A stretch of DNA of 64,000 nucleotides, from NCBI RefSeq assembly GCF_002019765.1, contig NZ_KV917380.1, positions 2,992,167-3,056,166 of the forward strand, in the 5' to 3' direction. Below are positions 1 through 64,000 of this stretch, in pieces. Origin of the DNA: Shouchella oshimensis (lineage in GTDB: Bacteria > Bacillota > Bacilli > Bacillales > Bacillaceae_D). Below the pieces are notes generated by a model, which saw nothing but the letters and a program-made list of their open reading frames with translations, had not been told where the DNA came from and made no database searches. The first letter of the stretch is position 1, and each line of letters begins with the position of its first letter. The position numbers and the translations under genes are program-made.

Positions 1-73
1 ATCTTTGGTCTTGATAAATGACCGAGTAACTTTTCCCCATTGATACATCTAAAGCGACTACAAACTCCATCAT
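1..73 (-). CDS. IS110-family transposase, N-terminal fragment (runs off window)
   Basis: The reading frame is open from ATG ATG at 73-68 to the left edge, 24 codons. The N-terminus MMEFVVALDVSMGKSYSV matches the start of DEDD (RuvC-like) transposases of the IS110 family, where the first catalytic Asp sits in an 'xxDVSxGKS' context; here it is D9. A ribosome binding site (GAGGA) precedes the start by a few bases. Only the 5' end is visible, so integrity of the element cannot be judged. The non-coding DNA upstream (rightwards) is where IS110-group elements carry their RNA guide. The family call rests on a short segment and on remembered similarity. Confidence 0.6.
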   Translation of the reverse strand, partial: MMEFVVALDVSMGKSYSVIYQDQR

Positions 74-99
74 TGTTCCTCTTTTCATTTAGCATTGAA

Positions 100-250
100 A
101 GGTCTTCACTTAATCATTCCGATTCTAATTTCCTCTACACGAGCTCAATGGCCCCAACATACTTAAACCTGATTCAGTAATGAAAGTGAAGAAGCTCGGT
201 TTTTAATACGGATTCTAGATCCTTGAGGCTTAGGTCGAGCTTTCTTTCAC
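100..250 (-). ncRNA. Candidate bridge RNA (seekRNA) of the IS110-type element
   Basis: Upstream of the transposase start the DNA folds into two large adjacent stem-loops on the transposase strand. The first has perfect 7-bp arms at 192-198 and 236-242 (AAGCTCG/CGAGCTT) closing a 37-base loop, which holds a small GGAT/ATCC hairpin at 210-222. The second starts at the very next base: arms 104-111 and 114-118 pair with 184-191 and 179-183 (13 bp with a two-base bulge), closing a ~60-base loop. Two abutting stem-loops with big internal loops, between the left end and the tnp start, are the layout known for bridge RNAs of IS110 elements. Transcription, loop identity and element boundary are inferred. 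Confidence 0.45.
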
Positions 251-276
251 CTCTCACTATACGCCTAAACGAAAAA

Positions 277-315
277 TAGTGGGTAAGATTCATCCGTCGA
301 TGATCTTACCCACTA
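277..315. terminator. Bidirectional terminator-like hairpin
   Basis: A perfect 13-bp stem (277-289 with 303-315; TAGTGGGTAAGAT and its complement) encloses a 13-base loop. An A-run lies on the left side and a T-run follows at about 326-332, so it could stop transcripts from either strand. No complete gene ending here is visible on either side; it may mark the edge of the IS110-type insertion or belong to the interrupted neighbourhood. Confidence 0.5.
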
Positions 316-697
316 ATCTTAGTATGTTTTTTATTCGAGTCCATTTCATGATTGCTGTTATAGCTAATTTAGATAAACCAATAATTATATGAAATGAACG
401 AATTTCCTAACCCATCTATCGCTTTATACATACCAACATTCACCCAATTTCTGAACACTTTCCCTAGGCATTATCTCAGCCATTTCCGCGTAAATTCTCT
501 GCACAATGTCTTCAAGCATATGCTACTCCCACGGGAGCCGTCGCCACTTTCATACGTGTATATAATGACTATTACTAATACATTCATTATGTTTTAAAAA
601 CAGTTATAAAATTGATTCATTCAAAAAAGTTTTTTAAAAAAAGTGATCCATTTTAACATCCCTTGCGTTAGCTTAGTGAAATCAAAACACAAAAGGA
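316..697. other. Intergenic region without a convincing gene
   Basis: No open frame here has both a ribosome binding site and a protein-like composition. Around 520-550 there is a CTCCCACGGGAG palindrome inside a GC-richer patch that resembles pieces of dispersed Bacillus repeats; a related GC-rich patch is present inside the repeat copy at 51987-52185. The final ~130 bases are AT-rich and probably contain the promoter of the acidic surface protein gene that follows. Confidence 0.4.
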
Positions 698-706
698 GTG
701 TTCAAA

Positions 707-2050
707 ATGAAAATAAAAAAAGCATTAATTCCCGTACTAGGTGCATCATTAATTGCCCCATCATTTGTTCAAGGAGCTCAAGCACAAGAAAGCACGTCTC
801 AAGTAACCACACCAGCAGTTGAATTAAGAGGAACACTCGACCACCTTTTATCTGAACACTTTGCGCTTGCTGTTCTTTCTATGCAAAAGCAATACGATGG
901 AGACGACGGTGCTGAAGCCGCACAAGAAGCACTTATGCAAAATGCAGCAGATATGAAACCTGCCATCGCATCACTGTATGGTGACGAAGGTGCTGAAGAG
1001 TTTGACCGTATCTTCTCTGGACATAACGAATACACAGCTGATTATGTTCAAGCTGTAAAAGATGGCGACACAGAAGCGCAAGAAGAAGCATCTAAAATGA
1101 TTGATGGATTTTATGTAGAATTTGGTGAATTTCTTGAAGGCGCAACCGAAGGGGCACTTCCAAGCGACGCAGCAATTGAAGTATTAGACATTCATGAGCA
1201 ACAAGTAGAGGATGCGTTTAATGCTTATGTAGAAGGCGATTATGAGACTGCGTACATGACGTATCGTGAAGGACTCTCACATATGTTTGATATCAGTGCT
1301 GCTTTATCTAACGCCATTGTTGAACAAAATCCTGATATGTTTGAAGGTACCACACCTTTAACAGACGCTGGAAACTTACGATCTGATTTGAGTAATCTTG
1401 TTGCCGAACATTTTGCTCTAGCAACCCTTTCTATGTCTAAAGAATTCAAAGATAGCGAAGATTTCGATTTTGTTAGCTGGGCAGAAGATGAGAATACAGC
1501 CGACTTAAAAGCAACCATTGCGTCTGTATATGGAGATGAAGGCGGAGAGCAGTTCGAACAAATTTGGCAAGGAAATCATATTTTAGCTCAAAGTGAATAC
1601 GTAAACGCTGTAAAAAATGAAGATGATGAAGCTAAAGAGGCTGCAAAAAGCAAATTAAGCACATTTGCTGATGAGTTCGGAATGTTTTTAGATACAGCAA
1701 CAGAAGGAATCTTACCTGCAGCTGATGCTACAGAACTCGTTAACATGCACGAAGATCAAGTATTTACAACCTTTGACCGTTATATAGATGGTGACTATGC
1801 TGGTTCATTTGAAACATTCCGAGAAGGCTTTGCCTTTACATTTGATATTGGTTCCGGTTTAGCTGGTGCCATTGTTGAACAAAATCCTGAAATGTTCGAA
1901 GAGGAAGCTGCAATGCCTGACATGCCGCAAACAGGTATGGGTGGAAGCCAGCAAGGTGTTTCTCTACAATGGATGGCATGGATTCTAGCAGGTGCAACAG
2001 TCGCATTCACTGGCTATTTCGGAGTACGTAAATTCCGCACAAATGCTTAA
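707..2050 (+). CDS. Acidic two-repeat surface protein with sortase sorting signal
   Basis: 447 residues from ATG 707, chosen because AAGGAG lies 8 bases upstream; an in-frame GTG at 698 overlaps that site. Residues 1-27 form a signal peptide ending AQA. Two repeats follow, about 40-213 and 224-398. Each has EHFALA near its start, a YGDEG segment, an IHE/MHE motif and a closing AIVEQNP; the repeats look like all-helical bundles. The C-terminus has MPQTG (406-410), a hydrophobic segment and a basic tail, a cell-wall sorting signal with Met in place of the usual Leu. The protein is strongly acidic. The sortase downstream makes it the likely substrate. It resembles the 'processed acidic surface protein' type paired with Bacillus sortases. 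Ligand or role is unknown; the paired His residues could bind metal, which is speculation. Confidence 0.8.
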   Translation: MKIKKALIPVLGASLIAPSFVQGAQAQESTSQVTTPAVELRGTLDHLLSEHFALAVLSMQKQYDGDDGAEAAQEALMQNAADMKPAIASLYGDEGAEEFDRIFSGHNEYTADYVQAVKDGDTEAQEEASKMIDGFYVEFGEFLEGATEGALPSDAAIEVLDIHEQQVEDAFNAYVEGDYETAYMTYREGLSHMFDISAALSNAIVEQNPDMFEGTTPLTDAGNLRSDLSNLVAEHFALATLSMSKEFKDSEDFDFVSWAEDENTADLKATIASVYGDEGGEQFEQIWQGNHILAQSEYVNAVKNEDDEAKEAAKSKLSTFADEFGMFLDTATEGILPAADATELVNMHEDQVFTTFDRYIDGDYAGSFETFREGFAFTFDIGSGLAGAIVEQNPEMFEEEAAMPDMPQTGMGGSQQGVSLQWMAWILAGATVAFTGYFGVRKFRTNA

Positions 2051-2157
2051 TGTTTGAAAAAGTAAACACTACTAAAGAACTGATAATAAATAGCAAATTT
2101 TACGGAAACGGCGTGTGAATAAAGCCTTTTCTCTAGCAAGTGAGAGAGGCTCCAGTC

Positions 2158-2207
2158 AATAGAACGCTCGCTCATTGTTCTAAAGCAATGAGCGATGTTG
2201 TTCTATT
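2158..2207 (+). promoter_or_regulatory. Long hairpin between surface protein and sortase genes
   Basis: Outer arms 2158-2165 (AATAGAAC) and 2200-2207 pair, and inner arms 2169-2177 (CGCTCATTG) and 2186-2194 pair, giving a stem of about 17 bp with a short internal loop. No T-run follows, so it is not a standard terminator. In this position it could be an RNA processing or stability element that sets the ratio of surface protein to sortase. Confidence 0.5.
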
Positions 2208-2216
2208 CAACAAAAG

Positions 2217-2228
2217 GTTACCGGTAAC
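2217..2228. promoter_or_regulatory. 12-bp perfect palindrome upstream of the sortase gene
   Basis: GTTACCGGTAAC is self-complementary and lies 14 bases before the AGGAGG of the sortase gene. It could be an operator, but no regulator gene is nearby and the binding protein is unknown. Confidence 0.3.
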
Positions 2229-2259
2229 ACTTTTTCATGTTTAAGGAGGTTGATCTGTC

Positions 2260-3177
2260 GTGCAAATTAGACCACTTCTTGTTCTCTTTCTTTCCCTATT
2301 AACCCTAATCGGCTGTAGCAGTTCTGCTGAAGAATCATTCTCTTCCCAACCTGCTACACAAAATGAAATTGAGCCCCCTGTTCACCTTGATCAGGAACAA
2401 ACGATTGCAGAAGAATTCACGATCCATGCTGACAAAATTGAAGAAGCTTATCATGATTTAAACAAACAAAGCGAGCTTTTCCCTTCTAAATTAAGAATCC
2501 CTGCTTTGGATGTTGAAGCGCCTATTACAGAAGTTGGGCTTTTAGAAAATGGTCAAATGGGCGTTCCTGACAACGGAACAGATGTCGGTTGGTACGAGCC
2601 AGGAACAAAGCCTGGCGGACGTGGAAATGCTGTGCTAGCGGGGCATGTTGATGATAAAAATGGCCCAGCAGTTTTTTTTTATTTGGGTGATTTAGAAGAG
2701 AATGATTCGATCTTCGTAACAGACGATAACGGAGAAGAATTAGAATTTACTGTTGATCGTATTGAAAAATATCCCTATAACGATGCACCATTAACAGAAA
2801 TTTTTGGTTCTACTGATCACAAACAACTAAATTTAATTACGTGTACCGGCACATTTGATCGCCAGACAGGCAATCATGATGAACGACTCGTTGTGTATAC
2901 GTCGTTAGTTGAAGATACAGATGAAACCCCTAAAGAACCGACAGAATTAACAGTTCAGGGGAATTTGTTATCCTGGTATGCTGTTAGAGATGATTACATC
3001 GCCGGCTATCGTGTGTATGAAGTAAGCGAGAACGGAAAAGAGACGCTCGTCGCTAGTATTTCACAACAAGAACGAAAATCGTTTTTAATTGAACACGGCA
3101 ACGCCCGCTATACCGTTAAAACTGTTGATTATTTTGGAAACGAATCAAAGCAAGCACAAGAAAAAGGAGACGCTTAA
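2260..3177 (+). CDS. Class F-like sortase with C-terminal fibronectin III-like extension
   Basis: 305 residues from GTG 2260, 9 bases after TAAGGAGGT. It is a transpeptidase expected to act outside the membrane, joining sorted proteins to the cell wall. The N-terminus looks like a lipoprotein signal (LLTLIGC, Cys19). The sortase domain spans about 75-215 with His129 (AGHVD), Cys195 (ITCTG) and Arg209 (ERLVVY), the catalytic triad. Residues ~228-300 form an extra beta-rich segment (LSWYAVRDDYIAGYRVYE) like a fibronectin III module, beyond the usual sortase length. It follows the gene for an MPQTG-bearing surface protein and is probably dedicated to it. Class assignment (F/E versus D) is uncertain. 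Confidence 0.85.
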   Translation: MQIRPLLVLFLSLLTLIGCSSSAEESFSSQPATQNEIEPPVHLDQEQTIAEEFTIHADKIEEAYHDLNKQSELFPSKLRIPALDVEAPITEVGLLENGQMGVPDNGTDVGWYEPGTKPGGRGNAVLAGHVDDKNGPAVFFYLGDLEENDSIFVTDDNGEELEFTVDRIEKYPYNDAPLTEIFGSTDHKQLNLITCTGTFDRQTGNHDERLVVYTSLVEDTDETPKEPTELTVQGNLLSWYAVRDDYIAGYRVYEVSENGKETLVASISQQERKSFLIEHGNARYTVKTVDYFGNESKQAQEKGDA

Positions 3178-3194
3178 AACGATCTCCTTTTTTT
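3161..3194. terminator. Shared bidirectional terminator
   Basis: AAAAAGGAGA at 3161-3170 pairs with TCTCCTTTTTT at 3183-3193, overlapping the end of the sortase gene. The flanking A-run and T-run allow it to end the sortase transcript rightwards and the DUF779/aldehyde dehydrogenase transcript leftwards. Confidence 0.7.
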
Positions 3195-3199
3195 AGTCT

Positions 3200-3550
3200 T
3201 TATAAAGCCGCTCGCTCTTCATCTGTAAACACTCTTGATCTCGTTAAGAAACGCTTTCCTTCTGGTCCCTCTACAGAAAACATCCCACCACGTCCCTCAA
3301 CAACGTCTACGATAATTTGCGTATGTTTCCAATACTCATACTGAACTTTACTCATATAAAAAGGTGTACTAGCAATGGTACCAAGGAGGATATCACTTTC
3401 TCCAACAAGAAATTCTCCTGCTGGATAACACATTGGTGAACTACCATCACAACACCCACCTGACTGATGAAACATCAAAGGACCATGCTTTTCTTTTAAT
3501 TGTTCTAAAAAGGCGATTGCTGTTTCTGTTGCTGTTACTTTCTCAACCAC
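3200..3550 (-). CDS. DUF779 family protein
   Basis: 116 residues from a GTG start at 3550, 8 bases downstream of AGAGGAG. The protein carries a Cys-rich segment GGCCDGSSPMC at about 31-41, typical of DUF779 proteins. Genes of this family commonly sit beside ExaC/AldB-type aldehyde dehydrogenases, and here it follows one with a 27-base gap, so the two are probably co-transcribed. The biochemical role of DUF779 is not established; the Cys cluster suggests metal binding or a redox function tied to aldehyde oxidation, which is inference. Confidence 0.85.
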   Translation of the reverse strand: MVEKVTATETAIAFLEQLKEKHGPLMFHQSGGCCDGSSPMCYPAGEFLVGESDILLGTIASTPFYMSKVQYEYWKHTQIIVDVVEGRGGMFSVEGPEGKRFLTRSRVFTDEERAAL

Positions 3551-3577
3551 GCGCTCATCTCCTCTTCATTAAACGAA

Positions 3578-5095
3578 TTAGAAAAGCCCCATTGGACTCG
3601 TGCCATAGCTGACAAGCAAGTTCTTTGTCTGCTGGTAATGATCCAGCATCATTTTATGATTTTCCCTACCAATACCTGAGTTTTTATAACCTCCGAATGC
3701 AGCGTGAGCAGGATAGGCATGATAACAATTCGTCCAAACTCGTCCCGCTTCAATGTTTCTCCCAAAGCGGTAAGCTTGATTCATATTCCTGGTCCATACA
3801 CCTGCACCTAACCCATACAGTGTGTCATTGGCAATGTCTAATGCCTCTTCATCTGATTTAAATGTTGTAACGGAGACAACTGGTCCAAAGATCTCTTCTT
3901 GGAAAATACGCATGTTATTTGTCCCTTTAAAAACGGTTGGCTGAATGTAGTAGCCGTTTTCACTACCTTCAATTTTATTTTGCTCCCCACCTGTTAAGAC
4001 CTCAGCACCTTCTTGCTTGCCAATATCAATGTAGGAGAGGATTTTTTCCATTTGTTCAGAAGACGCCTGAGCTCCCATCATTGTTTCCGTATCAAGTGGA
4101 TTGCCAATTTTTATTTCGTTCACTCGTTTGAGCGCCCGTTCCATAAATGCATCATAGATGGATTCATGAATTAACGCTCTAGATGGACATGTGCATACCT
4201 CACCTTGATTTAGGGCGAACATAACAAAACCCTCTACTGCTTTATCTAAAAACTCATCGTCTTCATCCATAATGTCTTTAAAGAATATATTTGGCGACTT
4301 ACCACCTAATTCAAGGGTTACTGGAATGATATTTTGTGACGCATACTGCATAATTAAACGCCCAGTTGTTGTCTCCCCAGTAAAAGCAATTTTTGCGATA
4401 CGAGGATTCGACGCAAGCGGTTTTCCTGCTTCTACTCCAAAACCGTTCACGACATTTACAACACCCTTTGGCAAGAGGTCTTCAATTAATTCAAGTAACA
4501 CCATGATCGAAGCAGGGGTCTGTTCTGCCGGTTTTAAAACGACACAATTTCCGGCAGCCAAGGCAGGTGCAAGCTTCCACGTTGCCATTAATAATGGAAA
4601 ATTCCAAGGGATAATTTGACCAACTACACCTAATGGCTCATGGAAGTGATAAGCGACCGTATCATCATCAAGTTGACTTAAACTACCTTCCTGTGCTCGA
4701 ATAGTGGCAGCAAAATAACGAAAATGATCGACCATTAAAGGTATATCAGCCGCTAATGTTTCACGAACGGCTTTTCCATTATCCCACGTTTCTGCTACTG
4801 CAAGCATCTCGCTATTTTCTTCAATCCGGTCAGCAATTTTATTTAAGAGATTAGCCCGCTCAGCAGGTGGTGTTTTGCCCCAACGATCTTTCGCCTCATG
4901 GGCAGCATCAAGTGCTAGCTCGATATCTTCCGATGTGGAACGAGCTAATGTACAGAACACGTCACCTGTTACCGGCGTAACGTTGTCAAAATATTGACCC
5001 TTTACAGGGGCTGTCCATTCACCATTAATAAAATTATCGTACGTTTGCTTAAATGAAACGAGTGAACCTTCTTGATTTGGGTTGGCATAAATCAT
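3578..5095 (-). CDS. NAD-dependent aldehyde dehydrogenase (ExaC/AldB type)
   Basis: 505 residues from ATG 5095, which has AGGAGG 7 bases upstream; the more upstream ATGs are too close to, or before, that site. It oxidises aldehydes, likely acetaldehyde, to the acid with NAD+. Visible motifs are IPWNFP, the NAD-binding GETTTG, catalytic Glu262 in [11 protein letters not shown] and catalytic Cys301 in [11 protein letters not shown]; the EVCTCPSR form is typical of the ExaC/AldB group. Length is normal. A DUF779 gene follows on the same strand and a CRE lies just upstream, so expression is probably repressed on preferred sugars. Confidence 0.93.
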
Positions 5096-5120
5096 TCTCA
5101 TTCCTCCTCTTTCAGATAAA

Positions 5121-5133
5121 GTAAGCGCTTTCA
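5121..5133 (-). promoter_or_regulatory. CRE (CcpA operator) of the aldehyde dehydrogenase operon
   Basis: TGAAAGCGCTTAC on the minus strand is nearly a perfect match to the palindromic catabolite-responsive element. It lies between a TATAAT at 5139-5144 and the ribosome binding site, so CcpA bound here would block initiation or early elongation. A good -35 box at normal spacing is not obvious. Confidence 0.75.
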
Positions 5134-5215
5134 ATATAATTATAGTTTACCTTCTATACGTTATAGAGTCAAAACATTTGGTAAACTATTGTTAAATGAA
5201 GGAGTGATTTGATTT

Positions 5216-5596
5216 ATGAAACTCTTATGGTTCTGTATGATGCTAATTCCTGGTCCTTTTTTGTTTCATTTCTATGAAACCACTATGCGAAATGATGAAA
5301 CCGATATTTCTTATATCTTTATTAACGGATTTCTCCTTATCTGGTTGATTTTGTCAGGGATTTTATCCATACGAGTCTCGTTGCGTGTTTTCTTTCTCAT
5401 GCATAGCTTTATGATCGTTTGCTCCATTATCCTTGCACAGCTTTTTATTAATCCTCCTAATGAAAGTTGGTTCAACCCATTTACTATGAATGTCGTTATT
5501 CTATTATCTTCCCTACCCATCCTATTTGGACAACTAATGACTCGATTGATGACACAGTCACTTTATCGCTTTATAAAGAATAAAAATCTCTCATAA
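5216..5596 (+). CDS. Hypothetical integral membrane protein
   Basis: 126 residues from ATG 5216 with AAGGAG 11 bases upstream. About four hydrophobic segments are visible (roughly 1-17, 33-52, 58-78 and 92-110), so it should span the membrane, with a short basic tail. No family was recognised. It is transcribed divergently from the aldehyde dehydrogenase gene across a ~120-base spacer. Confidence 0.65.
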   Translation: MKLLWFCMMLIPGPFLFHFYETTMRNDETDISYIFINGFLLIWLILSGILSIRVSLRVFFLMHSFMIVCSIILAQLFINPPNESWFNPFTMNVVILLSSLPILFGQLMTRLMTQSLYRFIKNKNLS

Positions 5597-5687
5597 ATTT
5601 CGCATCCTTTACATGATTTTTGCATATACGTAATTGCGCTAAAGCGTGTATAATAGATGTATCCTAATCGTTTGAGGAGGAATAATA

Positions 5688-5858
5688 ATGTATCACCTTA
5701 AAAGACTTGTAGACGGACAGACCTTTATTTTAAAAAACATCCATTCTGTGACTGATCGGGTATTTGTAGAATTTGAAAATGCCCTTGAATATGCAAAAAA
5801 GCTGAATACATTAAACCCTCGTCACCCTTGGTCTGTAGCCAAAATAAATGAACAATAA
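5688..5858 (+). CDS. Small conserved-looking protein, paralogue of 29413-29580
   Basis: A 56-residue frame starts at ATG 5688 behind a strong GAGGAGG 6-7 bases upstream and ends at TAA 5858, followed by a terminator. A promoter-like TATAAT is at about 5649-5654. The protein begins MYHLKRLVDG and ends with PRHPWSVAKINEQ. It shares its plan with the 55-residue product at 29413: MY-x-L-x-R at the start, a Glu-Ala-x-x-Tyr/Phe-Ala-x-Lys-Leu-Asn motif in the middle, and Pro-x-Pro-Trp-x-Val near the end. Function is unknown. Confidence 0.75.
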   Translation: MYHLKRLVDGQTFILKNIHSVTDRVFVEFENALEYAKKLNTLNPRHPWSVAKINEQ

Positions 5859-5897
5859 GTAATAAATTAGTGGTTACTTCATACATAGGTCTGCACT

Positions 5898-5929
5898 AAA
5901 CTAGAATACATTGCGTTCTAGTTTTTTTC
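5898..5929 (+). terminator. Intrinsic terminator of the 56-residue gene
   Basis: AAACTAGAA (5898-5906) pairs with TTCTAGTTT (5916-5924) and runs into seven Ts. Confidence 0.85.
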
Positions 5930-5986
5930 TAATAACGCCGTGGCAAACGCACTCACCTTTTTGTTGTTAATAGGAGGTTCGACGTA

Positions 5987-6805
5987 ATGTTTTCACTCCC
6001 CCTACATTTAAATAATTTTTTTACATATAAAGAAATCAATTTTATAGGTAACGAATTAAAAAACAAGAATCGTATAACGTTTTATAACGATCAATTTTTT
6101 ATAAAAGCTTCTCGACATGAAGATTTAGAGTCTTTTAAATTAATGAAACATGAAATTTTTGTCTATAACTATTTAAAAAACCACTTAAACATCATTCCTC
6201 CTATTCTATGGTTCTATGAAGACTCTTCATTAAGTATGTTTATAATGGCTAATCTTAAAGATTCTCCACTAGCTACTAAGAGGGACGCATATTGCTTAAA
6301 CCAATCAGTAAACGTAAATCTAATTATAGAGAAAATAAAAACCATCTCACATATCCCGATCCCCACAACATGGAATGTCACCGATAACAGACAAGAAAAA
6401 ATTGAACGCTATATATTTAATGTTCAGAGCTTCTTACAAATACCTATCAAACAAAAGCTTACAGCGCTTTTAAAAACAACACCAGCCAACTCTACATTTG
6501 TATTTTCTCATGGAGATCTATTACCGATGAACATTTTTTACTCCAAGAACGACATTACCTTTATTGATTGGGAATGGGCAGGAATACGCTCAAAGTATTA
6601 TGATAAGACACTCTTCTTATTATTTTCACATGACCCCTCTCAAGTAATTACAAGATACAGTCTTATGAAAGAAACAATGATATGGGACACTTTATTTTTA
6701 TCTCTCAGAGAACTTAATAATCTAAACCGCGTAAAACATCTACCTTTATTTAATAAAAACATTCCTAAATGGATAAAAGCACTAAGTGTAACGTTAGAAT
6801 TATAG
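5987..6805 (+). CDS. Phosphotransferase of the APH/choline kinase family
   Basis: 272 residues, ATG 5987 behind AGGAGG. The kinase core is recognisable: HGDLLPMN (His175, Asp177, Asn182; catalytic loop) and FIDWEWAG (Asp194; metal-binding DxD-like site). This is the fold of aminoglycoside phosphotransferases, choline/ethanolamine kinases and thiamine kinase; the substrate cannot be told. The gene is clearly more AT-rich than its neighbours (runs of AAT, TTT, ATA codons), suggesting transfer. It is followed by a 20-codon frame that looks like the cut-off start of another gene. Confidence 0.75.
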   Translation: MFSLPLHLNNFFTYKEINFIGNELKNKNRITFYNDQFFIKASRHEDLESFKLMKHEIFVYNYLKNHLNIIPPILWFYEDSSLSMFIMANLKDSPLATKRDAYCLNQSVNVNLIIEKIKTISHIPIPTTWNVTDNRQEKIERYIFNVQSFLQIPIKQKLTALLKTTPANSTFVFSHGDLLPMNIFYSKNDITFIDWEWAGIRSKYYDKTLFLLFSHDPSQVITRYSLMKETMIWDTLFLSLRELNNLNRVKHLPLFNKNIPKWIKALSVTLEL

Positions 6806-6833
6806 AAAAAAACCCTAAAGGAGCTTAATCGTT

Positions 6834-6896
6834 ATGACGCAAAACCCTTTCCATATATATCTTCGTCCTATCAACGCGCAGAGTATCTCAAAATGA
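6834..6896 (+). pseudogene. Very short frame with good ribosome binding site, possibly a truncated gene
   Basis: ATG 6834 follows AAAGGAG at 9-10 bases and encodes MTQNPFHIYLRPINAQSISK before a TGA. The start signals look genuine but the frame ends after 20 codons, just before the convergent dehydrogenase gene. It may be the leftover 5' end of a gene once co-transcribed with the phosphotransferase, or chance. Confidence 0.25.
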
Positions 6897-6915
6897 TGTG
6901 ATTACTCTGACCAAC

Positions 6916-7920
6916 TCATACACTATCGCTATCTAAATAGGAATGAATTCGCTCTGCTAGTAATGTAGGAGAGTTGTGAAAAGCATCAATCGTGCTCCCT
7001 GCTAAATGGGCGGTTAATGTAACATTCTTTAACGAAAGTAAAGGACTGTCTTTTGTTATAGGCTCATGGTCAAACGTATCTAATGCCGCCCCAGCTATGA
7101 TGTTTTCCCGCAAAGCTCTTATCAGCTCTCCTTCTTTTACAAGGCCAGAACGAGCGGTATTAATTAAGATTGCCGTCTGTTTCATTTTCTTAAACTGTTC
7201 ATAGCCTAACATCCCCTTTGTTTCTGCTGTTAGCCGACTATGTAAACTGACGACATCCGAAGCTCTTAATAATTCTTCTAGCTCTACTTGGGTACACGTC
7301 GTTTGCCCTTTAAAAAATGGATCATAAAATAAAATCCTTGTATTAAACCCACTTAGAAATTTCGCTACAAGTTGACCGATGTGACCGAAACCGATAATTC
7401 CGACTGTTCTCCGGCCTAACTCTGGGAGGTAGTCTTGATTGGCAAAGTCTTTTTGCCAATTTCCTTTCATAATGGAAGCATGAGACCGACCGATGTTTCG
7501 CATTTCTGCAATGATCATTCCTACTGTAAATTCTGCTACACTTCGTGCATTTCGACCAGGTGTATTCAGTATTTTAATGCCTCTTGCTTCTGCTTCTTTT
7601 ACATCAATGTTTTCAATACCTCCTCGGAGTACACCAATGAGAGTTACTTTTCGTGCTGCCGCAAGAACAAAGCGGTTCAACGGTGCAAATTGAGTCAAAA
7701 TGATCTCATATTGATGGATGTCATGAGTGATGGCATGAGGCAATAAAACAGCGTTCGAGCCTGTTTGTTCGATTAATAAATTATCCTTTTGTAAGTCCTC
7801 TACTTGATTATGGTGCCACTTACGTATGGTTAACTCAATGCCTTTTTTTTCAAGACTAGCTAGCCCTTCTTTCATTACATGCTCGGAGATTAATAAATCA
7901 GCAATAGCCAAACATTTCAT
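6916..7920 (-). CDS. D-isomer-specific 2-hydroxyacid dehydrogenase
   Basis: 334 residues, ATG 7920 after AAAGGAG. The NAD-binding motif is GIIGFGHIG at about 173-181. The catalytic residues of the family are present: Arg in NTARSGLVKEG, Glu in the DTFDHEP region and His in LTAHLAGS. The SerA/phosphoglycerate dehydrogenase-like family reduces 2-keto acids or oxidises 2-hydroxyacids; the exact substrate is unknown. It is the last gene of a four-gene minus-strand operon with an SDR, a LyxK-like kinase and an LsrF/DeoC-type aldolase, so it probably acts on an intermediate of that sugar or sugar-acid pathway. Confidence 0.85.
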   Translation of the reverse strand: MKCLAIADLLISEHVMKEGLASLEKKGIELTIRKWHHNQVEDLQKDNLLIEQTGSNAVLLPHAITHDIHQYEIILTQFAPLNRFVLAAARKVTLIGVLRGGIENIDVKEAEARGIKILNTPGRNARSVAEFTVGMIIAEMRNIGRSHASIMKGNWQKDFANQDYLPELGRRTVGIIGFGHIGQLVAKFLSGFNTRILFYDPFFKGQTTCTQVELEELLRASDVVSLHSRLTAETKGMLGYEQFKKMKQTAILINTARSGLVKEGELIRALRENIIAGAALDTFDHEPITKDSPLLSLKNVTLTAHLAGSTIDAFHNSPTLLAERIHSYLDSDSV

Positions 7921-7941
7921 ATCTCCACTCCTTAGACAATG

Positions 7942-8697
7942 TTAACGCATTAACATTCCTCCTGTAGCATCAAACGTTGAACCGGTTACATAATTGGCTT
8001 TTTCTGACACTAAAAAGGTTGCAATCTCTGCCATTTCTCGTGGTTGAGCTACACGACCAATGGGAATTCTGTTAATGTAATACTCTTCTTTTTCTTGTAA
8101 AGATTTTTGAATCATATCTGTCTCCACGATGCCTAGAGCGAGATTGTTCACAGTAATCTTGTCTTTTGCATGTTCTCTCGCTAACGATTTAGCAAATCCT
8201 ACTATGCCAGATTTGCTTGCGGCATAATGAGCATGGCCTGTGGTTGAACCATGAAAGGCCGCTTGAGAGATGATATTTAACAGTGTTCCTGCACGCTTTT
8301 GTTGCACACAATGTTGAACAAAAAGCTGGCTTACTAAAAAGACACTTGTTAAATTGGTTTGCAAGGTTTCATTCCATTCAAGTAAAGACATATCTTTGAT
8401 GTAACATGTTGGCCACACGGCGGCATTGTTTACTAAAATATCAACAACCCCAAATTGAAGTGCCTGTTTAACCATCTCTTTAATGCTTGTTGGGTCAGCG
8501 AGATTCATTTGCACGGCGTTGGCCACTTTCCCCTTCCCTTTAATCGCTTTTACAACTTCATCTGCTTTTTCCTTATGTCCATGGTAGGTTAATGTTACTT
8601 GTGCTCCTTCATCCGCTAAGCATAAAGCCATTTCTCTCCCTACGCCTCTTGATCCACCGGTAACAATGGCATGCTTTCCTTGTAAGCCTAAATTCAT
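7942..8697 (-). CDS. Short-chain dehydrogenase/reductase
   Basis: 251 residues from ATG 8697, which overlaps the kinase stop as ATGA and has TAGGAG 7 bases upstream; a start further upstream at 8718 would overlap the kinase by 25 bases and lacks a ribosome binding site. Motifs: TGGSRGVG at 13-20 (NAD(P) binding), NNAA, catalytic Ser144, and YAASK (Tyr158, Lys162). The ATGA overlap implies translational coupling to the kinase. It probably interconverts a polyol or sugar and its keto form before or after phosphorylation; the substrate is inferred from context only. Confidence 0.88.
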   Translation of the reverse strand: MNLGLQGKHAIVTGGSRGVGREMALCLADEGAQVTLTYHGHKEKADEVVKAIKGKGKVANAVQMNLADPTSIKEMVKQALQFGVVDILVNNAAVWPTCYIKDMSLLEWNETLQTNLTSVFLVSQLFVQHCVQQKRAGTLLNIISQAAFHGSTTGHAHYAASKSGIVGFAKSLAREHAKDKITVNNLALGIVETDMIQKSLQEKEEYYINRIPIGRVAQPREMAEIATFLVSEKANYVTGSTFDATGGMLMR

Positions 8698-10214
8698 TGT
8701 TTTTCTCCTAACGCCCAAACATCCGCCATCTTGTGAACAGTCTCCTGGTAGCGCTTGAATTTCTGCTCATAAATAGCTGCTTTTAATGGATTGGGCTGAA
8801 TCGTTGTTTTTACTTGGACCATAGCTTCAGAAGCTTGTTGAATAGACTCATATTCACCGGTCATAACAGCCGCACAAATAGCTGTTCCAAGTGTTCCATG
8901 CTCCTGCACGTTAATAACCTCTACCGGTAACTGCAAGGCATCTGCAAACAGTTGAACCCAAACATCTGATTTTGTAACACCGCCTGCAAGCCGAACGATC
9001 GTTGGCTTTTCCCTAAATTGAAGCAAGCGCTCAACATGCGCCATATGGCTAAAAACGACACCTTCATAAATGGCACGTAAGAGGTGAGATCGCTGGTGCC
9101 AGCTCAACAATCCAATAAAGCAGGAGCTAGCATGAGATACTGTATTTGAGCCAAATAAAAATGGCAAAAACAGTAGCTCACTTTCTTCTGGTTCTGTTTG
9201 AGAAACAAGCTCATTGCAAAGATGGTAAATTGATTGGTTCTTTGCCTTCGCTTCATTTTTTTCCAATGGCATACATTGATTGATATACCACTCTAAATTA
9301 CTTGCTGAGGTTGGGCTCGCTTCAGTTGTTAACCAGAATCCATCTATACAATAAATGGACGTCATAAATAAATGTTTATCGACTACTGGCTTTTTTGTGA
9401 TGTACTCATTAATACTCCAAGTACCAGCAACAATACATAAATGATCTTCTGAGACCAAGCCAGATGCAATAGCAGAAGCGGATATGTCGAACATCCCGCC
9501 AGCAACCGGCGTGCCAGCTCGTAATCCAGTGAGTGTAGCTACTTCTTCTGTAACGCTACCGCAACAAGCTGTAGCGTTTCGTAAAGGCGGTAATTTATCA
9601 AATACCTCTTCTATCCCAAAAAACGCTAATAGCTCCTTGTCATAACATCGGTCGCGGACATTCAGTAAACTTGTTCCTGAGGCATCGGTTTGTTCAAAGA
9701 AAACATCTCCCGTTAGTTTATACCGAATGTAGTCTTTCACCATGAGAATAAAATCTGTTTTCGTATATACCTCTTTTTCGTTCTCTTTCAACCAAGCTAA
9801 CAATGCGACTGGCTGACCTGCCCAAACCGATTGCATCGTCTTCGGTAGGATTTCCTCGTCATAGCGAGGATCCGCTCTCCATTGATGAACGTACTTTTGA
9901 GCTCTTTGGTCCGTAGATATGATCCCGTTATACGTCGTCTCTCCCGCTTTATTCATAACGTATAAGCCATTTCCATGCCCTGTAATAGAGATACCTACTA
10001 GTTCAACAGCTGCTATCGCCGAACGGGTCAAAACCTCACGAATAACAGCAAGATTGGCTTGCCAAAGTTCTTCACAATCTCTCTCCGTATAATACGGTCT
10101 TGGCGTTAACATCTCTGTCTTGCTTACCGCTGTTACAATTTCTTCACCTTTCAATGAAAACAGCGTAGCCTTCGTCATCGTACCGCCATTATCAATGCCT
10201 AATACATATTTCAT
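8694..10214 (-). CDS. FGGY-family carbohydrate kinase, LyxK-like
   Basis: 506 residues from the second of two tandem ATGs (10214), better spaced from GGGAGG. It is an ATP-dependent kinase of the FGGY family: N-terminal LGIDNGGTMTKA phosphate-binding motif, GISITGHGNG, and a C-terminal RLAGGVTKSDVW motif. EASPTSASNLEW and the flanking residues closely resemble E. coli L-xylulokinase LyxK. Possible substrates are L-xylulose, 3-keto sugars or a tetrulose such as erythrulose. AI-2 kinase LsrK is another FGGY member and the neighbour is LsrF-like, so an AI-2 role is an alternative, but no lsr transporter, lsrG or lsrR is present. Confidence 0.88.
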   Translation of the reverse strand: MKYVLGIDNGGTMTKATLFSLKGEEIVTAVSKTEMLTPRPYYTERDCEELWQANLAVIREVLTRSAIAAVELVGISITGHGNGLYVMNKAGETTYNGIISTDQRAQKYVHQWRADPRYDEEILPKTMQSVWAGQPVALLAWLKENEKEVYTKTDFILMVKDYIRYKLTGDVFFEQTDASGTSLLNVRDRCYDKELLAFFGIEEVFDKLPPLRNATACCGSVTEEVATLTGLRAGTPVAGGMFDISASAIASGLVSEDHLCIVAGTWSINEYITKKPVVDKHLFMTSIYCIDGFWLTTEASPTSASNLEWYINQCMPLEKNEAKAKNQSIYHLCNELVSQTEPEESELLFLPFLFGSNTVSHASSCFIGLLSWHQRSHLLRAIYEGVVFSHMAHVERLLQFREKPTIVRLAGGVTKSDVWVQLFADALQLPVEVINVQEHGTLGTAICAAVMTGEYESIQQASEAMVQVKTTIQPNPLKAAIYEQKFKRYQETVHKMADVWALGEKQ

Positions 10215-10245
10215 CATTATCCTCCCTAAAACGTTATGATAACGA

Positions 10246-11055
10246 CTACATGGTTTCTAAGCACATGGTTTGATATAGCTGGTATGCACTCTCTACTGAA
10301 TCTCCTTTATGAATAAGCGCATTTAGCGCTGCCACCATTGCAACTGGAGACTTATTCTGAACAATGTTTCGTCCGACCGCTACACCCTTCGCACCGTTTG
10401 CCAAACAGTGGTTTACGAATGATAGATATGCCTTTACATCATCTGTTTTTGGTCCACCTAAGGCAAGCACCGGAACTTTGGCATATTGAGCAATTAACAG
10501 ATCGTCCGGTTCACCTGAATAGCGGGTTTTAACCACATCCGCCCCTAACTCAACCGCCATATTTGCCGCAGTTGCAAGAATAGGTGCATGGTTCGAAGAT
10601 TCTGTTGTTACTGCATACCCATATGGCAGTGATTCCACTATCAAAGGAACGTTCCATTCATCTGCTTGACTCGCTAATTCTCGTACAGCTTGATGTGTAT
10701 GCTTTTCATTATGTGCACCTGGAAACGTCATGACGATTACCCCATCTGCACTAAGACGCAGTGCCTCTTTAACACTTAATACAGTAGTTGTATCAGGAAC
10801 AGAAGCATCAAATACATTTGTTGACATATCTGCTCTCAACATCATCCCAACATCTTGAAATGCGTCTGGATAACGTTTGACCATTCCGTACGTACAAAGG
10901 ACTGCATCAAGTCCGTGTTTAACAAACGTAGGAATGAGTGGAATGACCTTGTCAATCCCTTCTATTTTTGACGAAAAATAAGAACCATCTAAAGCCAATG
11001 TTAAAGACTTTCCATCTTGGGCAAATACTCTAGCTAGCCTACGCTTTTTTGTCAT
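10246..11055 (-). CDS. Class I aldolase of the DeoC/LsrF-type family
   Basis: 269 residues, ATG 11055 after GGAGGG. It belongs to the DeoC/LacD/FbaB barrel family: ALDGSYF near residue 21, ESLPYGYA, Schiff-base Lys176 in ADVVKTRYSG, LALGGPK and GVAVGRNIVQ phosphate-binding loops. It probably cleaves a phosphorylated sugar (or acts as a thiolase, as LsrF does). It is the first gene of the operon aldolase-kinase-SDR-2-hydroxyacid dehydrogenase; 28 bases separate it from the kinase. No transporter or regulator is adjacent, so sugar entry must depend on genes elsewhere. Confidence 0.87.
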   Translation of the reverse strand: MTKKRRLARVFAQDGKSLTLALDGSYFSSKIEGIDKVIPLIPTFVKHGLDAVLCTYGMVKRYPDAFQDVGMMLRADMSTNVFDASVPDTTTVLSVKEALRLSADGVIVMTFPGAHNEKHTHQAVRELASQADEWNVPLIVESLPYGYAVTTESSNHAPILATAANMAVELGADVVKTRYSGEPDDLLIAQYAKVPVLALGGPKTDDVKAYLSFVNHCLANGAKGVAVGRNIVQNKSPVAMVAALNALIHKGDSVESAYQLYQTMCLETM

Positions 11056-11090
11056 TTCCCCCTCCAGTTTTTGAAATAGTGCGCCTCCAA

Positions 11091-11132
11091 ATCAATGTGT
11101 TGATCTTAATAAAATGGACAAATTGATGTCAA
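11091..11132 (-). promoter_or_regulatory. Promoter and inverted-repeat operator of the aldolase-kinase operon
   Basis: On the minus strand TTGACA (11127-11132) and TAAGAT (11103-11108) are separated by 18 bases, a sigma-A type promoter. An inverted repeat ATCAA-TGTG-TTGAT (11091-11104) overlaps the -10 and the start point, as expected for a repressor operator. The repressor is not encoded nearby. Confidence 0.6.
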
Positions 11133-11255
11133 GGGCACAACGAAAGGGATAGGTACAATTCCCTTCGACTTATGTCTTTCTTTGTCGGAAGTGTTTTCTA
11201 ACGCTTAAAAATAAAGTATACTTTTATTAGTTTAAAATAGTTAGGAGGCAATCTA

Positions 11256-11681
11256 TTGGAGAATGAACTGTTAAGGCAAGATTTATCAAGCGAAGAACAA
11301 GCCCTCGTTAATCGCATTATGCAAAAGCACCAAAAGAATAAGGTCATTACATACATATTATGGCTTTTTACTGGTTTTGTTGGAGGACATCGCTATTATA
11401 TGGGGGATACTCGTTATGCTGTTGGAATGACTGTAACCCTCGGAGGCTTTGGAGCATGGTGGATAATTGACCTGTTGCTTATTGAGAAAAGGCTTAATTT
11501 TCTTAAAGATGTATTAGAATATCAAGTAATTGATCAAGTGTTAATGTATAGAAGAGATTATTATAATCAATCTTATAGCAACTTTCATTTTAACTATGAC
11601 CCTCGTTATCATCATCAATATCCAGCGACTCATGGACACCACAGACAACATAATCATCCAGACGATCGCTACTATCGCTGA
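11256..11681 (+). CDS. TM2 domain protein with His-rich tail
   Basis: 141 residues; start TTG 11256 lies 7 bases after AGGAGG and no ATG competes. A TM2 domain (two helices joined by a short turn) spans about 31-85: LWLFTGFVGGHRYYMGD, then GGFGAWWIIDLLLI. The C-terminal 35 residues are rich in His, Tyr and Asn, with many His residues near the end, unlike most TM2 proteins. The role of TM2 proteins in bacteria is not defined; the His tail suggests metal binding, which is inference. Confidence 0.8.
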   Translation: MENELLRQDLSSEEQALVNRIMQKHQKNKVITYILWLFTGFVGGHRYYMGDTRYAVGMTVTLGGFGAWWIIDLLLIEKRLNFLKDVLEYQVIDQVLMYRRDYYNQSYSNFHFNYDPRYHHQYPATHGHHRQHNHPDDRYYR

Positions 11682-11703
11682 GCCTCTAAATAGGCTCTTT
11701 TTT
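11680..11703 (+). terminator. Terminator of the TM2 gene
   Basis: GAGCCT (11680-11685) pairs with AGGCTC (11692-11697) and runs into a T-run; the stem overlaps the stop codon. Confidence 0.75.
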
Positions 11704-11896
11704 AATAGGAGTTGATCTTTGTCTGTTATTGGTGAATTATCTTTTTTCTAATTTTACGAATATAAAAAAGTAGTTCTGTAAATGCATAGTTATCTCAATA
11801 TCGAAGCCATTATGCCAGAAGAATTTGAAATACAGAAAACTCAATTATTCCAAACAAACCGATACTAATTTCTGAACCTGCTTGAAAGATTGTGTT

Positions 11897-11921
11897 TTAC
11901 CGCATTATACAAATGCGGTAA
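11897..11921. promoter_or_regulatory. 9-bp inverted repeat upstream of methionine aminopeptidase
   Basis: TTACCGCAT (11897-11905) and ATGCGGTAA (11913-11921) form a hairpin or dyad without a T-run, about 80 bases before the gene. It could be an operator. The rest of 11704-12001 shows no gene. Confidence 0.35.
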
Positions 11922-12001
11922 CTGCATAAAGTCGCTTTTATATGATAGAATTTACATAAATGATTTACATGATATATTCTAAAATTAGGTGATGACATCA
12001 A

Positions 12002-12742
12002 ATGATTGCAAAAACAGAAGAAGATTTTAACGGATTAAAAGAGATTGGCCGTATTGTCGCGTCTATAAGAGACGAGCTTGTTCGTCAATCAATTCCTGGA
12101 ATTTCAACGAAAGAGCTCGATGGACTTGCCGGGACTTACTTTGAGAAGGAAGGTGCTGTTTCGGCACCGAAAAGTGAATATCAATTTCCTGGTTATACGT
12201 GTATCAGTGTCAACGATGAAGCGGCTCATGGCATTCCGAGTAAGCGTGTTCTTCGTGAAGGAGATTTGGTTAACATTGATGTGTCTGGTTCAAAAAACGG
12301 CTATTTTGCAGACACAGGAATATCGTTTGTGGTTGGTAAAGGGAACAAACAGTTAGAGAAGCTATGTAGCGTAGCTAAGCAGGCTTTTGAAGAAGGGTTA
12401 AAAAAAGCGGTCCCTGGTTCTAAGAAAAGCAGATTAGGAAAAATCGTCAATCAAACTGCGCAAGCAAACGGTTTTACCGTCATCAAGAATTTGACCGGAC
12501 ACGGTATTGGTCGTGCGATTCACGAATCACCTGATCATATTTACAATTACAACGACACGTTGGATGACGAACTTCTTAAAGAAGGGATGGTAATTGCCTT
12601 TGAGCCATTTATATCCACTTCTGAAGAGGAAGTCTTTCAGAAGAACGACGGCTGGACATTCGCAACAAAAAATAGTTATGTGGCTCAATATGAACACACC
12701 ATTATTCTAACAAAAACAGGTCCTATCATAACCACCTTATAA
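12002..12742 (+). CDS. map: Type I methionine aminopeptidase (secondary, YflG-like)
   Basis: 246 residues. It removes the N-terminal Met from nascent proteins. Metal ligands typical of the family are visible: two Asp in NIDVSGSKNGYFADTG, His in TGHGIGR, Glu in AFEPF and Glu in QYEHT. HGIPSKRVL contains the usual substrate-side His. The gene is isolated, not in the ribosomal protein cluster where the essential map gene normally lies, so this is probably the second, YflG-type enzyme. A terminator follows. Confidence 0.9.
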   Translation: MIAKTEEDFNGLKEIGRIVASIRDELVRQSIPGISTKELDGLAGTYFEKEGAVSAPKSEYQFPGYTCISVNDEAAHGIPSKRVLREGDLVNIDVSGSKNGYFADTGISFVVGKGNKQLEKLCSVAKQAFEEGLKKAVPGSKKSRLGKIVNQTAQANGFTVIKNLTGHGIGRAIHESPDHIYNYNDTLDDELLKEGMVIAFEPFISTSEEEVFQKNDGWTFATKNSYVAQYEHTIILTKTGPIITTL

Positions 12743-12757
12743 GCCATTGTCGATCTT

Positions 12758-12790
12758 AACAGAGAGCACTAACACTCTCTGTTCTTCTTC
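12758..12790 (+). terminator. Terminator after methionine aminopeptidase
   Basis: AACAGAGAG (12758-12766) pairs with CTCTCTGTT (12775-12783), followed by the T-rich CTTCTTC. Confidence 0.6.
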
Positions 12791-12842
12791 GTTCTGTTAT
12801 TCAACTAGTAGACTATTAATCTTTCCTGCCCACATGTATTGT

Positions 12843-13022
12843 TTACCAGTTGTCATTCTCCTTCACTTGAAAGGCATATTGCCTCAATTCCTCTGTAACT
12901 AAATTAGTCGAATCGCATAGATCACAATAAATATGAGGCGCTTTTGTTACGTATTGGCTTAACACATATTCGGACAATTTCTTTGGTCCTCCACATTTGC
13001 TGCAAAACATGAGTACAGGCAT
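12843..13022 (-). CDS. Small zinc-ribbon-like protein
   Basis: A 59-residue frame from ATG 13022, preceded by GGAGGG, to TAA. It begins MPVLMFCSKCGGPKKLSEYV and contains two CxxC pairs (FCSKC at 7-10 and YCDLC at 33-36), spaced like a treble-clef or zinc-ribbon knuckle. Zn binding and possibly nucleic-acid or protein contact are expected. It lies 39 bases after another 59-residue gene on the same strand; the two probably form one operon. No family name was recognised. Confidence 0.7.
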   Translation of the reverse strand: MPVLMFCSKCGGPKKLSEYVLSQYVTKAPHIYCDLCDSTNLVTEELRQYAFQVKENDNW

Positions 13023-13061
13023 TGCTCCCTCCTATCTTTAGCTCCCCCAACATAACTCCTG

Positions 13062-13241
13062 CTAAATTCTTTCTTTCACAATTAATAAAGCCTTCTGTTC
13101 ATTATCCGTCATCTCATCATGACCGTCTGTTAGAACCTTTACAGCAACTTGCCCATTATCTTGACGAATGAATCGAGCTACAATCGTTAATCCTTTATAT
13201 ACATCTGTCGTGTTGTTTCCATTCTGTTGAATACTTAACAT
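13062..13241 (-). CDS. Small hypothetical protein
   Basis: A 59-residue frame from ATG 13241 behind a perfect AAAGGAGGT to TAG at 13062. It starts MLSIQQNGNNTTDVYKG and is hydrophilic, with predicted alternating strands (LTIVARFI, QVAVKVLT) and a helical end. It carries no recognisable motif. It is the first gene of a two-gene unit with the zinc-ribbon protein. Confidence 0.65.
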   Translation of the reverse strand: MLSIQQNGNNTTDVYKGLTIVARFIRQDNGQVAVKVLTDGHDEMTDNEQKALLIVKERI

Positions 13242-13464
13242 CGCAAAAACCTCCTTTCCTAAATAGAGACCTCTCTACTTCTTAAAGAGAAGAGCTTTAT
13301 AAAAAATCAATCAGTATGAACAAATTTCTTAAAGACTCACTACCTATAAACTTACAGAAAACTTAAACATTCATTCGGCGATTGTCTAATTATGTCGAAG
13401 CTATATATCTATAGAAATAAGACCTTTATAATAGAGACTCATTACATAAAAAGGGGTTTTATTT

Positions 13465-14061
13465 ATGAAAAAGCTTTTATTATCTAGCGCTTTAGTGAGT
13501 TTAGTTGTATTAAGTGCATGTGGGGATGGAAATGAAGAAACAACAACGGATCCAGTAGAGGAAACGTCTGCGGATAGTACAGATAGTACAGAGACTTCAG
13601 ATGAGAGCACTGAGGATACTGACGAAACTGAAGAAGATACACAAGAAGAAAATGATAGCGCAACCAATGATACTACACTCGATACCGGCGAATTTGTTTA
13701 TGAAATTAAAGAAATTGAGCAATTAGATAGCCAATACGATGCAAGCACACAAATCTTGGCAGTTGAATTAACCTTTACGAATAATAGTGAAGATGCAATT
13801 AGCCCTTGGATATCCCAAGGCATTACCGCTGAACAAGAAACGGATACGACTGTAGAAACGTTAATGGGTTCAAATGGCCTATATCCTGAAGACTACAAAA
13901 CGGAATTAGTCGAAATGGGCGATACAAATGTTAAACCAGGCGCTACTGTTGATGCAGTGATTGGATTTGAAATCTTATACCCAGGTGAGCCAGTAACGTT
14001 AAAAGAATTTACTTTTAATGGCGATAGTTCTTTCGAACATGTAGTTGAGACAACAGAATAA
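13465..14061 (+). CDS. DUF5067-type lipoprotein
   Basis: 198 residues, ATG 13465 with AAAGGGG upstream. Residues 1-19 are a lipoprotein signal with lipobox LSAC. A ~50-residue linker of Thr, Ser, Asp and Glu follows, then a beta-rich domain (about 72-195) whose pattern (VELTFTNNSEDAISPW, then VKPGATVDAVIGFEI and GEPVTLKEF) matches DUF5067-like immunoglobulin-fold domains of Bacillaceae and Lactobacillales lipoproteins. Surface-anchored; function unknown. A strong terminator follows. Confidence 0.8.
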   Translation: MKKLLLSSALVSLVVLSACGDGNEETTTDPVEETSADSTDSTETSDESTEDTDETEEDTQEENDSATNDTTLDTGEFVYEIKEIEQLDSQYDASTQILAVELTFTNNSEDAISPWISQGITAEQETDTTVETLMGSNGLYPEDYKTELVEMGDTNVKPGATVDAVIGFEILYPGEPVTLKEFTFNGDSSFEHVVETTE

Positions 14062-14072
14062 CGAAATCATTC

Positions 14073-14102
14073 ACACCCGCTCATTTGAGTGGGTGTTTTT
14101 TT
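14073..14102 (+). terminator. Terminator of the lipoprotein gene
   Basis: ACACCCGCTCA (14073-14083) pairs with TGAGTGGGTGT (14086-14096; one G-T pair), followed by a T-run. Confidence 0.85.
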
Positions 14103-14180
14103 GTAGTATCGTTTGCGATTTTGAGTGAATGACGTCCACCGTTTTAAACTAAAAAGTTATCACATACCCTTTTCGATGAA

Positions 14181-14216
14181 AAAAAGAGAACTCCCTCATA
14201 AGGCAGTTCTCTTTTT
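14181..14216. terminator. Bidirectional terminator, probably that of rlmCD
   Basis: A perfect 12-bp stem (AAAAAGAGAACT at 14181-14192 with AGTTCTCTTTTT at 14205-14216). The leftward direction suits the rlmCD transcript, but it lies 210 bases beyond that gene's stop, with the integrase-like remnant in between. Confidence 0.75.
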
Positions 14217-14338
14217 AATAATTAAAATGCAACTTCATAGTCCCTTAACACGGAGAACAAAAATACGTTTTTAATTTCGCAACTGTAAAAAAATCTACTT
14301 TTGTTTAATTTTGTTTAAAAAGTTTTTAGTCTCAATGA

Positions 14339-14431
14339 TGTCGCTCAGAAAATCGAACAAGCATTCAATTCCTGAGCAATGTGGTCAAAATGTGGTCATT
14401 CACATCATATCGGCACGTAAAACCCTGTTAA
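14339..14431 (+). pseudogene. Possible phage integrase C-terminal remnant / att site at rlmCD
   Basis: In one forward frame 30 codons read CRSENRTSIQFLSNVVKMWS and ten more residues up to a TAA at 14429-14431. FLSNVVKMWS resembles the C-terminal tail of tyrosine integrases from Gram-positive prophages. Its stop codon overlaps the stop codon of rlmCD on the opposite strand, as expected if attP lies at the 3' end of int and attB in the 3' end of the methyltransferase gene. Nothing else of an integrase is visible upstream. The call rests on a remembered motif. Confidence 0.35.
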
Positions 14432-15798
14432 ATCAATGTTAAAACCGCCACACACTCCACGTGATTTGTTTGTGGGAACATGTCAACTGGTGTAACTTCT
14501 TTTGTCCGGTAGCCGCCGTCTTCTAAAATGCGTAAGTCTCTAGCAAGAGTGGCTGGGTTACACGAGACATAGACAATTCGTTCTGGTTTCATCTTAAGCA
14601 TTGTGCTAAGCAATGCTTCATCGCAACCTTTTCTTGGTGGATCTACGACAATGACATCGGCTGTAACGCCTTGAGCATGCCACCATGGAATCACTTTTTC
14701 TGCTTCTCCAACTGCAAAGGTTGCATTGTCAATATGGTTGAGTTTTGCATTTCGCTTTGCATCGGTAATCGCTTCAGGAACAATTTCAACCCCATACACG
14801 TGCTTTGCTTTTTGAGCGAGAAAAAGAGAAATGGTTCCGATTCCACAGTAAGCGTCTATAACGGTTTCGCTACCAGTGAGTTCTGCGTAATCAAGTGCTT
14901 TCTGATACAGTCGGTTTGTTTGATCTGGGTTCACTTGATAAAACGAGCGTGCCGATATGGCAAAGCGGATGCCGTTAATCTCATCGTATAAATACGTTTC
15001 TCCCCATAACACATCCGTTTGCTTTCCGAAGATCACATTGGTACGTTCATTGTTTATGTTTTGGACAACCGATACAACAGTTGGAATTGCCTCTCGTATC
15101 CCCGCTATCAGCTCGTCCTTTTGTGGGAGCTTTTTACCTCTTGTTACTAAAACAACCATTACTTGATCCGTTGTCTTGCCGTACCTTGCCACAATATGCC
15201 GCAAAATGCCATTATGTTTCTCTTCATTATAAGCAGGAATCCGTAATTCTTTTGCTAATCGTTTAACCGTTTGAACAACAAGGTCATTCTCTTTATGCTG
15301 AATGATGCATTCATCCATATCAACAATATGGTGGCTTCGCTTTGCATAAAAGCCTGCGACAAGTTCTCCCTGTTGGAATGCTACAGGCACTTGCGACTTG
15401 TTTCGATAGCGCCATGGCTCATCCATTCCTACAACCGGATGAACTGGAACATCTGGCAATTTACCAATTCGGGTCATAACCTCACTAACTTGCTTCTGTT
15501 TCATATGCAGTTGGGCGTCATAGTCCATATGTTGAATTTGACAACCACCACATTGATGAAAAATTGGGCAAGGTGGTTCTACTCGGTTCGGACTTTCATC
15601 AACAAGGTTCATTACTCGCGCAAACCCGTAGCCTTTTTTCGTTTTCACAACTTTCACTTCCGCTTTTTCACCTGGAAGTGCTTGTGGAATAAACAAAGCA
15701 TAGCCCTTTACTTTTGCGACACCCGAGCCATCATGAGTCAAGTCTTCTATTGTTACCGTGAGGGTTTCATTTTTTTGTACAGGTACTGTCTGTTTCAT
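14428..15798 (-). CDS. rlmCD: 23S rRNA (uracil-5-)-methyltransferase RlmCD/RlmD family
   Basis: 456 residues. It transfers methyl from SAM to C5 of uridines in 23S rRNA. A TRAM RNA-binding domain covers about 5-65. Fe-S cluster Cys residues are Cys77, Cys83 and Cys86 ([12 protein letters not shown]) with a further Cys later (DECIIQ). The catalytic core has [20 protein letters not shown] and [12 protein letters not shown] with the nucleophilic Cys. In B. subtilis the orthologue (YefA) follows dgkB; here alanine, membrane and PTS genes lie between. The end of the gene is a probable phage attachment site. Confidence 0.95.
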
Positions 15799-15858
15799 AT
15801 ACGGTTTCGTCCTTTGTTCACTAATGTCATCCGTTCATTGTATCACGTAGTAGTTGGT

Positions 15859-15892
15859 AAAAAAAGAGGCCTGTACAGCTGTACAGCACCTC
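15859..15892 (-). terminator. Terminator of the alanine symporter gene
   Basis: On the minus strand GAGG-TG-CTGTACAG and CTGTACAG-G-CCTC (15866-15892) form a hairpin running into a T-run. The core CTGTACAGCTGTACAG is both a tandem repeat and a palindrome. Confidence 0.75.
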
Positions 15893-15898
15893 CATTCA

Positions 15899-17296
15899 TT
15901 ATACCTTTCCTTTTTTATAAAAGTTTGTAAAGTAATCGTTTGTTTCCGATACAACGATTTTCCAAAGTAATAATAAGGCAATTAAGTTTGGAATCATCAT
16001 AAGCGCGTTCGCCATATCCGCAAATGCCCATACAGCTTCAAGACTTACTAATGCACCAATTCCACAGGCTGTTACATAGATAAGACGATACACGGTAATA
16101 CCTTTTGTGCCAACAAGGTATTCAAAACATTTTTCACCGTATATATACCAACCAACAATTGTTGTAAAGCCAAAGAAAATGACCGAAAGTGCTACGATAT
16201 ACTCACCAAATGTTCCAAGTACGGATCCAAACGCCGCACCTGTTAATGCGCCACCTTCCAGAGATGGATCATGAAGAACGCCAGATAGAAGTCCACCTGA
16301 AGAATCCCAAAAGCCTGTCATAAGTAGTACAAGTCCTGTAACTGTGCAGACAATGATTGTTACAATAAACGTGCCTGTCATGGCAACAAGCGCTTGTTTT
16401 ACAGGATGATCCGCACGGGCATTCCCGGCAATTAGCGCTGCTGTTCCAAGTCCGGCTTCGTTAGAAAAGATTCCTCTTGCAAATCCATTTCGAATGGCTT
16501 CAGCAACGATAATACCTGCAAAACCACCTGTTGCAGCTACTGGATTAAAGGCGTGGTAGAAAATCAGCTCAAAAGCTGGGATAATCATGTCATAGTTTAG
16601 AAAAATAATAAGTAAAGCGCCACCCATATAAAGAACGGCCATGGTAGGAACAAAAATTGTAGATAATAAACTAATCCGCTGAATGCCGCCAAAAATGATC
16701 AGGCCAACGAGTATAACTAAACTAACAGCCGTTAATAGATTCGGAACGGAGAAGCTATTGTTCGCTACATCGGCAACGGTATTTGATTGAACACTGTTTC
16801 CGATTCCTAACGCAGCGATAGCACCGAACAGCGCAAAACCAATCGCTAAAAATTTAAATTTACTCCCTAATCCTTTTTCAATATAATACATAGGGCCACT
16901 TGAATATTCACCGCGATCATTTTTCACGCGGTATTTTACAGCAAGCAATGCTTCAGCATATTTAGTTGCCATTCCAAGTAAACCAACAACCCACATCCAA
17001 AAAATAGCTCCCGGACCACCAAAGCTAATTGCTGTTGCTACACCAGCTATGTTACCGATTCCAATAGTTGCTGAAAGAGATGTCATTAACGTTCGAAAGT
17101 GGCTAATATCCCCTTCTGCTGAGGAATCTTTCTCGTCTTCCTTTCCGAATGCTAGTTTAAATGCATGAAGTAAACGGCGAAATTGGAGCCCTTTTAATGC
17201 AACAGTTAAAAAAAGACCTGTACCGAATAACAAAATTAATCCTGGTGGGCCCCATAAAAAGTTGTTAATGTTTTCTATGATGTCTAAAATACTCAT
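15899..17296 (-). CDS. Sodium:alanine symporter (AgcS family)
   Basis: 465 residues, ATG 17296 after AGGAG. It imports alanine (or glycine) with Na+ or H+. The AgcS/AlsT pattern is clear: FLWGPPGLILLFGTGLF at the N-terminus, IGIGNIAGVATA and GPGAIFWMW in the conserved loop, NEAGLGTAALIAG, and about ten membrane segments. It is divergent from the PucR-type regulator and next to ald and alr, so it supplies alanine for the catabolic genes. Confidence 0.93.
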   Translation of the reverse strand: MSILDIIENINNFLWGPPGLILLFGTGLFLTVALKGLQFRRLLHAFKLAFGKEDEKDSSAEGDISHFRTLMTSLSATIGIGNIAGVATAISFGGPGAIFWMWVVGLLGMATKYAEALLAVKYRVKNDRGEYSSGPMYYIEKGLGSKFKFLAIGFALFGAIAALGIGNSVQSNTVADVANNSFSVPNLLTAVSLVILVGLIIFGGIQRISLLSTIFVPTMAVLYMGGALLIIFLNYDMIIPAFELIFYHAFNPVAATGGFAGIIVAEAIRNGFARGIFSNEAGLGTAALIAGNARADHPVKQALVAMTGTFIVTIIVCTVTGLVLLMTGFWDSSGGLLSGVLHDPSLEGGALTGAAFGSVLGTFGEYIVALSVIFFGFTTIVGWYIYGEKCFEYLVGTKGITVYRLIYVTACGIGALVSLEAVWAFADMANALMMIPNLIALLLLWKIVVSETNDYFTNFYKKGKV

Positions 17297-17378
17297 CTTG
17301 TCACTCCTGAACCAAAAGCTATTGTATGATAGTATTACTAATTGTTAGTTATTCTACCATGCTAGATTATACTTGTAT

Positions 17379-17410
17379 TTGTGAAACTTCACAATCTGAA
17401 AACGTTTCCT
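17379..17410 (+). promoter_or_regulatory. Inverted repeat and CRE in the agcS-regulator spacer
   Basis: TTGTGAA-AC-TTCACAA (17379-17394) is a perfect 7-bp dyad, a candidate operator for the adjacent PucR-type regulator. Three bases on, TGAAAACGTTTCCT (17397-17410) matches the CRE consensus for CcpA. Together they suggest that alanine use answers both to the pathway regulator and to carbon status. Confidence 0.5.
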
Positions 17411-17457
17411 TCGTTTTTTCACACAATCTACCATTTCCTAATGAAGGAGGACCAGCT

Positions 17458-18693
17458 ATGTTCGATGATTTACAGCAACAATTTAATCGCTCATTCGATT
17501 CTTTAGAGGACTTCGCTGACTTAATTAGTGACTACTTGCAATGTCCCGTTACGATAGAAGATGCCAACCATTACTTACTAGCTTATAGTTCACATGATGA
17601 TGAAACCGATCAAGCGAGGGTATCTACCATTATTGGACGTAGAGTACCCGAACGAGTCATTAATCGCTTTTGGAAAGATGGTGTTATTCCTAAGCTTAAT
17701 TACAGCGACGAACCACTTATTATTCCTACAATTGATGAAATTGGACTTGGTAACCGCGTCGCCATCTCCATTCGAAAAAATGAAGAAGTACTTGGTTATA
17801 TTTGGGTTGTAGACGTACGAGGCATTCTTAACAAGGAAAGCTTAGCTCTATTAAAAATGGCTGCGCGAAAAGCCCGAAACCAGCTCTTACAATTCAATTT
17901 ACAAAGGAAGAAGAAAGAGCGCAATGAACAAGAGTTACTCTGGCAAATGATTACTGGAGAAATTGCCAACTACACAAGAATGAAAGAGCAATTACTTCGA
18001 ATAGGGCACCAACAAGATCAGTCTATTGCCATTCTGATCTTTTCAATAAAAGATCTGTCAAAGGACCTTATGAAGCAACTGACGTATCTGACAAACACCA
18101 CCCAGAAAATGAAAATCTTAATTCATACATTTGATGAAGATCAGTTAATACTGTTAGTAGCACCTAAGGATAAACGGACTTTTGTAGAAGAAACGGAACA
18201 ATTCCTTCATTCTTTTCTTAAACAAGTAAACGATCGATTTGATCAAGACTTTCAGGCAATCGGCTGCGGTTACCCTAAAGAAGATCTGCGTACCATTAAT
18301 GAAAGTTACAATGAAGCCACCGCTGTTCTGCGATTAAAACAGTTATTTCCTAGGGAATTAAAAAGCGCCTATTTCTATCATGAGTTAGGTGCATTCCGCT
18401 ATATTGATTTGTTAAAACGCACGCCGGAACTTCAGAAGTTAGCGACAAACCCAGCATTAGAGAAACTAGCCACGTATGATCGTGAAAACCAAACCAATTT
18501 AATGGAGACACTAGAGACCGTTCTTGATTATGAAGATCAATTAACTAAAGCTGCTAAAAAACTTCACTGTCACGTAAACACGTTAAATTATCGTTTAAAG
18601 CGAATTAAAGACATTACGATGATTGATATTAAAAATCCAGTCCAAAAAATTGGTCTTTATTTTGATATAAAGTTAGTTAGAAAAAAACACTAG
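17458..18693 (+). CDS. PucR-family transcriptional regulator, AdeR-like activator of ald
   Basis: 411 residues from ATG 17458, 7 bases after AAGGAGG; the frame is open further upstream to 17326 but lacks start signals there. The C-terminal helix-turn-helix of the PucR/CdaR type (LTKAAKKLHCHVNTLNYRLKRI) lies around 365-390, and the middle holds the GGDEF-like CdaR region. The first ~150 residues probably sense the effector. It stands between an alanine importer and ald, as B. subtilis AdeR relates to ald, so it is likely an alanine-responsive activator. Confidence 0.82.
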   Translation: MFDDLQQQFNRSFDSLEDFADLISDYLQCPVTIEDANHYLLAYSSHDDETDQARVSTIIGRRVPERVINRFWKDGVIPKLNYSDEPLIIPTIDEIGLGNRVAISIRKNEEVLGYIWVVDVRGILNKESLALLKMAARKARNQLLQFNLQRKKKERNEQELLWQMITGEIANYTRMKEQLLRIGHQQDQSIAILIFSIKDLSKDLMKQLTYLTNTTQKMKILIHTFDEDQLILLVAPKDKRTFVEETEQFLHSFLKQVNDRFDQDFQAIGCGYPKEDLRTINESYNEATAVLRLKQLFPRELKSAYFYHELGAFRYIDLLKRTPELQKLATNPALEKLATYDRENQTNLMETLETVLDYEDQLTKAAKKLHCHVNTLNYRLKRIKDITMIDIKNPVQKIGLYFDIKLVRKKH

Positions 18694-18817
18694 AGCCTTT
18701 TTGTTGATTTAAACAAATAACCGCTTCCAATTTGTTTTTTTGTAACAATGCGTTCCTTCATTTGTGGATTTATACTAAACGTACACATTCACACTACCTT
18801 GTTTGGAGGAATTATAG

Positions 18818-19951
18818 ATGATTATTGGTATCCCTAGAGAAATTAAAAATAATGAAAACCGTGTGGCGATGACTCCTGCCGGTGTTGTTGCCTTAACTAA
18901 AGCCGGTCACCAACTAATTGTTGAACATAACGCGGGTGTCGGATCTAGCTTTGAAGATACCGATTATGTTGCTGCTGGCGCGACAATACTTACAGAAGCA
19001 AAAGAGGTATGGGCTCAGTCGGACATGATTATGAAAGTAAAAGAACCTCTTTCAAGTGAATACGGCTACTTTCGTGAAGGATTAATTCTATTCACGTATC
19101 TACACCTTGCAGCTGAAGCTGAGCTTGCTCAAGCACTAGTTGACAGTGGCGTGATTGCCATTGCGTATGAGACTGTTGAAGTAAACCGCACGCTTCCACT
19201 TCTTACACCTATGAGTGAAGTAGCTGGGCGTATGGCTTCTCAAATCGGTGCCCAATTCTTAGAGAAATTAAAAGGTGGAAAAGGAATTCTCCTTTCCGGT
19301 GTACCAGGTGTAAAACGTGGAAAAGTTACCGTTATTGGCGGTGGTGTTGTTGGAACAAATGCTGCGAAAATTGCAGTTGGTTTAGGTGCTGACGTTACAC
19401 TCATTGACTTAAGTGCAGACCGTCTTCGTCAAATTGATGACCAATTTGGAAACGACATTCAAACGTTAATGTCTAACCCACTGAACATTGCTGAAGCAGT
19501 CAAAGATTCTGACCTTGTAATTGGTGCCGTTCTTATTCCGGGCGCAAAAGCACCTAAGCTTGTGACAGAGGAAATGATCAAATCAATGAGTCCTGGATCC
19601 GTTGTAGTTGACGTTGCTATTGACCAAGGTGGTATTATTGAAACTGTAGATAAAATTACAACTCATGATAACCCAACATACACGAAGCATGGTGTAGTTC
19701 ATTACGCTGTAGCGAACATGCCAGGTGCTGTGCCTCGTACATCAACACTTGGACTTACCAACGTAACCATTCCTTACGCGATGCAAATTGCGAATAAAGG
19801 GGTTCAACAAGCATTAGCAGATAACCCTGCTTTAGCTCTTGGACTAAACGTTGCAAATGGTAACGTTACGTATAGTGCTGTTGCACGTGACCTTGGATAT
19901 GAGCTTGTTTCCGTTGCAGATGCATTAGCAAAAACTCCGGCAAAAGCATAA
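18818..19951 (+). CDS. ald: Alanine dehydrogenase
   Basis: 377 residues, ATG 18818 after TTGGAGG. It oxidatively deaminates L-alanine to pyruvate and ammonia with NAD+, feeding carbon metabolism and sporulation. Sequence is close to the B. subtilis enzyme: [22 protein letters not shown] start, catalytic Lys in MKVKEPL, His in FTYLHLA, the NAD fold [11 protein letters not shown], and Asp in DVAIDQGG. Upstream a TATACT box without a good -35 fits activator dependence. alr follows after a terminator. Confidence 0.97.
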
Positions 19952-19971
19952 TATCCTTCCACCGCACAGAT

Positions 19972-20003
19972 AAGCCCTTCATCGTATGATGAGGGGCTTT
20001 CTT
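19972..20003 (+). terminator. Terminator between ald and alr
   Basis: AAGCCCTTCATC pairs with GATGAGGGGCTT (with wobble) around a short loop and is followed by a weak T-rich tail. Read-through into alr, 24 bases on, seems possible. Confidence 0.6.
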
Positions 20004-20026
20004 GTATAGGAAAAAGGAGTAAAGAA

Positions 20027-21139
20027 ATGACACAAACTAGTTATCGTCAAACGTATGCTACGATCGAGCTCAGTGCCATTGCTCATAATACCCGTACGTT
20101 TAAAAAGCTACTAGCAGAGAATTGTCAACTAATGGCGGTTGTAAAAGGAAATGGCTACGGCCATGGTGCTATTCCTGTTGCCAAAGAAGCACTTGAACAT
20201 GGTGCAACTTATTTAGGTGTTGCCATAATAGATGAAGCCGTTGAACTTCGAGAAGCAGGAATTAGAGAACCGATTCTCGTGCTTGGCTATACACCACCCG
20301 AAGCCTTCTCCACCGCTATTAATAAAGATATTACGATTACGTTGTTTGATAAACAACATGTCCAGTCATTAGGACATGCCGCTACTACATTACAAAAACA
20401 AGCAAACGTTCACTTAAAAGTTGACACAGGTATGGGGCGAATTGGTATGCAATCCCCAGATCAATTAGTAGAAACGGCCAAAGAAGTTCACGCACATCCT
20501 TCTCTTCACCTTGAAGGCATCTTTACTCATTTTGCGGAAGCCGATTGTCTTGAATCTGATTACACAGATGAACAGTATTCTAGGTTTTGTAAATACCTTG
20601 AAGCTGTAGAAGCTGAAGGCATGACGATTCCGATTAAGCATTGCTGCAATAGCGCTGGAACCCTCTATCATCGAGAGAAGCATATGAACATGGTGCGTGT
20701 TGGTATTAGTTTGTATGGATTACGACCTGATACTGCGCTAACGTTTCCTGTACCACTGCAACAAGCTATGCATGTATACGCCATGGTAGCCGCTGTTCGA
20801 TTAGTCCGTAAAGGCGAAACAATTAGCTATGGTCGAACACATGTATTAGCGTCTAATCGAAAAATTGCAACGCTTGCTATTGGCTATGCAGACGGACTTT
20901 CTCGTGCTCTATCCAACAAAGGACATGCCTTGTTTTCTGGGCAACAGGCACCTATTCTTGGCCGTGTCTGTATGGATCAAACGATGATTGATGTAACAGA
21001 CATAAATGGAGTCCAACCTGGGGACGTGGTTGAATTTCCCATTGATCATATGGCCGACAGTACCGATACAATAAACTACGAGATTGTTTGCGCCCTGACA
21101 AAGCGTGTCCCACGTTATTACAAGAAAACCGCCCATTAA
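20027..21139 (+). CDS. alr: Alanine racemase
   Basis: 370 residues. This PLP enzyme interconverts L- and D-alanine. PLP Lys is in AVVKGNGYGHG (about residue 41), the partner Tyr is in the ISYGRTH segment with CMDQTMIDV nearby, and MVRVGISLYGL is also conserved. Placement after ald and the alanine transporter suggests a catabolic or supply role (like YncD/DadX) rather than, or besides, wall synthesis. Confidence 0.93.
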   Translation: MTQTSYRQTYATIELSAIAHNTRTFKKLLAENCQLMAVVKGNGYGHGAIPVAKEALEHGATYLGVAIIDEAVELREAGIREPILVLGYTPPEAFSTAINKDITITLFDKQHVQSLGHAATTLQKQANVHLKVDTGMGRIGMQSPDQLVETAKEVHAHPSLHLEGIFTHFAEADCLESDYTDEQYSRFCKYLEAVEAEGMTIPIKHCCNSAGTLYHREKHMNMVRVGISLYGLRPDTALTFPVPLQQAMHVYAMVAAVRLVRKGETISYGRTHVLASNRKIATLAIGYADGLSRALSNKGHALFSGQQAPILGRVCMDQTMIDVTDINGVQPGDVVEFPIDHMADSTDTINYEIVCALTKRVPRYYKKTAH

Positions 21140-21154
21140 ACGAGGCGGTTTTTT
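21125..21154. terminator. Bidirectional terminator between alr and the convergent membrane gene
   Basis: AAAACCGCC (21125-21133) pairs with GGCGGTTTT (21144-21152). The stem overlaps the 3' ends of both convergent genes. Confidence 0.85.
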
Positions 21155-21675
21155 GTAGATTTAGATTTTTGACATAGAATCAGCACAAAAAACTTACCTT
21201 TTACACCAAACCCTTTTTCTTTTTCAACGTGCCATGAATCAATGGCACGTCCTTTTAAGATCTTACTAATGTTTATGATAGGCACAATAATACAAATAAA
21301 AATGAAAAACACCACTACCGCACTCGCCTCATCCAATCGCAATGATTGTAGATTTGTCAGGTAGAGAATGCAGATAGCTGAGAGCATATAGAACACGCCA
21401 TCTACTCGCTGCTTCCTTAGCCATTCGTCTGTTCCGTACTGTTCAATCTCATGCTCGACCAATAACTGTTGCCACCGTAATGGGAGCAAACTCTTTTGAA
21501 CGGCAACCATTTTCCATACCGCTAACACAAGCTGAATGACGATCGTCACACGAACGAGTGTAACAATAGTTACTAGTCCTTGAACATGAGAAACAAATAG
21601 GAGGACGAACAGGAAAAGATAGACGTTTAGCCATAATACTTCTTGTCTTCTTGCTTTTTGAATTTGGTCATTCAT
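21136..21675 (-). CDS. Membrane protein of a local three-member paralogous family (copy A)
   Basis: 179 residues, ATG 21675. Two N-terminal hydrophobic segments, a soluble stretch with WQQLLVEHEIEQYGTDEWLRKQR (cut here to its key residues Trp, His-Glu and Tyr-Gly-x-Asp/Ser-Trp), and two further membrane segments. The same plan with Trp, His-Glu-Ile and Tyr-Gly-His-Ser-Asp-Trp occurs in the next gene, and a more diverged version in the third. Function unknown. Confidence 0.6.
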   Translation of the reverse strand: MNDQIQKARRQEVLWLNVYLFLFVLLFVSHVQGLVTIVTLVRVTIVIQLVLAVWKMVAVQKSLLPLRWQQLLVEHEIEQYGTDEWLRKQRVDGVFYMLSAICILYLTNLQSLRLDEASAVVVFFIFICIIVPIINISKILKGRAIDSWHVEKEKGFGVKGKFFVLILCQKSKSTKNRLV

Positions 21676-21701
21676 TGTTAATCATTTCCTTTGTTATAAC
21701 A

Positions 21702-22271
21702 TTAAGAAAAGAACAAATAGATGATTACGCCAAATAATCCCCAAGCCAACAACATTGATATACTCAACCACAACGTTTTTCCTTTAAGTCTAAAGCCTTT
21801 AACCTTATAACCAAAGAAAGCATCTATATAGCTTTTGCGAACGATATGTCCAATGTTTATGGATAAAACAAAAAGGATTAGATAGGGGACAAGTACTTCA
21901 ACTCGTATAGGATATCTATAGAAGGACTGATTGCTAGGATTAAGCATATAAAGACCAATGAAATAGCTACTAATCACTACTAGAACGAGGAGTAAAGCAT
22001 GTTTCCTCCTTTTTCGATTCTTCCAATCTGAATGACCGTAATAATTAATTTCATGAGCACGAAGCTTTTTCTGCCAGTTAAAAAGAGGTTTTGGCCATTC
22101 TGGTCTAAACGTTTTCATAACCAAAACTACGATTAGGCTGACGAAAAATAGAAGAATCACCATCTCAAAGATTCTAAAATAAAAACTGACGAAAAGAAAG
22201 ATCATTGTTAGTAAGATAATGGCATTTTCAAAGATCCACTCTAACCGTCGTTCTTTACGTATATCCAACAA
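21702..22271 (-). CDS. Membrane protein of the paralogous family (copy B)
   Basis: About 189 residues. The likely start is one of two tandem TTG codons at 22271/22268, 8 bases after AGGGAGG; the longer frame to 22292 starts before that site. Four hydrophobic segments, with a central LRAHEINYYGHSDWKNRKRRK region that is the best match to copy A. It lies 26 bases upstream of copy A, so both are probably in one operon. The upstream repeat element separates them from copy C. Confidence 0.6.
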   Translation of the reverse strand: MLDIRKERRLEWIFENAIILLTMIFLFVSFYFRIFEMVILLFFVSLIVVLVMKTFRPEWPKPLFNWQKKLRAHEINYYGHSDWKNRKRRKHALLLVLVVISSYFIGLYMLNPSNQSFYRYPIRVEVLVPYLILFVLSINIGHIVRKSYIDAFFGYKVKGFRLKGKTLWLSISMLLAWGLFGVIIYLFFS

Positions 22272-22348
22272 TCCGTTTCCCTCCCTTATCAACCCTTAAA
22301 GATACTATAACAAATTTTCCCTTCTTTAGAAAACCGTAGGCTAAAAAA

Positions 22349-22524
22349 GAGGCTGGGACATAACGAAAAGTAGTATTTGAAAAGACGAATAGTCTAAAAT
22401 ATGCTGAGTAGCACCGCTACAGGAGAATCCTTCTGCTAATTTTCATATAAAACAAACGACGAACGTTCCTATTTTCAGGAATGTTCGTCGTTTTGGTCTG
22501 TCTATCTACTTTTGTTCCAGCCTC
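22349..22524 (+). repeat. Inverted-repeat element, copy 1
   Basis: 176 bp bounded by GAGGCTGGGACA and its (one-mismatch) complement TGTTCCAGCCTC. It holds AAAAGTAG/CTACTTTT subterminal arms and an internal hairpin CGACGAACGTTCCT...AGGAATGTTCGTCG. It is nearly identical to 37586-37760 and matches 51987-52185 in the opposite orientation. There is no coding capacity. It begins 14 bases after the stop of the downstream-reading gene at 22538 and may double as a terminator. Confidence 0.85.
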
Positions 22525-22537
22525 GCAGTTGTAATCT

Positions 22538-23122
22538 TTAAACGATATAATCTGCTATCGTTAAAATAGCTGTGTAGCAAATTAAATAAATAGCAACGAC
22601 AAAAACTGGAACGAACAAAGCAAAAAGAAGTGGCTTTGTTTTACTTCCATGTCCCCGATGATGATTAATAAATGTCGTTTCTAAAAACAAGGAAACATTG
22701 CTCAAAACCGCAAAAATAATAAGGAAAAAGGGAAACGAAAAGACATAGCCCTTTGTTAGCTGAAAATCATTTATAAGGAATGGTCTACTGTAATAAAGCA
22801 AAGCACTTATACCGATTATAGACAGCAACAAGCCTTCAACCATGAGCCAATGATTCCAACGTGCCCCCAATAGGCGAATATGAAAATGATGAAGTTTTTG
22901 AAGAGATGGCAGAAAATGAAGTAGACGCTTCCGCTTAAACAATGTCAATAAACCATTTGCCAGCACTATCAGGCTAGCAAAACAATAAACACCTATAAAG
23001 ATAGATCCCTCTACTGGCACCAAACTGAGAACACCAAGAATGTACATCAAAAAGATTAATCCGTTTTGCCACAGCCCATTCTTTAATCGAAGATGACGTA
23101 TCTCTGCTTCTGACATTCCCAT
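22538..23122 (-). CDS. Membrane protein of the paralogous family (copy C)
   Basis: 194 residues, ATG 23122 after AAAGGGGAGAT. Four to five hydrophobic segments in the same arrangement as copies A and B; the central motif is diverged (LHHFHIRLLGARWNHWL). The element at 22349-22524 separates it from copy B. It lies 94 bases after the PTS IIB gene on the same strand, where a PTS IIC gene would be expected, but it has no IIC features. Confidence 0.55.
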   Translation of the reverse strand: MGMSEAEIRHLRLKNGLWQNGLIFLMYILGVLSLVPVEGSIFIGVYCFASLIVLANGLLTLFKRKRLLHFLPSLQKLHHFHIRLLGARWNHWLMVEGLLLSIIGISALLYYSRPFLINDFQLTKGYVFSFPFFLIIFAVLSNVSLFLETTFINHHRGHGSKTKPLLFALFVPVFVVAIYLICYTAILTIADYIV

Positions 23123-23216
23123 CTCCCCTTTCTTTTTCCTTCCTTTATTATATACGGGAAGAATGAAAACATATCAAGAATATACAAGACAAGTCTTATT
23201 GAGCATGTTAATCAAG

Positions 23217-23492
23217 TTACGTTAAATAGGAGAGTATTTCGTCTGAGACCCTACTAACTCCGGCACCAGATAGAAAAGGCAATCCATGAAGGGTCGGCAC
23301 TCCATATGAACGATAAACATTCGTTGTGGTAATAATTAGATCGACTTGATCCCGTTTTTCTTCAATTTCAGTGAGACGACATTCTACAATCGTAGCTGTA
23401 ATTTTGTGGTCTTTAAGCAATCTATCCACTTTGCTAGCGACAACCATGGAAGTAGCTAAAGCACCGGAACATGCAACAATAATCGTTTTCAC
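23217..23492 (-). CDS. PTS IIB component, galactitol/lactose type
   Basis: 91 residues. The phospho-accepting Cys is in the N-terminal VACSGALATS loop (Cys8), and the chain has the alternating strand-helix pattern of small IIB proteins (GatB-like). It receives phosphate from IIA and passes it to the sugar in the IIC channel. It follows IIA by 12 bases. No IIC gene is present on either side, so the pair either works with a IIC encoded elsewhere or is a remnant or regulatory pair. Confidence 0.82.
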   Translation of the reverse strand: MKTIIVACSGALATSMVVASKVDRLLKDHKITATIVECRLTEIEEKRDQVDLIITTTNVYRSYGVPTLHGLPFLSGAGVSRVSDEILSYLT

Positions 23493-23504
23493 ATCTATTC
23501 CTCC

Positions 23505-23972
23505 TTATAGGTTTTGTACATGCTTATTTAAATAACGACTTGCTTCATAGGGTGATGAAAATGAACGAATGGTAGATAAAAAATGATGATCTTGTATTTT
23601 TTCCAAAAGCGTAAGAACCGTTTTACGAGCTGCGTGATCATTTTTAATGCCTAATAAAAAAATAATCGACACAGGAATAAAGACATTTGTCGTTCCCATT
23701 TGTTCATAATAAATCGGTCTTCTCAAAGTAACCAAACTTATCTTGCTTTTCACTATAAATGCCTCATTACTGTGTGGAATGGCAACTCCTGTTGGTTGAA
23801 ACGGAATACCTGTCGGATGGTCTTTTTCTCGTTCAAGCAAAGCTTGCGTATAGCCGGAAGTAGCACATCTTGAAGCTTCCATCAGTGTACCGAGAGCTGT
23901 AAGTAATTCTTTTTTTGTGTGTATGGATTGGTTCAAATAGACGAAAGACGCATCAAATAAGAGATGGTCCAT
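23505..23972 (-). CDS. PTS IIA component, fructose/galactitol type
   Basis: 155 residues. The active-site His is in GVAIPHSNEAF (about residue 71), in the usual IIA(Fru/Mtl/Gat) context. The start ATG lies 3 bases after the stop of the DeoR gene, so translation is likely coupled. It should accept phosphate from HPr. Substrate is unknown; the adjacent GatB-like IIB suggests a galactitol-type system. Confidence 0.82.
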   Translation of the reverse strand: MDHLLFDASFVYLNQSIHTKKELLTALGTLMEASRCATSGYTQALLEREKDHPTGIPFQPTGVAIPHSNEAFIVKSKISLVTLRRPIYYEQMGTTNVFIPVSIIFLLGIKNDHAARKTVLTLLEKIQDHHFLSTIRSFSSPYEASRYLNKHVQNL

Positions 23973-23975
23973 TTA

Positions 23976-24749
23976 TTACTCTGAACTCTTGGCGATTACA
24001 ACGTCTTTTGTCTTTTTTTCAATCTCTTTAAGCATGCTGTTATTTGCTTTTTCATCTGTTATGAGACGCTCGATTTCTTCTATTTTCGCAACACGATTCA
24101 TATGGACCGTGCCAAACTTTGAGTAATCAATCATCATCACATGCTTGTGTGTATGTTGTAGCATCAATTTAGACACTTCTGCTTCACCTAAATGCACACT
24201 TGTATACCCATGTGTTGGATGCAATGCACCGGCACTAAAGAAGCCAATATCAACAAATAAATCATGCATCGTTCGCGTTGCGATTGGTCCAACAGTTGAC
24301 CGTTCATTTCGACGTACATTTCCACCAATTAAGATCAGTTCAAAATTCGAGCCGTCGACGACTTCATTTGCGATCGCTAACGAATTCGTGACAATGGTTA
24401 GATTCTTCGCATGAAGCATTAATTCTTGAGTGAGATAAAGGGCCGTTGTACCGTAGTCAATATAAACGGTGTCTCCTTCTCCAACAAATGCTGCTGCTTC
24501 TTTAGCAATCCCGCGTTTTTCCTTTTCATTCACAGATTTTCGATTTGTGTAAGCTGTTTGGATATTCGATTTATTCAACACAGCACCGCCGTGAACTTTT
24601 CGAATGAATCCTTTTTCTTCTAATTCATATAAATCTTTGCGGACTGTTTCACGGGTCACTTGCAGACGTTCAATCAGATCGGAAATTTTAACAGATTGAA
24701 ATTCATATAAGTCTTGCATAATTTGTTTTTGTCTTTCCTCTGCAAGCAT
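23976..24749 (-). CDS. DeoR-family transcriptional repressor
   Basis: 257 residues, ATG 24749. An N-terminal helix-turn-helix (VKISDLIERLQVTRETVRKDLYELE) is followed by GGAVL and a phosphosugar-isomerase-like effector domain with DYGTTALYL and VTNSLAIANE. It presumably controls its own operon with the IIA-IIB genes in response to a sugar phosphate. AT-rich DNA with many TTATT/AATAA tracts lies upstream (24750-24840), a plausible operator area. Confidence 0.9.
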   Translation of the reverse strand: MLAEERQKQIMQDLYEFQSVKISDLIERLQVTRETVRKDLYELEEKGFIRKVHGGAVLNKSNIQTAYTNRKSVNEKEKRGIAKEAAAFVGEGDTVYIDYGTTALYLTQELMLHAKNLTIVTNSLAIANEVVDGSNFELILIGGNVRRNERSTVGPIATRTMHDLFVDIGFFSAGALHPTHGYTSVHLGEAEVSKLMLQHTHKHVMMIDYSKFGTVHMNRVAKIEEIERLITDEKANNSMLKEIEKKTKDVVIAKSSE

Positions 24750-24863
24750 GAAATCACACTCCTTTTTCTATACTATACTTAATAATGACAATAAAAGCAA
24801 ACTATATTTTTTTATTATTATTGCAAAATGAAACCTATACGAAAAAAAGCAATAAATTGCAAA

Positions 24864-24896
24864 TAAAAAAAGAGATGTCTTTTATTTGACATCTCT
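24864..24896 (-). terminator. Terminator of dgkB
   Basis: AGAGATGTC and GACATCTCT (24871-24879, 24888-24896) pair; the minus-strand transcript then enters a T-run. Confidence 0.85.
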
Positions 24897-24913
24897 ACTT
24901 TTATACTTTATTG

Positions 24914-25822
24914 CTAACGCTTTTTTCGGTTTTTTGGCATTAATAATTGAAAATGATGATACATATTTACAAATTCTGCAGGTAGGACGCCCCCACGTTC
25001 ACCATCTAAGTTTAATTGCATTTCATGATTTTCAAGCAGCTCAACCTTAATTCGATTGGCTTTCACATAGAGAAGTTTAGCATGATTGATATGCTCACCC
25101 CTTAACGCAAGGGATGCTAAATGAACAAACTCTGGGAATGAGGTTTTTTTCACTACAAGGAAATCAAACATACCATCTTGTAACGATGCACTTGGCGCTA
25201 GCTTCTCAAAGCCTCCAACGGAATTTGTGTTTGCAACAAGAAACATCATAATCTCACCTTCAAATAACTTGCCATCATACTCAATTCGTACCGCAGTTGG
25301 TTTTACTTGAGGTAGTTTCTCTATCCCTTTTATGTAGTAAGCCATTTGACCAACCATTGTTTTTAACTTAGCTGGTACTTCATAGGTTAATTCAGTAAGT
25401 GTCCCGGCTGCAGCAATGTTTGTAAAGTATTTATTATTCATTCGACCAATATCAATTGGCTCAGAATGACCATCACATATGACATTCATCGCTTGTTCTA
25501 TATCACGTGAAATCTCAAGTGCACGAGCAAAGTCGTTTGTTGTTCCTGCTGGAATAATGCCAAGCATCGGACGCGTTTCCAAATCAGCTAAGCCGTTCAC
25601 AACTTCAAAGATCGTTCCATCGCCTCCGGCTGCAATAACTAAATCGAACCCTCTCTCTCCTGCTTGTCGTGCTGCGCGAATCGCACAACCTTCTTCAGGT
25701 GTTGTTGCATGAGCAGAGGCTTCATAACCAGCTTGTTCTAATCGATTTAAAATATAAGCTAAATTTTTCTTTAATTGCTCTCTACCAGAGCTCGGATTAT
25801 AAATTAATCGTGCTCGTTTCAT
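24914..25822 (-). CDS. dgkB: Diacylglycerol kinase
   Basis: 302 residues. It phosphorylates diacylglycerol back to phosphatidic acid, recycling the by-product of lipoteichoic acid synthesis. Motifs are AAGGDGT (nucleotide-binding loop), IIPAGTTNDFARAL, and NLDGERG near the C-terminus, as in B. subtilis YerQ/DgkB and the YegS family. It follows gatCAB on the same strand, the same order as in B. subtilis. A terminator lies on each side. Confidence 0.92.
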   Translation of the reverse strand: MKRARLIYNPSSGREQLKKNLAYILNRLEQAGYEASAHATTPEEGCAIRAARQAGERGFDLVIAAGGDGTIFEVVNGLADLETRPMLGIIPAGTTNDFARALEISRDIEQAMNVICDGHSEPIDIGRMNNKYFTNIAAAGTLTELTYEVPAKLKTMVGQMAYYIKGIEKLPQVKPTAVRIEYDGKLFEGEIMMFLVANTNSVGGFEKLAPSASLQDGMFDFLVVKKTSFPEFVHLASLALRGEHINHAKLLYVKANRIKVELLENHEMQLNLDGERGGVLPAEFVNMYHHFQLLMPKNRKKR

Positions 25823-25975
25823 TGCAATCCCTACTTTTCCATTTCACTTTATCCATTCTTATTGTACGTTATTTTCCAAAAGAAACGTATGCAAGAATGA
25901 CTGAAAAGATGTAAAAACAAGTAAACATCTTCCTTATTTTTCCCTAATACTTAGCATACTAAACGCTTACGTCAT

Positions 25976-26005
25976 AAAAAACAAGAGAACACGTTGGTCC
26001 TCTTG
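25976..26005 (-). terminator. Terminator of the gatCAB operon
   Basis: CAAGAG (25982-25987) pairs with CTCTTG (26000-26005), extended by partial pairing, then a T-run on the minus strand (25976-25981). Confidence 0.75.
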
Positions 26006-26019
26006 CTTTTGATTATTTC

Positions 26020-27450
26020 TTACCGTTTGTCCATCTCTTCCACTAATAGCTTATTTACCATCGGTGGATTTGCTTTCCCTTTTGAGGCCTTCATAATTTG
26101 TCCAACAAGGAATCCGAGTGCGCGATCTTTTCCGTTTTTGTAATCGATAATGGACTGTTCATTAGCATCTAATACGTCAGTAACCATTTTGCGCAGTTCA
26201 CCTTCATCAGAGATTTGCACAAGTCCTTTGTCTTTAACGATTTGTTCTGCATCGCCACCGTTTTCAATTAACTCTTTAAATACTTTTTTAGCAATTTTGG
26301 AGGAAATTGTACCTTCTGAAATAAGTTTAATCATCCCTGCTAATCCAGCTGGTGTTAACGCAACATCCTCTAATTCCTTCTGTTCTGCATTCAAATAAGC
26401 CAGTACGTCACCCATTAAGTAGTTTGAAGTAAGTTTAGAGTCTGCCCCTTGCCCCAACGTCTCTTCGAAGAAATCGGACATCTCTTTTGTTAATGTCAAT
26501 ACATGCGCATCATACGCAGGTAAACCTAGGTCACGTACATAACGTTCTTTTCGCGCATCAGGAAGTTCAGGGATCTCTTGACGAACACGCTCTTTCCAGC
26601 TGTCATCAATGTATAGGTTAAGCAAGTCAGGCTCAGGGAAGTAACGGTAATCATCTGACCCTTCTTTAACACGCATGAGAATGGTTTTGTTTCCGGCTTC
26701 ATCATAACGACGTGTTTCTTGCTCAATTACACCGCCAGCTAATAACACTTGTTCTTGACGCTTTTCTTCGTACTCTAGCCCCTTACGAACGAAGTTAAAT
26801 GAATTTAAGTTCTTCAACTCCGTTTTCGTACCGAATTTCTCTTGACCTATTGGACGAAGAGAAATGTTCGCGTCACAACGCAAAGAGCCCTCCTCCATTT
26901 TACAGTCAGATACACCTGTATATTGGATAATCGCTTTTAACTTTTCTAAGTAAGCATACGCTTCTTCTGGCGTGCGAATGTCTGGCTCAGAAACGATCTC
27001 GACAAGTGGCGTTCCTTGACGGTTGTAATCGACAAGTGAATAGCCATCATCAGCGTGAGTAAGCTTTCCTGCATCCTCTTCCATATGCAGACGCGTAATA
27101 CCAATCTTCTTCTTTTTTCCATTTACTTCAATTTCAATCCATCCGTTTTCACCAATAGGCTTGTCAAATTGTGATATTTGATAAGCTTTAGGGTTGTCCG
27201 GATAAAAATAATTTTTCCGATCAAACTTTGTATCGGTCGCAATTTGGCAATTTAAGGCTAAAGCAGCTTTCATCGCAAAATCAACAGCCCGTTCATTTAA
27301 TACTGGCAAGACACCTGGGTAGCCAAGGTCAATCACACTTGTATTTGTATTAGGATCAGCACCGAAATGGTTAGGGCTCGGTGAGAAAATTTTTGATTCT
27401 GTTTTTAATTCTACGTGTACTTCTAATCCAATAATTGTTTCAAAATTCAT
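26020..27450 (-). CDS. gatB: Aspartyl/glutamyl-tRNA amidotransferase subunit B
   Basis: 476 residues from ATG 27450; an in-frame GTG at 27453 sits closer to GGGAGG. GatB binds misacylated Glu-tRNA(Gln)/Asp-tRNA(Asn), activates the side chain with ATP and receives ammonia from Gat[15 protein letters not shown] is the family signature, with [18 protein letters not shown] and the C-terminal YqeY-like helical tail ([15 protein letters not shown]). Last gene of gatCAB. No T-box or other leader was seen upstream of gatC. Confidence 0.97.
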
Positions 27451-27465
27451 CACGAATTCCCTCCC

Positions 27466-28917
27466 TTACAATGCTGGCTTTTCTTTAGAAAATGGTGTTG
27501 CTTTTTCGTACACATCGGCAACACGGTAAATCGTTGCTTCATCGAAGTGCTTACCAATAATTTGTAAGCCTAGCGGTAAACCATCTTTAAATCCACATGG
27601 AACCGATAATGCTGGTACACCAGAAAGGTTAACAGGAATGGTTAAAATATCGTTCGCATACATCGTCATTGGATCATTTAATTGATCACCAATTCGGAAT
27701 GCAGGTGTAGGTGTAGTCGGACCAATAACAACATCGTAAGAAGCAAACACTTCATCAAAATCTTTCTTGATAAGTGTACGAACTTGCTGTGCTTTTTTAT
27801 AATAAGCGTCGTAGTAACCTGAGCTTAATGCGAATGTACCAAGCATGATTCTACGCTTCACTTCATCTCCAAACCCTTCAGAGCGCGTCTTCTTATAAAG
27901 GTCGAGTAAGTCTTTAGCTCCTTCAGCACGATAACCATACCGAACACCATCAAAACGAGCAAGGTTGGCAGAAGCTTCGGAAGATGCAATCACATAATAC
28001 GCAGCAAGAGCATACTTCGAGTGCGGTAAGGAAACTTCTTCCCATATGGCACCTTCTTTTTCTAAGACAGCTAGCGCATCAAGTACCGATTGACGTACAT
28101 CTGGATCGACACCTTCTCCAAGATATTCAGACGGCACTGCGATTCGCAAACCTTTAATATCACCAGTTAGAGACTCATGGTACGGAGGAACCGGTAACTG
28201 TGCAGACGTAGAATCAGAAGGGCAGTGACCAGCAATTGCTTCAAACAAATATGCATTGTCCTCTACAGAACGCGTAATTGGACCAATTTGATCAAGGGAA
28301 GATGCAAACGCAACTAAACCATACCTTGATACACGACCATATGTAGGTTTTAAACCAACAACTCCACAATATGCTGCAGGCTGACGAATCGAACCACCTG
28401 TATCAGAACCAAGAGAAAATGGTACTTCACCAGCAGCTACAGCAGCTGCTGAGCCCCCACTTGATCCACCAGGAACATAGTCTGTATTCCAAGGATTTGC
28501 TGTTGTTTGGAACGCTGAGTTTTCATTTGAAGAACCCATCGCAAACTCATCCATATTAATTTTTCCGATTGTAATGGTCTCAGCCGCTCTTAGCTTGTTC
28601 ATGACAGTTGCATCGTAAATCGGGTTAAAGTTTTCTAGCATTTTACTTGAACATGTTGTACGTAAGTCTTTTGTAACGATATTATCCTTAATTCCAATTG
28701 GCATTCCGAACAATACATCTTTTGCAGACGCATCCACTTCATCTAATTGCTTCGCTAAAGTGCGAGCTCGTTCTTCATCTAACGTTAGAAACGCTTTAAC
28801 CTTATCGTCTACTTCTCCAATACGCTTGTACGACGTATCAACAAGGTCACTCACATTAATTTCTTTTGCTGCTAACTTATGATGCAGCTCTTTTATTGAA
28901 TGATCAAATAATGACAT
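27466..28917 (-). CDS. gatA: Aspartyl/glutamyl-tRNA amidotransferase subunit A
   Basis: 483 residues from ATG 28917 (GAGGAGG 6 bases upstream; the frame extends upstream without start signals). It is an amidase that releases ammonia from glutamine for the GatB site. The Ser-cisSer-Lys signature is visible as [14 protein letters not shown] and [14 protein letters not shown], with the catalytic Lys in GIKDNIV. Sits between gatC (24 bases) and gatB (15 bases). Confidence 0.97.
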
Positions 28918-28941
28918 GCTTGTCCTCCTCTTAAACAACCA

Positions 28942-29229
28942 CTAAAACACTGAAGGAACACGGACTTGTCCGCCTTCGTGATCTGGCGCATTTTTTAACA
29001 CTTCTTCTACTTTTAACCCTTCAACTGGCTTATCCTCACGCATAACGTTATGCATCGTTAGCACATGGGTTGTAGGGATAACACCTTCTGTATCAACTTC
29101 ATTTAACTGCTCTGCGGCAGTAATAATAGCTTCTAACTGCCCCTGAAAACGCTCTGCTTCTTCTTCTGTTATGGATAAACGCGCAAGATGAGCGACGTGT
29201 TTAACTTGTTCTTGTGAAATTCTAGACAT
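28942..29229 (-). CDS. gatC: Aspartyl/glutamyl-tRNA amidotransferase subunit C
   Basis: 95 residues from ATG 29229, 7 bases after GGAGGT. This small subunit wraps around GatA and stabilises the complex. The N-terminal [16 protein letters not shown] and C-terminal NVMREDKP...[15 protein letters not shown] regions (key residues DHEGG, VRVP) are typical. First gene of the operon. Confidence 0.95.
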
Positions 29230-29412
29230 AACGGCACCTCCAAAACGAACTTTTGACAATATGATTAATAATACCAAATTCAACACACTCAAGCAACAAA
29301 GCATCACCTTAAAAATTTCACAATATTTCTGAAAACGCTATCTTTCTGCCAGTTTTTCTGCGATACTTTATGAAAGTAACGTTAAGTAGAAAAGCAAAAA
29401 AAGGAGGTATGT

Positions 29413-29580
29413 ATGTACCGACTGGAACGAACGTCAAACAACTCGGTCACAGTTCTATTAAGATCTAGTAATCAACAACCACTCATTTTCGATTCCTATG
29501 AAACAGCACAAGCCTTTGCCTATAAATTAAATGTGCATCTTAGCAAACCGCCACCTTGGGAAGTAAAGCCCTATCATTAA
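29413..29580 (+). CDS. Small protein, paralogue of 5688-5858
   Basis: A 55-residue frame from ATG 29413 with AAGGAGG 5 bases upstream to TAA 29580. It starts MYRLERTSNN and ends PPPWEVKPYH. It shares the pattern of the 56-residue product at 5688: MY-x-L-x-R start, two short strands, YETAQAFAYKLN against LEYAKKLN, and a Pro-x-Pro-Trp-x-Val end. It is divergent from gatC. Function is unknown; conservation of the plan supports both as real genes. Confidence 0.75.
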   Translation: MYRLERTSNNSVTVLLRSSNQQPLIFDSYETAQAFAYKLNVHLSKPPPWEVKPYH

Positions 29581-29682
29581 TCTACAATGACGATATTACC
29601 CTTCCCAAATTACAACATCGCCCAACCAATTTGTGCGATAGAAAGAGCTTGACAAGTAAAATCATTGTCATGCTTGAATGGA

Positions 29683-30141
29683 TCAACTAAGTTTTCTTCC
29701 AATGACATTTGCCGAAATTGGCTTTAAGTCAAGTTCTCTTGCCCATATCGACAGTTGGCCAATATGATGAATTTCATGGGCAATAATATGCCGCATAATG
29801 ACTCCCCACGTATCGAGTGGCGGATGCCCATCATCAAATAACCGATTTTCATATGAAGGCGACCAACGTTTAACAAATGCTTGCACATCATACTGGTACA
29901 TTTGCTGAAGTTGTCGTATGTCTTGAAGTGTTGTTTCCTGTGATAAAGTTGCTTCTGGATCTGGCTTACATTCCAATCGTCTAATCCAGCTCCACTCTAC
30001 ATCAATAATATGGTGTAACGTTTTGGCAAAACTCCCAACACCACCAATTCGCTCTTTTAGAAATGTTTCTTGGCTTAATTGTTCACACCAATTCATCCAT
30101 TCTTTACGAACTTGCCAATTGTAGTGAAAAAACACTTCCAT
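29683..30141 (-). CDS. DinB/YfiT-family putative metal-dependent protein
   Basis: 152 residues. It has a four-helix DinB fold with the expected metal-binding His residues: HHIIDVEWSW in the second helix and HEIHHIGQLSIWARE in the fourth. DinB-like proteins include thiol transferases (bacillithiol S-transferases) and others; the substrate is unknown. It follows the GNAT gene by 14 bases on the same strand, so the two are likely co-transcribed. Confidence 0.83.
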   Translation of the reverse strand: MEVFFHYNWQVRKEWMNWCEQLSQETFLKERIGGVGSFAKTLHHIIDVEWSWIRRLECKPDPEATLSQETTLQDIRQLQQMYQYDVQAFVKRWSPSYENRLFDDGHPPLDTWGVIMRHIIAHEIHHIGQLSIWARELDLKPISANVIGRKLS

Positions 30142-30155
30142 CGATGAAAGCCCCC

Positions 30156-30719
30156 CTATTCTACTGTTTTTGCATAAATAGCCGTATCTGTTAGCATGGT
30201 TTTGTCAACAGACCACTCATCATTTTTTAAGATACCTTCCAGTTGAAAGCCTGCTCGTACAGCAACTGCACGACTGTTTTGATTCGCTGAGTCACAGCGA
30301 ATACACACCCGTTTTGCTTGAATATGAGTAAAAGCATACGCTGTAATTGCCTCGACTGCTTCTGTTACGAATCCATATCCACTTTTATGAGAATCAATCC
30401 AATAGCCAATTTCACATTTTGGAACATCCCAGTCTAATTGATGCAGTCCAGAGGAACCTACGAATGCGCCACTGCTTTTTTCAAAAAGGAGTAATCGAAT
30501 GTCTTGCCTTAGAAGAAATTTTGCATATGCTTCACGTAAATTTTGTTCCACCTCTGCAGCTGTCTGTTCCTTCATAGCAAACGGAAGCCATTTTTTTAAC
30601 TCTTCTTTTGAACGTTGTATACTTGCATAAACCGTATCACCATCTCCCTTTTGGGGAACACGAATTCGTAATCGATCTGTATAGATTTCTTCTGGTAAAT
30701 GACGTAGTAGCGGATTCAT
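30156..30719 (-). CDS. GNAT N-acetyltransferase, RimJ/RimL type
   Basis: 187 residues. Typical RimJ/RimL layout: ETDRLRIR-like start (YTDRLRIRVP), QLDWDVPKCEIGYWIDSHKSG, GYGFVTEAV acetyl-CoA loop, and VCIRCDSANQNSRAVAVRAGF with EGIL. It acetylates an N-terminal amine of a ribosomal protein or another small amine; specificity unknown. Upstream of DinB in the same unit. Confidence 0.87.
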   Translation of the reverse strand: MNPLLRHLPEEIYTDRLRIRVPQKGDGDTVYASIQRSKEELKKWLPFAMKEQTAAEVEQNLREAYAKFLLRQDIRLLLFEKSSGAFVGSSGLHQLDWDVPKCEIGYWIDSHKSGYGFVTEAVEAITAYAFTHIQAKRVCIRCDSANQNSRAVAVRAGFQLEGILKNDEWSVDKTMLTDTAIYAKTVE

Positions 30720-30802
30720 TTAAATACCCCCAACATAAGAAATGAAAATTCCGAAAATAAAATACAGATAAGTAGCCAGCTCATTTAAGAACTGGTCCAC
30801 TT

Positions 30803-31969
30803 TTAGTTTGTCACGTAAATAAACGGATCTCGATCAGGGTAATAAGATACAATGCCTTCAATCACACCCGACATCGACGATATTTCAATGTCTATCGGTA
30901 CTTCTTCAAAGTATTCTTCTGCTTTAGAAGCTGCAAACTGGGTCAGCGCTACAACCTCTGCTTTTCCTTTGTATTGAATATTAATGTTAACGACTAGTTT
31001 GGCTAAACGGTTCTCTTCATACCGAGCCTTTCCGACAACTCCAACATGATTTTCAAAGAATCCTTGAATGTCTGATTGGAATTTAGAAAACCGATCCGCG
31101 TCGTATTGGTAATCATTGTTTGCGTCAGTAGATGGAAAGTGGATATGGGTTTCATTAATGTCAGTCCACTCCCCCTCTTGTCCTGGTTCAAATACGCCTT
31201 TCATAAAGAAATTCCCAGCATTAAGGTTGTTGCTCGGTTTATCGTCAAATAAAGCAAAAACAATCGGGACATCTTGAATATCTTCTTCTAGCGCACTCGC
31301 ACCATTACGCAAGCGTTCCACAATTTGTTCAGCTGCTTCTTTTCCAGCTTGTTCCTGTTGGCTTGCAGAGATCTCTTGAGAATCAGGTGTCCCTTCATAC
31401 GTAAAGGAATAGACACTATAGAGCGCTAAACCAATGACGATGCCCTCTGTCTCATACGTACCATTCTCGCTTGGCTGCATATAATTATGCTCTAGAATAT
31501 TTCTTAAAATAAGTGGGTTTTGCTTACGAGCATCGATAGATTCTTGTAAATCTACCTCTTCATCATCCACTCCTAGCTCTGGATTTAAACCATCTGGATT
31601 GGTATCACTATAGCGGTTAATCCAGTTTACAACAGTTCCCCTTGTTAGATGTTGTCCCTCCTGAAAATAGTAGGAACCTGGATCAAACGTATCCTTTGCA
31701 ATTTCTTCTAACCCTAATTCAAACCAATCTAAATTACTACGATTCATTGTGTTTACTCCGTACCCTCGTGTTTCTCCATGTAGATAGGCACCATCCTTTA
31801 ACACACTTGAATAATGATTTTCTTCTGAAGCAACAGGCGGTATAACGCTCAGTGAATCATCCGTTATCTCCACTTCTGGTACATCTTGCTCCGCCCCATC
31901 ATTTCCTCCGAAAATCGTACAGCCTGCTAAAAGCATGGTGCTTAGCCCAATGATCCCCCAACGTTTCAT
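30803..31969 (-). CDS. CamS family sex-pheromone-type lipoprotein
   Basis: 388 residues. Lipoprotein signal with lipobox LLAGC (Cys17). The rest matches CamS, a conserved Firmicute lipoprotein whose signal peptide in enterococci and staphylococci yields a sex pheromone. It follows ligA by 16 bases, the order pcrB-pcrA-ligA-camS (yerH) seen in Bacillus. The function of the mature protein is unknown. Confidence 0.9.
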   Translation of the reverse strand: MKRWGIIGLSTMLLAGCTIFGGNDGAEQDVPEVEITDDSLSVIPPVASEENHYSSVLKDGAYLHGETRGYGVNTMNRSNLDWFELGLEEIAKDTFDPGSYYFQEGQHLTRGTVVNWINRYSDTNPDGLNPELGVDDEEVDLQESIDARKQNPLILRNILEHNYMQPSENGTYETEGIVIGLALYSVYSFTYEGTPDSQEISASQQEQAGKEAAEQIVERLRNGASALEEDIQDVPIVFALFDDKPSNNLNAGNFFMKGVFEPGQEGEWTDINETHIHFPSTDANNDYQYDADRFSKFQSDIQGFFENHVGVVGKARYEENRLAKLVVNINIQYKGKAEVVALTQFAASKAEEYFEEVPIDIEISSMSGVIEGIVSYYPDRDPFIYVTN

Positions 31970-31985
31970 TGAACGTACCCCTTTC

Positions 31986-34001
<2,016 letters not shown>

Positions 34002-34019
34002 TCATGTATCTCCTTTACC

Positions 34020-36248
34020 TTATACTTTCGTAATCGGGGCAAACTTAGCGAACAATCGTTTAATGCCTGTAGGAGGTGTAAACGCAATATCAAGTTCGAC
34101 TGAGTCTCCCTCTCCTTTTATACTAACAACTGTACCGACGCCCCATTTTTTGTGAGACGCTTTATCACCAACAGCCCATTGAAAGCTGTCTCCGCCTGTA
34201 TTTGTCATTCTTGAAGACATAGCACTTGTTCGCTTTGCAGCCATAGAAGCTGCGCTACTCCCTTGTTGATTCCCTCTATTCCAGACAGGCACACCGTAGG
34301 GTTCCTTACAATCTTCTGGAATTTCTGCTATAAAACGTGACGATGGATTCGTATTGGTTCGTCCGTATAATGTTCTCATTTTTGCACTCGTTACATACAA
34401 TTCTTTTTCAGCTCTCGTTATTCCTACATATGCTAAACGTCGTTCTTCTTCCATTTCTTCATCATCAAATAATGAACGATTGTGAGGAAAAATGCCTTCT
34501 TCCATTCCAATTAGAAACACATAAGGGAATTCTAGCCCTTTAGCTGAATGAAGAGTCATAAGCGTGATAGCCTCTTTCGGAGCTTCCACCTTGTCATCAT
34601 CAAGTTGGTCAATATCGGCTACTAGTGCTAAGTCTGTTAGAAAAGAAACTAAGTCTTTTTCCTCGCTACGCTTTTCAAATTCCTGCGTAACGGAAATAAA
34701 CTCATCAATATTCTCTAAACGTGATTGGGCTTCAATCGTTTGTTCTGCTTTTAACATATCTCGGTAACCTACTTTGTCTAGTAATTCTTCAACTAGTTCT
34801 GTTACCGACAGATAATCTTGTTGTTGCACCCAACCACTCACTTGATCACGAAATTCAACCAGTTTTGTTTTAGCCCGAGCGGTTACACCAATATGATCAA
34901 TTTCAGCCAAAGCTCGATACATCGATAAGCCATTTTGAGTTGCGTAGGCAGCAATTTTATCTACCGTTGTTGCCCCAATTCCTCTTTTCGGCACATTAAC
35001 GATTCGCGCTAAACTAATATCTTCTTCTGGATTAGACACTAATCGTAGATAAGCAAGAACATCTTTAATTTCTTTACGATCATAGAACTTTGTCCCGCCG
35101 ACAATCGTGTACTCTAGATTCGATTTAATGAAGAATTCCTCAATAATTCGAGATTGGGCGTTCGTTCGGTAAAGAATGGCCACATCAGCATAAGAAAAAC
35201 TTGACTCTTTTGCCGCTGTTTCTTTTATTTTCTCCACAACAAATTGTGCCTCGGCTTGCTCAGATGCCGCTTCATAAACAGTTATCTTTTCCCCTTGGTC
35301 ATTTTCAGTCCAAAGGTTTTTCGGCTTCCGGTTCCCGTTATTTCCAATTACTTTATTAGCAGCTTGCAAGATCGTTTTTGTGGAACGATAGTTTTGCTCC
35401 AGCATAATGACCGTTGCATCTGGGTAGTCTTTTTCAAATGAGAGGATATTCTGAATATCCGCTCCTCGCCATTTATAAATTGACTGATCGGAATCACCGA
35501 CAACACAAATATTCTGTAGACGGTCGCCCATTAGCTTTATAAGCTTATATTGCGCTTTATTTGTATCTTGATACTCATCAACATGAATGTATTGGAATTT
35601 TCGTTGATAAAATTCGAGGACTTCAGGCACATCGCTGAACAATTCAATTGTCTTCATAATTAAATCATCAAAGTCTAACGCATTGTTTACTTTTAAGCGC
35701 TTTTCAAATTCTAGATAGACGTCTGCGGCTACTTGATCAAACATGCCCTCAGCTGTTTTCGCGAAAGCTTTCGCAGATTTTAGCTCGTTTTTCGCACTAG
35801 AAATGATGCTAAGTATTGCTTTAGGATCAAACTTTTTGGTGTCAATGTTCTGTGCTTTTAAAATTTGCTTAATAACAGAAAGTTGATCTGACGAATCTAG
35901 AATTGAAAAGTTACGGTTGTAACCAATCCGGTCAATGTCTCTTCTTAAAATACGAACACACATGGAGTGAAAAGTGGAAATCCAAATATCTTCAGCAATT
36001 GGACCAACTAATTGTGCAACTCGATCTTTCATTTCTCGTGCTGCTTTATTCGTAAACGTTAAGGCAAGCACTGCCCATGGAGGCGTTTGATTGTGACGTA
36101 ACAAATAGCTAATTCGGTGTGTTAAGACACGCGTCTTTCCACTACCAGCTCCAGCCATAAGTAAGACTGGGCCATCTGTGTGCACAACCGCTTTTCGTTG
36201 TTCTGGGTTTAGACCTTCTAACATTCGTTCAATGATCGTCTCTTGCAT
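34020..36248 (-). CDS. pcrA: ATP-dependent DNA helicase PcrA
   Basis: 742 residues. This SF1 3'-5' helicase of repair and plasmid replication has Walker A AGAGSGKT, motif II DEYQDTN, QNYRST, and [13 protein letters not shown], with a C-terminal region of basic and Gly-rich sequence ending in a tudor-like RNA polymerase-binding domain ([16 protein letters not shown]). ATG 36248 immediately follows the pcrB stop. Confidence 0.97.
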
Positions 36249-36947
36249 TTATGAAGCACCACCTTTTACTGCTTTTACTGTCTTTATTGCTTCTTTAAAA
36301 TTTGTATAAATAGCGTTACCGACAACTGTTACATCAGCATACTGCGCATATTGCTTTGCCTCTTCAGCGTTTTCAATTCCACCGCCATAAATTAGTTTTG
36401 TTGAAGAGAGGGCTGCTTTCGCTTCCTTCACCACATCAACAGAACCTTTCTGTCCACTATATTCTATATAGAAGAACGGCAAGTGTAACATGTTTTCTGC
36501 CAGTCTTGCATAAGCCGTTACATCCTCCACAGACAAGTCAGTAGTAGCATCAGTCAACTCTGCTACCTTAGCATTTGGATTCAGTACACAATACCCCTCA
36601 GGAATGAACGTATCCCAATCAATTAATTCACCATACTCCTTCATCGCCTGGTGATGTTGACCAATAATCCAGTTGGGATTGCGGCTATTTAAAACCGTTG
36701 GAATCAAATAATAATCAAACCCAGGCGTAATGGAATCCATATTCGAGACTTCCAGTGCAACGGTTATCGGATATCGTCGCACTTGTACAAGTAATTCTAA
36801 TGTATTATCTAACGTCACACCGTCAGTGCCACCGACAATCACTGCGTCGGTTCCTGATTCACATAAACGCTCTAAATGATCTATTGTTAATTCTTTATTA
36901 GGGTCAAGCTTAAATACATGCGACCACTCATTTATGTTATTCATCAT
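36249..36947 (-). CDS. pcrB: Heptaprenylglyceryl phosphate synthase
   Basis: 232 residues. It joins heptaprenyl diphosphate to glycerol-1-phosphate, an archaeal-type ether lipid step found in Bacillaceae. TIM-barrel residues: HVFKLDPNK, VGGTDGVT, YYLIPTVLNSRN, FFYIEYSG, IYGGGIENAEEA and TVVGNAIY. Two ATG codons begin the frame with a weakly placed GGGAGG about 15 bases upstream, so the start is slightly uncertain. First gene of the pcrB-pcrA-ligA-camS block. Confidence 0.94.
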   Translation of the reverse strand: MMNNINEWSHVFKLDPNKELTIDHLERLCESGTDAVIVGGTDGVTLDNTLELLVQVRRYPITVALEVSNMDSITPGFDYYLIPTVLNSRNPNWIIGQHHQAMKEYGELIDWDTFIPEGYCVLNPNAKVAELTDATTDLSVEDVTAYARLAENMLHLPFFYIEYSGQKGSVDVVKEAKAALSSTKLIYGGGIENAEEAKQYAQYADVTVVGNAIYTNFKEAIKTVKAVKGGAS

Positions 36948-37074
36948 CGTTATTCACGCGTGCCTCCCTTTAACGAGCACAAATACGCACGTTCGTTCTG
37001 CACATTATTATAACAAAGTTAGACACGCATGTCGTGTATCCATTGCGTGAAAATAACGGAATTTATTTCATTTA

Positions 37075-37118
37075 AAAAAGCTCTTTCGTATTTGCATTTA
37101 AGCAGAAGAAGAGCTTTT
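37075..37118 (-). terminator. Terminator after the gene at 37160
   Basis: AAAAAGCTCTT (37075-37085) and AAGAGCTTTT (37109-37118) pair around a large loop, with T-run on the minus strand. Confidence 0.65.
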
Positions 37119-37159
37119 CCGTTTTCTAAGGCACTTCGCTAATTGAAGGTTGCCTCTAG

Positions 37160-37402
37160 TTATTCTTTTTCATCTCCATAGATTACACTCTCTAACAACT
37201 CGATTTGTTCATCTATATACATTTTATAGCGTTCATTGAGCTGGTTGCTTTGCTTTTCCAATTCAAGCTGCGCTAATTCTCTCTCAAAAATAAATCGTTC
37301 ATCATCGGTAATCATCAGTTTAGGCCCCTTTTTTAGCATCATGGGATTAGGATTACCCACTGTTTCATTATTCATGTGCTTACTAAAAAATAGCCGTTTC
37401 AA
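37160..37402 (-). CDS. Small hypothetical protein downstream of the Fur-controlled RNA
   Basis: Up to 80 residues from TTG 37402, or 71 from ATG 37375; neither has a good ribosome binding site. The product is hydrophilic with a long helical, charged C-terminal half (ERELAQLELEKQSNQLNERY), probably a coiled coil. It lies directly after the terminator of the candidate Fur-controlled small RNA, so it would be made from read-through transcripts or a promoter not seen. It is followed by its own terminator, which supports transcription of this strand. Family not recognised. Confidence 0.5.
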   Translation of the reverse strand: MKRLFFSKHMNNETVGNPNPMMLKKGPKLMITDDERFIFERELAQLELEKQSNQLNERYKMYIDEQIELLESVIYGDEKE

Positions 37403-37407
37403 ACAGC

Positions 37408-37480
37408 AAAAAACCCCTGCATTAGGCTTTGCAAGGGTCCAAAAGGGGTCTATTAACTAGACGTGTATGTGTCACGTTCT
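37408..37480 (-). ncRNA. Candidate Fur-regulated small RNA (FsrA-like)
   Basis: A ~73-nt minus-strand transcript is predicted: the promoter at 37487-37515 gives a start near 37480, and a hairpin (ACCCTTGCA, loop, TGCAGGGGT; 37413-37439) followed by six Ts ends it at about 37408. No open frame with a ribosome binding site lies inside. The 5' half is open and carries the C-rich stretch GACCCCTTTTGGACCC. FsrA, the iron-sparing RNA of B. subtilis, has the same plan: Fur-box promoter, short length, C-rich unpaired segments, terminator hairpin. Homology is inferred from architecture. Confidence 0.6.
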
Positions 37481-37486
37481 ACCTAA

Positions 37487-37515
37487 ATGATAACGAATAT
37501 CATTATCATTGTCAA
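37487..37515 (-). promoter_or_regulatory. Sigma-A promoter with embedded Fur box
   Basis: TTGACA (37510-37515) and TATCAT (37487-37492) are 17 bases apart on the minus strand. The 19-bp GATAATGATATTCGTTATC (37489-37507) between and over them matches the Fur box GATAATGATAATCATTATC at 17 of 19 positions. Fur with iron would block polymerase, so the RNA should be made under iron limitation. Confidence 0.8.
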
Positions 37516-37585
37516 TGCATTTCTATTTCTTTTTTTGTCTCTACTGTTGTAAAAATTTCATCAACGTTTTAATTGAAGAAAAATA

Positions 37586-37760
37586 GAGGCTGGGACATAA
37601 CCAAAAGTAGTATTTGAAAAGACGAATAGTCTAAAATATGCTGAATAGCACCGCTACAGGAGAATCCTTCGCTAATGTTCATATAAAATAAACGACGAAC
37701 GTTCCTATTTTCAGGAATGTTCGTCATTTTGGTCTGTCTATCTACTTTTGTCCCAGCCTC
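37586..37760 (+). repeat. Inverted-repeat element, copy 2
   Basis: 175 bp bounded by GAGGCTGGGACA and TGTCCCAGCCTC, a perfect terminal inverted repeat. Almost identical to 22349-22524 and in the same orientation, with only scattered single-base differences. The internal hairpin is the same. It begins 7 bases after the stop codon of the serine hydrolase gene on the minus strand. Confidence 0.88.
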
Positions 37761-37767
37761 TATTTAC

Positions 37768-38796
37768 TCATATCTCGTTTACAGTTATACGCTCCAACTC
37801 TTTAAGCATTTCATACGCACCTTCTGATTGATTCGAACAAACAATAATGATCAGATCGTGCTCTGGATAATAGACTGACCGATAATTAACACCTGGATCA
37901 TAGCCCATTTGTATAAACTTAACGACTCCCTGTTCATTTGATTCCATATATCCGATATAGCCATAGAATATGTCCTCATCAACAGGCTCTTGAGGAGCCA
38001 TAAAATTCCGCATCATTTCAGCTGATAACAGTTCACCATTCATGAGCGCTTCCCAAAAAATGCCCATATCATGTGCAGTCACATAGGCCCCACCGTCTGG
38101 TCCGCCTTTAGCAGGTAGAGAAAACACATTTGTTTTCACTGCTCCATCAGGTTTCTCAATATAGCCACATGCCACATTCTCAGGAAGTTCATCCACTGAA
38201 AAATAGCCTGAATTAGTCATACCGATTTTCGTGAAAATCGTTTTAGCAATATAGGCATCGAAATCCATTCCACTTATTGCCTCAACAACGAGACCTAAGA
38301 GAATATAGCCTGTGTTATTGTACTTAAAAGTACGACCAACTTTATCTTGCATTTTCTCTAACTGAAACATGGGTAGGAAGTCTTTTGGAGAACGAACTTG
38401 ATACATAGGGAATGTCTCCCAAAGCTCCTCATAGTCATCCATTTTATCTTCATCAAAGTAGTCTGGAATTCCTGATGTATGGGTTAAAAGATGATGGATG
38501 GTGATCGCGTCGTCGAAATATGGTAGTGCCACACGTAAGCAGTTTTTGATAGTTGTGTCGAATGTGAGTTTTCCTTCTTCCACTAGCTTACAAATAGCAA
38601 TAGACGTAAAGATTTTGCTACCAGACGCAATGGAAAAACGAGTCTGTGGTTGATTTTTTATTTGTTCTGAACGGATTGCATGACCGAATCCATCTGAAAT
38701 TAGATTTGTACCATTCTTACGTACATGGATACTCCCAGAGAATTGCAGTTCCTTTTGTTTTTCAGTAAGACTAGTCCAGTTCATATATTTATTCAT
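37768..38796 (-). CDS. Serine hydrolase of the class C beta-lactamase/PBP-like family
   Basis: 342 residues, ATG 38796 after AGGAGG. Active-site SxxK is Ser58-Gly-Ser-Lys61 in FSIASGSKIF, and the second motif is the YNN of FKYNNTGY. No signal peptide is visible, so it is probably cytoplasmic; esterase, D-aminopeptidase or peptidase activity is more likely than beta-lactam resistance. No partner gene adjoins; a dispersed repeat follows it. Confidence 0.85.
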   Translation of the reverse strand: MNKYMNWTSLTEKQKELQFSGSIHVRKNGTNLISDGFGHAIRSEQIKNQPQTRFSIASGSKIFTSIAICKLVEEGKLTFDTTIKNCLRVALPYFDDAITIHHLLTHTSGIPDYFDEDKMDDYEELWETFPMYQVRSPKDFLPMFQLEKMQDKVGRTFKYNNTGYILLGLVVEAISGMDFDAYIAKTIFTKIGMTNSGYFSVDELPENVACGYIEKPDGAVKTNVFSLPAKGGPDGGAYVTAHDMGIFWEALMNGELLSAEMMRNFMAPQEPVDEDIFYGYIGYMESNEQGVVKFIQMGYDPGVNYRSVYYPEHDLIIIVCSNQSEGAYEMLKELERITVNEI

Positions 38797-38977
38797 TTTT
38801 TATTCCTCCTGAATGTGTTTTTCGAGCAAGTTGGCCTATATAAAAACACATTCAATCAGCCTTTTCACATTTGGAAACGAATCATTCTGCTCTCCTCCTT
38901 TACTTACTAGAGCTTAGCATTCAAATTGATTTTTTTCAATTATCAATCTTCATTCTGTAGTCTTGTACACCATCGGT

Positions 38978-39223
38978 CTAAGAAAAGTAAAGAAGAAACA
39001 ATAGGATAGAGGAAACCACAAGCATAACGTAGGAAACGGTTGCTATACTTCGGCTCACTTTTCTTGTCTGTCCAAAGTGAAGTGCTTCGAGTAAGGACGC
39101 AACAAGGTAGACTGCTATAATGATCGTTGCATTCGCTGGAGATAATACACCCGTTAAAAAAGTGATGGTTAGAGTTAATCCCAATGTCACGATTAAAAAC
39201 GATCTTGCTAGACTCATACGCAC
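38978..39223 (-). CDS. Small hypothetical membrane protein
   Basis: 81 residues, ATG 39223 behind AAGGAGG. Three hydrophobic segments (about 8-26, 31-48 and 60-80). No family recognised. It stands alone between the serine hydrolase and the siderophore ATPase genes, all on the minus strand but separated by spacers of 150-180 bases. Confidence 0.6.
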   Translation of the reverse strand: MRMSLARSFLIVTLGLTLTITFLTGVLSPANATIIIAVYLVASLLEALHFGQTRKVSRSIATVSYVMLVVSSILLFLLYFS

Positions 39224-39336
39224 CTCCTTAAATCAATCTCTAGCTAATCACAAACTTATTATGAGCGATTAAAATGGTTTTTTCAAAAAAACAACAGAAG
39301 CGTAGCTATTTTACTCTTTCTTTCTCTAATTGAAAT

Positions 39337-39368
39337 CAAAAACAGCTTACCAACGGTTGATAAGCTGT
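39337..39368 (-). terminator. Terminator of the siderophore transporter operon
   Basis: ACAGCTTA (39342-39349) pairs with TAAGCTGT (39361-39368); the minus-strand RNA continues into TTTTTG. Confidence 0.8.
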
Positions 39369-39379
39369 AAATAAAAGGA

Positions 39380-40210
39380 TTAAGCGAACGCAGGAATCTT
39401 GTCTGCTTGCTTTAACGTGGCTTCTTTCTGAAGAAGATCATACGTTAAACAAACTGGTTTTCCTGTGCGGGGGTCTGCGACAATACTGGCATCAATCTGA
39501 AAAACATCTTTTAACACTTTCGTATTCATTACCTCTTCAGGTGTTCCTTCTTTTACTATTTCACCTGAACGAATACTAACCATATAGTCTGCAAATCGAG
39601 CCGCATGATTTAAATCATGAATAACCATAACGATTGTCCGATTCTGTTCTTGATTTAAACGCTCCAAAACTTGTAATACTTCAAGCTGGTGTGCTAAATC
39701 CAAATACGTCGTTGGTTCGTCCAAAAGAAGAATATCTGTTTCTTGTGCGAGGGCCATCGCAATCCACACACGCTGACGTTGTCCTCCAGACAGTGCTTCA
39801 ATGGAACGGTCTGCGAATTCTTCCATATTCGTTTGCTCTAGCGCCCAACGAATTAACTCTTTATCGTAATCTGTTAATTGACCGAAACCTTTTTGGTGGG
39901 GATAACGACCATAGGCGACTAACTCTTCTACGGTTAACCCGCTTGGCGCTTCAGGCGACTGAGGTAACACGGCCATCTTCTTCGCAATCTCTTTTGTGGA
40001 CTGCTTATGAATGGACTTTCCATCTAAATAAACAGCCCCTTTTGAAGCTTGTAAGATGCGAGCAATTGTTTTTAAGATGGTAGACTTCCCACAACCATTT
40101 GGCCCAATAATCGTTGTTATTTTCCCATCTGGTATATTCAAATGGAGATCACGTACAATTTCTCGTTTCTCATATCCAATGGAAAGTTGTTCAGTAGTTA
40201 ATCGTGACAA
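39380..40210 (-). CDS. Iron-siderophore ABC transporter ATPase (FecE/FhuC type)
   Basis: 276 residues from TTG 40210, 7 bases after AGGAGGGG. Walker A GPNGCGKST, signature LSGGQRQRVWIA, Walker B ILLLDEPTTYLD and the switch His in VIHDLNHA. The sequence class is that of ferric siderophore importers. Third gene of the operon after two permeases; the substrate-binding lipoprotein is not in the window. Confidence 0.93.
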   Translation of the reverse strand: MSRLTTEQLSIGYEKREIVRDLHLNIPDGKITTIIGPNGCGKSTILKTIARILQASKGAVYLDGKSIHKQSTKEIAKKMAVLPQSPEAPSGLTVEELVAYGRYPHQKGFGQLTDYDKELIRWALEQTNMEEFADRSIEALSGGQRQRVWIAMALAQETDILLLDEPTTYLDLAHQLEVLQVLERLNQEQNRTIVMVIHDLNHAARFADYMVSIRSGEIVKEGTPEEVMNTKVLKDVFQIDASIVADPRTGKPVCLTYDLLQKEATLKQADKIPAFA

Positions 40211-40223
40211 TCGTTTTCCCCTC

Positions 40224-41234
40224 CTAAGGTGTTCTCATTAAAAGATATAAAAAGTACGGTGCACCAATAATCGCAATGACAATGCCAACTGGAATCTCAG
40301 AAGGTGCTAACACATTTCGCCCAATCATATCAGCTGCCAATAAAATGAACGCTCCAACAAGAGTCGCTGTAGGGATCATTATTTGATGCTGGGGCCCAAC
40401 TAACTTACGCGCAATGTGTGGGGCAACTAACCCTAGAAAGGCGATTCCTCCTGCTACTGCAACAGATATGGCTGCTAGTGCTACTGCAAGGATTAGTAAC
40501 AAACGTCTTTCTTTTTCCATTGACACCCCTAATGATATGGCAGATTCGGTTCCCACCTGCATGACATTTAATGTTCTCGCTTTATAAACAGCTAGAGGGA
40601 CTAAAATGAGTAACCAAGGTAAAATCGTTAGCACATATGACCACGTTGATCCCCAAATACTACCTGTAAGCCAAATCGTTGCTTGCATAAAATCATTCGG
40701 TGCCATCCTCAATTGTATGACGATAAGAAGGGCACTGAATGCAGCGTTAACAGCAATACCAACTAAAATAAGCCGAACTGGTGTAATACCTTTTTTCCAA
40801 GCAAATACATAAATTAAAAAGGCAGCAAACGCCGCTCCAATAAAAGCGAAAAGCGGCATAATAAAAATGGTAAGCTGACTCACCCCTGACAAAGAGCCTT
40901 GAAAAAAGTAAATGAAAATGACGACAGCGAGTCCTGCACCTGTATTAATTCCAAGAATCCCAGGATCAGCTAATTCATTCTGAGAAATACTTTGTAAAAT
41001 AGCTCCTGATACAGCTAATGCCGCTCCAACGAGAAGCGCAATAACCATTCGAGGTAGTCGGAATTCGAATAAAATAAGGGCATCTCGTTCTGAACCAAGG
41101 CCGACTAATGTACGTAGAACATCTACAGGCTGAATTTGAATGGCTCCTGTTTGTAAAGAAGCGATAAACGTTAAAAAAATAAGTAAGATAAGGGTAACAA
41201 CCTTAAAGGCTGGCTTTTTTACTAATGCATTCAT
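40224..41234 (-). CDS. Iron-siderophore ABC transporter permease (FecCD family)
   Basis: 336 residues, ATG 41234 after GGAGG, one base from the upstream permease stop. About nine to ten membrane segments; FecCD signatures LPRMVIALLVGAALAVSGAILQ, NELADPGILGINTGAGLAVV, and GGIAFLGLVAPHIARKLVGPQH. It pairs with the preceding permease to form a heterodimeric channel. Confidence 0.94.
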   Translation of the reverse strand: MNALVKKPAFKVVTLILLIFLTFIASLQTGAIQIQPVDVLRTLVGLGSERDALILFEFRLPRMVIALLVGAALAVSGAILQSISQNELADPGILGINTGAGLAVVIFIYFFQGSLSGVSQLTIFIMPLFAFIGAAFAAFLIYVFAWKKGITPVRLILVGIAVNAAFSALLIVIQLRMAPNDFMQATIWLTGSIWGSTWSYVLTILPWLLILVPLAVYKARTLNVMQVGTESAISLGVSMEKERRLLLILAVALAAISVAVAGGIAFLGLVAPHIARKLVGPQHQIMIPTATLVGAFILLAADMIGRNVLAPSEIPVGIVIAIIGAPYFLYLLMRTP

Positions 41235-42278
41235 TTATAATTTCCTCCCGTCACGTCTAGCGAGATACAGGAAGAATGGAACGCCAATCAAAGCTGTCAT
41301 TGCCCCGACTGGTGTTTCAAACGGTGCATTAATCATTCGTGCAGCTAAATCGGCTAACACCAGTAACAATGCACCAAGAACGGCGGAGCAAGGGATAATG
41401 TAGCGATAATCAACGCCAACTAAACCTCTTGTGATATGTGGTATCACTAATCCTATAAACCCAATCGCACCTGCCACTGCTACACCAGCACCTGTGAGCA
41501 ATAACACAACAATGACACCTAGGGTTTTAATGAGGCGAATGCGTTGCCCTAACCCTTTTGCTACATCTTCTCCTAGACTTAATACGGTGACAGAGCGAGA
41601 AAGGATTAAAGCAAGGGTTAACCCTCCAATGGCGACTGGGACAATCATTTGTAAATTTGACCATGACATGCCAGCTAAACCACCGGCAAACCAAAAACTA
41701 ATATCTTGAGCGACATTAAAGTGAATCGCAATACCAGAAGAGATTGCACTTAAAAAGGCTCCAACTGTAACACCAGCAAGGGCAAGCTTAGCCGGCGTCA
41801 GTCCGCCTCGGGCAAAGGAACCAATGAAAAAGACAAATGCTGCCCCTGCTCCAGCCCCAATAAACGCTGCCACCATTAAGCTTGTGCCGGAAATACTTGC
41901 ACTAAATGCAAACATAATGGCAATAGCAAGGGCTGCGCCATCCATTACACCCATGATGGAAGGCTCCCCTAGAGGATTTCGCGTCATGCCTTGCATAATC
42001 GCTCCTGATACAGCTAAGAAGCTCCCAACTAACGCTGCTCCTAACGCTCTCGGTATACGAATATCGTAAATAATTTGATGTTCCGTTCGTGTTGGATTAA
42101 ATGCTGTAATTGCATCCCAAATTGTCCCAACACTTATATTAGCAGCACCGAACGAAATGGAAAAAACCAGTGCAACAGTTAAAAGAACAAGACCAAGACC
42201 GATCACAAGGAATGCGTGACTAGGTTTTGAGCGCGCTTTTGCTTTTTCTAAAGTTGTTACGGCTGATTGTCTCCCCAT
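41235..42278 (-). CDS. Iron-siderophore ABC transporter permease (FecCD family)
   Basis: 347 residues from ATG 42278 with an AAGAGGA upstream; a GTG start at 42299 is possible but lies before that site. FecCD signatures: IRIPRALGAALVGSFLAVSGAIMQG, NPLGEPSIMGVMDGA, and GAIGFIGLVIPHITRGLVG. First gene of the operon; a perfect Fur box stands immediately upstream. Confidence 0.93.
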   Translation of the reverse strand: MGRQSAVTTLEKAKARSKPSHAFLVIGLGLVLLTVALVFSISFGAANISVGTIWDAITAFNPTRTEHQIIYDIRIPRALGAALVGSFLAVSGAIMQGMTRNPLGEPSIMGVMDGAALAIAIMFAFSASISGTSLMVAAFIGAGAGAAFVFFIGSFARGGLTPAKLALAGVTVGAFLSAISSGIAIHFNVAQDISFWFAGGLAGMSWSNLQMIVPVAIGGLTLALILSRSVTVLSLGEDVAKGLGQRIRLIKTLGVIVVLLLTGAGVAVAGAIGFIGLVIPHITRGLVGVDYRYIIPCSAVLGALLLVLADLAARMINAPFETPVGAMTALIGVPFFLYLARRDGRKL

Positions 42279-42313
42279 ACGATCATTTTCCTCTTCCACT
42301 TGCTACATTCTAT

Positions 42314-42328
42314 TGATAATCATTATCA
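42314..42328 (-). promoter_or_regulatory. Fur box of the siderophore transporter operon
   Basis: TGATAATCATTATCA is a perfect 7-1-7 Fur operator about 35 bases before the first permease start. It implies iron-repressed expression, matching the Fur box at 37489-37507. Confidence 0.9.
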
Positions 42329-42434
42329 TACATCATTATGAGAAAAGGGTAAACAAAAAACAAGAAATCTCGTCTTTGTTTACCCTTTTAAGGTGATTGA
42401 TTCATTTTATTTACCATTTTTTTCTGAACATTCA

Positions 42435-42566
42435 TTAGGAAAACGAAAGAAAAAGCTTGTAACTGACGTACGCAATACCAATCCATAAAGGTATACTCAT
42501 TAGCAGAGCCCATAGAGCACCCACAACTAAATTTTCGCCTGTTTCATTATGCATTTTTTCTTCCAT
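42435..42566 (-). CDS. Very small membrane protein
   Basis: A 43-residue frame from ATG 42566, with AAAGGAGG about 8 bases upstream, to TAA. It starts MEEKMHNETGENLVVG, followed by one long hydrophobic segment (about 13-43). A single-span membrane peptide is likely. It precedes the siderophore operon on the same strand, beyond the Fur box. Function unknown. Confidence 0.55.
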   Translation of the reverse strand: MEEKMHNETGENLVVGALWALLMSIPLWIGIAYVSYKLFLSFS

Positions 42567-42833
42567 CGTTTAACCCTCCTTTATCTTTCTTACTTTTAGT
42601 ATATGAGCCAACCATGTTGTTCAGTTTAATAAAAGGTTAAGATATTGTAAGGATTATCACTTTAAAATATAGGCATAAAAGTAGTAGCATATGCTACACT
42701 TGCAAAAGAGGGAGCGCCTGCTCTTAAGGAGAAATCATTTGTTGATAAGAAACATTTATTCTTTCTTATTCTTTTCTCGTTTGAACATGCAATTTCCTTT
42801 TTCCCTCTTTATTATTTCTCTATATACTCATTA

Positions 42834-42853
42834 TGTCGTATGTTCATACGACA
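42834..42853. promoter_or_regulatory. 9-bp inverted repeat upstream of the membrane gene at 42881
   Basis: TGTCGTATG-TT-CATACGACA is a perfect dyad placed between a TATACT box (about 42822-42827) and the ribosome binding site, the position of a repressor operator. A second palindrome, GTAGCATATGCTAC, is at 42684-42697. The remainder of 42567-42880 shows no convincing gene. Confidence 0.5.
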
Positions 42854-42880
42854 GACATGTATTGAAAGGAAGGCTTCCTA

Positions 42881-43174
42881 ATGACGACTAATCAAAAGAA
42901 AGAAAGACCTTCCCTCGTAATGATGATTTACATGTGGATTTTCATTCTTGTTGCACTAGTAAATCTAGTAGGGATCGCGTCACAAAATCTTTACCAAAGT
43001 ATTTTCCCTTTTTTCATTGTATCGCTCTTAAATATCGTTTTAGCAGCTCTTTTAATTTTACATGCGCTTAAAACGTCAGATTCACGTGAGCGCAGGCTGG
43101 CGATTATTTATTTAATCGGAATTGGATTTATTGCAGCGGTCACTTTTTTTCGCTACCTGTTTATGCAAGCTTAA
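42881..43174 (+). CDS. Hypothetical membrane protein
   Basis: 97 residues, ATG 42881 after AAAGGAAGG. Three hydrophobic segments (about 12-30, 37-62 and 73-93) with a basic patch between the second and third (TSDSRERR). Monocistronic, with a palindromic candidate operator upstream and a terminator downstream, so it may be regulated by a dedicated repressor. Family not recognised. Confidence 0.65.
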   Translation: MTTNQKKERPSLVMMIYMWIFILVALVNLVGIASQNLYQSIFPFFIVSLLNIVLAALLILHALKTSDSRERRLAIIYLIGIGFIAAVTFFRYLFMQA

Positions 43175-43177
43175 ATT

Positions 43178-43205
43178 GGAGGGCATTGCCTATAGCCCTC
43201 TTTTT
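43178..43205 (+). terminator. Terminator of the membrane gene
   Basis: GAGGGC pairs with GCCCTC across a short loop and is followed by five Ts. Confidence 0.8.
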
Positions 43206-43236
43206 AGTCTAGTCTATTCATGAAGGAGCTGCTTAT

Positions 43237-44139
43237 ATGATTGAAATCTTTGAAGTTGGTGTTCGTGACGGATTACAGAATGAAAAGACTCTATTAACAA
43301 CGGAACAAAAGATCGGGATGCTTGAACACTTAGTCGATTCGGGTCTTGATAAATTGGAAGCGGTTTCTTTTGTGCATCCAAAGCTCGTTCCTGCGATGGC
43401 TGATGCGGAAGCGATTCTGGACCAATGGAATCGACCTTCTCGTATTCAAGTAGCTGGACTTGCTCTTAATAGTCGCGGTATTGATCGTGCCATGATGACC
43501 TCTATTACCCATTTACACACATCCATTGCTGTCAGTGATGCATTTAATTTAAAAAACGCAAAACGATCGGTTCAAGAAGGATTAGAAGATCTACTGCCCC
43601 GTATTAAAGAAGCACAACAGTTGAAGCCAGTGACGGCCATTCTTGCCACGTCCTTTGGCTGCCCGTTTACTGGAATGATTCCTTTATCGCCTCTCTTAAA
43701 GATGGTTGAGCATTTTTTAACAGCAGGTGCAAGTAAAATTGTCCTCGGAGATACAACTGGTATGGCAAACCCTTCTATGGTGAAAAAACGAGTCGCTTCA
43801 TTGTATGATGAGTTTGGAAGCGAATTAAACCTCGGTCTCCATTTTCATAATACGCGTGGTTTAGCTCTAGCCAACACCCTTGCTGGATACGAGGCTGGCG
43901 TTCGTCACTTTGATGCTTCAGTTGGTGGTCTAGGAGGTTGTCCATACGCTCCACTGGCAGTAGGAAATGTTTGTACCGAAGATATGGTTCATATGTTTCA
44001 CGAGATGGGTGTAGAAACAGGTGTAGACCTTGATCGTCTTATTCAAACAGCTCAGATGATCCAAAACTGGTTCCCTAAGCCCCTGCCTGGTATGGTTATG
44101 AAAGCAGGCAAAACAAGTACTTTAGCAGAACAACGGTAA
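43237..44139 (+). CDS. Hydroxymethylglutaryl-CoA lyase
   Basis: 300 residues, ATG 43237 after AAGGAG. It splits HMG-CoA to acetoacetate and acetyl-CoA, the last step of leucine breakdown. The barrel motifs are EVGVRDGLQNE (catalytic Arg-Asp), SVSDAFNLKNAK-like region (IAVSDAFNL), GDTTGMANP, LHFHNTRG metal ligands and the catalytic Cys in GGLGGCPYAP. The other leucine-catabolic genes (mva/yng set) are not adjacent, so it may serve alone or with genes elsewhere. Confidence 0.93.
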   Translation: MIEIFEVGVRDGLQNEKTLLTTEQKIGMLEHLVDSGLDKLEAVSFVHPKLVPAMADAEAILDQWNRPSRIQVAGLALNSRGIDRAMMTSITHLHTSIAVSDAFNLKNAKRSVQEGLEDLLPRIKEAQQLKPVTAILATSFGCPFTGMIPLSPLLKMVEHFLTAGASKIVLGDTTGMANPSMVKKRVASLYDEFGSELNLGLHFHNTRGLALANTLAGYEAGVRHFDASVGGLGGCPYAPLAVGNVCTEDMVHMFHEMGVETGVDLDRLIQTAQMIQNWFPKPLPGMVMKAGKTSTLAEQR

Positions 44140-44145
44140 TGGAGG

Positions 44146-44176
44146 AAGCTTCTCATAAAGCGAGAAGCTTTGTTTA
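44146..44176. terminator. Bidirectional terminator
   Basis: AAGCTTCTC (44146-44154) pairs with GAGAAGCTT (44162-44170), between convergent HMG-CoA lyase and aldose epimerase genes. Confidence 0.75.
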
Positions 44177-44180
44177 TTCT

Positions 44181-45038
44181 TCAAAAATGGATCGTATAAC
44201 CTTCCTTAAACGATTCATTGGCATTAATTCGCTGAATCCCTTCTTTATCTTCTAAATTTCCACTAGCATCCCATTTATCAGCAATCCCGTACCAAGGCTC
44301 AATACAAATAAATGCAAGCTCTTGATCTTGTTCTTTATAAGGGGACCAGATACCAACATAAGGGGCACCGTGAAGATCAACACGTAGTTTTGTCTCTTCC
44401 TTCACAAGAATTTCCACAGTTTGAATTCCCTTGTAAACAAGTGCATCGTCTTTAAACCAACGTGGCACAAGTGAAAGCGACTGAGGTAATGCTTCAACCT
44501 CTTTTAATAAGCCGTCTGTTAATTGATACGACGTGACCTCTTTTTCTGATCGCAATGTCAGAACATGGTCTTCTAGATTCGTATTTTCTTCCATTGGGAG
44601 TGAAAATGCTGGATGTCCCCCAATTGAAAACAACATTTCTTCTTCGGAATTATTGACTACGCGCCATTGAATATGCAAGGTATTTTCATGCAACTCATAG
44701 TCGATATAAACAGTAAATTCAAATGGATACACGTGTGCAAACTGCCCGGAGGATTCAAAGTGAAAGCGAGCTTTTGTTTTTGATAGCGAATGAGTCACAA
44801 ATACTTGATCTCTTAAAAATCCGTGTCGAGGAAGGGTATACGACTTTCCTTTATACGAATACGTTTCATTCTTTAATCCACCTACAATAGGAAATAAAAT
44901 AGGCGACACTCTTCCCCAATAAGCTGGATCGCCTGACCACATTCTATTTTGAGTTGTGGTCTTTTGAGTAACTTTCTGGACCTCTGCTCCTTTATGTGCA
45001 ATTTCAACTTGCAACCTGTCATTCTCAATAATAATGAT
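44181..45038 (-). CDS. Aldose 1-epimerase family protein
   Basis: Galactose-mutarotase fold: GAEVQKVTQK, PRHGFLRDQ with the first active-site His, SIGGHPAFSLP with the second, and FICIEPWYG. The family interconverts anomers of aldoses or phosphosugars; this resembles the Bacillus/Lactococcus LacX-type branch. Start choice is unusual: AAAGGGGGA ends 7 bases before ATC at 45038, giving a protein that begins (M)IIIENDRLQV as in homologues. The upstream ATG 45062 adds eight residues and has no ribosome binding site. A rare ATC/ATT start is therefore possible; ATG 45062 is the alternative. Confidence 0.85.
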   Translation of the reverse strand: MIIIENDRLQVEIAHKGAEVQKVTQKTTTQNRMWSGDPAYWGRVSPILFPIVGGLKNETYSYKGKSYTLPRHGFLRDQVFVTHSLSKTKARFHFESSGQFAHVYPFEFTVYIDYELHENTLHIQWRVVNNSEEEMLFSIGGHPAFSLPMEENTNLEDHVLTLRSEKEVTSYQLTDGLLKEVEALPQSLSLVPRWFKDDALVYKGIQTVEILVKEETKLRVDLHGAPYVGIWSPYKEQDQELAFICIEPWYGIADKWDASGNLEDKEGIQRINANESFKEGYTIHF

Positions 45039-45176
45039 ACGTATTCCCCCTTTATCAAGCATAGTGTATCTTTAGTATGAAGAAGTCTGGAAAAAACGCA
45101 ACGAATATGCAGGAGTTTACTGAATTGATTCGAAATGAATAATCGAAAGCGTTTTCTTTAGAAAAGGGAGGGTTAC

Positions 45177-47579
45177 ATGGAAACAATAAAAACAAAACAA
45201 CCAAAACGGTTTCCTTGGAAAAAAACAATCTTTATTACGTTAGGTGGGTTGATCATTGTCGCACTAGCGGTGGTGATTTGGGCCTATCTGCAAATTCAAA
45301 AGCCTATTCCACAAAAGTCAGGTTCATTAGAGCTAAATGGATTATCCGCAGAAGTATCGGTCTATCGAGATGATCAAGGCGTTCCGCATGTTGAAGCAAA
45401 AAATGACCATGACCTCTATTTCGCGCAAGGTTTTGTTACGGCTCAAGATCGCTTGTTTCAAATGGATCTTAGTCGCAGACAAGCATCTGGTCAATTGGCA
45501 GAAGTGATCGGCGAAAGCATGCTTGACCAAGATCGTTACTTCCGTACATTTGGATTACGGCGAGCAGCAGAAGCATCAGAGGCAGCCTATGATGAGGAAA
45601 CATACAGTTATTTAGAAGCCTACGCAGCTGGGGTAAATGCATTTATGAAGAGCGCTATTGATAATGGAGAACTTCCTATTGAGTTTCGGCTAGCTGGATA
45701 CGAGCCGTCCCCGTGGGAACCATTAGATTCTTTAACAATCGGCAAATATATGGCCTATGACTTAAGCGGAAATTGGCAAGGTCAAGCATTTAGATATTGG
45801 TTGGCGCAGCATGTAACTGAAGAAGAGGCCCTTGATTTAATGCCTGTTTACCCAACTGATGGACCCGTCATATTAGACTTGGCTAGGTCGGTACCTATCG
45901 ATATTGAAACGGCCTTTGCAACAACGACAAACTACTTGCCCCATCCTTTTTCTGGTAGTAACAACTGGGTTTTGGCTGGTGAACGAACCGCTTCGGGTAA
46001 GCCACTCCTTGCGGATGACCCGCATCTTGGGTTAGCGACACCAAGTATTTGGTATGAAACTCACTTAACATCTCCATCTGTTAATGTAACAGGGGTAATT
46101 TTTGCAGGTGTTCCTGGGATTATTCTCGGCTCAAATGAAGATATCGCTTGGGGTGTAACGAATGTGGGCCCTGATGTCCAGCAACTTTATTTCGAGCAAC
46201 GTCATCCTGATCATCCGTCCATGTTTCTATATGACGATGAGTGGTACGAAGCAGAAGTAATTACCGAAACCATTCTTGTTGCAGATCAAGAGCCATACGA
46301 ACACGAAATCACGATTACCAAGAATGGTCCTCTCCTATCAGAATATGCATCCTTTGAAGAGGGAGCAGAATACGCGCTCTCTATGCGGTGGACAGCCCAC
46401 GAGGCAACCACCGAATTACAAGCGGTCCTCGATTTCAATCGAGCTAATAATTGGGATACATTTGCTGATGCGCTAACGTCTTTTCAAGCCCCTGCGCAAA
46501 ATTTTGTGTTTGCTAGTAAGGATGGAACAATTGCCTATCGAGCCAATGGCCTCATTCCGATTCGCCCCGATGAGGACGATGCATTACTACCCGTTCCAGG
46601 TTGGGACCCTACATACCAGTGGAAAGGCTACATTCCTTGGGATGAACTTCCAACAATTATAAATCCTGAATCAGGCATTATCTCAACGGCAAATAACCAA
46701 ATTGTTGGAGAAGACTATCCTTACCACATTACACATACATGGGCACAACCCTATCGTCATCAACGAATTATCGACGTCCTATACGCTTCAAATGAACACA
46801 CAGCAGAAGATATGATGAACTTGCAAATGGATGTAGTAAACTTGCAGGCAGAAGAATTTGTCCCTATTCTTATTGAAGCACTTGAGATGAGCGACTTAAC
46901 GGACATTGAACAACAAGCTCTAACAATGCTTCAATCGTGGAATCGTGAAGACCGTAAAGAAGAACCAGGACCACTTTTGTTCCATTTTTGGATGGATGGC
47001 CTGACAAAGCAACTATTTAATGACGATATTCCAACTGACCTTTACGGGCTGTTCGAAGGAAGAGCAAACATTGTTGATGAAATGATTCGGGCAGCGAATG
47101 AAGGTCAGCCTGGACCTTGGATAGAAAAGGCAGGTGGATTAGAAACTCTTGCCTACGAAAGTTTTCAACAAGCCGTTGAGCGGGCAACAGAACTTCAAGG
47201 GACAACGCCTGATGACTGGGAGTGGGGTGCGTTTCACCAAGTTGTTTTTAATCACCCACTTGCTGCCATATCTCCTTTAAATTATTTGTTTAACGGTTCT
47301 CCATTACCCGTTGATGGAAGCCGTATCACCGTAAAAGCAGCAAGCTACCATACGGATACTGGCGTAGTCACCAATGGAGCTGGCTGGCGTGGTGTAATGG
47401 ATTTAGAGGATCTAGAGAATACACATCACCTGGTCGGTCCCGGTCAATCTGGTCACGTCTTTAGCGATTCGTATCATAACCAGCGAGAAGCTTGGGTAAA
47501 TGGTGAGTATCATGTAACATCAACCAATCCTACGTCTTATCAATCATCTCATCAACACCTTACATTACTACCGCAATAA
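45177..47579 (+). CDS. Penicillin acylase family protein (Ntn-hydrolase)
   Basis: 800 residues, ATG 45177 after AGGGAGGG. N-terminal basic residues then a membrane segment (about 17-37), so it is a membrane-anchored, outward-facing hydrolase. The alpha-chain part contains TAQDRLFQMDLSRR. The autocatalytic nucleophile is Ser261 in SGSNNWVLAG, followed by GKPLLADDPHLGL. It probably cleaves amide bonds of N-acyl compounds such as acyl-homoserine lactones, beta-lactams or acyl amino acids; the true substrate is unknown. Monocistronic. Confidence 0.9.
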   Translation: METIKTKQPKRFPWKKTIFITLGGLIIVALAVVIWAYLQIQKPIPQKSGSLELNGLSAEVSVYRDDQGVPHVEAKNDHDLYFAQGFVTAQDRLFQMDLSRRQASGQLAEVIGESMLDQDRYFRTFGLRRAAEASEAAYDEETYSYLEAYAAGVNAFMKSAIDNGELPIEFRLAGYEPSPWEPLDSLTIGKYMAYDLSGNWQGQAFRYWLAQHVTEEEALDLMPVYPTDGPVILDLARSVPIDIETAFATTTNYLPHPFSGSNNWVLAGERTASGKPLLADDPHLGLATPSIWYETHLTSPSVNVTGVIFAGVPGIILGSNEDIAWGVTNVGPDVQQLYFEQRHPDHPSMFLYDDEWYEAEVITETILVADQEPYEHEITITKNGPLLSEYASFEEGAEYALSMRWTAHEATTELQAVLDFNRANNWDTFADALTSFQAPAQNFVFASKDGTIAYRANGLIPIRPDEDDALLPVPGWDPTYQWKGYIPWDELPTIINPESGIISTANNQIVGEDYPYHITHTWAQPYRHQRIIDVLYASNEHTAEDMMNLQMDVVNLQAEEFVPILIEALEMSDLTDIEQQALTMLQSWNREDRKEEPGPLLFHFWMDGLTKQLFNDDIPTDLYGLFEGRANIVDEMIRAANEGQPGPWIEKAGGLETLAYESFQQAVERATELQGTTPDDWEWGAFHQVVFNHPLAAISPLNYLFNGSPLPVDGSRITVKAASYHTDTGVVTNGAGWRGVMDLEDLENTHHLVGPGQSGHVFSDSYHNQREAWVNGEYHVTSTNPTSYQSSHQHLTLLPQ

Positions 47580-47584
47580 CCTAA

Positions 47585-47616
47585 AAATAGTTCTCGCTTT
47601 TGAGAACTATTTTTTT
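47585..47616 (+). terminator. Terminator of the penicillin acylase gene
   Basis: AATAGTTCTC and GAGAACTATT pair around a short loop and run into seven Ts; the opposite strand also suits the convergent ade gene. Confidence 0.85.
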
Positions 47617-47622
47617 ATTCTC

Positions 47623-49350
47623 TTATTGATCAATAAAGGTGAACGCTTCAACATCGAACAATCCTTTAGAGGTTAACTTAATAGAAGGAATAACAGGTAA
47701 CGCTAGAAAAGCTAACGTTAGAAAAGGGTCTACCTTCTCTTGATAGCCTATTTCGGTTAACGCTCCTTGTAGTTGATTTAACGCCCATTTCACTTGGCTA
47801 GCAGGCTGTGTTGACATCAACCCTCCAATTGCAAGTGGAAGGGTTGCTAGTACACGGTCACCGTCTACGACTGCCATGCCGCCACCAATGTCCACGATAT
47901 GGTTTAGTGCATGGTAAAGACTGTCATCATCAACACCACAGGCAATAATGTTATGTGAATCATGTGCAACCGTTGAAACAATTGCGCCTCTTTGAATTGG
48001 TATACCTTTACAAATTCCAACCCCGATGGTTCCTTTTTGATGATGACGTTCCATCACAACTAACTTTAACTGGTTTTTGTTTGGTTTGAAGCAGTTGTTT
48101 TCTATTTCTACTTTTTCAACAACTTTTTTCGTCACAATAGATGTTAAAGAAGCTTCAATAATGGTAGCCTCATTGCTGTTTTTTAGTGGCAACTGAAGAT
48201 CCTGTTTTGTAAAGGGCTTCACACGAACACTATTTAACAGCTGTGATGGAACTTCTATGTTGGGACGCAAAGAGGTCAGCAAGTTTCCATTTTCCGCTAC
48301 TTTCTCACCTTCAACGTACACACTATTGACCTCAAACGTATTCAAATCATTTAGAACAAGAAAGGTCGCCTTTTTCCCAGGAGCAATGGCACCACGGTCT
48401 TGTAATTGAAAGCATTCTGCAGTATTTAAACTGCCTAGCTGTATCGCTTGTAACGGATTAAGACCAAGCTCAATGGCTTTACGTACACTAAAATCAATGC
48501 TGCCCTCTTCTATTAAATCATCTAAATGCTTATCGTCTGTAGCAAAAGCAAAGCGCCTACTATTAAATGGCGTTACAGCTGGCAAAATCGCTTCCATATC
48601 ACGTGTTGCTGTTCCTTCTCGCATGAGGACATAAAAGCCTTTCCTCACTCGCTCAAGCGCCTCTTCCCCAGTGATGGCTTCGTGATCATTTTCAATCCCA
48701 ACAACGCGATAGGCATTAAGCGCTTTTTCATCTAATCCTGACCCGTGCCCATCAATTGGACAGCCTGCTGTTTTTGCAAGGGAGATCTTTCTCAACATTT
48801 CATCGTCTCCTGAACAAACTGCTGGATAATCCATCACTTCTCCTAGTCCATAAACGTTGCCTTCTTGTAAAAGGACATCCACATCATGACTAGAAAGAGT
48901 TGCGCCGTTTTCTTCAAACCATGCAGCAGGAACACTTGATGGTATCATCATCTTTATGTCTAGAGGAATATTTTTTGAAGCCTCAATCATATAGCGTACT
49001 GCATCTGTTCCACCAACATTAGCAATTTCATGAGGATCGGCAATAATCGTTGTTATTCCTCTAGGAATGAGCACCTTAGCTAACTCTTCTGGACGAACCA
49101 TCCCTGATTCAATATGTACATGCCCATCTAGAAGACCTGGGCAGATCCACTTTCCTTTAACATCTACTACTTGCTTCCCATTTGTGTACGCACCAATTCC
49201 AACAATCATACCATCTGTGATCGCAATATTGCCTTGAAACGTTGTGCACGTATATACATCAACAATGGTTGCATTTTCTAAAAGCAGGTCACATGCCTGC
49301 TCTCCGCTTGCTGCACGTAATTGGTTTTTTAAAGACGTAGATTCACTCAT
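47623..49350 (-). CDS. ade: Adenine deaminase
   Basis: 575 residues. It converts adenine to hypoxanthine and ammonia. Metal ligands in [13 protein letters not shown], the [15 protein letters not shown] and [12 protein letters not shown] motifs, and a C-terminal domain with [14 protein letters not shown]. Length and motifs match bacterial Ade of the amidohydrolase superfamily. No purine riboswitch was recognised in the 130 bases upstream. It is followed two genes upstream on the same strand by a YerA-type relative. Confidence 0.95.
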
Positions 49351-49450
49351 AAAGGGCTCCTTTTGTTTTTAACGACTATTGTAGCGAATCTCAACACGTT
49401 GTACCATCTTTTTTTTGAAATCTAATTAGGAAGATTATTGCTACAGCAAA

Positions 49451-49476
49451 AAACCGCAGGCTTTTGCCTGCGGTTT
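49451..49476 (-). terminator. Terminator of yerC
   Basis: AAACCGCAGGC (49451-49461) pairs perfectly with GCCTGCGGTTT (49466-49476), followed by Ts on the minus strand. Confidence 0.9.
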
Positions 49477-49481
49477 AATCC

Positions 49482-49802
49482 TTATACATCCTTTGTTTCT
49501 TCAAGCTCCTGAGCGTCAATCCGATCTAACGTCATTCGATAGCCATCGTTACCATAATTTAAACAACGCTTGACTCTCGAAATCGTCGCAGTACTTGCTC
49601 CTGTCTCAGTTTCAATCTTATGATACGTATAACCGTCTCTTAGCATACGTGCTACTTCAAGACGTTGAGCGAGCGACTGTATTTCATTAATCGTACAAAG
49701 ATCGTCAAAAAACTCGTACGCTTCTTCAACATCTTTTAAAGAAAGAATCGCTTGAAACAATTGATCCAATTCTTTTCCTCTAAGTTTATTAATCTGCAAC
49801 AA
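49482..49802 (-). CDS. yerC: TrpR-related DNA-binding protein YerC
   Basis: 106 residues. A TrpR-like helix-turn-helix of the YerC/YecD family: ALSLKDVEEAYEFFDDLCT, SLAQRLEVARMLRDGYTYHKIETETGAS and TISRVKRCLNYG. It is widespread in Firmicutes; target genes are not well defined. Between the two adenine deaminase-type genes, as yerC neighbours yerA in Bacillus. Own terminator. Confidence 0.92.
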   Translation of the reverse strand: MLQINKLRGKELDQLFQAILSLKDVEEAYEFFDDLCTINEIQSLAQRLEVARMLRDGYTYHKIETETGASTATISRVKRCLNYGNDGYRMTLDRIDAQELEETKDV

Positions 49803-49881
49803 CCGTCACACCTTTCGAGTTAAGTGCTTCTCTACGATGCGCTTATTTTTTAAAGTGGTAAAGCACCAAAGTAGTTTCATT

Positions 49882-51636
49882 TTACCTCATTATTGCCGGA
49901 AATAAAATTCTTTTCTTTCGAACATCGTAAATCCCTTTCTGTGTAACCCGAATATAAGGTAAGTGCGTGGATGAAAAGAATTGTAAACTGTACATTGGAT
50001 CTTCATGTTTATAGCCACGTTCTCTTAGCTTCTTCGTAAAGCTTTGTTCTTGTTTCATAATAACGTCCATCGGTTTATCTGACATCATTCCGAGTAAAGG
50101 AAGTTCAATTCGGTCAATGACTTGGTCTTCTTCTACAAGAATTAGTCCTCCACCTTGCTTTTTAAGTTCATTAAAGGCTTGCACCATCGCCTTAAGAGAT
50201 TTGCCTATTAAGATAACGTCCCCAGTATAAGAATAGGAACTTGCTAATCCCATTACAGATGTGGAAAACCCTTTAAGCGTTGTCGTCACAAGCCATTTCC
50301 CCTTTTTATCAATCATGGCAAAAAAGGATTCATCATGATCCGTAGATAACTCAGTGGAAGCTGTTTCTAGCATCGTTTGGTACGGCTTTAGGATAACAGC
50401 ATTCGTCATTTCAATGCCCATTGGCATGGAGAAATGAAGTTCATTTTCAGAAAGCGTCCAATTAAATTCGATGGGAGCAATTCCATAATCAGACCATGGG
50501 AAACGAGCTTCTTTCGTAACAGCTTCTCCATCGCGTAAAATCCACTGACCTTTTGCAAGCACACTTACAGGGGTAGGCGCATCTTTTGCAGCCAAAAAGT
50601 TCAAATGAGCAATGCGACCAGGGCCAATCATTCCTAATTTATGGTCGATATTATAATAGCGCGCTACATAATACGTTGCCATTCCGTAAGCATCAATTGG
50701 ATTGATCCCTGCATCGATAGCAATCTGAATGCATTTATTCATGATACCCTCTTCATAAAATGATGGTGGCGAGCCATCGGTTGTCATCAAGCATCGTCCA
50801 AAATAATCAACATCAAGCTCTTTTAATTCTTCAAACAGTCTTGGTAAATCTGGTCGTATAGAAGAATGACGAAGCGACACTGTATACCCAACATCTAGTC
50901 TTCGAACAACTTCTTCACCTGTAATCGCCTCATGGTCACAAGTAACGCCTAATAAAGCCATTTGAGAAAGGGTTTTCTCTGATGCTCCCGGTAGATGCCC
51001 TTCTATTGGCTTTCTTAAACGGGACGTCTCTTGCATCCAATGTAAAATCGTATCGTCACCTTGTAATACCTGAGGCCAGGATGTAAGCTCTCCACCTTGC
51101 ACAACAAGATGATGCTCAAGCCATGCTTTAATTTTCGAATTTGAAAACATGTCATCTTTAAGTAATTCTGACTGAGAATCGTATCTCGTCCACCAATACA
51201 TTGTTGTCGGCAGCTCATCTAGTTTCTCAATCAAAGAAAGCGCTTTCTTTTTTTCTAAGTTTAAAAAATAAACCAGATTGTCATTAATCAATGTGGTGGT
51301 CCCACGCTCGGATGCATATTGAGCTAAACTAAGGGGATTATATAATTGAAATGGATGAGCGTGATGTTCAATATAGCCCGGAACAATAAATTGACCTGTA
51401 CAGTCTACTACTTCGGCATCGCCTAGAGTCTCAGGCATTTCCTGTCCAACGTATACAATCTGATCATCAGCAATCCATATATTAGCTTCAAGCCATTTTC
51501 TCCTTGCAAAATTTAAATAAGTGGCATGTTTGAGTACTAAGGTAGGTGGTCGTTCACCTCGAATGACACTTAGATGCTCTCTTAGCCTAGTCTTCGTCCA
51601 TCGTTGTATTCGCTCAGTCGTCATTATATCACTCAT
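49882..51636 (-). CDS. YerA-type adenine deaminase-like amidohydrolase
   Basis: About 600 residues. Homologues begin near TTERIQRW, so the start is ATG 51636 or 51624; the frame to 51732 is probably not translated throughout, and neither start has a strong ribosome binding site. Amidohydrolase motifs resemble Ade: PGYIEHHAHPF, EGHLPGASEKTLSQM and [13 protein letters not shown], then TTDGSPPSF. B. subtilis YerA is annotated as a putative adenine deaminase without strong proof. The divergence from the neighbouring Ade suggests another purine-like substrate. Confidence 0.88.
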   Translation of the reverse strand: MSDIMTTERIQRWTKTRLREHLSVIRGERPPTLVLKHATYLNFARRKWLEANIWIADDQIVYVGQEMPETLGDAEVVDCTGQFIVPGYIEHHAHPFQLYNPLSLAQYASERGTTTLINDNLVYFLNLEKKKALSLIEKLDELPTTMYWWTRYDSQSELLKDDMFSNSKIKAWLEHHLVVQGGELTSWPQVLQGDDTILHWMQETSRLRKPIEGHLPGASEKTLSQMALLGVTCDHEAITGEEVVRRLDVGYTVSLRHSSIRPDLPRLFEELKELDVDYFGRCLMTTDGSPPSFYEEGIMNKCIQIAIDAGINPIDAYGMATYYVARYYNIDHKLGMIGPGRIAHLNFLAAKDAPTPVSVLAKGQWILRDGEAVTKEARFPWSDYGIAPIEFNWTLSENELHFSMPMGIEMTNAVILKPYQTMLETASTELSTDHDESFFAMIDKKGKWLVTTTLKGFSTSVMGLASSYSYTGDVILIGKSLKAMVQAFNELKKQGGGLILVEEDQVIDRIELPLLGMMSDKPMDVIMKQEQSFTKKLRERGYKHEDPMYSLQFFSSTHLPYIRVTQKGIYDVRKKRILFPAIMR

Positions 51637-51733
51637 TTCGTCTGTCAATCTTTCACTTATCTTACCATATATATGGGTAAAATTTATGTTGAATTGTGAC
51701 ATTTTATCACAACTTTTTTTGGAGGTTTTCACT

Positions 51734-51934
51734 ATGATTAACAGATTGAATCAACCGTTTGCACTTATTTCATTTTTCCTAACAATGGTGTTCCTTTTAC
51801 TATCAGCAAAACCCATTAAACAACTAACCGTTATCCGGTTTATTCTTATTTTCTTTGGTATTATTAAATGGATGGAATTATGCTTAGAAAAAAAGAAAAA
51901 TCATACACAGCCAAATGTTATTAATCCGTCATAG
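51734..51934 (+). CDS. Small hypothetical membrane protein
   Basis: 66 residues from ATG 51734, 8 bases after TGGAGG; a longer frame to 51521 lies antisense to the YerA gene and lacks start signals. One or two hydrophobic segments (about 9-24 and 36-54) and a basic tail. Divergent from the YerA-type gene. Function unknown. Confidence 0.65.
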   Translation: MINRLNQPFALISFFLTMVFLLLSAKPIKQLTVIRFILIFFGIIKWMELCLEKKKNHTQPNVINPS

Positions 51935-51986
51935 CTTTACTGTACCAAAGAACGATCTTTAATACAAATAAAAATACTCGGAAAAG

Positions 51987-52185
51987 GAGGCTAGGACAAA
52001 AGTTGATAGACAGACCAAAATGACGAACATTCCTGAAAATAGGAACGTTCGTCGTTTGTTTTCTATGAACATTAGCGGAAGGAGAATCCGAAGACTCCTG
52101 GGGGATCAGCACGTGTCTGGTGCTACTCAGCATATTTTAGACTATTCGTCTTTTCAAATACTACTTTTCGTTATGTCCCAGCCTC
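51987..52185 (-). repeat. Inverted-repeat element, copy 3 (longer form)
   Basis: 199 bp in opposite orientation to copies 1 and 2. Ends GAGGCTAGGACA and TGTCCCAGCCTC; same internal hairpin (52021-52055). It carries about 25 extra bases (around 52090-52120, AGACTCCTGGGGGATCAGCA) at a point where copies 1 and 2 are shorter, so it may represent the less deleted form. It begins 21 bases after the stop codon of the minus-strand gene at 52207. Confidence 0.85.
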
Positions 52186-52206
52186 TTCTTTTCAAAAATC
52201 ATTCTG

Positions 52207-52488
52207 TTACCATTCCAGCAGATGATTCATTAAACGATACACAAAGAAAAACAACAGGTAGCCACCAGAGGTTAGAAAAAGTGGGTCTAAGAACACACCA
52301 TGAATAGACGTCATAAAGACAGTTTGATCAAGAAGAATTTGTTGAATCGCCAGCATCGTAATAGCCGCAAAAACAATTATGCTAATCACTGCTAAAAAGG
52401 CCATTACTTTCTCTGCCACAATTGATTGCCTCACTACAATAACGATGGTAGCAGGTATGACCGTTAACAATACAATAAATAAAAACAT
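52207..52488 (-). CDS. Hypothetical membrane protein
   Basis: 93 residues from ATG 52488, with AAGGAAGG upstream; the open frame continues to 52629 but without start signals. Three hydrophobic segments (about 2-20, 26-48, 70-90). No family recognised. It lies between repeat copy 3 and the glycine betaine operon, all on the minus strand. Confidence 0.6.
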   Translation of the reverse strand: MFLFIVLLTVIPATIVIVVRQSIVAEKVMAFLAVISIIVFAAITMLAIQQILLDQTVFMTSIHGVFLDPLFLTSGGYLLFFFVYRLMNHLLEW

Positions 52489-52645
52489 GAACTCTTCCTT
52501 CCTTAAATTTCGTATACAGAGACGCTTTTTGATAGTTTCTTCATTTAACACTTTATCTATACCGGTCATGTAAAGATTAAGGAAGAACGAGAAAAGGTAG
52601 CCACTCACGTATAGCAGAAAACAACTCATAAAAAAACAGACAGAA

Positions 52646-52684
52646 AAAAGGCTATGCCTCTAGTTTCAAGCATAGCCTTTTTAG
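52646..52684. terminator. Terminator after opuAC
   Basis: AAAAAGGCTATGC pairs with GCATAGCCTTTTT around a 12-base loop, with A- and T-runs on both sides. Confidence 0.88.
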
Positions 52685-52692
52685 ATGTTTAC

Positions 52693-53616
52693 TTAATCAT
52701 TTGTTGGTAGATCTGTAATAGAGTCAATATCCATATATTCAGGCACTACAAGACCGATTTTAGTCCCTTCAAGGTTTTCACCTAGATCTTCTAAGTCGCC
52801 TTCATAATCTTCAATGAAATGACCATGTGTTAAAGGTAACCAAGCCGCTACACTGGCATCTGAATCACCAGTTGCAAGAGATTGCCACATGTATGGTGCT
52901 TCCATATCCATTAAATTCGCTTCAAATCCCATATCAGTCAGAACGGTAGCGATCACATTCGTAGAAGCAATTTCTGAATCCCAGTTTACAAGAGATAAAG
53001 TAATGGATTGACCATCTACTTCCTCTACGCCATTAGTCCACTCGCTAACTGTCTCTTGATTCTCATCTACCCAATTACGTGCAGCTTCTTCTGGGCTTGC
53101 TCCTTCTTCAATTTCTAGCATGACCGCTTCCATATCTTCTGGTGTCCAGAAGAAATTTGTAAGAATTTGATGCGCTTCTGGCATGTCCTCTTCCAAACCT
53201 AGACGTGCAATGGTATGAATATTCTCTGCATCCCCATAAATATTATCCGGATCGTCTAAGTATTTTAAGTCAAATGATTCGAACTTCCAGTGTGGCGACC
53301 AGCCTGTCACAACAATCGGATCATGATTTTCAATATGATTTGCAAGTTGTTGTGTCATAACCGCGCTACTTGAAACATCTAATTCCAAATCTAAATTATA
53401 ATGCTCAATCGCATCATCTGTTGCAGTCATGATACCTGCTCCAGGTTCAATCCCTGTAATAGCTGTTAAGTTCTCAGCAATCTCTTCTTGCGATAGCATA
53501 TCTGCTTCATCTTCAACTGAACCTGTATTACCATCACCATTGTCGTCACTACCACATGCAGCTAATGTTACAACTAGTGCAAGGCTTGTTGTCGTTCCTA
53601 TATGCTTCCAATTCAT
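52693..53616 (-). CDS. opuAC: Glycine betaine ABC transporter substrate-binding lipoprotein
   Basis: 307 residues. Lipobox TLAAC gives Cys21 after a signal peptide. The mature part is a type II binding protein of the OpuAC/ProX class with Trp-rich betaine pocket regions (TGWSPHWKFESFDLKYL and VAAWLPLTHGHFIEDY). It captures glycine betaine outside the cell for OpuAA/OpuAB. Third gene of opuA; it follows the permease by 64 bases. Confidence 0.93.
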   Translation of the reverse strand: MNWKHIGTTTSLALVVTLAACGSDDNGDGNTGSVEDEADMLSQEEIAENLTAITGIEPGAGIMTATDDAIEHYNLDLELDVSSSAVMTQQLANHIENHDPIVVTGWSPHWKFESFDLKYLDDPDNIYGDAENIHTIARLGLEEDMPEAHQILTNFFWTPEDMEAVMLEIEEGASPEEAARNWVDENQETVSEWTNGVEEVDGQSITLSLVNWDSEIASTNVIATVLTDMGFEANLMDMEAPYMWQSLATGDSDASVAAWLPLTHGHFIEDYEGDLEDLGENLEGTKIGLVVPEYMDIDSITDLPTND

Positions 53617-53680
53617 ACGTCAATCGACCTCCAAATTTGTTTTCTCTATTTATGTGAAGGGGGAAACCTCCCCCTACGCA

Positions 53681-54529
53681 TCAACCTCGTACTTCTTGCT
53701 TTTTATTAAAGCTTTGTGTTAATCGGTCAAGAATAATGGCTACGATTACGATAGCAATCCCTGATTCAAATCCAGCTCCAATATCATTTTGACCAACAGC
53801 TCGATATACATCTCGGCCAATACCCGACGCACCAATCATCGCAGCAATAACAACCATAGAAAGAGCAAGCATTACAGTCTGGTTTATTCCAGCCATAATT
53901 GTTCCCTTTGCAAGTGGCAATTGGACTTTAAATAATTTCTGTGTACTTGTTGAACCGAACGCTTCTGACGCTTCAATAAGCTCGGTAGATACTTGACGAA
54001 TCCCTAAATTAGTCATTCGGACAGTTGGAGGCATCGCGAATATAACAGACGCCACAACCCCTGGTACCATTCCGACACCAAAAAATGTTACAGCTGGTAT
54101 TAAGTATACGAATGCGGGCATCGTTTGCATGAAATCAAGTATAGGCTTGAAAAACGCTTCGACACTATCTTTTTTGGCCATCCAAATCCCTAACGGTACT
54201 CCTAAAATGACTGAAATGACACCTGCTGAGAGAACGATGGACAATGTATCAAGCATTCCATTCCAAAAATTCAGGCTATCAATAAAGACTAATCCGATGG
54301 TTACAAAGGCTACGAGTCCCCACTTACCTCGATTTAACAGATACGTTGCAATAGCAATAAGGATAATAAAAAGCCAACTAGGCGGTAATGATATCACCCA
54401 ATAAATTCCATCAATTAATTGACCAATTAAAAAGACAATCGCACTAAAAAACCAATCTGCATTTCGATTTAACCAGTCGGCAATGACCTCAACCCATTCA
54501 CCTACTTCCAGACGGGGTAGAAAATCCAT
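53681..54529 (-). CDS. opuAB: Glycine betaine ABC transporter permease
   Basis: 282 residues from ATG 54529, 9 bases after GTGAGG inside the opuAA 3' end (32-base overlap). ProW/OpuAB-type permease with about eight membrane segments, the EAA loop EASEAFGSTSTQKLFKVQLP, and QTVMLALSMVVIAAMIG. Transmembrane part of the betaine importer. Confidence 0.93.
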   Translation of the reverse strand: MDFLPRLEVGEWVEVIADWLNRNADWFFSAIVFLIGQLIDGIYWVISLPPSWLFIILIAIATYLLNRGKWGLVAFVTIGLVFIDSLNFWNGMLDTLSIVLSAGVISVILGVPLGIWMAKKDSVEAFFKPILDFMQTMPAFVYLIPAVTFFGVGMVPGVVASVIFAMPPTVRMTNLGIRQVSTELIEASEAFGSTSTQKLFKVQLPLAKGTIMAGINQTVMLALSMVVIAAMIGASGIGRDVYRAVGQNDIGAGFESGIAIVIVAIILDRLTQSFNKKQEVRG

Positions 54530-55715
54530 TAAAATCGACCTCACTTCCTGATAACGCACCTAGAACTGCGCTTCGTACAATAATACCTTTTAATCTATTT
54601 TCTTCTTTAACAACAAGCGGTACAGCGCTCACTGCTAAACGGTCCATTAATTCATTTAAAGGCGTATCCTTTTCTACACTTGGAATATCTTCAATAATAA
54701 TGGATTCTACACTGTTTACGTTTTGCTTAATAAGTTCAGAAACATCAGTGGCATGAATAATACCAACAAGATCTCGATTACGCTTAGTTACGTAAATACT
54801 TGAGATACCTGCATCCTTCATTCGTTGCAGCGCCACTCGAGGACCGTCTTTTTCAAGGTTAACCGTTTCGGGACGGATCATGACATTTTCAGCAGTAAAG
54901 ACTTTCGAACGATCCACATCTTCAACAAAGCGCTCAACGTATTCGTTTTCTGGCTTTGTTAAAATCTCCTCGGGAGTTCCAATCTGAACAACAGAACCGT
55001 CTTTCATAATCATGATGCGGTCACCAATTCTAAGCGCCTCATCCAAATCATGTGTAATAAAGATAATAGTACGATTCATTTTTTCTTGAAGGTCAAGTAA
55101 TTCATCTTGCATATCTTTACGAATAAGTGGATCAAGTGCCGAAAACGCTTCATCCATTAAGAGAATATCTGGATCATTTGCGAGCGCTCGTGCTAAACCT
55201 ACACGTTGCTGCATACCACCAGAGAGTTGATCAGGATAACTTGTTTCATATCCTTTTAATCCAACTAGTTCTAAGGATGTTTGAGCTGTCTCTTTTCTTT
55301 TTTCTTTTGGAATACCTTGTATTTCAAGTCCATATTCGACATTGCTTAGAATGGTACGGTTCGGAAACAGACCAAACTTTTGAAAGACCATGCTCATTTT
55401 TTTACGTCGAACTTCACGAAGGTTCTTCTGATCCATTTTCGCTAAGTCTTCCCCATCAACCATAACGCTTCCGACTGTCGGATTAATTAATCGATTTAGA
55501 AGTCGTACTAACGTTGATTTACCACTACCAGAAAGTCCCATTATTACGAAAATTTCGCCATCTTCAACTTCAAAACTTGCGCAATCGACCCCCACGGTCA
55601 ATCCGGTTTTTTCTAATATCTCAGGTTTTTTCTTGCCTTCTTTTAACATATCTAAGGCTCGTTTAGGTTTTTTGCCAAACACTTTAGTCAAACCCTCAAC
55701 CTTTATTTTCGACAA
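54498..55715 (-). CDS. opuAA: Glycine betaine ABC transporter ATPase with CBS domains
   Basis: 405 residues from TTG 55715, behind AGAGGTGG; the open frame extends upstream to 55790 without signals. Walker [10 protein letters not shown], signature [15 protein letters not shown], Walker [13 protein letters not shown]. The C-terminal third holds tandem CBS domains (IHATDVSEL, and [14 protein letters not shown]), which sense ionic strength in OpuA. First gene of the operon. A divergent GbsR/OpcR-type regulator lies 250 bases away. Confidence 0.95.
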
Positions 55716-55964
55716 ATTTTCCACCTCTTTATACAATTCCTGCGTCTTTATGACTATGTAACTATACCCTATAATTGAAATGTTAATCAAACTGAATAAA
55801 GCATTCTATCCGTTAGTATTGTTTGTACAGTTTTTATTAAACGAATTTAACCGTAGCTTTCCTTTGAAATGCTCCATTATCCTAATAAATCCTCTCATTT
55901 CTCTTAGTGTTCTCTTTTTTTGTATTTTGTTACACTTTATTTATCAATCTTTTGGAGGAATATT

Positions 55965-56507
55965 ATGGAGACAACAAACTATGAGCCATCTTTAGATGAA
56001 CGACTCCAACATATACGTGAAACATTCATCCATGAGCTATCCACAAACCTTCATCTATATGGTATGAATGAATCCACAGGTCGTCTTTACGGTGCACTCC
56101 TATTTGAAGAGAATGCCCTAACCCTCGACGAAATGAGTGATCACTTAGGTATGAGCAAGACCAGTATGAGCACAAGTATTCGCCAGCTTACGGAAGCGAA
56201 TATGGCCAGAAAGGTGTGGCAAAAGGGTGTACGAAAAGATCTTTATACATCAGAAGACGATTGGTATAGCTCTTTTATTGCTATTTTCACAAAACAGTGG
56301 CGAACGGCTATAGAACGCAACCGAAAAGCCAGTGTAGAAATGGAACAGGAATTACGTTCGCTTTTAGAGAAAGCTCCGCACTTAACAGATCAGATTAAAA
56401 TAGATTTAATAAAACTCCAGCATGCAAACGGCTATTATGATTGGATCGATGACTTTGTTACCATACTTGAAAGTGGAGAAATTTTCAAAACATTACCAAA
56501 GAAGTAA
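55965..56507 (+). CDS. GbsR/OpcR-type (MarR-fold) osmoprotectant regulator
   Basis: 180 residues from ATG 55965 after TTTGGAGG. A winged helix-turn-helix (LTLDEMSDHLGMSKTSMSTSIRQL) matches the GbsR/OpcR family, which in B. subtilis senses choline or betaine status and represses glycine betaine uptake/synthesis genes. Divergent from opuA, it is a likely regulator of that operon. The 55716-55964 spacer is AT-rich and holds both promoters; a specific operator was not identified. Confidence 0.88.
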   Translation: METTNYEPSLDERLQHIRETFIHELSTNLHLYGMNESTGRLYGALLFEENALTLDEMSDHLGMSKTSMSTSIRQLTEANMARKVWQKGVRKDLYTSEDDWYSSFIAIFTKQWRTAIERNRKASVEMEQELRSLLEKAPHLTDQIKIDLIKLQHANGYYDWIDDFVTILESGEIFKTLPKK

Positions 56508-56514
56508 CGCACGA

Positions 56515-56556
56515 GCGAGGCGAGGGCGTGAGACTCTGACCGTGTCTTCGCCTCGC
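56515..56556. other. GC-rich hairpin after the GbsR-type gene
   Basis: GCGAGGCGAG (56515-56524) pairs with TTCGCCTCGC (56547-56556; one G-T) within an unusually GC-rich patch. No T-run follows. It lies 8 bases after the stop and could be a weak terminator or a piece of a dispersed repeat. Confidence 0.4.
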
Positions 56557-56607
56557 ACCGTGTTTACATTAATAGCGTTCAGGTATTCATCATACAAATA
56601 GAAACAA

Positions 56608-56636
56608 ACCTGAACTTTTAAAAGTTCAGGTTCTCT
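56608..56636. terminator. Terminator of the LnrLMN-like operon
   Basis: AACCTGAACTTTT pairs with AAAAGTTCAGGTT, a 13-bp palindromic stem, two bases beyond the last permease stop. Confidence 0.8.
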
Positions 56637-56637
56637 C

Positions 56638-57696
56638 TTATATAGACTTCCTCTCCATCAAACGAATACCAATTCCAGTAAATGCGAGACCCATAAAAAT
56701 AAGCACCGCACTAGGGAATAAAAATTCTTCTATTGACCAATTAGCATAGGTTGCACCAGCCATCATTTCTAATCCATATCGAAGTGGACTACCATAGGAC
56801 AATGCGAGCATCCACTTTGAATCCACAATGTCTAATGGCCAAAAGACCCCACCTAACATAGCAAAGCTCGTGCTAAACAAAGGAATGACTGCCGTTAACT
56901 GTTGCGAAGACGTGACAATTCCACTCATAAAGATTCCAAATGCCATTGTTGCAAATAAATAAGGCATAATGACAAGAAAGAGTGACCAAAAACCTCCATA
57001 GAAATCTACATTAAATACCGTCGCAAATAGAACGAGTACAATGGTAATTTGCGCAAAGGTTAGTATACATGCAACAAGTAAATTGGCGAGATAGAGTTCT
57101 GTTTTCGTGGTAGATGTTAAGATTAATCGATTCCATACACCATCCTCTTTTGATTCAAGAATTGTTAAGATTGTAAAGCCCATGGTGAAGAAGGAAAAGA
57201 AAAGGGTAAAGCCAAATAAACTTCGTAACTGCTCATCTACGTCTGTATATTCCTCCATTGCCTGTGATTCAAATTCAAATACTTCTTTATTCGTTTTGGC
57301 TGTCCCTGCCTGTTCTACATATTGTTGTAAATAGTGGGACTCAAGTACTGGTTGAACCATGTACATAAGCGGAGCATTCTCAAAAGCACTATGAATGACA
57401 TAAGATGATGCTTCTAGCTCCACAACCGCCTCCACATCTTGCGCACGTAAAAGTCGATTTGCTTCTTGGCTACTTGTTCCTTCAAATACATACTGTTCAT
57501 AATTGCGATTTAATAGAGACACATGCTCGTTCACGCCGTTTTCATCTAGCGAGTCGGAGTAAACCATTACATGTATTTGAAAGGAACCTGCACCGCTTAT
57601 AATAAGTGTAAAAAATACAGTCATACCAATCATAAGAAGCACGGTGAACGGAGAGCGTTTCATTTCTCTCACGTATTGATAAAAAATTGCTGTCAT
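56638..57696 (-). CDS. ABC-2 type permease, LnrN-like
   Basis: 352 residues. One N-terminal membrane segment, a large outward loop, then five membrane segments (from about 165) in the ABC-2 permease pattern with SSQQLTAVIPLFSTSFAMLGGVFWPL. Overlaps the preceding permease gene by 4 bases (translational coupling). Order HK-RR-ATPase-permease-permease is that of B. subtilis lnrJK-lnrLMN (yfiJKLMN), which confers resistance to linearmycins and other polyene-like membrane disruptors. Confidence 0.83.
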   Translation of the reverse strand: MTAIFYQYVREMKRSPFTVLLMIGMTVFFTLIISGAGSFQIHVMVYSDSLDENGVNEHVSLLNRNYEQYVFEGTSSQEANRLLRAQDVEAVVELEASSYVIHSAFENAPLMYMVQPVLESHYLQQYVEQAGTAKTNKEVFEFESQAMEEYTDVDEQLRSLFGFTLFFSFFTMGFTILTILESKEDGVWNRLILTSTTKTELYLANLLVACILTFAQITIVLVLFATVFNVDFYGGFWSLFLVIMPYLFATMAFGIFMSGIVTSSQQLTAVIPLFSTSFAMLGGVFWPLDIVDSKWMLALSYGSPLRYGLEMMAGATYANWSIEEFLFPSAVLIFMGLAFTGIGIRLMERKSI

Positions 57697-58880
57697 GATT
57701 CTATGCCTCCTTTATTAGGAAACACAACCCACGCAAAGACAAACAACACAAATGATAAGGAGGTTAAATAGATAAGTGAGTGCGACAGATGTGCAATGGA
57801 CTCGCCTTGACCCGCTTGAATGAACGCCTGAAGCGCCAGACCATTCGGTGTAAACTGACCAATTTCATTAAGTAATGGTGATAAGTTAGAAGACGGGAAG
57901 AAACTTCCACCTAAAAACCCTAAAATAGATACAACGAGTAGCATAAAAACGTTCGCTACTTTTTCTGTATTTGCTCGAAATTGGATAGCAACAAGCAGTG
58001 AGGCGACACTACCTACTGTTAAACAAAGCACAACGGCAATTGCTATAAAGCTTAGCCAGTTGGTGATTGTAATTTGAAAAATCAGCATAGACAGCCCAAA
58101 CAAAACGACTAACTGAAGAAAAACAATTACGCAAGAAGTAGAAAATTTCGCCAATAAATAGTTGACAGGTTGAATATTCGCCAATACAAGCCGTCCATAA
58201 ATTTTTCCTTTTTTCTCTGTAAAAGCAAAATTTGCCATAAGTCCGGCAGTAAAGAAAACGTATAGAACACCCATACCATATGTGTAATACTCAAATGATG
58301 TAAGGGGTGAATTCCCTTGAACAACTACAGTTCCAAAATCCGCGGCTATCTCTTCATTTTCAGCGAGTTCTGTATGTGCATATACTTGCTCCATGTACGA
58401 ATTCATCATCATTTGAACCATCATTGCATGCTGTCTTTGTTCCTGATTTAAGAATAATTGAAAGGACTCCATATCTTCTGACCACTCTTCCCCAAGCTGC
58501 TCGTGCCAAAGCATCAGTCGATACCCTTTCGGCATTTCAATAACGGCGGTGTAGTCTTTATATACCACGTCGTCATCAGGTGAATAATAGTCGACACCTA
58601 TTTCACTATCCATATAAGCAAAAAGAGTGTCTGGAACGGCTAATCGTAGTAATTCATCTTCACTAATAGAAAACCTCTCAGATGCTACCTGAAGATCGTC
58701 TTCAAGTGTAGACGCCTCAACTATTGCAATGGATACTTCCTCAAAACTCACTTCTGAGGAAAATGAATTGGTTAATGCAAATCCTAAAATCATAGTAGAT
58801 ACAAATGGTAGTAATAAAGTCGACAAAAGCGCACCCTTATCATTGACAAGTTGCTTTAATTCTTTTTGAAAGATACTCAT
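57693..58880 (-). CDS. ABC-2 type permease, LnrM-like
   Basis: 395 residues, close to the length of LnrM. An N-terminal helix (STLLLPFVSTMILGF), a ~190-residue extracellular domain, and five more helices with NVFMLLVVSILGFLGGSFFPSS. Follows the ATPase by 12 bases and overlaps the next permease. Forms the export channel with it. Confidence 0.85.
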   Translation of the reverse strand: MSIFQKELKQLVNDKGALLSTLLLPFVSTMILGFALTNSFSSEVSFEEVSIAIVEASTLEDDLQVASERFSISEDELLRLAVPDTLFAYMDSEIGVDYYSPDDDVVYKDYTAVIEMPKGYRLMLWHEQLGEEWSEDMESFQLFLNQEQRQHAMMVQMMMNSYMEQVYAHTELAENEEIAADFGTVVVQGNSPLTSFEYYTYGMGVLYVFFTAGLMANFAFTEKKGKIYGRLVLANIQPVNYLLAKFSTSCVIVFLQLVVLFGLSMLIFQITITNWLSFIAIAVVLCLTVGSVASLLVAIQFRANTEKVANVFMLLVVSILGFLGGSFFPSSNLSPLLNEIGQFTPNGLALQAFIQAGQGESIAHLSHSLIYLTSLSFVLFVFAWVVFPNKGGIES

Positions 58881-58892
58881 GAGAATGCTCCT

Positions 58893-59822
58893 CTAATCGC
58901 GTAAGGTACGACCTGTTAAATGAAGAAATACATCTTCTAAAGTCGCCTCTTCTACTTTTATCGCACGCACTTCAACATTCTCTCCTTGTGCCGCTTGTAA
59001 TAATTCTTTAAATAATTCTTTTTCATAAGAAACGACTCGATAACCACTCTCGATCTCAACGACAGATTTCACAGCATCTAATGCTTCTAACTGTTCTTTC
59101 AACGAATTTTTCTGTATGTGGACGGTTAATTCATACGTTCGTTCTATACTTAAAATTTGTTTAATTTCATTCTTTGTACCTGATGCGATAATGGATCCAC
59201 GATCCATAATATAAATACGGTCGCACAAGAATTCTACTTCTTCCATGTAATGACTTGTATACAAAATGGTTTTACCTTCTTCTTGCTGTAATTTACGGAT
59301 TAAATCTAGCAAATGCCTTCTTGAATGTGGATCAATTCCAACAGTTGGCTCATCCAGTATAAGAAATTCTGGCTGGTGAATAAGCGCAACCGCTAGATTT
59401 AATCGCCGTTTCATTCCACCTGAGAACGTTTTAACTTGATGATTTTTTCGTTCATCTAACTCCATTAACGTTAATAATTCATTGACACGTTCTGTTAAAG
59501 CATCCCCTTTTAATTTATAAGCTTTTCCGAAGAACTGCAGATTTTCCCTAGCAGTTAATTCATTATAAAGTGCAATATCTTGTGGAACGACACCAATTTT
59601 TTCTCGAAATGAGGTTAACTGTGAATGAATGGACTTGCCGTTAAGAAAGATTTTTCCTTTTGATGGTTTGCTTAAGCTGGATAACATCTCGATTAACGTT
59701 GACTTTCCCGCTCCATTTGGCCCAAGTAAACCAACCGATTCACCTTTCTTTAAATAAAGACCGATACCATTTACCGCATGTACCGGTCCATATGATTTTG
59801 TAAGTTGCTCTGCTTCTATCAA
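58893..59822 (-). CDS. ABC transporter ATPase, LnrL-like
   Basis: 309 residues from TTG 59822, 7 bases after AGGAGGTG. Walker A GPNGAGKST, signature FSGGMKRRLNLAVAL, Walker B FLILDEPTVG, H-loop in YTSHYMEEVE. C-terminal ~80 residues form the extra domain typical of drug-export ATPases. Probably drives export of, or defence against, membrane-active compounds. A 100-base gap with inverted repeats separates it from the response regulator gene. Confidence 0.88.
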   Translation of the reverse strand: MIEAEQLTKSYGPVHAVNGIGLYLKKGESVGLLGPNGAGKSTLIEMLSSLSKPSKGKIFLNGKSIHSQLTSFREKIGVVPQDIALYNELTARENLQFFGKAYKLKGDALTERVNELLTLMELDERKNHQVKTFSGGMKRRLNLAVALIHQPEFLILDEPTVGIDPHSRRHLLDLIRKLQQEEGKTILYTSHYMEEVEFLCDRIYIMDRGSIIASGTKNEIKQILSIERTYELTVHIQKNSLKEQLEALDAVKSVVEIESGYRVVSYEKELFKELLQAAQGENVEVRAIKVEEATLEDVFLHLTGRTLRD

Positions 59823-59870
59823 AATCGGTCACCTCCTCATCATTACAATAAGTGTAAACAAAAAAAAGAG

Positions 59871-59925
59871 CGCTAGCTATTTACTAGAGTCACTCTTTTG
59901 TTTTAGTTAATATGACTAGAGTCAT
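59871..59925 (-). promoter_or_regulatory. Repeated inverted-repeat sites before the ABC exporter genes
   Basis: Two similar sites lie in the gap: ATGACT-AG-AGTCAT (59912-59925, perfect arms, overlapping the regulator stop) and TTACTAGAGTCACT (59881-59894). Both share CTAGAGTCA and their starts are 31 bases apart, about three helical turns. They are plausible binding sites for the LnrK-like regulator controlling the exporter. The second can also fold into a terminator-like hairpin (59871-59900) ahead of a T-run. Confidence 0.5.
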
Positions 59926-60557
59926 ATGTCGTGTTTAATGGCATAGATCGCAAGCTGTGTACGATCACGAACATCTAACTTCGTGAAAAGTTGACTTATA
60001 TAGTTTTTGACTGTTCCAATCGTTAAAAATAGCGCTTCAGAAATCTCGGCGTTGCTTAGCCCTTCACCTACCATTCTGGCAATTTCTTTTTCGCGTTCGT
60101 TTAAGAAAGGAACCACTGTTCGACTTGATTGCTTCCGTTCAAGTAAAGTAGGAATGACTTTTGCTGCTACTTGACCGTCAAGTATAAATTCTCCCTTTAA
60201 CGCTTTTTCGATTGAGAGGAGAAGACCTTCACGATCGGCATCTTTTAACACGTATCCATTCGCTCCTAACTTTAATGATTCGAGTGCATATTCTTCATCA
60301 GCAAAGGTTGTGAGCATAACAATTTTCACTTTCTTATTTGAATGCCGAATTTCTTTAACTGCTTCAATTCCGTTCATCAACGGCATACGAACGTCCATTA
60401 GAATCAAATCAACAGAATGAGTCAAAGACAGTTGAACTGCCTCTAACCCGTTACTGGCTTCTAACGTTTTATACAATCCATCATATTCAATCATCATTTT
60501 TAAACCTTGTCTTACAATGAGCTGATCTTCAACGAGCAGAATTCGTTTTTGAGTCAA
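59922..60557 (-). CDS. LuxR/NarL-family response regulator, LnrK-like
   Basis: 211 residues from TTG 60557. Receiver domain with phospho-acceptor Asp55 (ILMDVRMP) and Lys near 105; C-terminal LuxR helix-turn-helix (LNEREKEIARMVGEGLSNAEISEALFLT; key residues GLSN-EI and TVKNYI). It overlaps the kinase gene by 29 bases. Activated by the adjacent kinase, it should switch on the ABC exporter. Confidence 0.92.
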   Translation of the reverse strand: MTQKRILLVEDQLIVRQGLKMMIEYDGLYKTLEASNGLEAVQLSLTHSVDLILMDVRMPLMNGIEAVKEIRHSNKKVKIVMLTTFADEEYALESLKLGANGYVLKDADREGLLLSIEKALKGEFILDGQVAAKVIPTLLERKQSSRTVVPFLNEREKEIARMVGEGLSNAEISEALFLTIGTVKNYISQLFTKLDVRDRTQLAIYAIKHDI

Positions 60558-61623
60558 TTGGAAAGACCCCTTTCATGTAAAAAGTGGCTTCGTTAAAATG
60601 GGCATAAAACTGCCCATCTAATTCTTCAAATCGATTTCGAAGTTGAGTGAGTCCGAATCCTTCATGGAACTTTTTCTGTTCAGCTTCATTTTCTAAAATA
60701 GCTACGTACATATAGTCTGCATAGACTGATAACGTGACATTTACTTGTTTTGCATAAGAATGGCGCATCGCATTGGTTAATCCCTCTTGTACAAACCGAT
60801 AAAGAGCCATACTTTGCTCATTTGTCAACCCTTGTGATAAAGCACCTGCTTCTGTTGTTAATCGAACGTGTACATGGCTTTCTGCTTCAAGCTTACGAAT
60901 CAATCGAAGAATCATAGCCACACCGCGAATTTCCTCTATTTCGAGAGCCCGCACCGCTTTGCGCATTTCATCTAGCGCTTGTCGAGCCGTTTGTTTTGCC
61001 TCACTTAAATAAGGATTTTCAGTTTCATTTTGCAGTTCAGCCATTTGCAGTTGCATGCCAAGCGCCGTCAGCTGATGACCTACAGAATCATGCACATCTC
61101 GAGCAATTCTTGTCCGCTCTGCTTGTTTGACTGTATCTTCCTCTTCAACAAGCTGCCTTTTGAGTAAACGTTTTTCATACAAAAGTGTATTCATTTGTTC
61201 CTGATTTTCATTGTTCCGTTGCCTTTGTTTAGTAAGATAAACCGTGCAGTAAAGGATTAAAAAAGATAAAAAGAGCGCCATCATTCCCATAGACAACGTA
61301 CCAGCACTAAACAAAATCGAACAAAGGAGAATTGCCCCAAATGCGAAACTGTACCGCTTAGCGACAACCTCTGAAAAGTAAGGCAGACATACAAGTAGTA
61401 ATACAATTAACCACGTTTGTTCTCCTGGGAAAAGAATCATTGTCACGAATGCTAGTAATAAATAAAGGTAAACGCCATTGGACCATAGTGGCTCAGAACA
61501 AACTCCACCTACCATTAAACCGAATAGAATCCAAAATAACGGACTCGTCAATAATAAAGGATCAAGAAAAACAACAACGGCATTCGCACAAATGATCAAG
61601 CAAATCGGAAGCCAACCATTCAT
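60529..61623 (-). CDS. Sensor histidine kinase, LnrJ/DesK-like
   Basis: 364 residues. Five to six membrane segments (1-140) with almost no external loop, a coiled coil, then HisKA_3 with the phospho-accepting His in RDVHDSVGHQL, and an ATPase domain (FVQEGLTNAMRH N-box, GFGLTQLRNR). The intramembrane sensor type detects membrane perturbation. Overlaps the GNAT gene by 4 bases and the regulator by 29, so it belongs to a longer operon with PhzF and peptidase genes. Confidence 0.9.
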   Translation of the reverse strand: MNGWLPICLIICANAVVVFLDPLLLTSPLFWILFGLMVGGVCSEPLWSNGVYLYLLLAFVTMILFPGEQTWLIVLLLVCLPYFSEVVAKRYSFAFGAILLCSILFSAGTLSMGMMALFLSFLILYCTVYLTKQRQRNNENQEQMNTLLYEKRLLKRQLVEEEDTVKQAERTRIARDVHDSVGHQLTALGMQLQMAELQNETENPYLSEAKQTARQALDEMRKAVRALEIEEIRGVAMILRLIRKLEAESHVHVRLTTEAGALSQGLTNEQSMALYRFVQEGLTNAMRHSYAKQVNVTLSVYADYMYVAILENEAEQKKFHEGFGLTQLRNRFEELDGQFYAHFNEATFYMKGVFPIDSKTNSAR

Positions 61624-62126
61624 ATAGAAACAATCTGTTTATAATAAAAATTCGTTGCTTCTAATTGATGAGATCGTGCAGATTTTGCAAACTGAGGAAT
61701 TGTGCCTGCAAATGTATAATTCAATTTTTTATAGAGTTCATTTGCCGATGATCCCTTTTCTGTATCAAGTACAAGTACTGTTATTCCTTTGGCAACAGCA
61801 GCTCTTTCTGCCTCCTTCAATAATTGCATTGCGTACCCGCGTCCTCGAAACTTTGGATGAACCATTACTTTTGCAATTTCCGCTCGGTGTCGACCATTCT
61901 CCTTCTCACTACAAGCGAGTTGTACAGAGCCAACTAGCTTCTCTTGTTCCATTGCTACAAATACCATTAACGTATCTTTTATTTCAACCGTATCCCAGTA
62001 AGCTTCTGCTTTTTCCATTGTTAGTGGCGCTAAAAAATTTATAGAAGCGCCTTCGTTCACACATTCTGTTAACAACTGACTCAACTCTTTTTTATACGCT
62101 GTTAAATGATAAATTTGTTTGATCAT
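61620..62126 (-). CDS. GNAT N-acetyltransferase
   Basis: 168 residues, ATG 62126 after AGGAGC. Acetyl-CoA loop VMVHPKFRGRGYAMQLL, and LVLDTEKGSSANELYKKLNY. Homologues acetylate small amines including antibiotics; the placement between PhzF and a resistance-type two-component system hints at detoxification, but no substrate can be assigned. Overlaps the kinase gene. Confidence 0.85.
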   Translation of the reverse strand: MIKQIYHLTAYKKELSQLLTECVNEGASINFLAPLTMEKAEAYWDTVEIKDTLMVFVAMEQEKLVGSVQLACSEKENGRHRAEIAKVMVHPKFRGRGYAMQLLKEAERAAVAKGITVLVLDTEKGSSANELYKKLNYTFAGTIPQFAKSARSHQLEATNFYYKQIVSI

Positions 62127-62141
62127 AAGTAGGCTCCTTTT

Positions 62142-63002
62142 CTATGCATTCCACGTACCCGAAGCAAGCAGCACAGCCTGTCCACCAACATGTATGTCAA
62201 ATGAATTGACTTTTTTCTCCCCTTTTAAATGAAGGGTGGAGGGCCTATTCATGAATACTCCTTGTTCAGATACAAGCGACAAACGTGACACAGCTTCATG
62301 TTTCATTATAAAAGCTAAAATGGCACCATTTGAAGAACCTGTTGCCACGTCTTCTGGAATGCCATAGTATGGTGCAAAATCTCGAACAGAAAGATCTGAT
62401 CGATCCCCTTCCATCGCAAAAACACAAATTCCTTTTGCTTCAATGCGGCTAATTAACGCTTCGTAAGCTGAATGGTTCAGTTTTGTTCGCTTCAGGACTT
62501 CTACAGATTTCACCGGTGCAACTACAACAGGAAGCCCTGTAGAAATTTCTTGAACAGGCCAAAACGGATGAAAATCAACCTCTTTTAAACCTAATACTTT
62601 AGCAGCTTCATAAGGTGGTATGACTTGGCTGAATTGAGGTGTTTGCTGAGTCATCCAATAAATCGAGGTCTGATTATCGATTAAAACAGGCACAAGACCA
62701 CTTTTTGTTCGGAACACCACCTTATTTAAAGTACTCCCGTAGCGAGAATGCCATATAAAAGCAGCCCCTATTAGAGGGTGCCCCCCAAATGGAATCTCTT
62801 CTTCAGGTGTATGAATCCATGCATCAATTATGTGATTTTCCGTTAACTGAAGAAAAATCGTCTCTGAAAAATGAAGTTCTTTTGCCAGCTGTTGTCGAAT
62901 AGAGACTTCAAGATTATCATCCAAAATAAAAACTGCGAGTTGATTGCCTGAAAATGCTTGATCAGTAAACACATCTACTATATAAAAGGGAATTTGCTTC
63001 AT
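62142..63002 (-). CDS. PhzF-family isomerase
   Basis: 286 residues. DVFTDQAFSGNQLAVF start, catalytic Glu in LHFSETIFL, GGHPLIGAAF, and a mirrored second half with DVATGSSNGAILAF. The family includes PhzF of phenazine biosynthesis but most members, including Bacillus YddE/YfhB types, have unknown metabolic roles. It begins one base from the M20 peptidase stop. Confidence 0.88.
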   Translation of the reverse strand: MKQIPFYIVDVFTDQAFSGNQLAVFILDDNLEVSIRQQLAKELHFSETIFLQLTENHIIDAWIHTPEEEIPFGGHPLIGAAFIWHSRYGSTLNKVVFRTKSGLVPVLIDNQTSIYWMTQQTPQFSQVIPPYEAAKVLGLKEVDFHPFWPVQEISTGLPVVVAPVKSVEVLKRTKLNHSAYEALISRIEAKGICVFAMEGDRSDLSVRDFAPYYGIPEDVATGSSNGAILAFIMKHEAVSRLSLVSEQGVFMNRPSTLHLKGEKKVNSFDIHVGGQAVLLASGTWNA

Positions 63003-64000
63003 TTACTTAAACACCACATCTTTAGATAGGACCCGTTGAATGACATTTAAAAGTAGTGTTGTTCGTTCTTGTAATGAAGTGACTTGTAAATATTCTTCTT
63101 CACTGTGAAAGCCGCTACCAACTGGACCCATTCCATCTATTGTTGGAATACCGAGTGCTGATGTGTATGAAGCATCGGATCCTCCTCCTGAAGACGTTTC
63201 GCCCACTTCAATCCCTACTAAGCGGGCTTGCTCTCGCACAAGTTCATAAAGTTGAATCGTTTTATTCGATCGCATCATTGGCGGTCTCGTAATTCTTCCT
63301 TTAACAGTCGTTGATGTGCCTTTGATTCTCGTTTCATTCGCAATTGACTCGATAGCTGCTTCAAGTTCACTTGCTTGCTCCATTTTTGATAGACGAATGT
63401 CTATATCAGCTTCTGCGTAATCGGCAACCGTGTTAACCGCTGTGCCGCCTCTTATAACCCCAACGTTCACATGAATTCCTGCTGTTGCATCCGATAGCTG
63501 ATGTAAAGCGATAATTTTGTAGGCTAGTTCTTCTACGGCGCTTGCTCCCTTTTCAGGATCATTCCCAGAATGGGCAGCAATCCCCTCAACACGCATCACA
63601 TACCGTCCTCCACCACGGCGAAACGTTACAACCGATCCGTCTTTTCGTGCTGGCTCCATAACTAAAACAGCCTTTTTTCCTATTGCCTGTTCCTCAATAA
63701 TGCTACGTCCAGATGGTGCACCAATTTCTTCATCGCTTGTGAACAATACGTCGATTTGGTTTAAAATCGTTGGATTGGTTTCATAAAGAGTTTTTAGCGC
63801 AAAGTAAGTTGTGACATGGCTTCCTTTCATATCTGCTACACCCGGCCCGTAAGCTTTGTCATCCTTCACCACAAAAGGGCGAACAGCCGACGTTCCCACT
63901 GGAAAGACAGTATCCATATGGAGCATGAGCAAGATAGAGGGTTGCTTATTTGTTTTCTTTTGCTTCAACAAGATATGGTTACCATACTCTTCTTGCTTCA
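63003..64000 (-). CDS. M20-family peptidase (glutamate carboxypeptidase type), 5' end outside window
   Basis: At least 332 residues; the frame is open to the right edge (KQEEYGNHILLKQK precedes the internal TTG at 63971), so the start lies beyond the window. Metal ligands: His in LHMDTVFP, Asp in GPGVADMKG, Glu pair in TSDEEIGAPSG, a Glu in VMEPARKDG and His in GSGFHSEEEY. It hydrolyses an amide or peptide, for example gamma-glutamyl or N-acyl amino acids. Adjacent to PhzF in the same operon. Confidence 0.88.
   Translation of the reverse strand, partial: KQEEYGNHILLKQKKTNKQPSILLMLHMDTVFPVGTSAVRPFVVKDDKAYGPGVADMKGSHVTTYFALKTLYETNPTILNQIDVLFTSDEEIGAPSGRSIIEEQAIGKKAVLVMEPARKDGSVVTFRRGGGRYVMRVEGIAAHSGNDPEKGASAVEELAYKIIALHQLSDATAGIHVNVGVIRGGTAVNTVADYAEADIDIRLSKMEQASELEAAIESIANETRIKGTSTTVKGRITRPPMMRSNKTIQLYELVREQARLVGIEVGETSSGGGSDASYTSALGIPTIDGMGPVGSGFHSEEEYLQVTSLQERTTLLLNVIQRVLSKDVVFK

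What the first reader, a model, noticed from the sequence alone, without database searches (positions are those of the whole stretch)
100..250. Bridge-RNA-like double stem-loop upstream of an IS110-type transposase
Two large stem-loops abut exactly (stem arms meet at 191/192) in the non-coding DNA just upstream of an IS110-like transposase start. The stems are 13 bp (with bulge) and 7 bp; the loops are ~60 and 37 bases. IS110-family recombinases use a bridge (seek) RNA with a target-binding and a donor-binding loop encoded in this position. The loops here could therefore be programmable guides.
Basis: partly seen in the sequence, partly recalled or inferred. Interest (0 to 1): 0.72.

Follow-up and report, generated by a model that had tools for sequence, protein, structure and literature searches.

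The report
Jumping gene with flipped guide RNA
The two hairpins belong to the likely guide RNA of a bacterial jumping gene: their loops match both the gene's own ends and the places where it lands, but left and right guides are swapped compared with the published relatives that carry the RNA in this position.

Summary
The two abutting stem-loops are real (folding z -5.3). They lie between the end and the transposase start of an IS110-family element with ten copies in this genome, all ten beside the repeat end (n)GAGGCTGGGACA. Across 41 distinct first loops from relatives, the 5' side tends to be the reverse complement of the right-hand target and changes with it (0 of 2000 permutations; run of 7 or more in 22 of 41). 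The 3' side follows the left-hand target more weakly (0 of 2000, position-anchored test only). The second loop pairs with both element ends, with matched changes. One empty orthologous site fits a 2-bp AA core. So the bridge-RNA reading holds at sequence level. The twist is guide order. In the published examples, upstream RNAs (IS621 and orthologues, ISEc21) have the left guide 5'; downstream RNAs (IS1111 group) have the right guide 5'. This clade has an upstream RNA and a transposase outside the IS1111 clade, but right-first order in both loops. A related IS110 lineage analysed the same way shows the canonical order. No RNA or activity was measured, and preprints could not be searched. New variant of a known kind.

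The parts
1..88 (-). 5' end of the IS110-family transposase gene (ATG at 88-86, or at 73-71 behind a GAGGA); the rest lies outside the window; N-free copies encode 411 aa
   Evidence: translation; full ORFs in other copies; Pfam; coordinates
104..118 (-). 3' arm of the donor-binding-loop stem
   Evidence: MFE; consensus columns 239-244 paired with 150-155; coordinates
130..138 (-). left donor guide GUAgaGGAA, matching the element's right end GTAGGAA with 2 extra nt (9 RNA nt to 7 DNA nt)
   Evidence: GGAA/GGAA 18, AGAA/AGAA 27, one mismatch, 5 of 51 RNAs missed by the search pattern
156..163 (-). right donor guide AGUAUGUU, reverse complement of the element's left end AACATACT
   Evidence: run of 7 or more in 47 of 51 RNAs, with matched changes (ACAACCT/AGGTTGT, ACAGACT/AGTCTGT)
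179..191 (-). 5' arm of the donor-binding-loop stem
192..198 (-). 3' arm of the target-binding-loop stem
199..208 (-). left target guide UAUUAAAAAC (3' side of the 37-nt loop)
   Evidence: positions -1 to -5 summed agree with the left flank, 2.99 against 2.38 permuted, 0 of 2000 (singly, only -1, -2 and -4 stand out)
210..222 (-). small inner hairpin separating the two target guides
   Evidence: columns 112-129; coordinates
225..230 (-). right target guide AGCCUC (5' side of the 37-nt loop), reverse complement of GAGGCT
   Evidence: flanks; covariation
236..242 (-). 5' arm of the target-binding-loop stem
278..314 (-). 5' stem-loop of the RNA (12-bp stem)
   Evidence: compensatory changes at columns 18-26/44-52
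312..322 (-). left copy of an imperfect subterminal inverted repeat CTAAGATTAGT, 7 nt inside the end
   Evidence: 9 of 11 for this element; 5-10 of 11 over 27 distinct end pairs
316..321 (-). candidate -10 hexamer TAAGAT; with -35 TTGACT in the right end it would sit 17 nt away in the circle
   Evidence: sequence; no promoter found in window 1-700 by the consensus scan
321..329 (-). element left end: core AA (328-329) plus right donor ACATACT (321-327)
   Evidence: ten copies diverge beyond it; core from an empty site
330..336 (-). left target (flanking chromosome), A-rich

Best explanation
Window 1-329 is the left end of an IS110-family insertion sequence on the minus strand. Between its end and its transposase it encodes a likely bridge (seek) RNA of about 200 nt. 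Shown by sequence: a 5' hairpin; [quoted passage not shown] and a donor-binding loop whose 5' side matches the element's left end and whose 3' side matches its right end. Inferred: the element circularises, joining -35 TTGACT to -10 TAAGAT at 17 nt, which drives the RNA and transposase; the RNA-protein complex then recombines the circle at an AA core, placing the element beside the GAGGCTGGGACA end of a genomic repeat in one orientation. Left and right guides are exchanged in both loops relative to the published upstream-RNA examples. I take this to mean that the RNA-protein geometry is conserved while the assignment of guides to element ends is reversed.
For: Transposase domains. Catalytic residues D14, E62, D105, D108, S321 are invariant in a three-protein alignment; E/D/D and SG align to IS621, D14 to ISCro4 (the N-terminal part of that alignment is not significant alone). 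Ten copies, 10 of 10 with right flank (n)GAGGCTGGGACA, a motif with 100 genomic sites against 0 for the reversed control. 5' side of loop 1 against right flank, top strand: own mean run 6.68 against 4.17 permuted, 0 of 2000, n=41, 22 of 41 with 7 or more; in the 28 rows without GAGGCT 6.68 against 3.76, 0 of 5000, 15 of 28 with 7 or more. 3' side against left flank, anchored: 0 of 2000. IS621-order tests: 1487 of 2000, and 70 of 2000 (z 1.9). Donor guides. Stem covariation. Core AA. Control lineage with canonical order.
Against: No RNA, protein binding or transposition was measured. The permutations ignore relatedness of the elements. 13 of 28 non-GAGGCT rows have runs below 7, two of them only 3. 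Left-target agreement is modest and A-rich: it shows in the summed position-anchored test, not in the unanchored longest-run test (631 of 2000). One test of the canonical order (3' side against right flank) has a weak signal, 70 of 2000. Donor exceptions: 4 of 51 RNAs have runs below 7 against the left end, one right-end mismatch. The window copy's own right guide matches only 6 nt. Complementarity alone does not fix the RNA strand. The core rests on one orthologous site at 89% identity; two other sites gave no information.
Confidence: 0.88

Rival explanations
1. [quoted passage not shown]
For: RNA upstream of an IS110-family transposase, the position that goes with this order in the two papers. 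3' side against right flank has a weak signal, 70 of 2000.
Against: 5' side against left flank: 1487 of 2000 permutations reach it; 5' side against right flank, the swapped order: 0 of 2000. Donor guides are swapped too.
Confidence: 0.04
2. The hairpins are only a 5' leader that blocks read-through transcription or translation, and the matches to flanks are coincidental.
For: Stable hairpin at 278-314 followed by ATTTTT in the RNA sense.
Against: Loop sequences change together with flanks and element ends across species. The terminator scan of window 1-700 found none.
Confidence: 0.04
3. The guide RNA is transcribed from the other strand (window plus strand).
For: DNA complementarity by itself is symmetric.
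Against: The candidate junction promoter points along the transposase strand. Imperfect guide-target pairs such as AGUCUC with GAGGCT (L075) are G-U on this strand but A-C on the other. Consensus pairs carry many G-U and few A-C cells (biased, because that strand was folded).
Confidence: 0.05
4. The element is a true IS1111-group member whose RNA moved upstream. This concerns classification and is compatible with the mechanism above.
For: IS1111-type guide order; partial subterminal inverted repeat at the 7/3 offset given for IS1111; ISMtsp17 is a reported IS1111 with an upstream non-coding region.
Against: Transposase of 411 aa falls outside the IS1111 group (SH-aLRT 99 for that group); the clade HMM scores the related Bacillaceae IS110 lineage 233-246 bits and IS1111-group proteins 35-66; the repeat is imperfect (5-10 of 11).
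Confidence: 0.12

Closest known systems
IS621 bridge RNA and recombinase (IS110 group; Durrant 2024, Hiraizumi 2024)
   Same: Upstream RNA with 5' stem-loop, target-binding loop first, donor-binding loop second; split guides in each loop; dinucleotide core; 9-to-7 discontiguous pairing on the 3' side of the donor loop; insertion at a repeated extragenic sequence.
   Different: Left and right guides are exchanged in both loops; core AA instead of CT; transposase 411 aa instead of 326-328.
IS1111 group (ISEc11, ISPa11, ISKpn4, IS4321; Siddiquee 2024)
   Same: Top-strand guide 5' of the bottom-strand guide; partial subterminal inverted repeats at the 7/3 offset.
   Different: RNA lies upstream, not downstream; transposase longer and outside the IS1111 clade; inverted repeat imperfect.
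ISEc21 (IS110 type; Siddiquee 2024)
   Same: Upstream RNA, IS110-type transposase.
   Different: Bottom-strand guide is 5' of the top-strand guide, the reverse of this element.
ISSep2 (Staphylococcus epidermidis)
   Same: About 40% identical transposase, same ends AAACATACTAAGATTAG and TTGACTAATCGTAGGAA, same RNA layout; the nearest named relative that I met.
   Different: Other target. Eight papers name it (listing only); none of them is among those listed in the guide-RNA searches.

Membership tests
IS110 family (broad) | DEDD_Tnp_IS110 and Transposase_20 domains | tested here: met
   (76 and 73.8 bits, cut-offs 29 and 21.3); NCBIfam NF033542 202.7 bits, cut-off 140
IS110 family (broad) | catalytic D-E-D-D plus serine of the SG motif | tested here: met
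   D14, E62, D105, D108, S321 invariant in the three proteins; alignment to IS621 and ISCro4 (N-terminal part weak)
IS110 family (broad) | non-coding RNA whose loops match target and donor | tested here: met
   by sequence
IS110 family (broad) | RNA expressed and bound by the recombinase | not testable with these tools
   needs RNA sequencing and binding assay
IS110 group (IS621, ISEc21) | RNA upstream of the transposase | tested here: met
IS110 group (IS621, ISEc21) | bottom-strand (left) guide 5' of top-strand (right) guide | tested here: not met
   5' side with right flank 0 of 2000; the canonical pairings 1487 and 70 of 2000
IS110 group (IS621, ISEc21) | no or short subterminal inverted repeat | tested here: inconclusive
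   5-10 of 11 at offset 7/3, the best mean of the tested offsets
IS110 group (IS621, ISEc21) | promoter formed at the circle junction | tested here: inconclusive
   TTGACT-17-TAAGAT by sequence only
IS1111 group | top-strand guide 5' of bottom-strand guide | tested here: met
IS1111 group | RNA downstream of the transposase | tested here: not met
IS1111 group | near-perfect 11-13 bp subterminal inverted repeat with 7 and 3 bp extensions | tested here: inconclusive
   offset fits, match 9 of 11 here and 5-10 of 11 in the clade
IS1111 group | transposase of 330-350 aa within the IS1111 clade | tested here: not met
   411 aa; tree

The most novel reading that the evidence does not exclude
This Bacillota clade is a third bridge-RNA architecture, with the RNA in the IS110 position but IS1111 guide polarity in both loops. 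It would show that which element end is left and which is right is set by the RNA, can flip in evolution, and is not tied to where the RNA gene sits.
Probability: 0.65. Interest if true: 0.7.

Novelty: new variant of a known kind. Interest (0 to 1): 0.6.

Why it matters
In the two founding papers RNA position and guide order go together in the examples examined: upstream RNA with left-first guides (IS621 and orthologues, ISEc21), downstream RNA with right-first guides (IS1111 group), with some reported exceptions of position. This clade separates the two traits while another upstream-RNA IS110 lineage of the same bacterial family keeps the canonical order, so the change can be studied within IS110-type transposases. 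It also offers many natural guide-target pairs, including a one-base matched change within one genome, and compact systems from Gram-positive hosts that could be tested as programmable recombinases.

Tried and rejected
Canonical guide order, antisense RNA, mere leader hairpin and IS1111 membership were each considered (see rivals). Rfam has no family for window 1-700 at E<=1. The sigma-70 scan found no promoter in window 1-700 (2.8 expected in shuffles), which fits a junction-only promoter but proves nothing. Two of three orthologous sites could not define the empty target. The viral scan gave six loci, of which L152-L154 entered. The subterminal repeat does not covary strictly between ends, so I do not call it a defining IS1111 repeat. 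No structure was predicted because sequence covariation answered the question.

Rows dropped or doubled: one search kept the best 80 of 228 relatives. The 96 loci are 83 (L072-L154), ten own copies and three (L045, L058, L067) that carry the same flanks as L135, L137 and L134; identical RNAs were later collapsed. 12 of 96 lacked one or both ends by my patterns (the right-end pattern requires TTGACT, so conservation of the -35 cannot be counted). 8 more had short or N-containing right flanks (84 to 76); 76 rows gave 51 distinct RNAs. L149 has no target loop and was left out; 50 rows gave 41 distinct 5' sides, 39 with a left flank. Other wrong pairings tested gave 690, 1754 and 934 of 2000. In one search the left-donor pattern missed 5 of 51; one of them, L077, has GTAGGAA without the two extra bases. 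Tree: 28 of 40 proteins kept, 12 lost because my reading-frame picker returned nothing. Control lineage: 9 of 19 loci, picked by hand, typed into, 4 distinct guides in the permutation. In one search an earlier anchor for the loop failed for several rows and was replaced by alignment columns.

Full report
What is there. The window begins inside an insertion sequence on the minus strand. A search of the own genome with window 1-1500 found ten copies (the window's own included) whose shared part ends near window 329; oriented and lined up, the copies diverge just beyond it. The transposase start lies at window 88-86 or 73-71 and only its first residues are in the window. N-free copies encode 411 aa with Pfam DEDD_Tnp_IS110 and Transposase_20. 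The five catalytic residues are invariant in an alignment of three clade members. E62, D105, D108 and S321 align to IS621, and D14 to ISCro4, in a sequence search of solved structures, where only the C-terminal part is significant by itself.

The observation. A third hairpin at 278-314 precedes them in the RNA. Across 45 related RNAs the consensus structure has 38 pairs, 24 with changes on both sides. That consensus does not draw the outer stem of the 37-nt loop, because the middle CTTCAC can pair with either neighbouring GTGAAG-like stretch; tested separately, that stem also covaries (48 RNAs, 0 of 2000). Rfam has no match.

Targets. In all ten own copies the flank beyond the transposase is (n)GAGGCTGGGACA, while the flank beyond the RNA varies and is rich in A. 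GAGGCTGGGACA occurs 100 times in the genome against 0 for the reversed control, often as facing pairs about 165 or 263 bases apart, so the element lands at the end of a genomic repeat. Of 29 contexts printed from 30 loci, 27 were empty, with A at 21, 21 and 18 of 27 in the last three positions. One orthologous empty site, the same in two related genomes, reads tacacg-AA-ATAAGAGGCTGG where the own copy reads tataca-AA-ACATACT...GTAGG-AA-ATAAGAGGCTGG. That fits a 2-bp AA core present at both junctions; two other sites were not informative.

Covariation of guides and targets. A scan of genome contigs kept the best 80 of 228 relatives, 41-99% identical, all from Bacillota by their titles. A viral scan gave six. 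Both ends were found by pattern in 84 of 96 loci (three of the 96 duplicate others); 76 had usable right flanks, giving 51 distinct RNAs. [quoted passage not shown] In the 28 rows without GAGGCT it gives 6.68 against 3.76, 0 of 5000, with 15 of 28 at 7 or more and 13 below. Examples: CAACGTTAT with ATAACGTTG (Streptohalobacillus), GAACGGTTT with AAACCGTTC (Planococcus; the first two A are the core), GGACGGTTC with GAACCGTCC (Neobacillus). Two elements in Evansella clarkii DSM 8720 have CAGCCTCT with AGAGGCTG and CACCCTCT with AGAGGGTG, a one-base matched change (L140, L139). The 3' side follows the left flank when positions -1 to -5 are summed (2.99 against 2.38, 0 of 2000; 66 flanks, 49 RNAs). 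Singly, positions -1, -2 and -4 stand out (0, 6 and 13 of 2000) and -3, -5, -6 do not; the unanchored run test does not see it (631 of 2000). The published order gives 1487 of 2000 for the 5' side against the left flank and 70 of 2000 (z 1.9) for the 3' side against the right flank. These permutations ignore relatedness.

Donor guides. The 5' side of the second loop carries the reverse complement of the element's left end in 47 of 51 RNAs (run of 7 or more). Changes are matched where the end changes: ACAACCT with AGGTTGT in Limosilactobacillus and Lactobacillus relatives, ACAGACT with AGTCTGT in L133. L117 is a counter-example with an unchanged end and a changed guide. The 3' side carries GTA-xx-RGAA against the right end GTARGAA: GGAA with GGAA in 18, AGAA with AGAA in 27, one mismatch, 5 of 51 missed by the pattern. 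Two extra RNA nucleotides within seven paired donor bases are what IS621 shows on the 3' side of its donor loop (passages; passage on U159 and U160), but there that side binds the other end of the element.

Order and classification. Durrant et al. (PMC11208160; [quoted passage not shown] Siddiquee et al. (PMC11187229; outline, abstract, sections 6, 12, 13, 14 and passages seen) report the order as reversed between IS1111 and the one IS110-type element they tested, ISEc21, with the non-coding region usually upstream in IS110 and downstream in IS1111. Of Hiraizumi et al. (PMC11208158) I saw passages only. This clade has upstream RNA with the IS1111 order. In a tree of 28 proteins the IS1111 group is separate (SH-aLRT 99) and this clade joins ISSep2 and a Lactiplantibacillus protein (100) among IS110-type proteins (quick search, no bootstrap, midpoint root, many deeper forks open). 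Of the five named elements and one unnamed relative that I labelled IS1111, only IS4321 is called IS1111 in a title I saw; the rest group with it. A clade profile scores a Bacillaceae IS110 lineage 233-246 bits, IS621 83 and the IS1111 group 35-66. That Bacillaceae lineage also has upstream RNA, but its 5' loop side matches the left target in the same sense, e.g. TCGCACCCGT and GGGTGCGT. Its own pairing ranks 1 of 24 permutations, while the swapped order ranks last (4 distinct guides chosen by hand). So the method finds the canonical order where it exists. Partial subterminal inverted repeats at the IS1111 offset of 7 and 3 are present (mean 7.9 of 11, range 5-10) but are not near-perfect.

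Mechanism. By analogy with IS621, excision would give a circle in which TTGACT and TAAGAT stand 17 nt apart, expressing the RNA and the recombinase; the consensus scan found no promoter in window 1-700. The RNA would then bridge the AA core of the circle and a target of the form A-rich-AA-(n)GAGGCTGG. Shown: structure, guide-target and guide-donor covariation, ends, one empty site. Inferred: transcription, strand, circle, recombination.

Novelty. Searches for bridge RNA with IS110, for seekRNA or IS1111, for IS110 with bridge recombinase, for seekRNA or bridge RNA since 2025, and for IS110 family with guide order listed no paper, by title and abstract start, on a right-first upstream RNA or this clade. 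Several listings were capped, preprints are not held, and most subscription papers are missing. Siddiquee et al. mention exceptions to RNA position such as ISMtsp17, whose guide order is not given in the sections I read. Durrant et al. show six further elements in a figure that I could not see. I therefore file it as a member of the broad IS110 family, outside both tested group definitions, and as a new variant of a known kind.

Noticed in passing
window 37586-37760, also 22349-22360 and 52174-52185: Copies of the targeted repeat: ends GAGGCTGGGACA and TGTCCCAGCCTC face each other at 37586 and 37760; 100 such ends in the genome. Rfam gives only a chance-level microRNA hit (E 0.13).
   Followed up: partly
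window 698-2050 and 2260-3177: A protein with two similar halves ending in MPQTG plus a membrane-like tail (no Pfam match) followed by a sortase-domain protein (PF04203), which looks like a dedicated sortase and its substrate.
   Followed up: partly
own-genome element copies: Seven of the ten element copies in this assembly contain runs of N of differing length, as if repeats had not been resolved in assembly or stretches had been withheld.
   Followed up: no
L049, L052, L063, L068-L071 and relatives: A second IS110 lineage in the same bacterial family with upstream RNA and canonical guide order; left targets such as CGCACCC or GGGTGC, right end with TTAGCTGG.
   Followed up: partly
L003 orthologous site in L182 and L183: The orthologous position in related genomes without the element or repeat is a terminator-like hairpin (AAAAGCTCTCT...AGAGAGTCCTTTTTT), so the targeted repeat itself may have replaced or entered terminators.
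   Followed up: no
L083, L092: Left ends lacking the 5' hairpin while both guide loops are kept, natural tests of whether that hairpin is needed.
   Followed up: no
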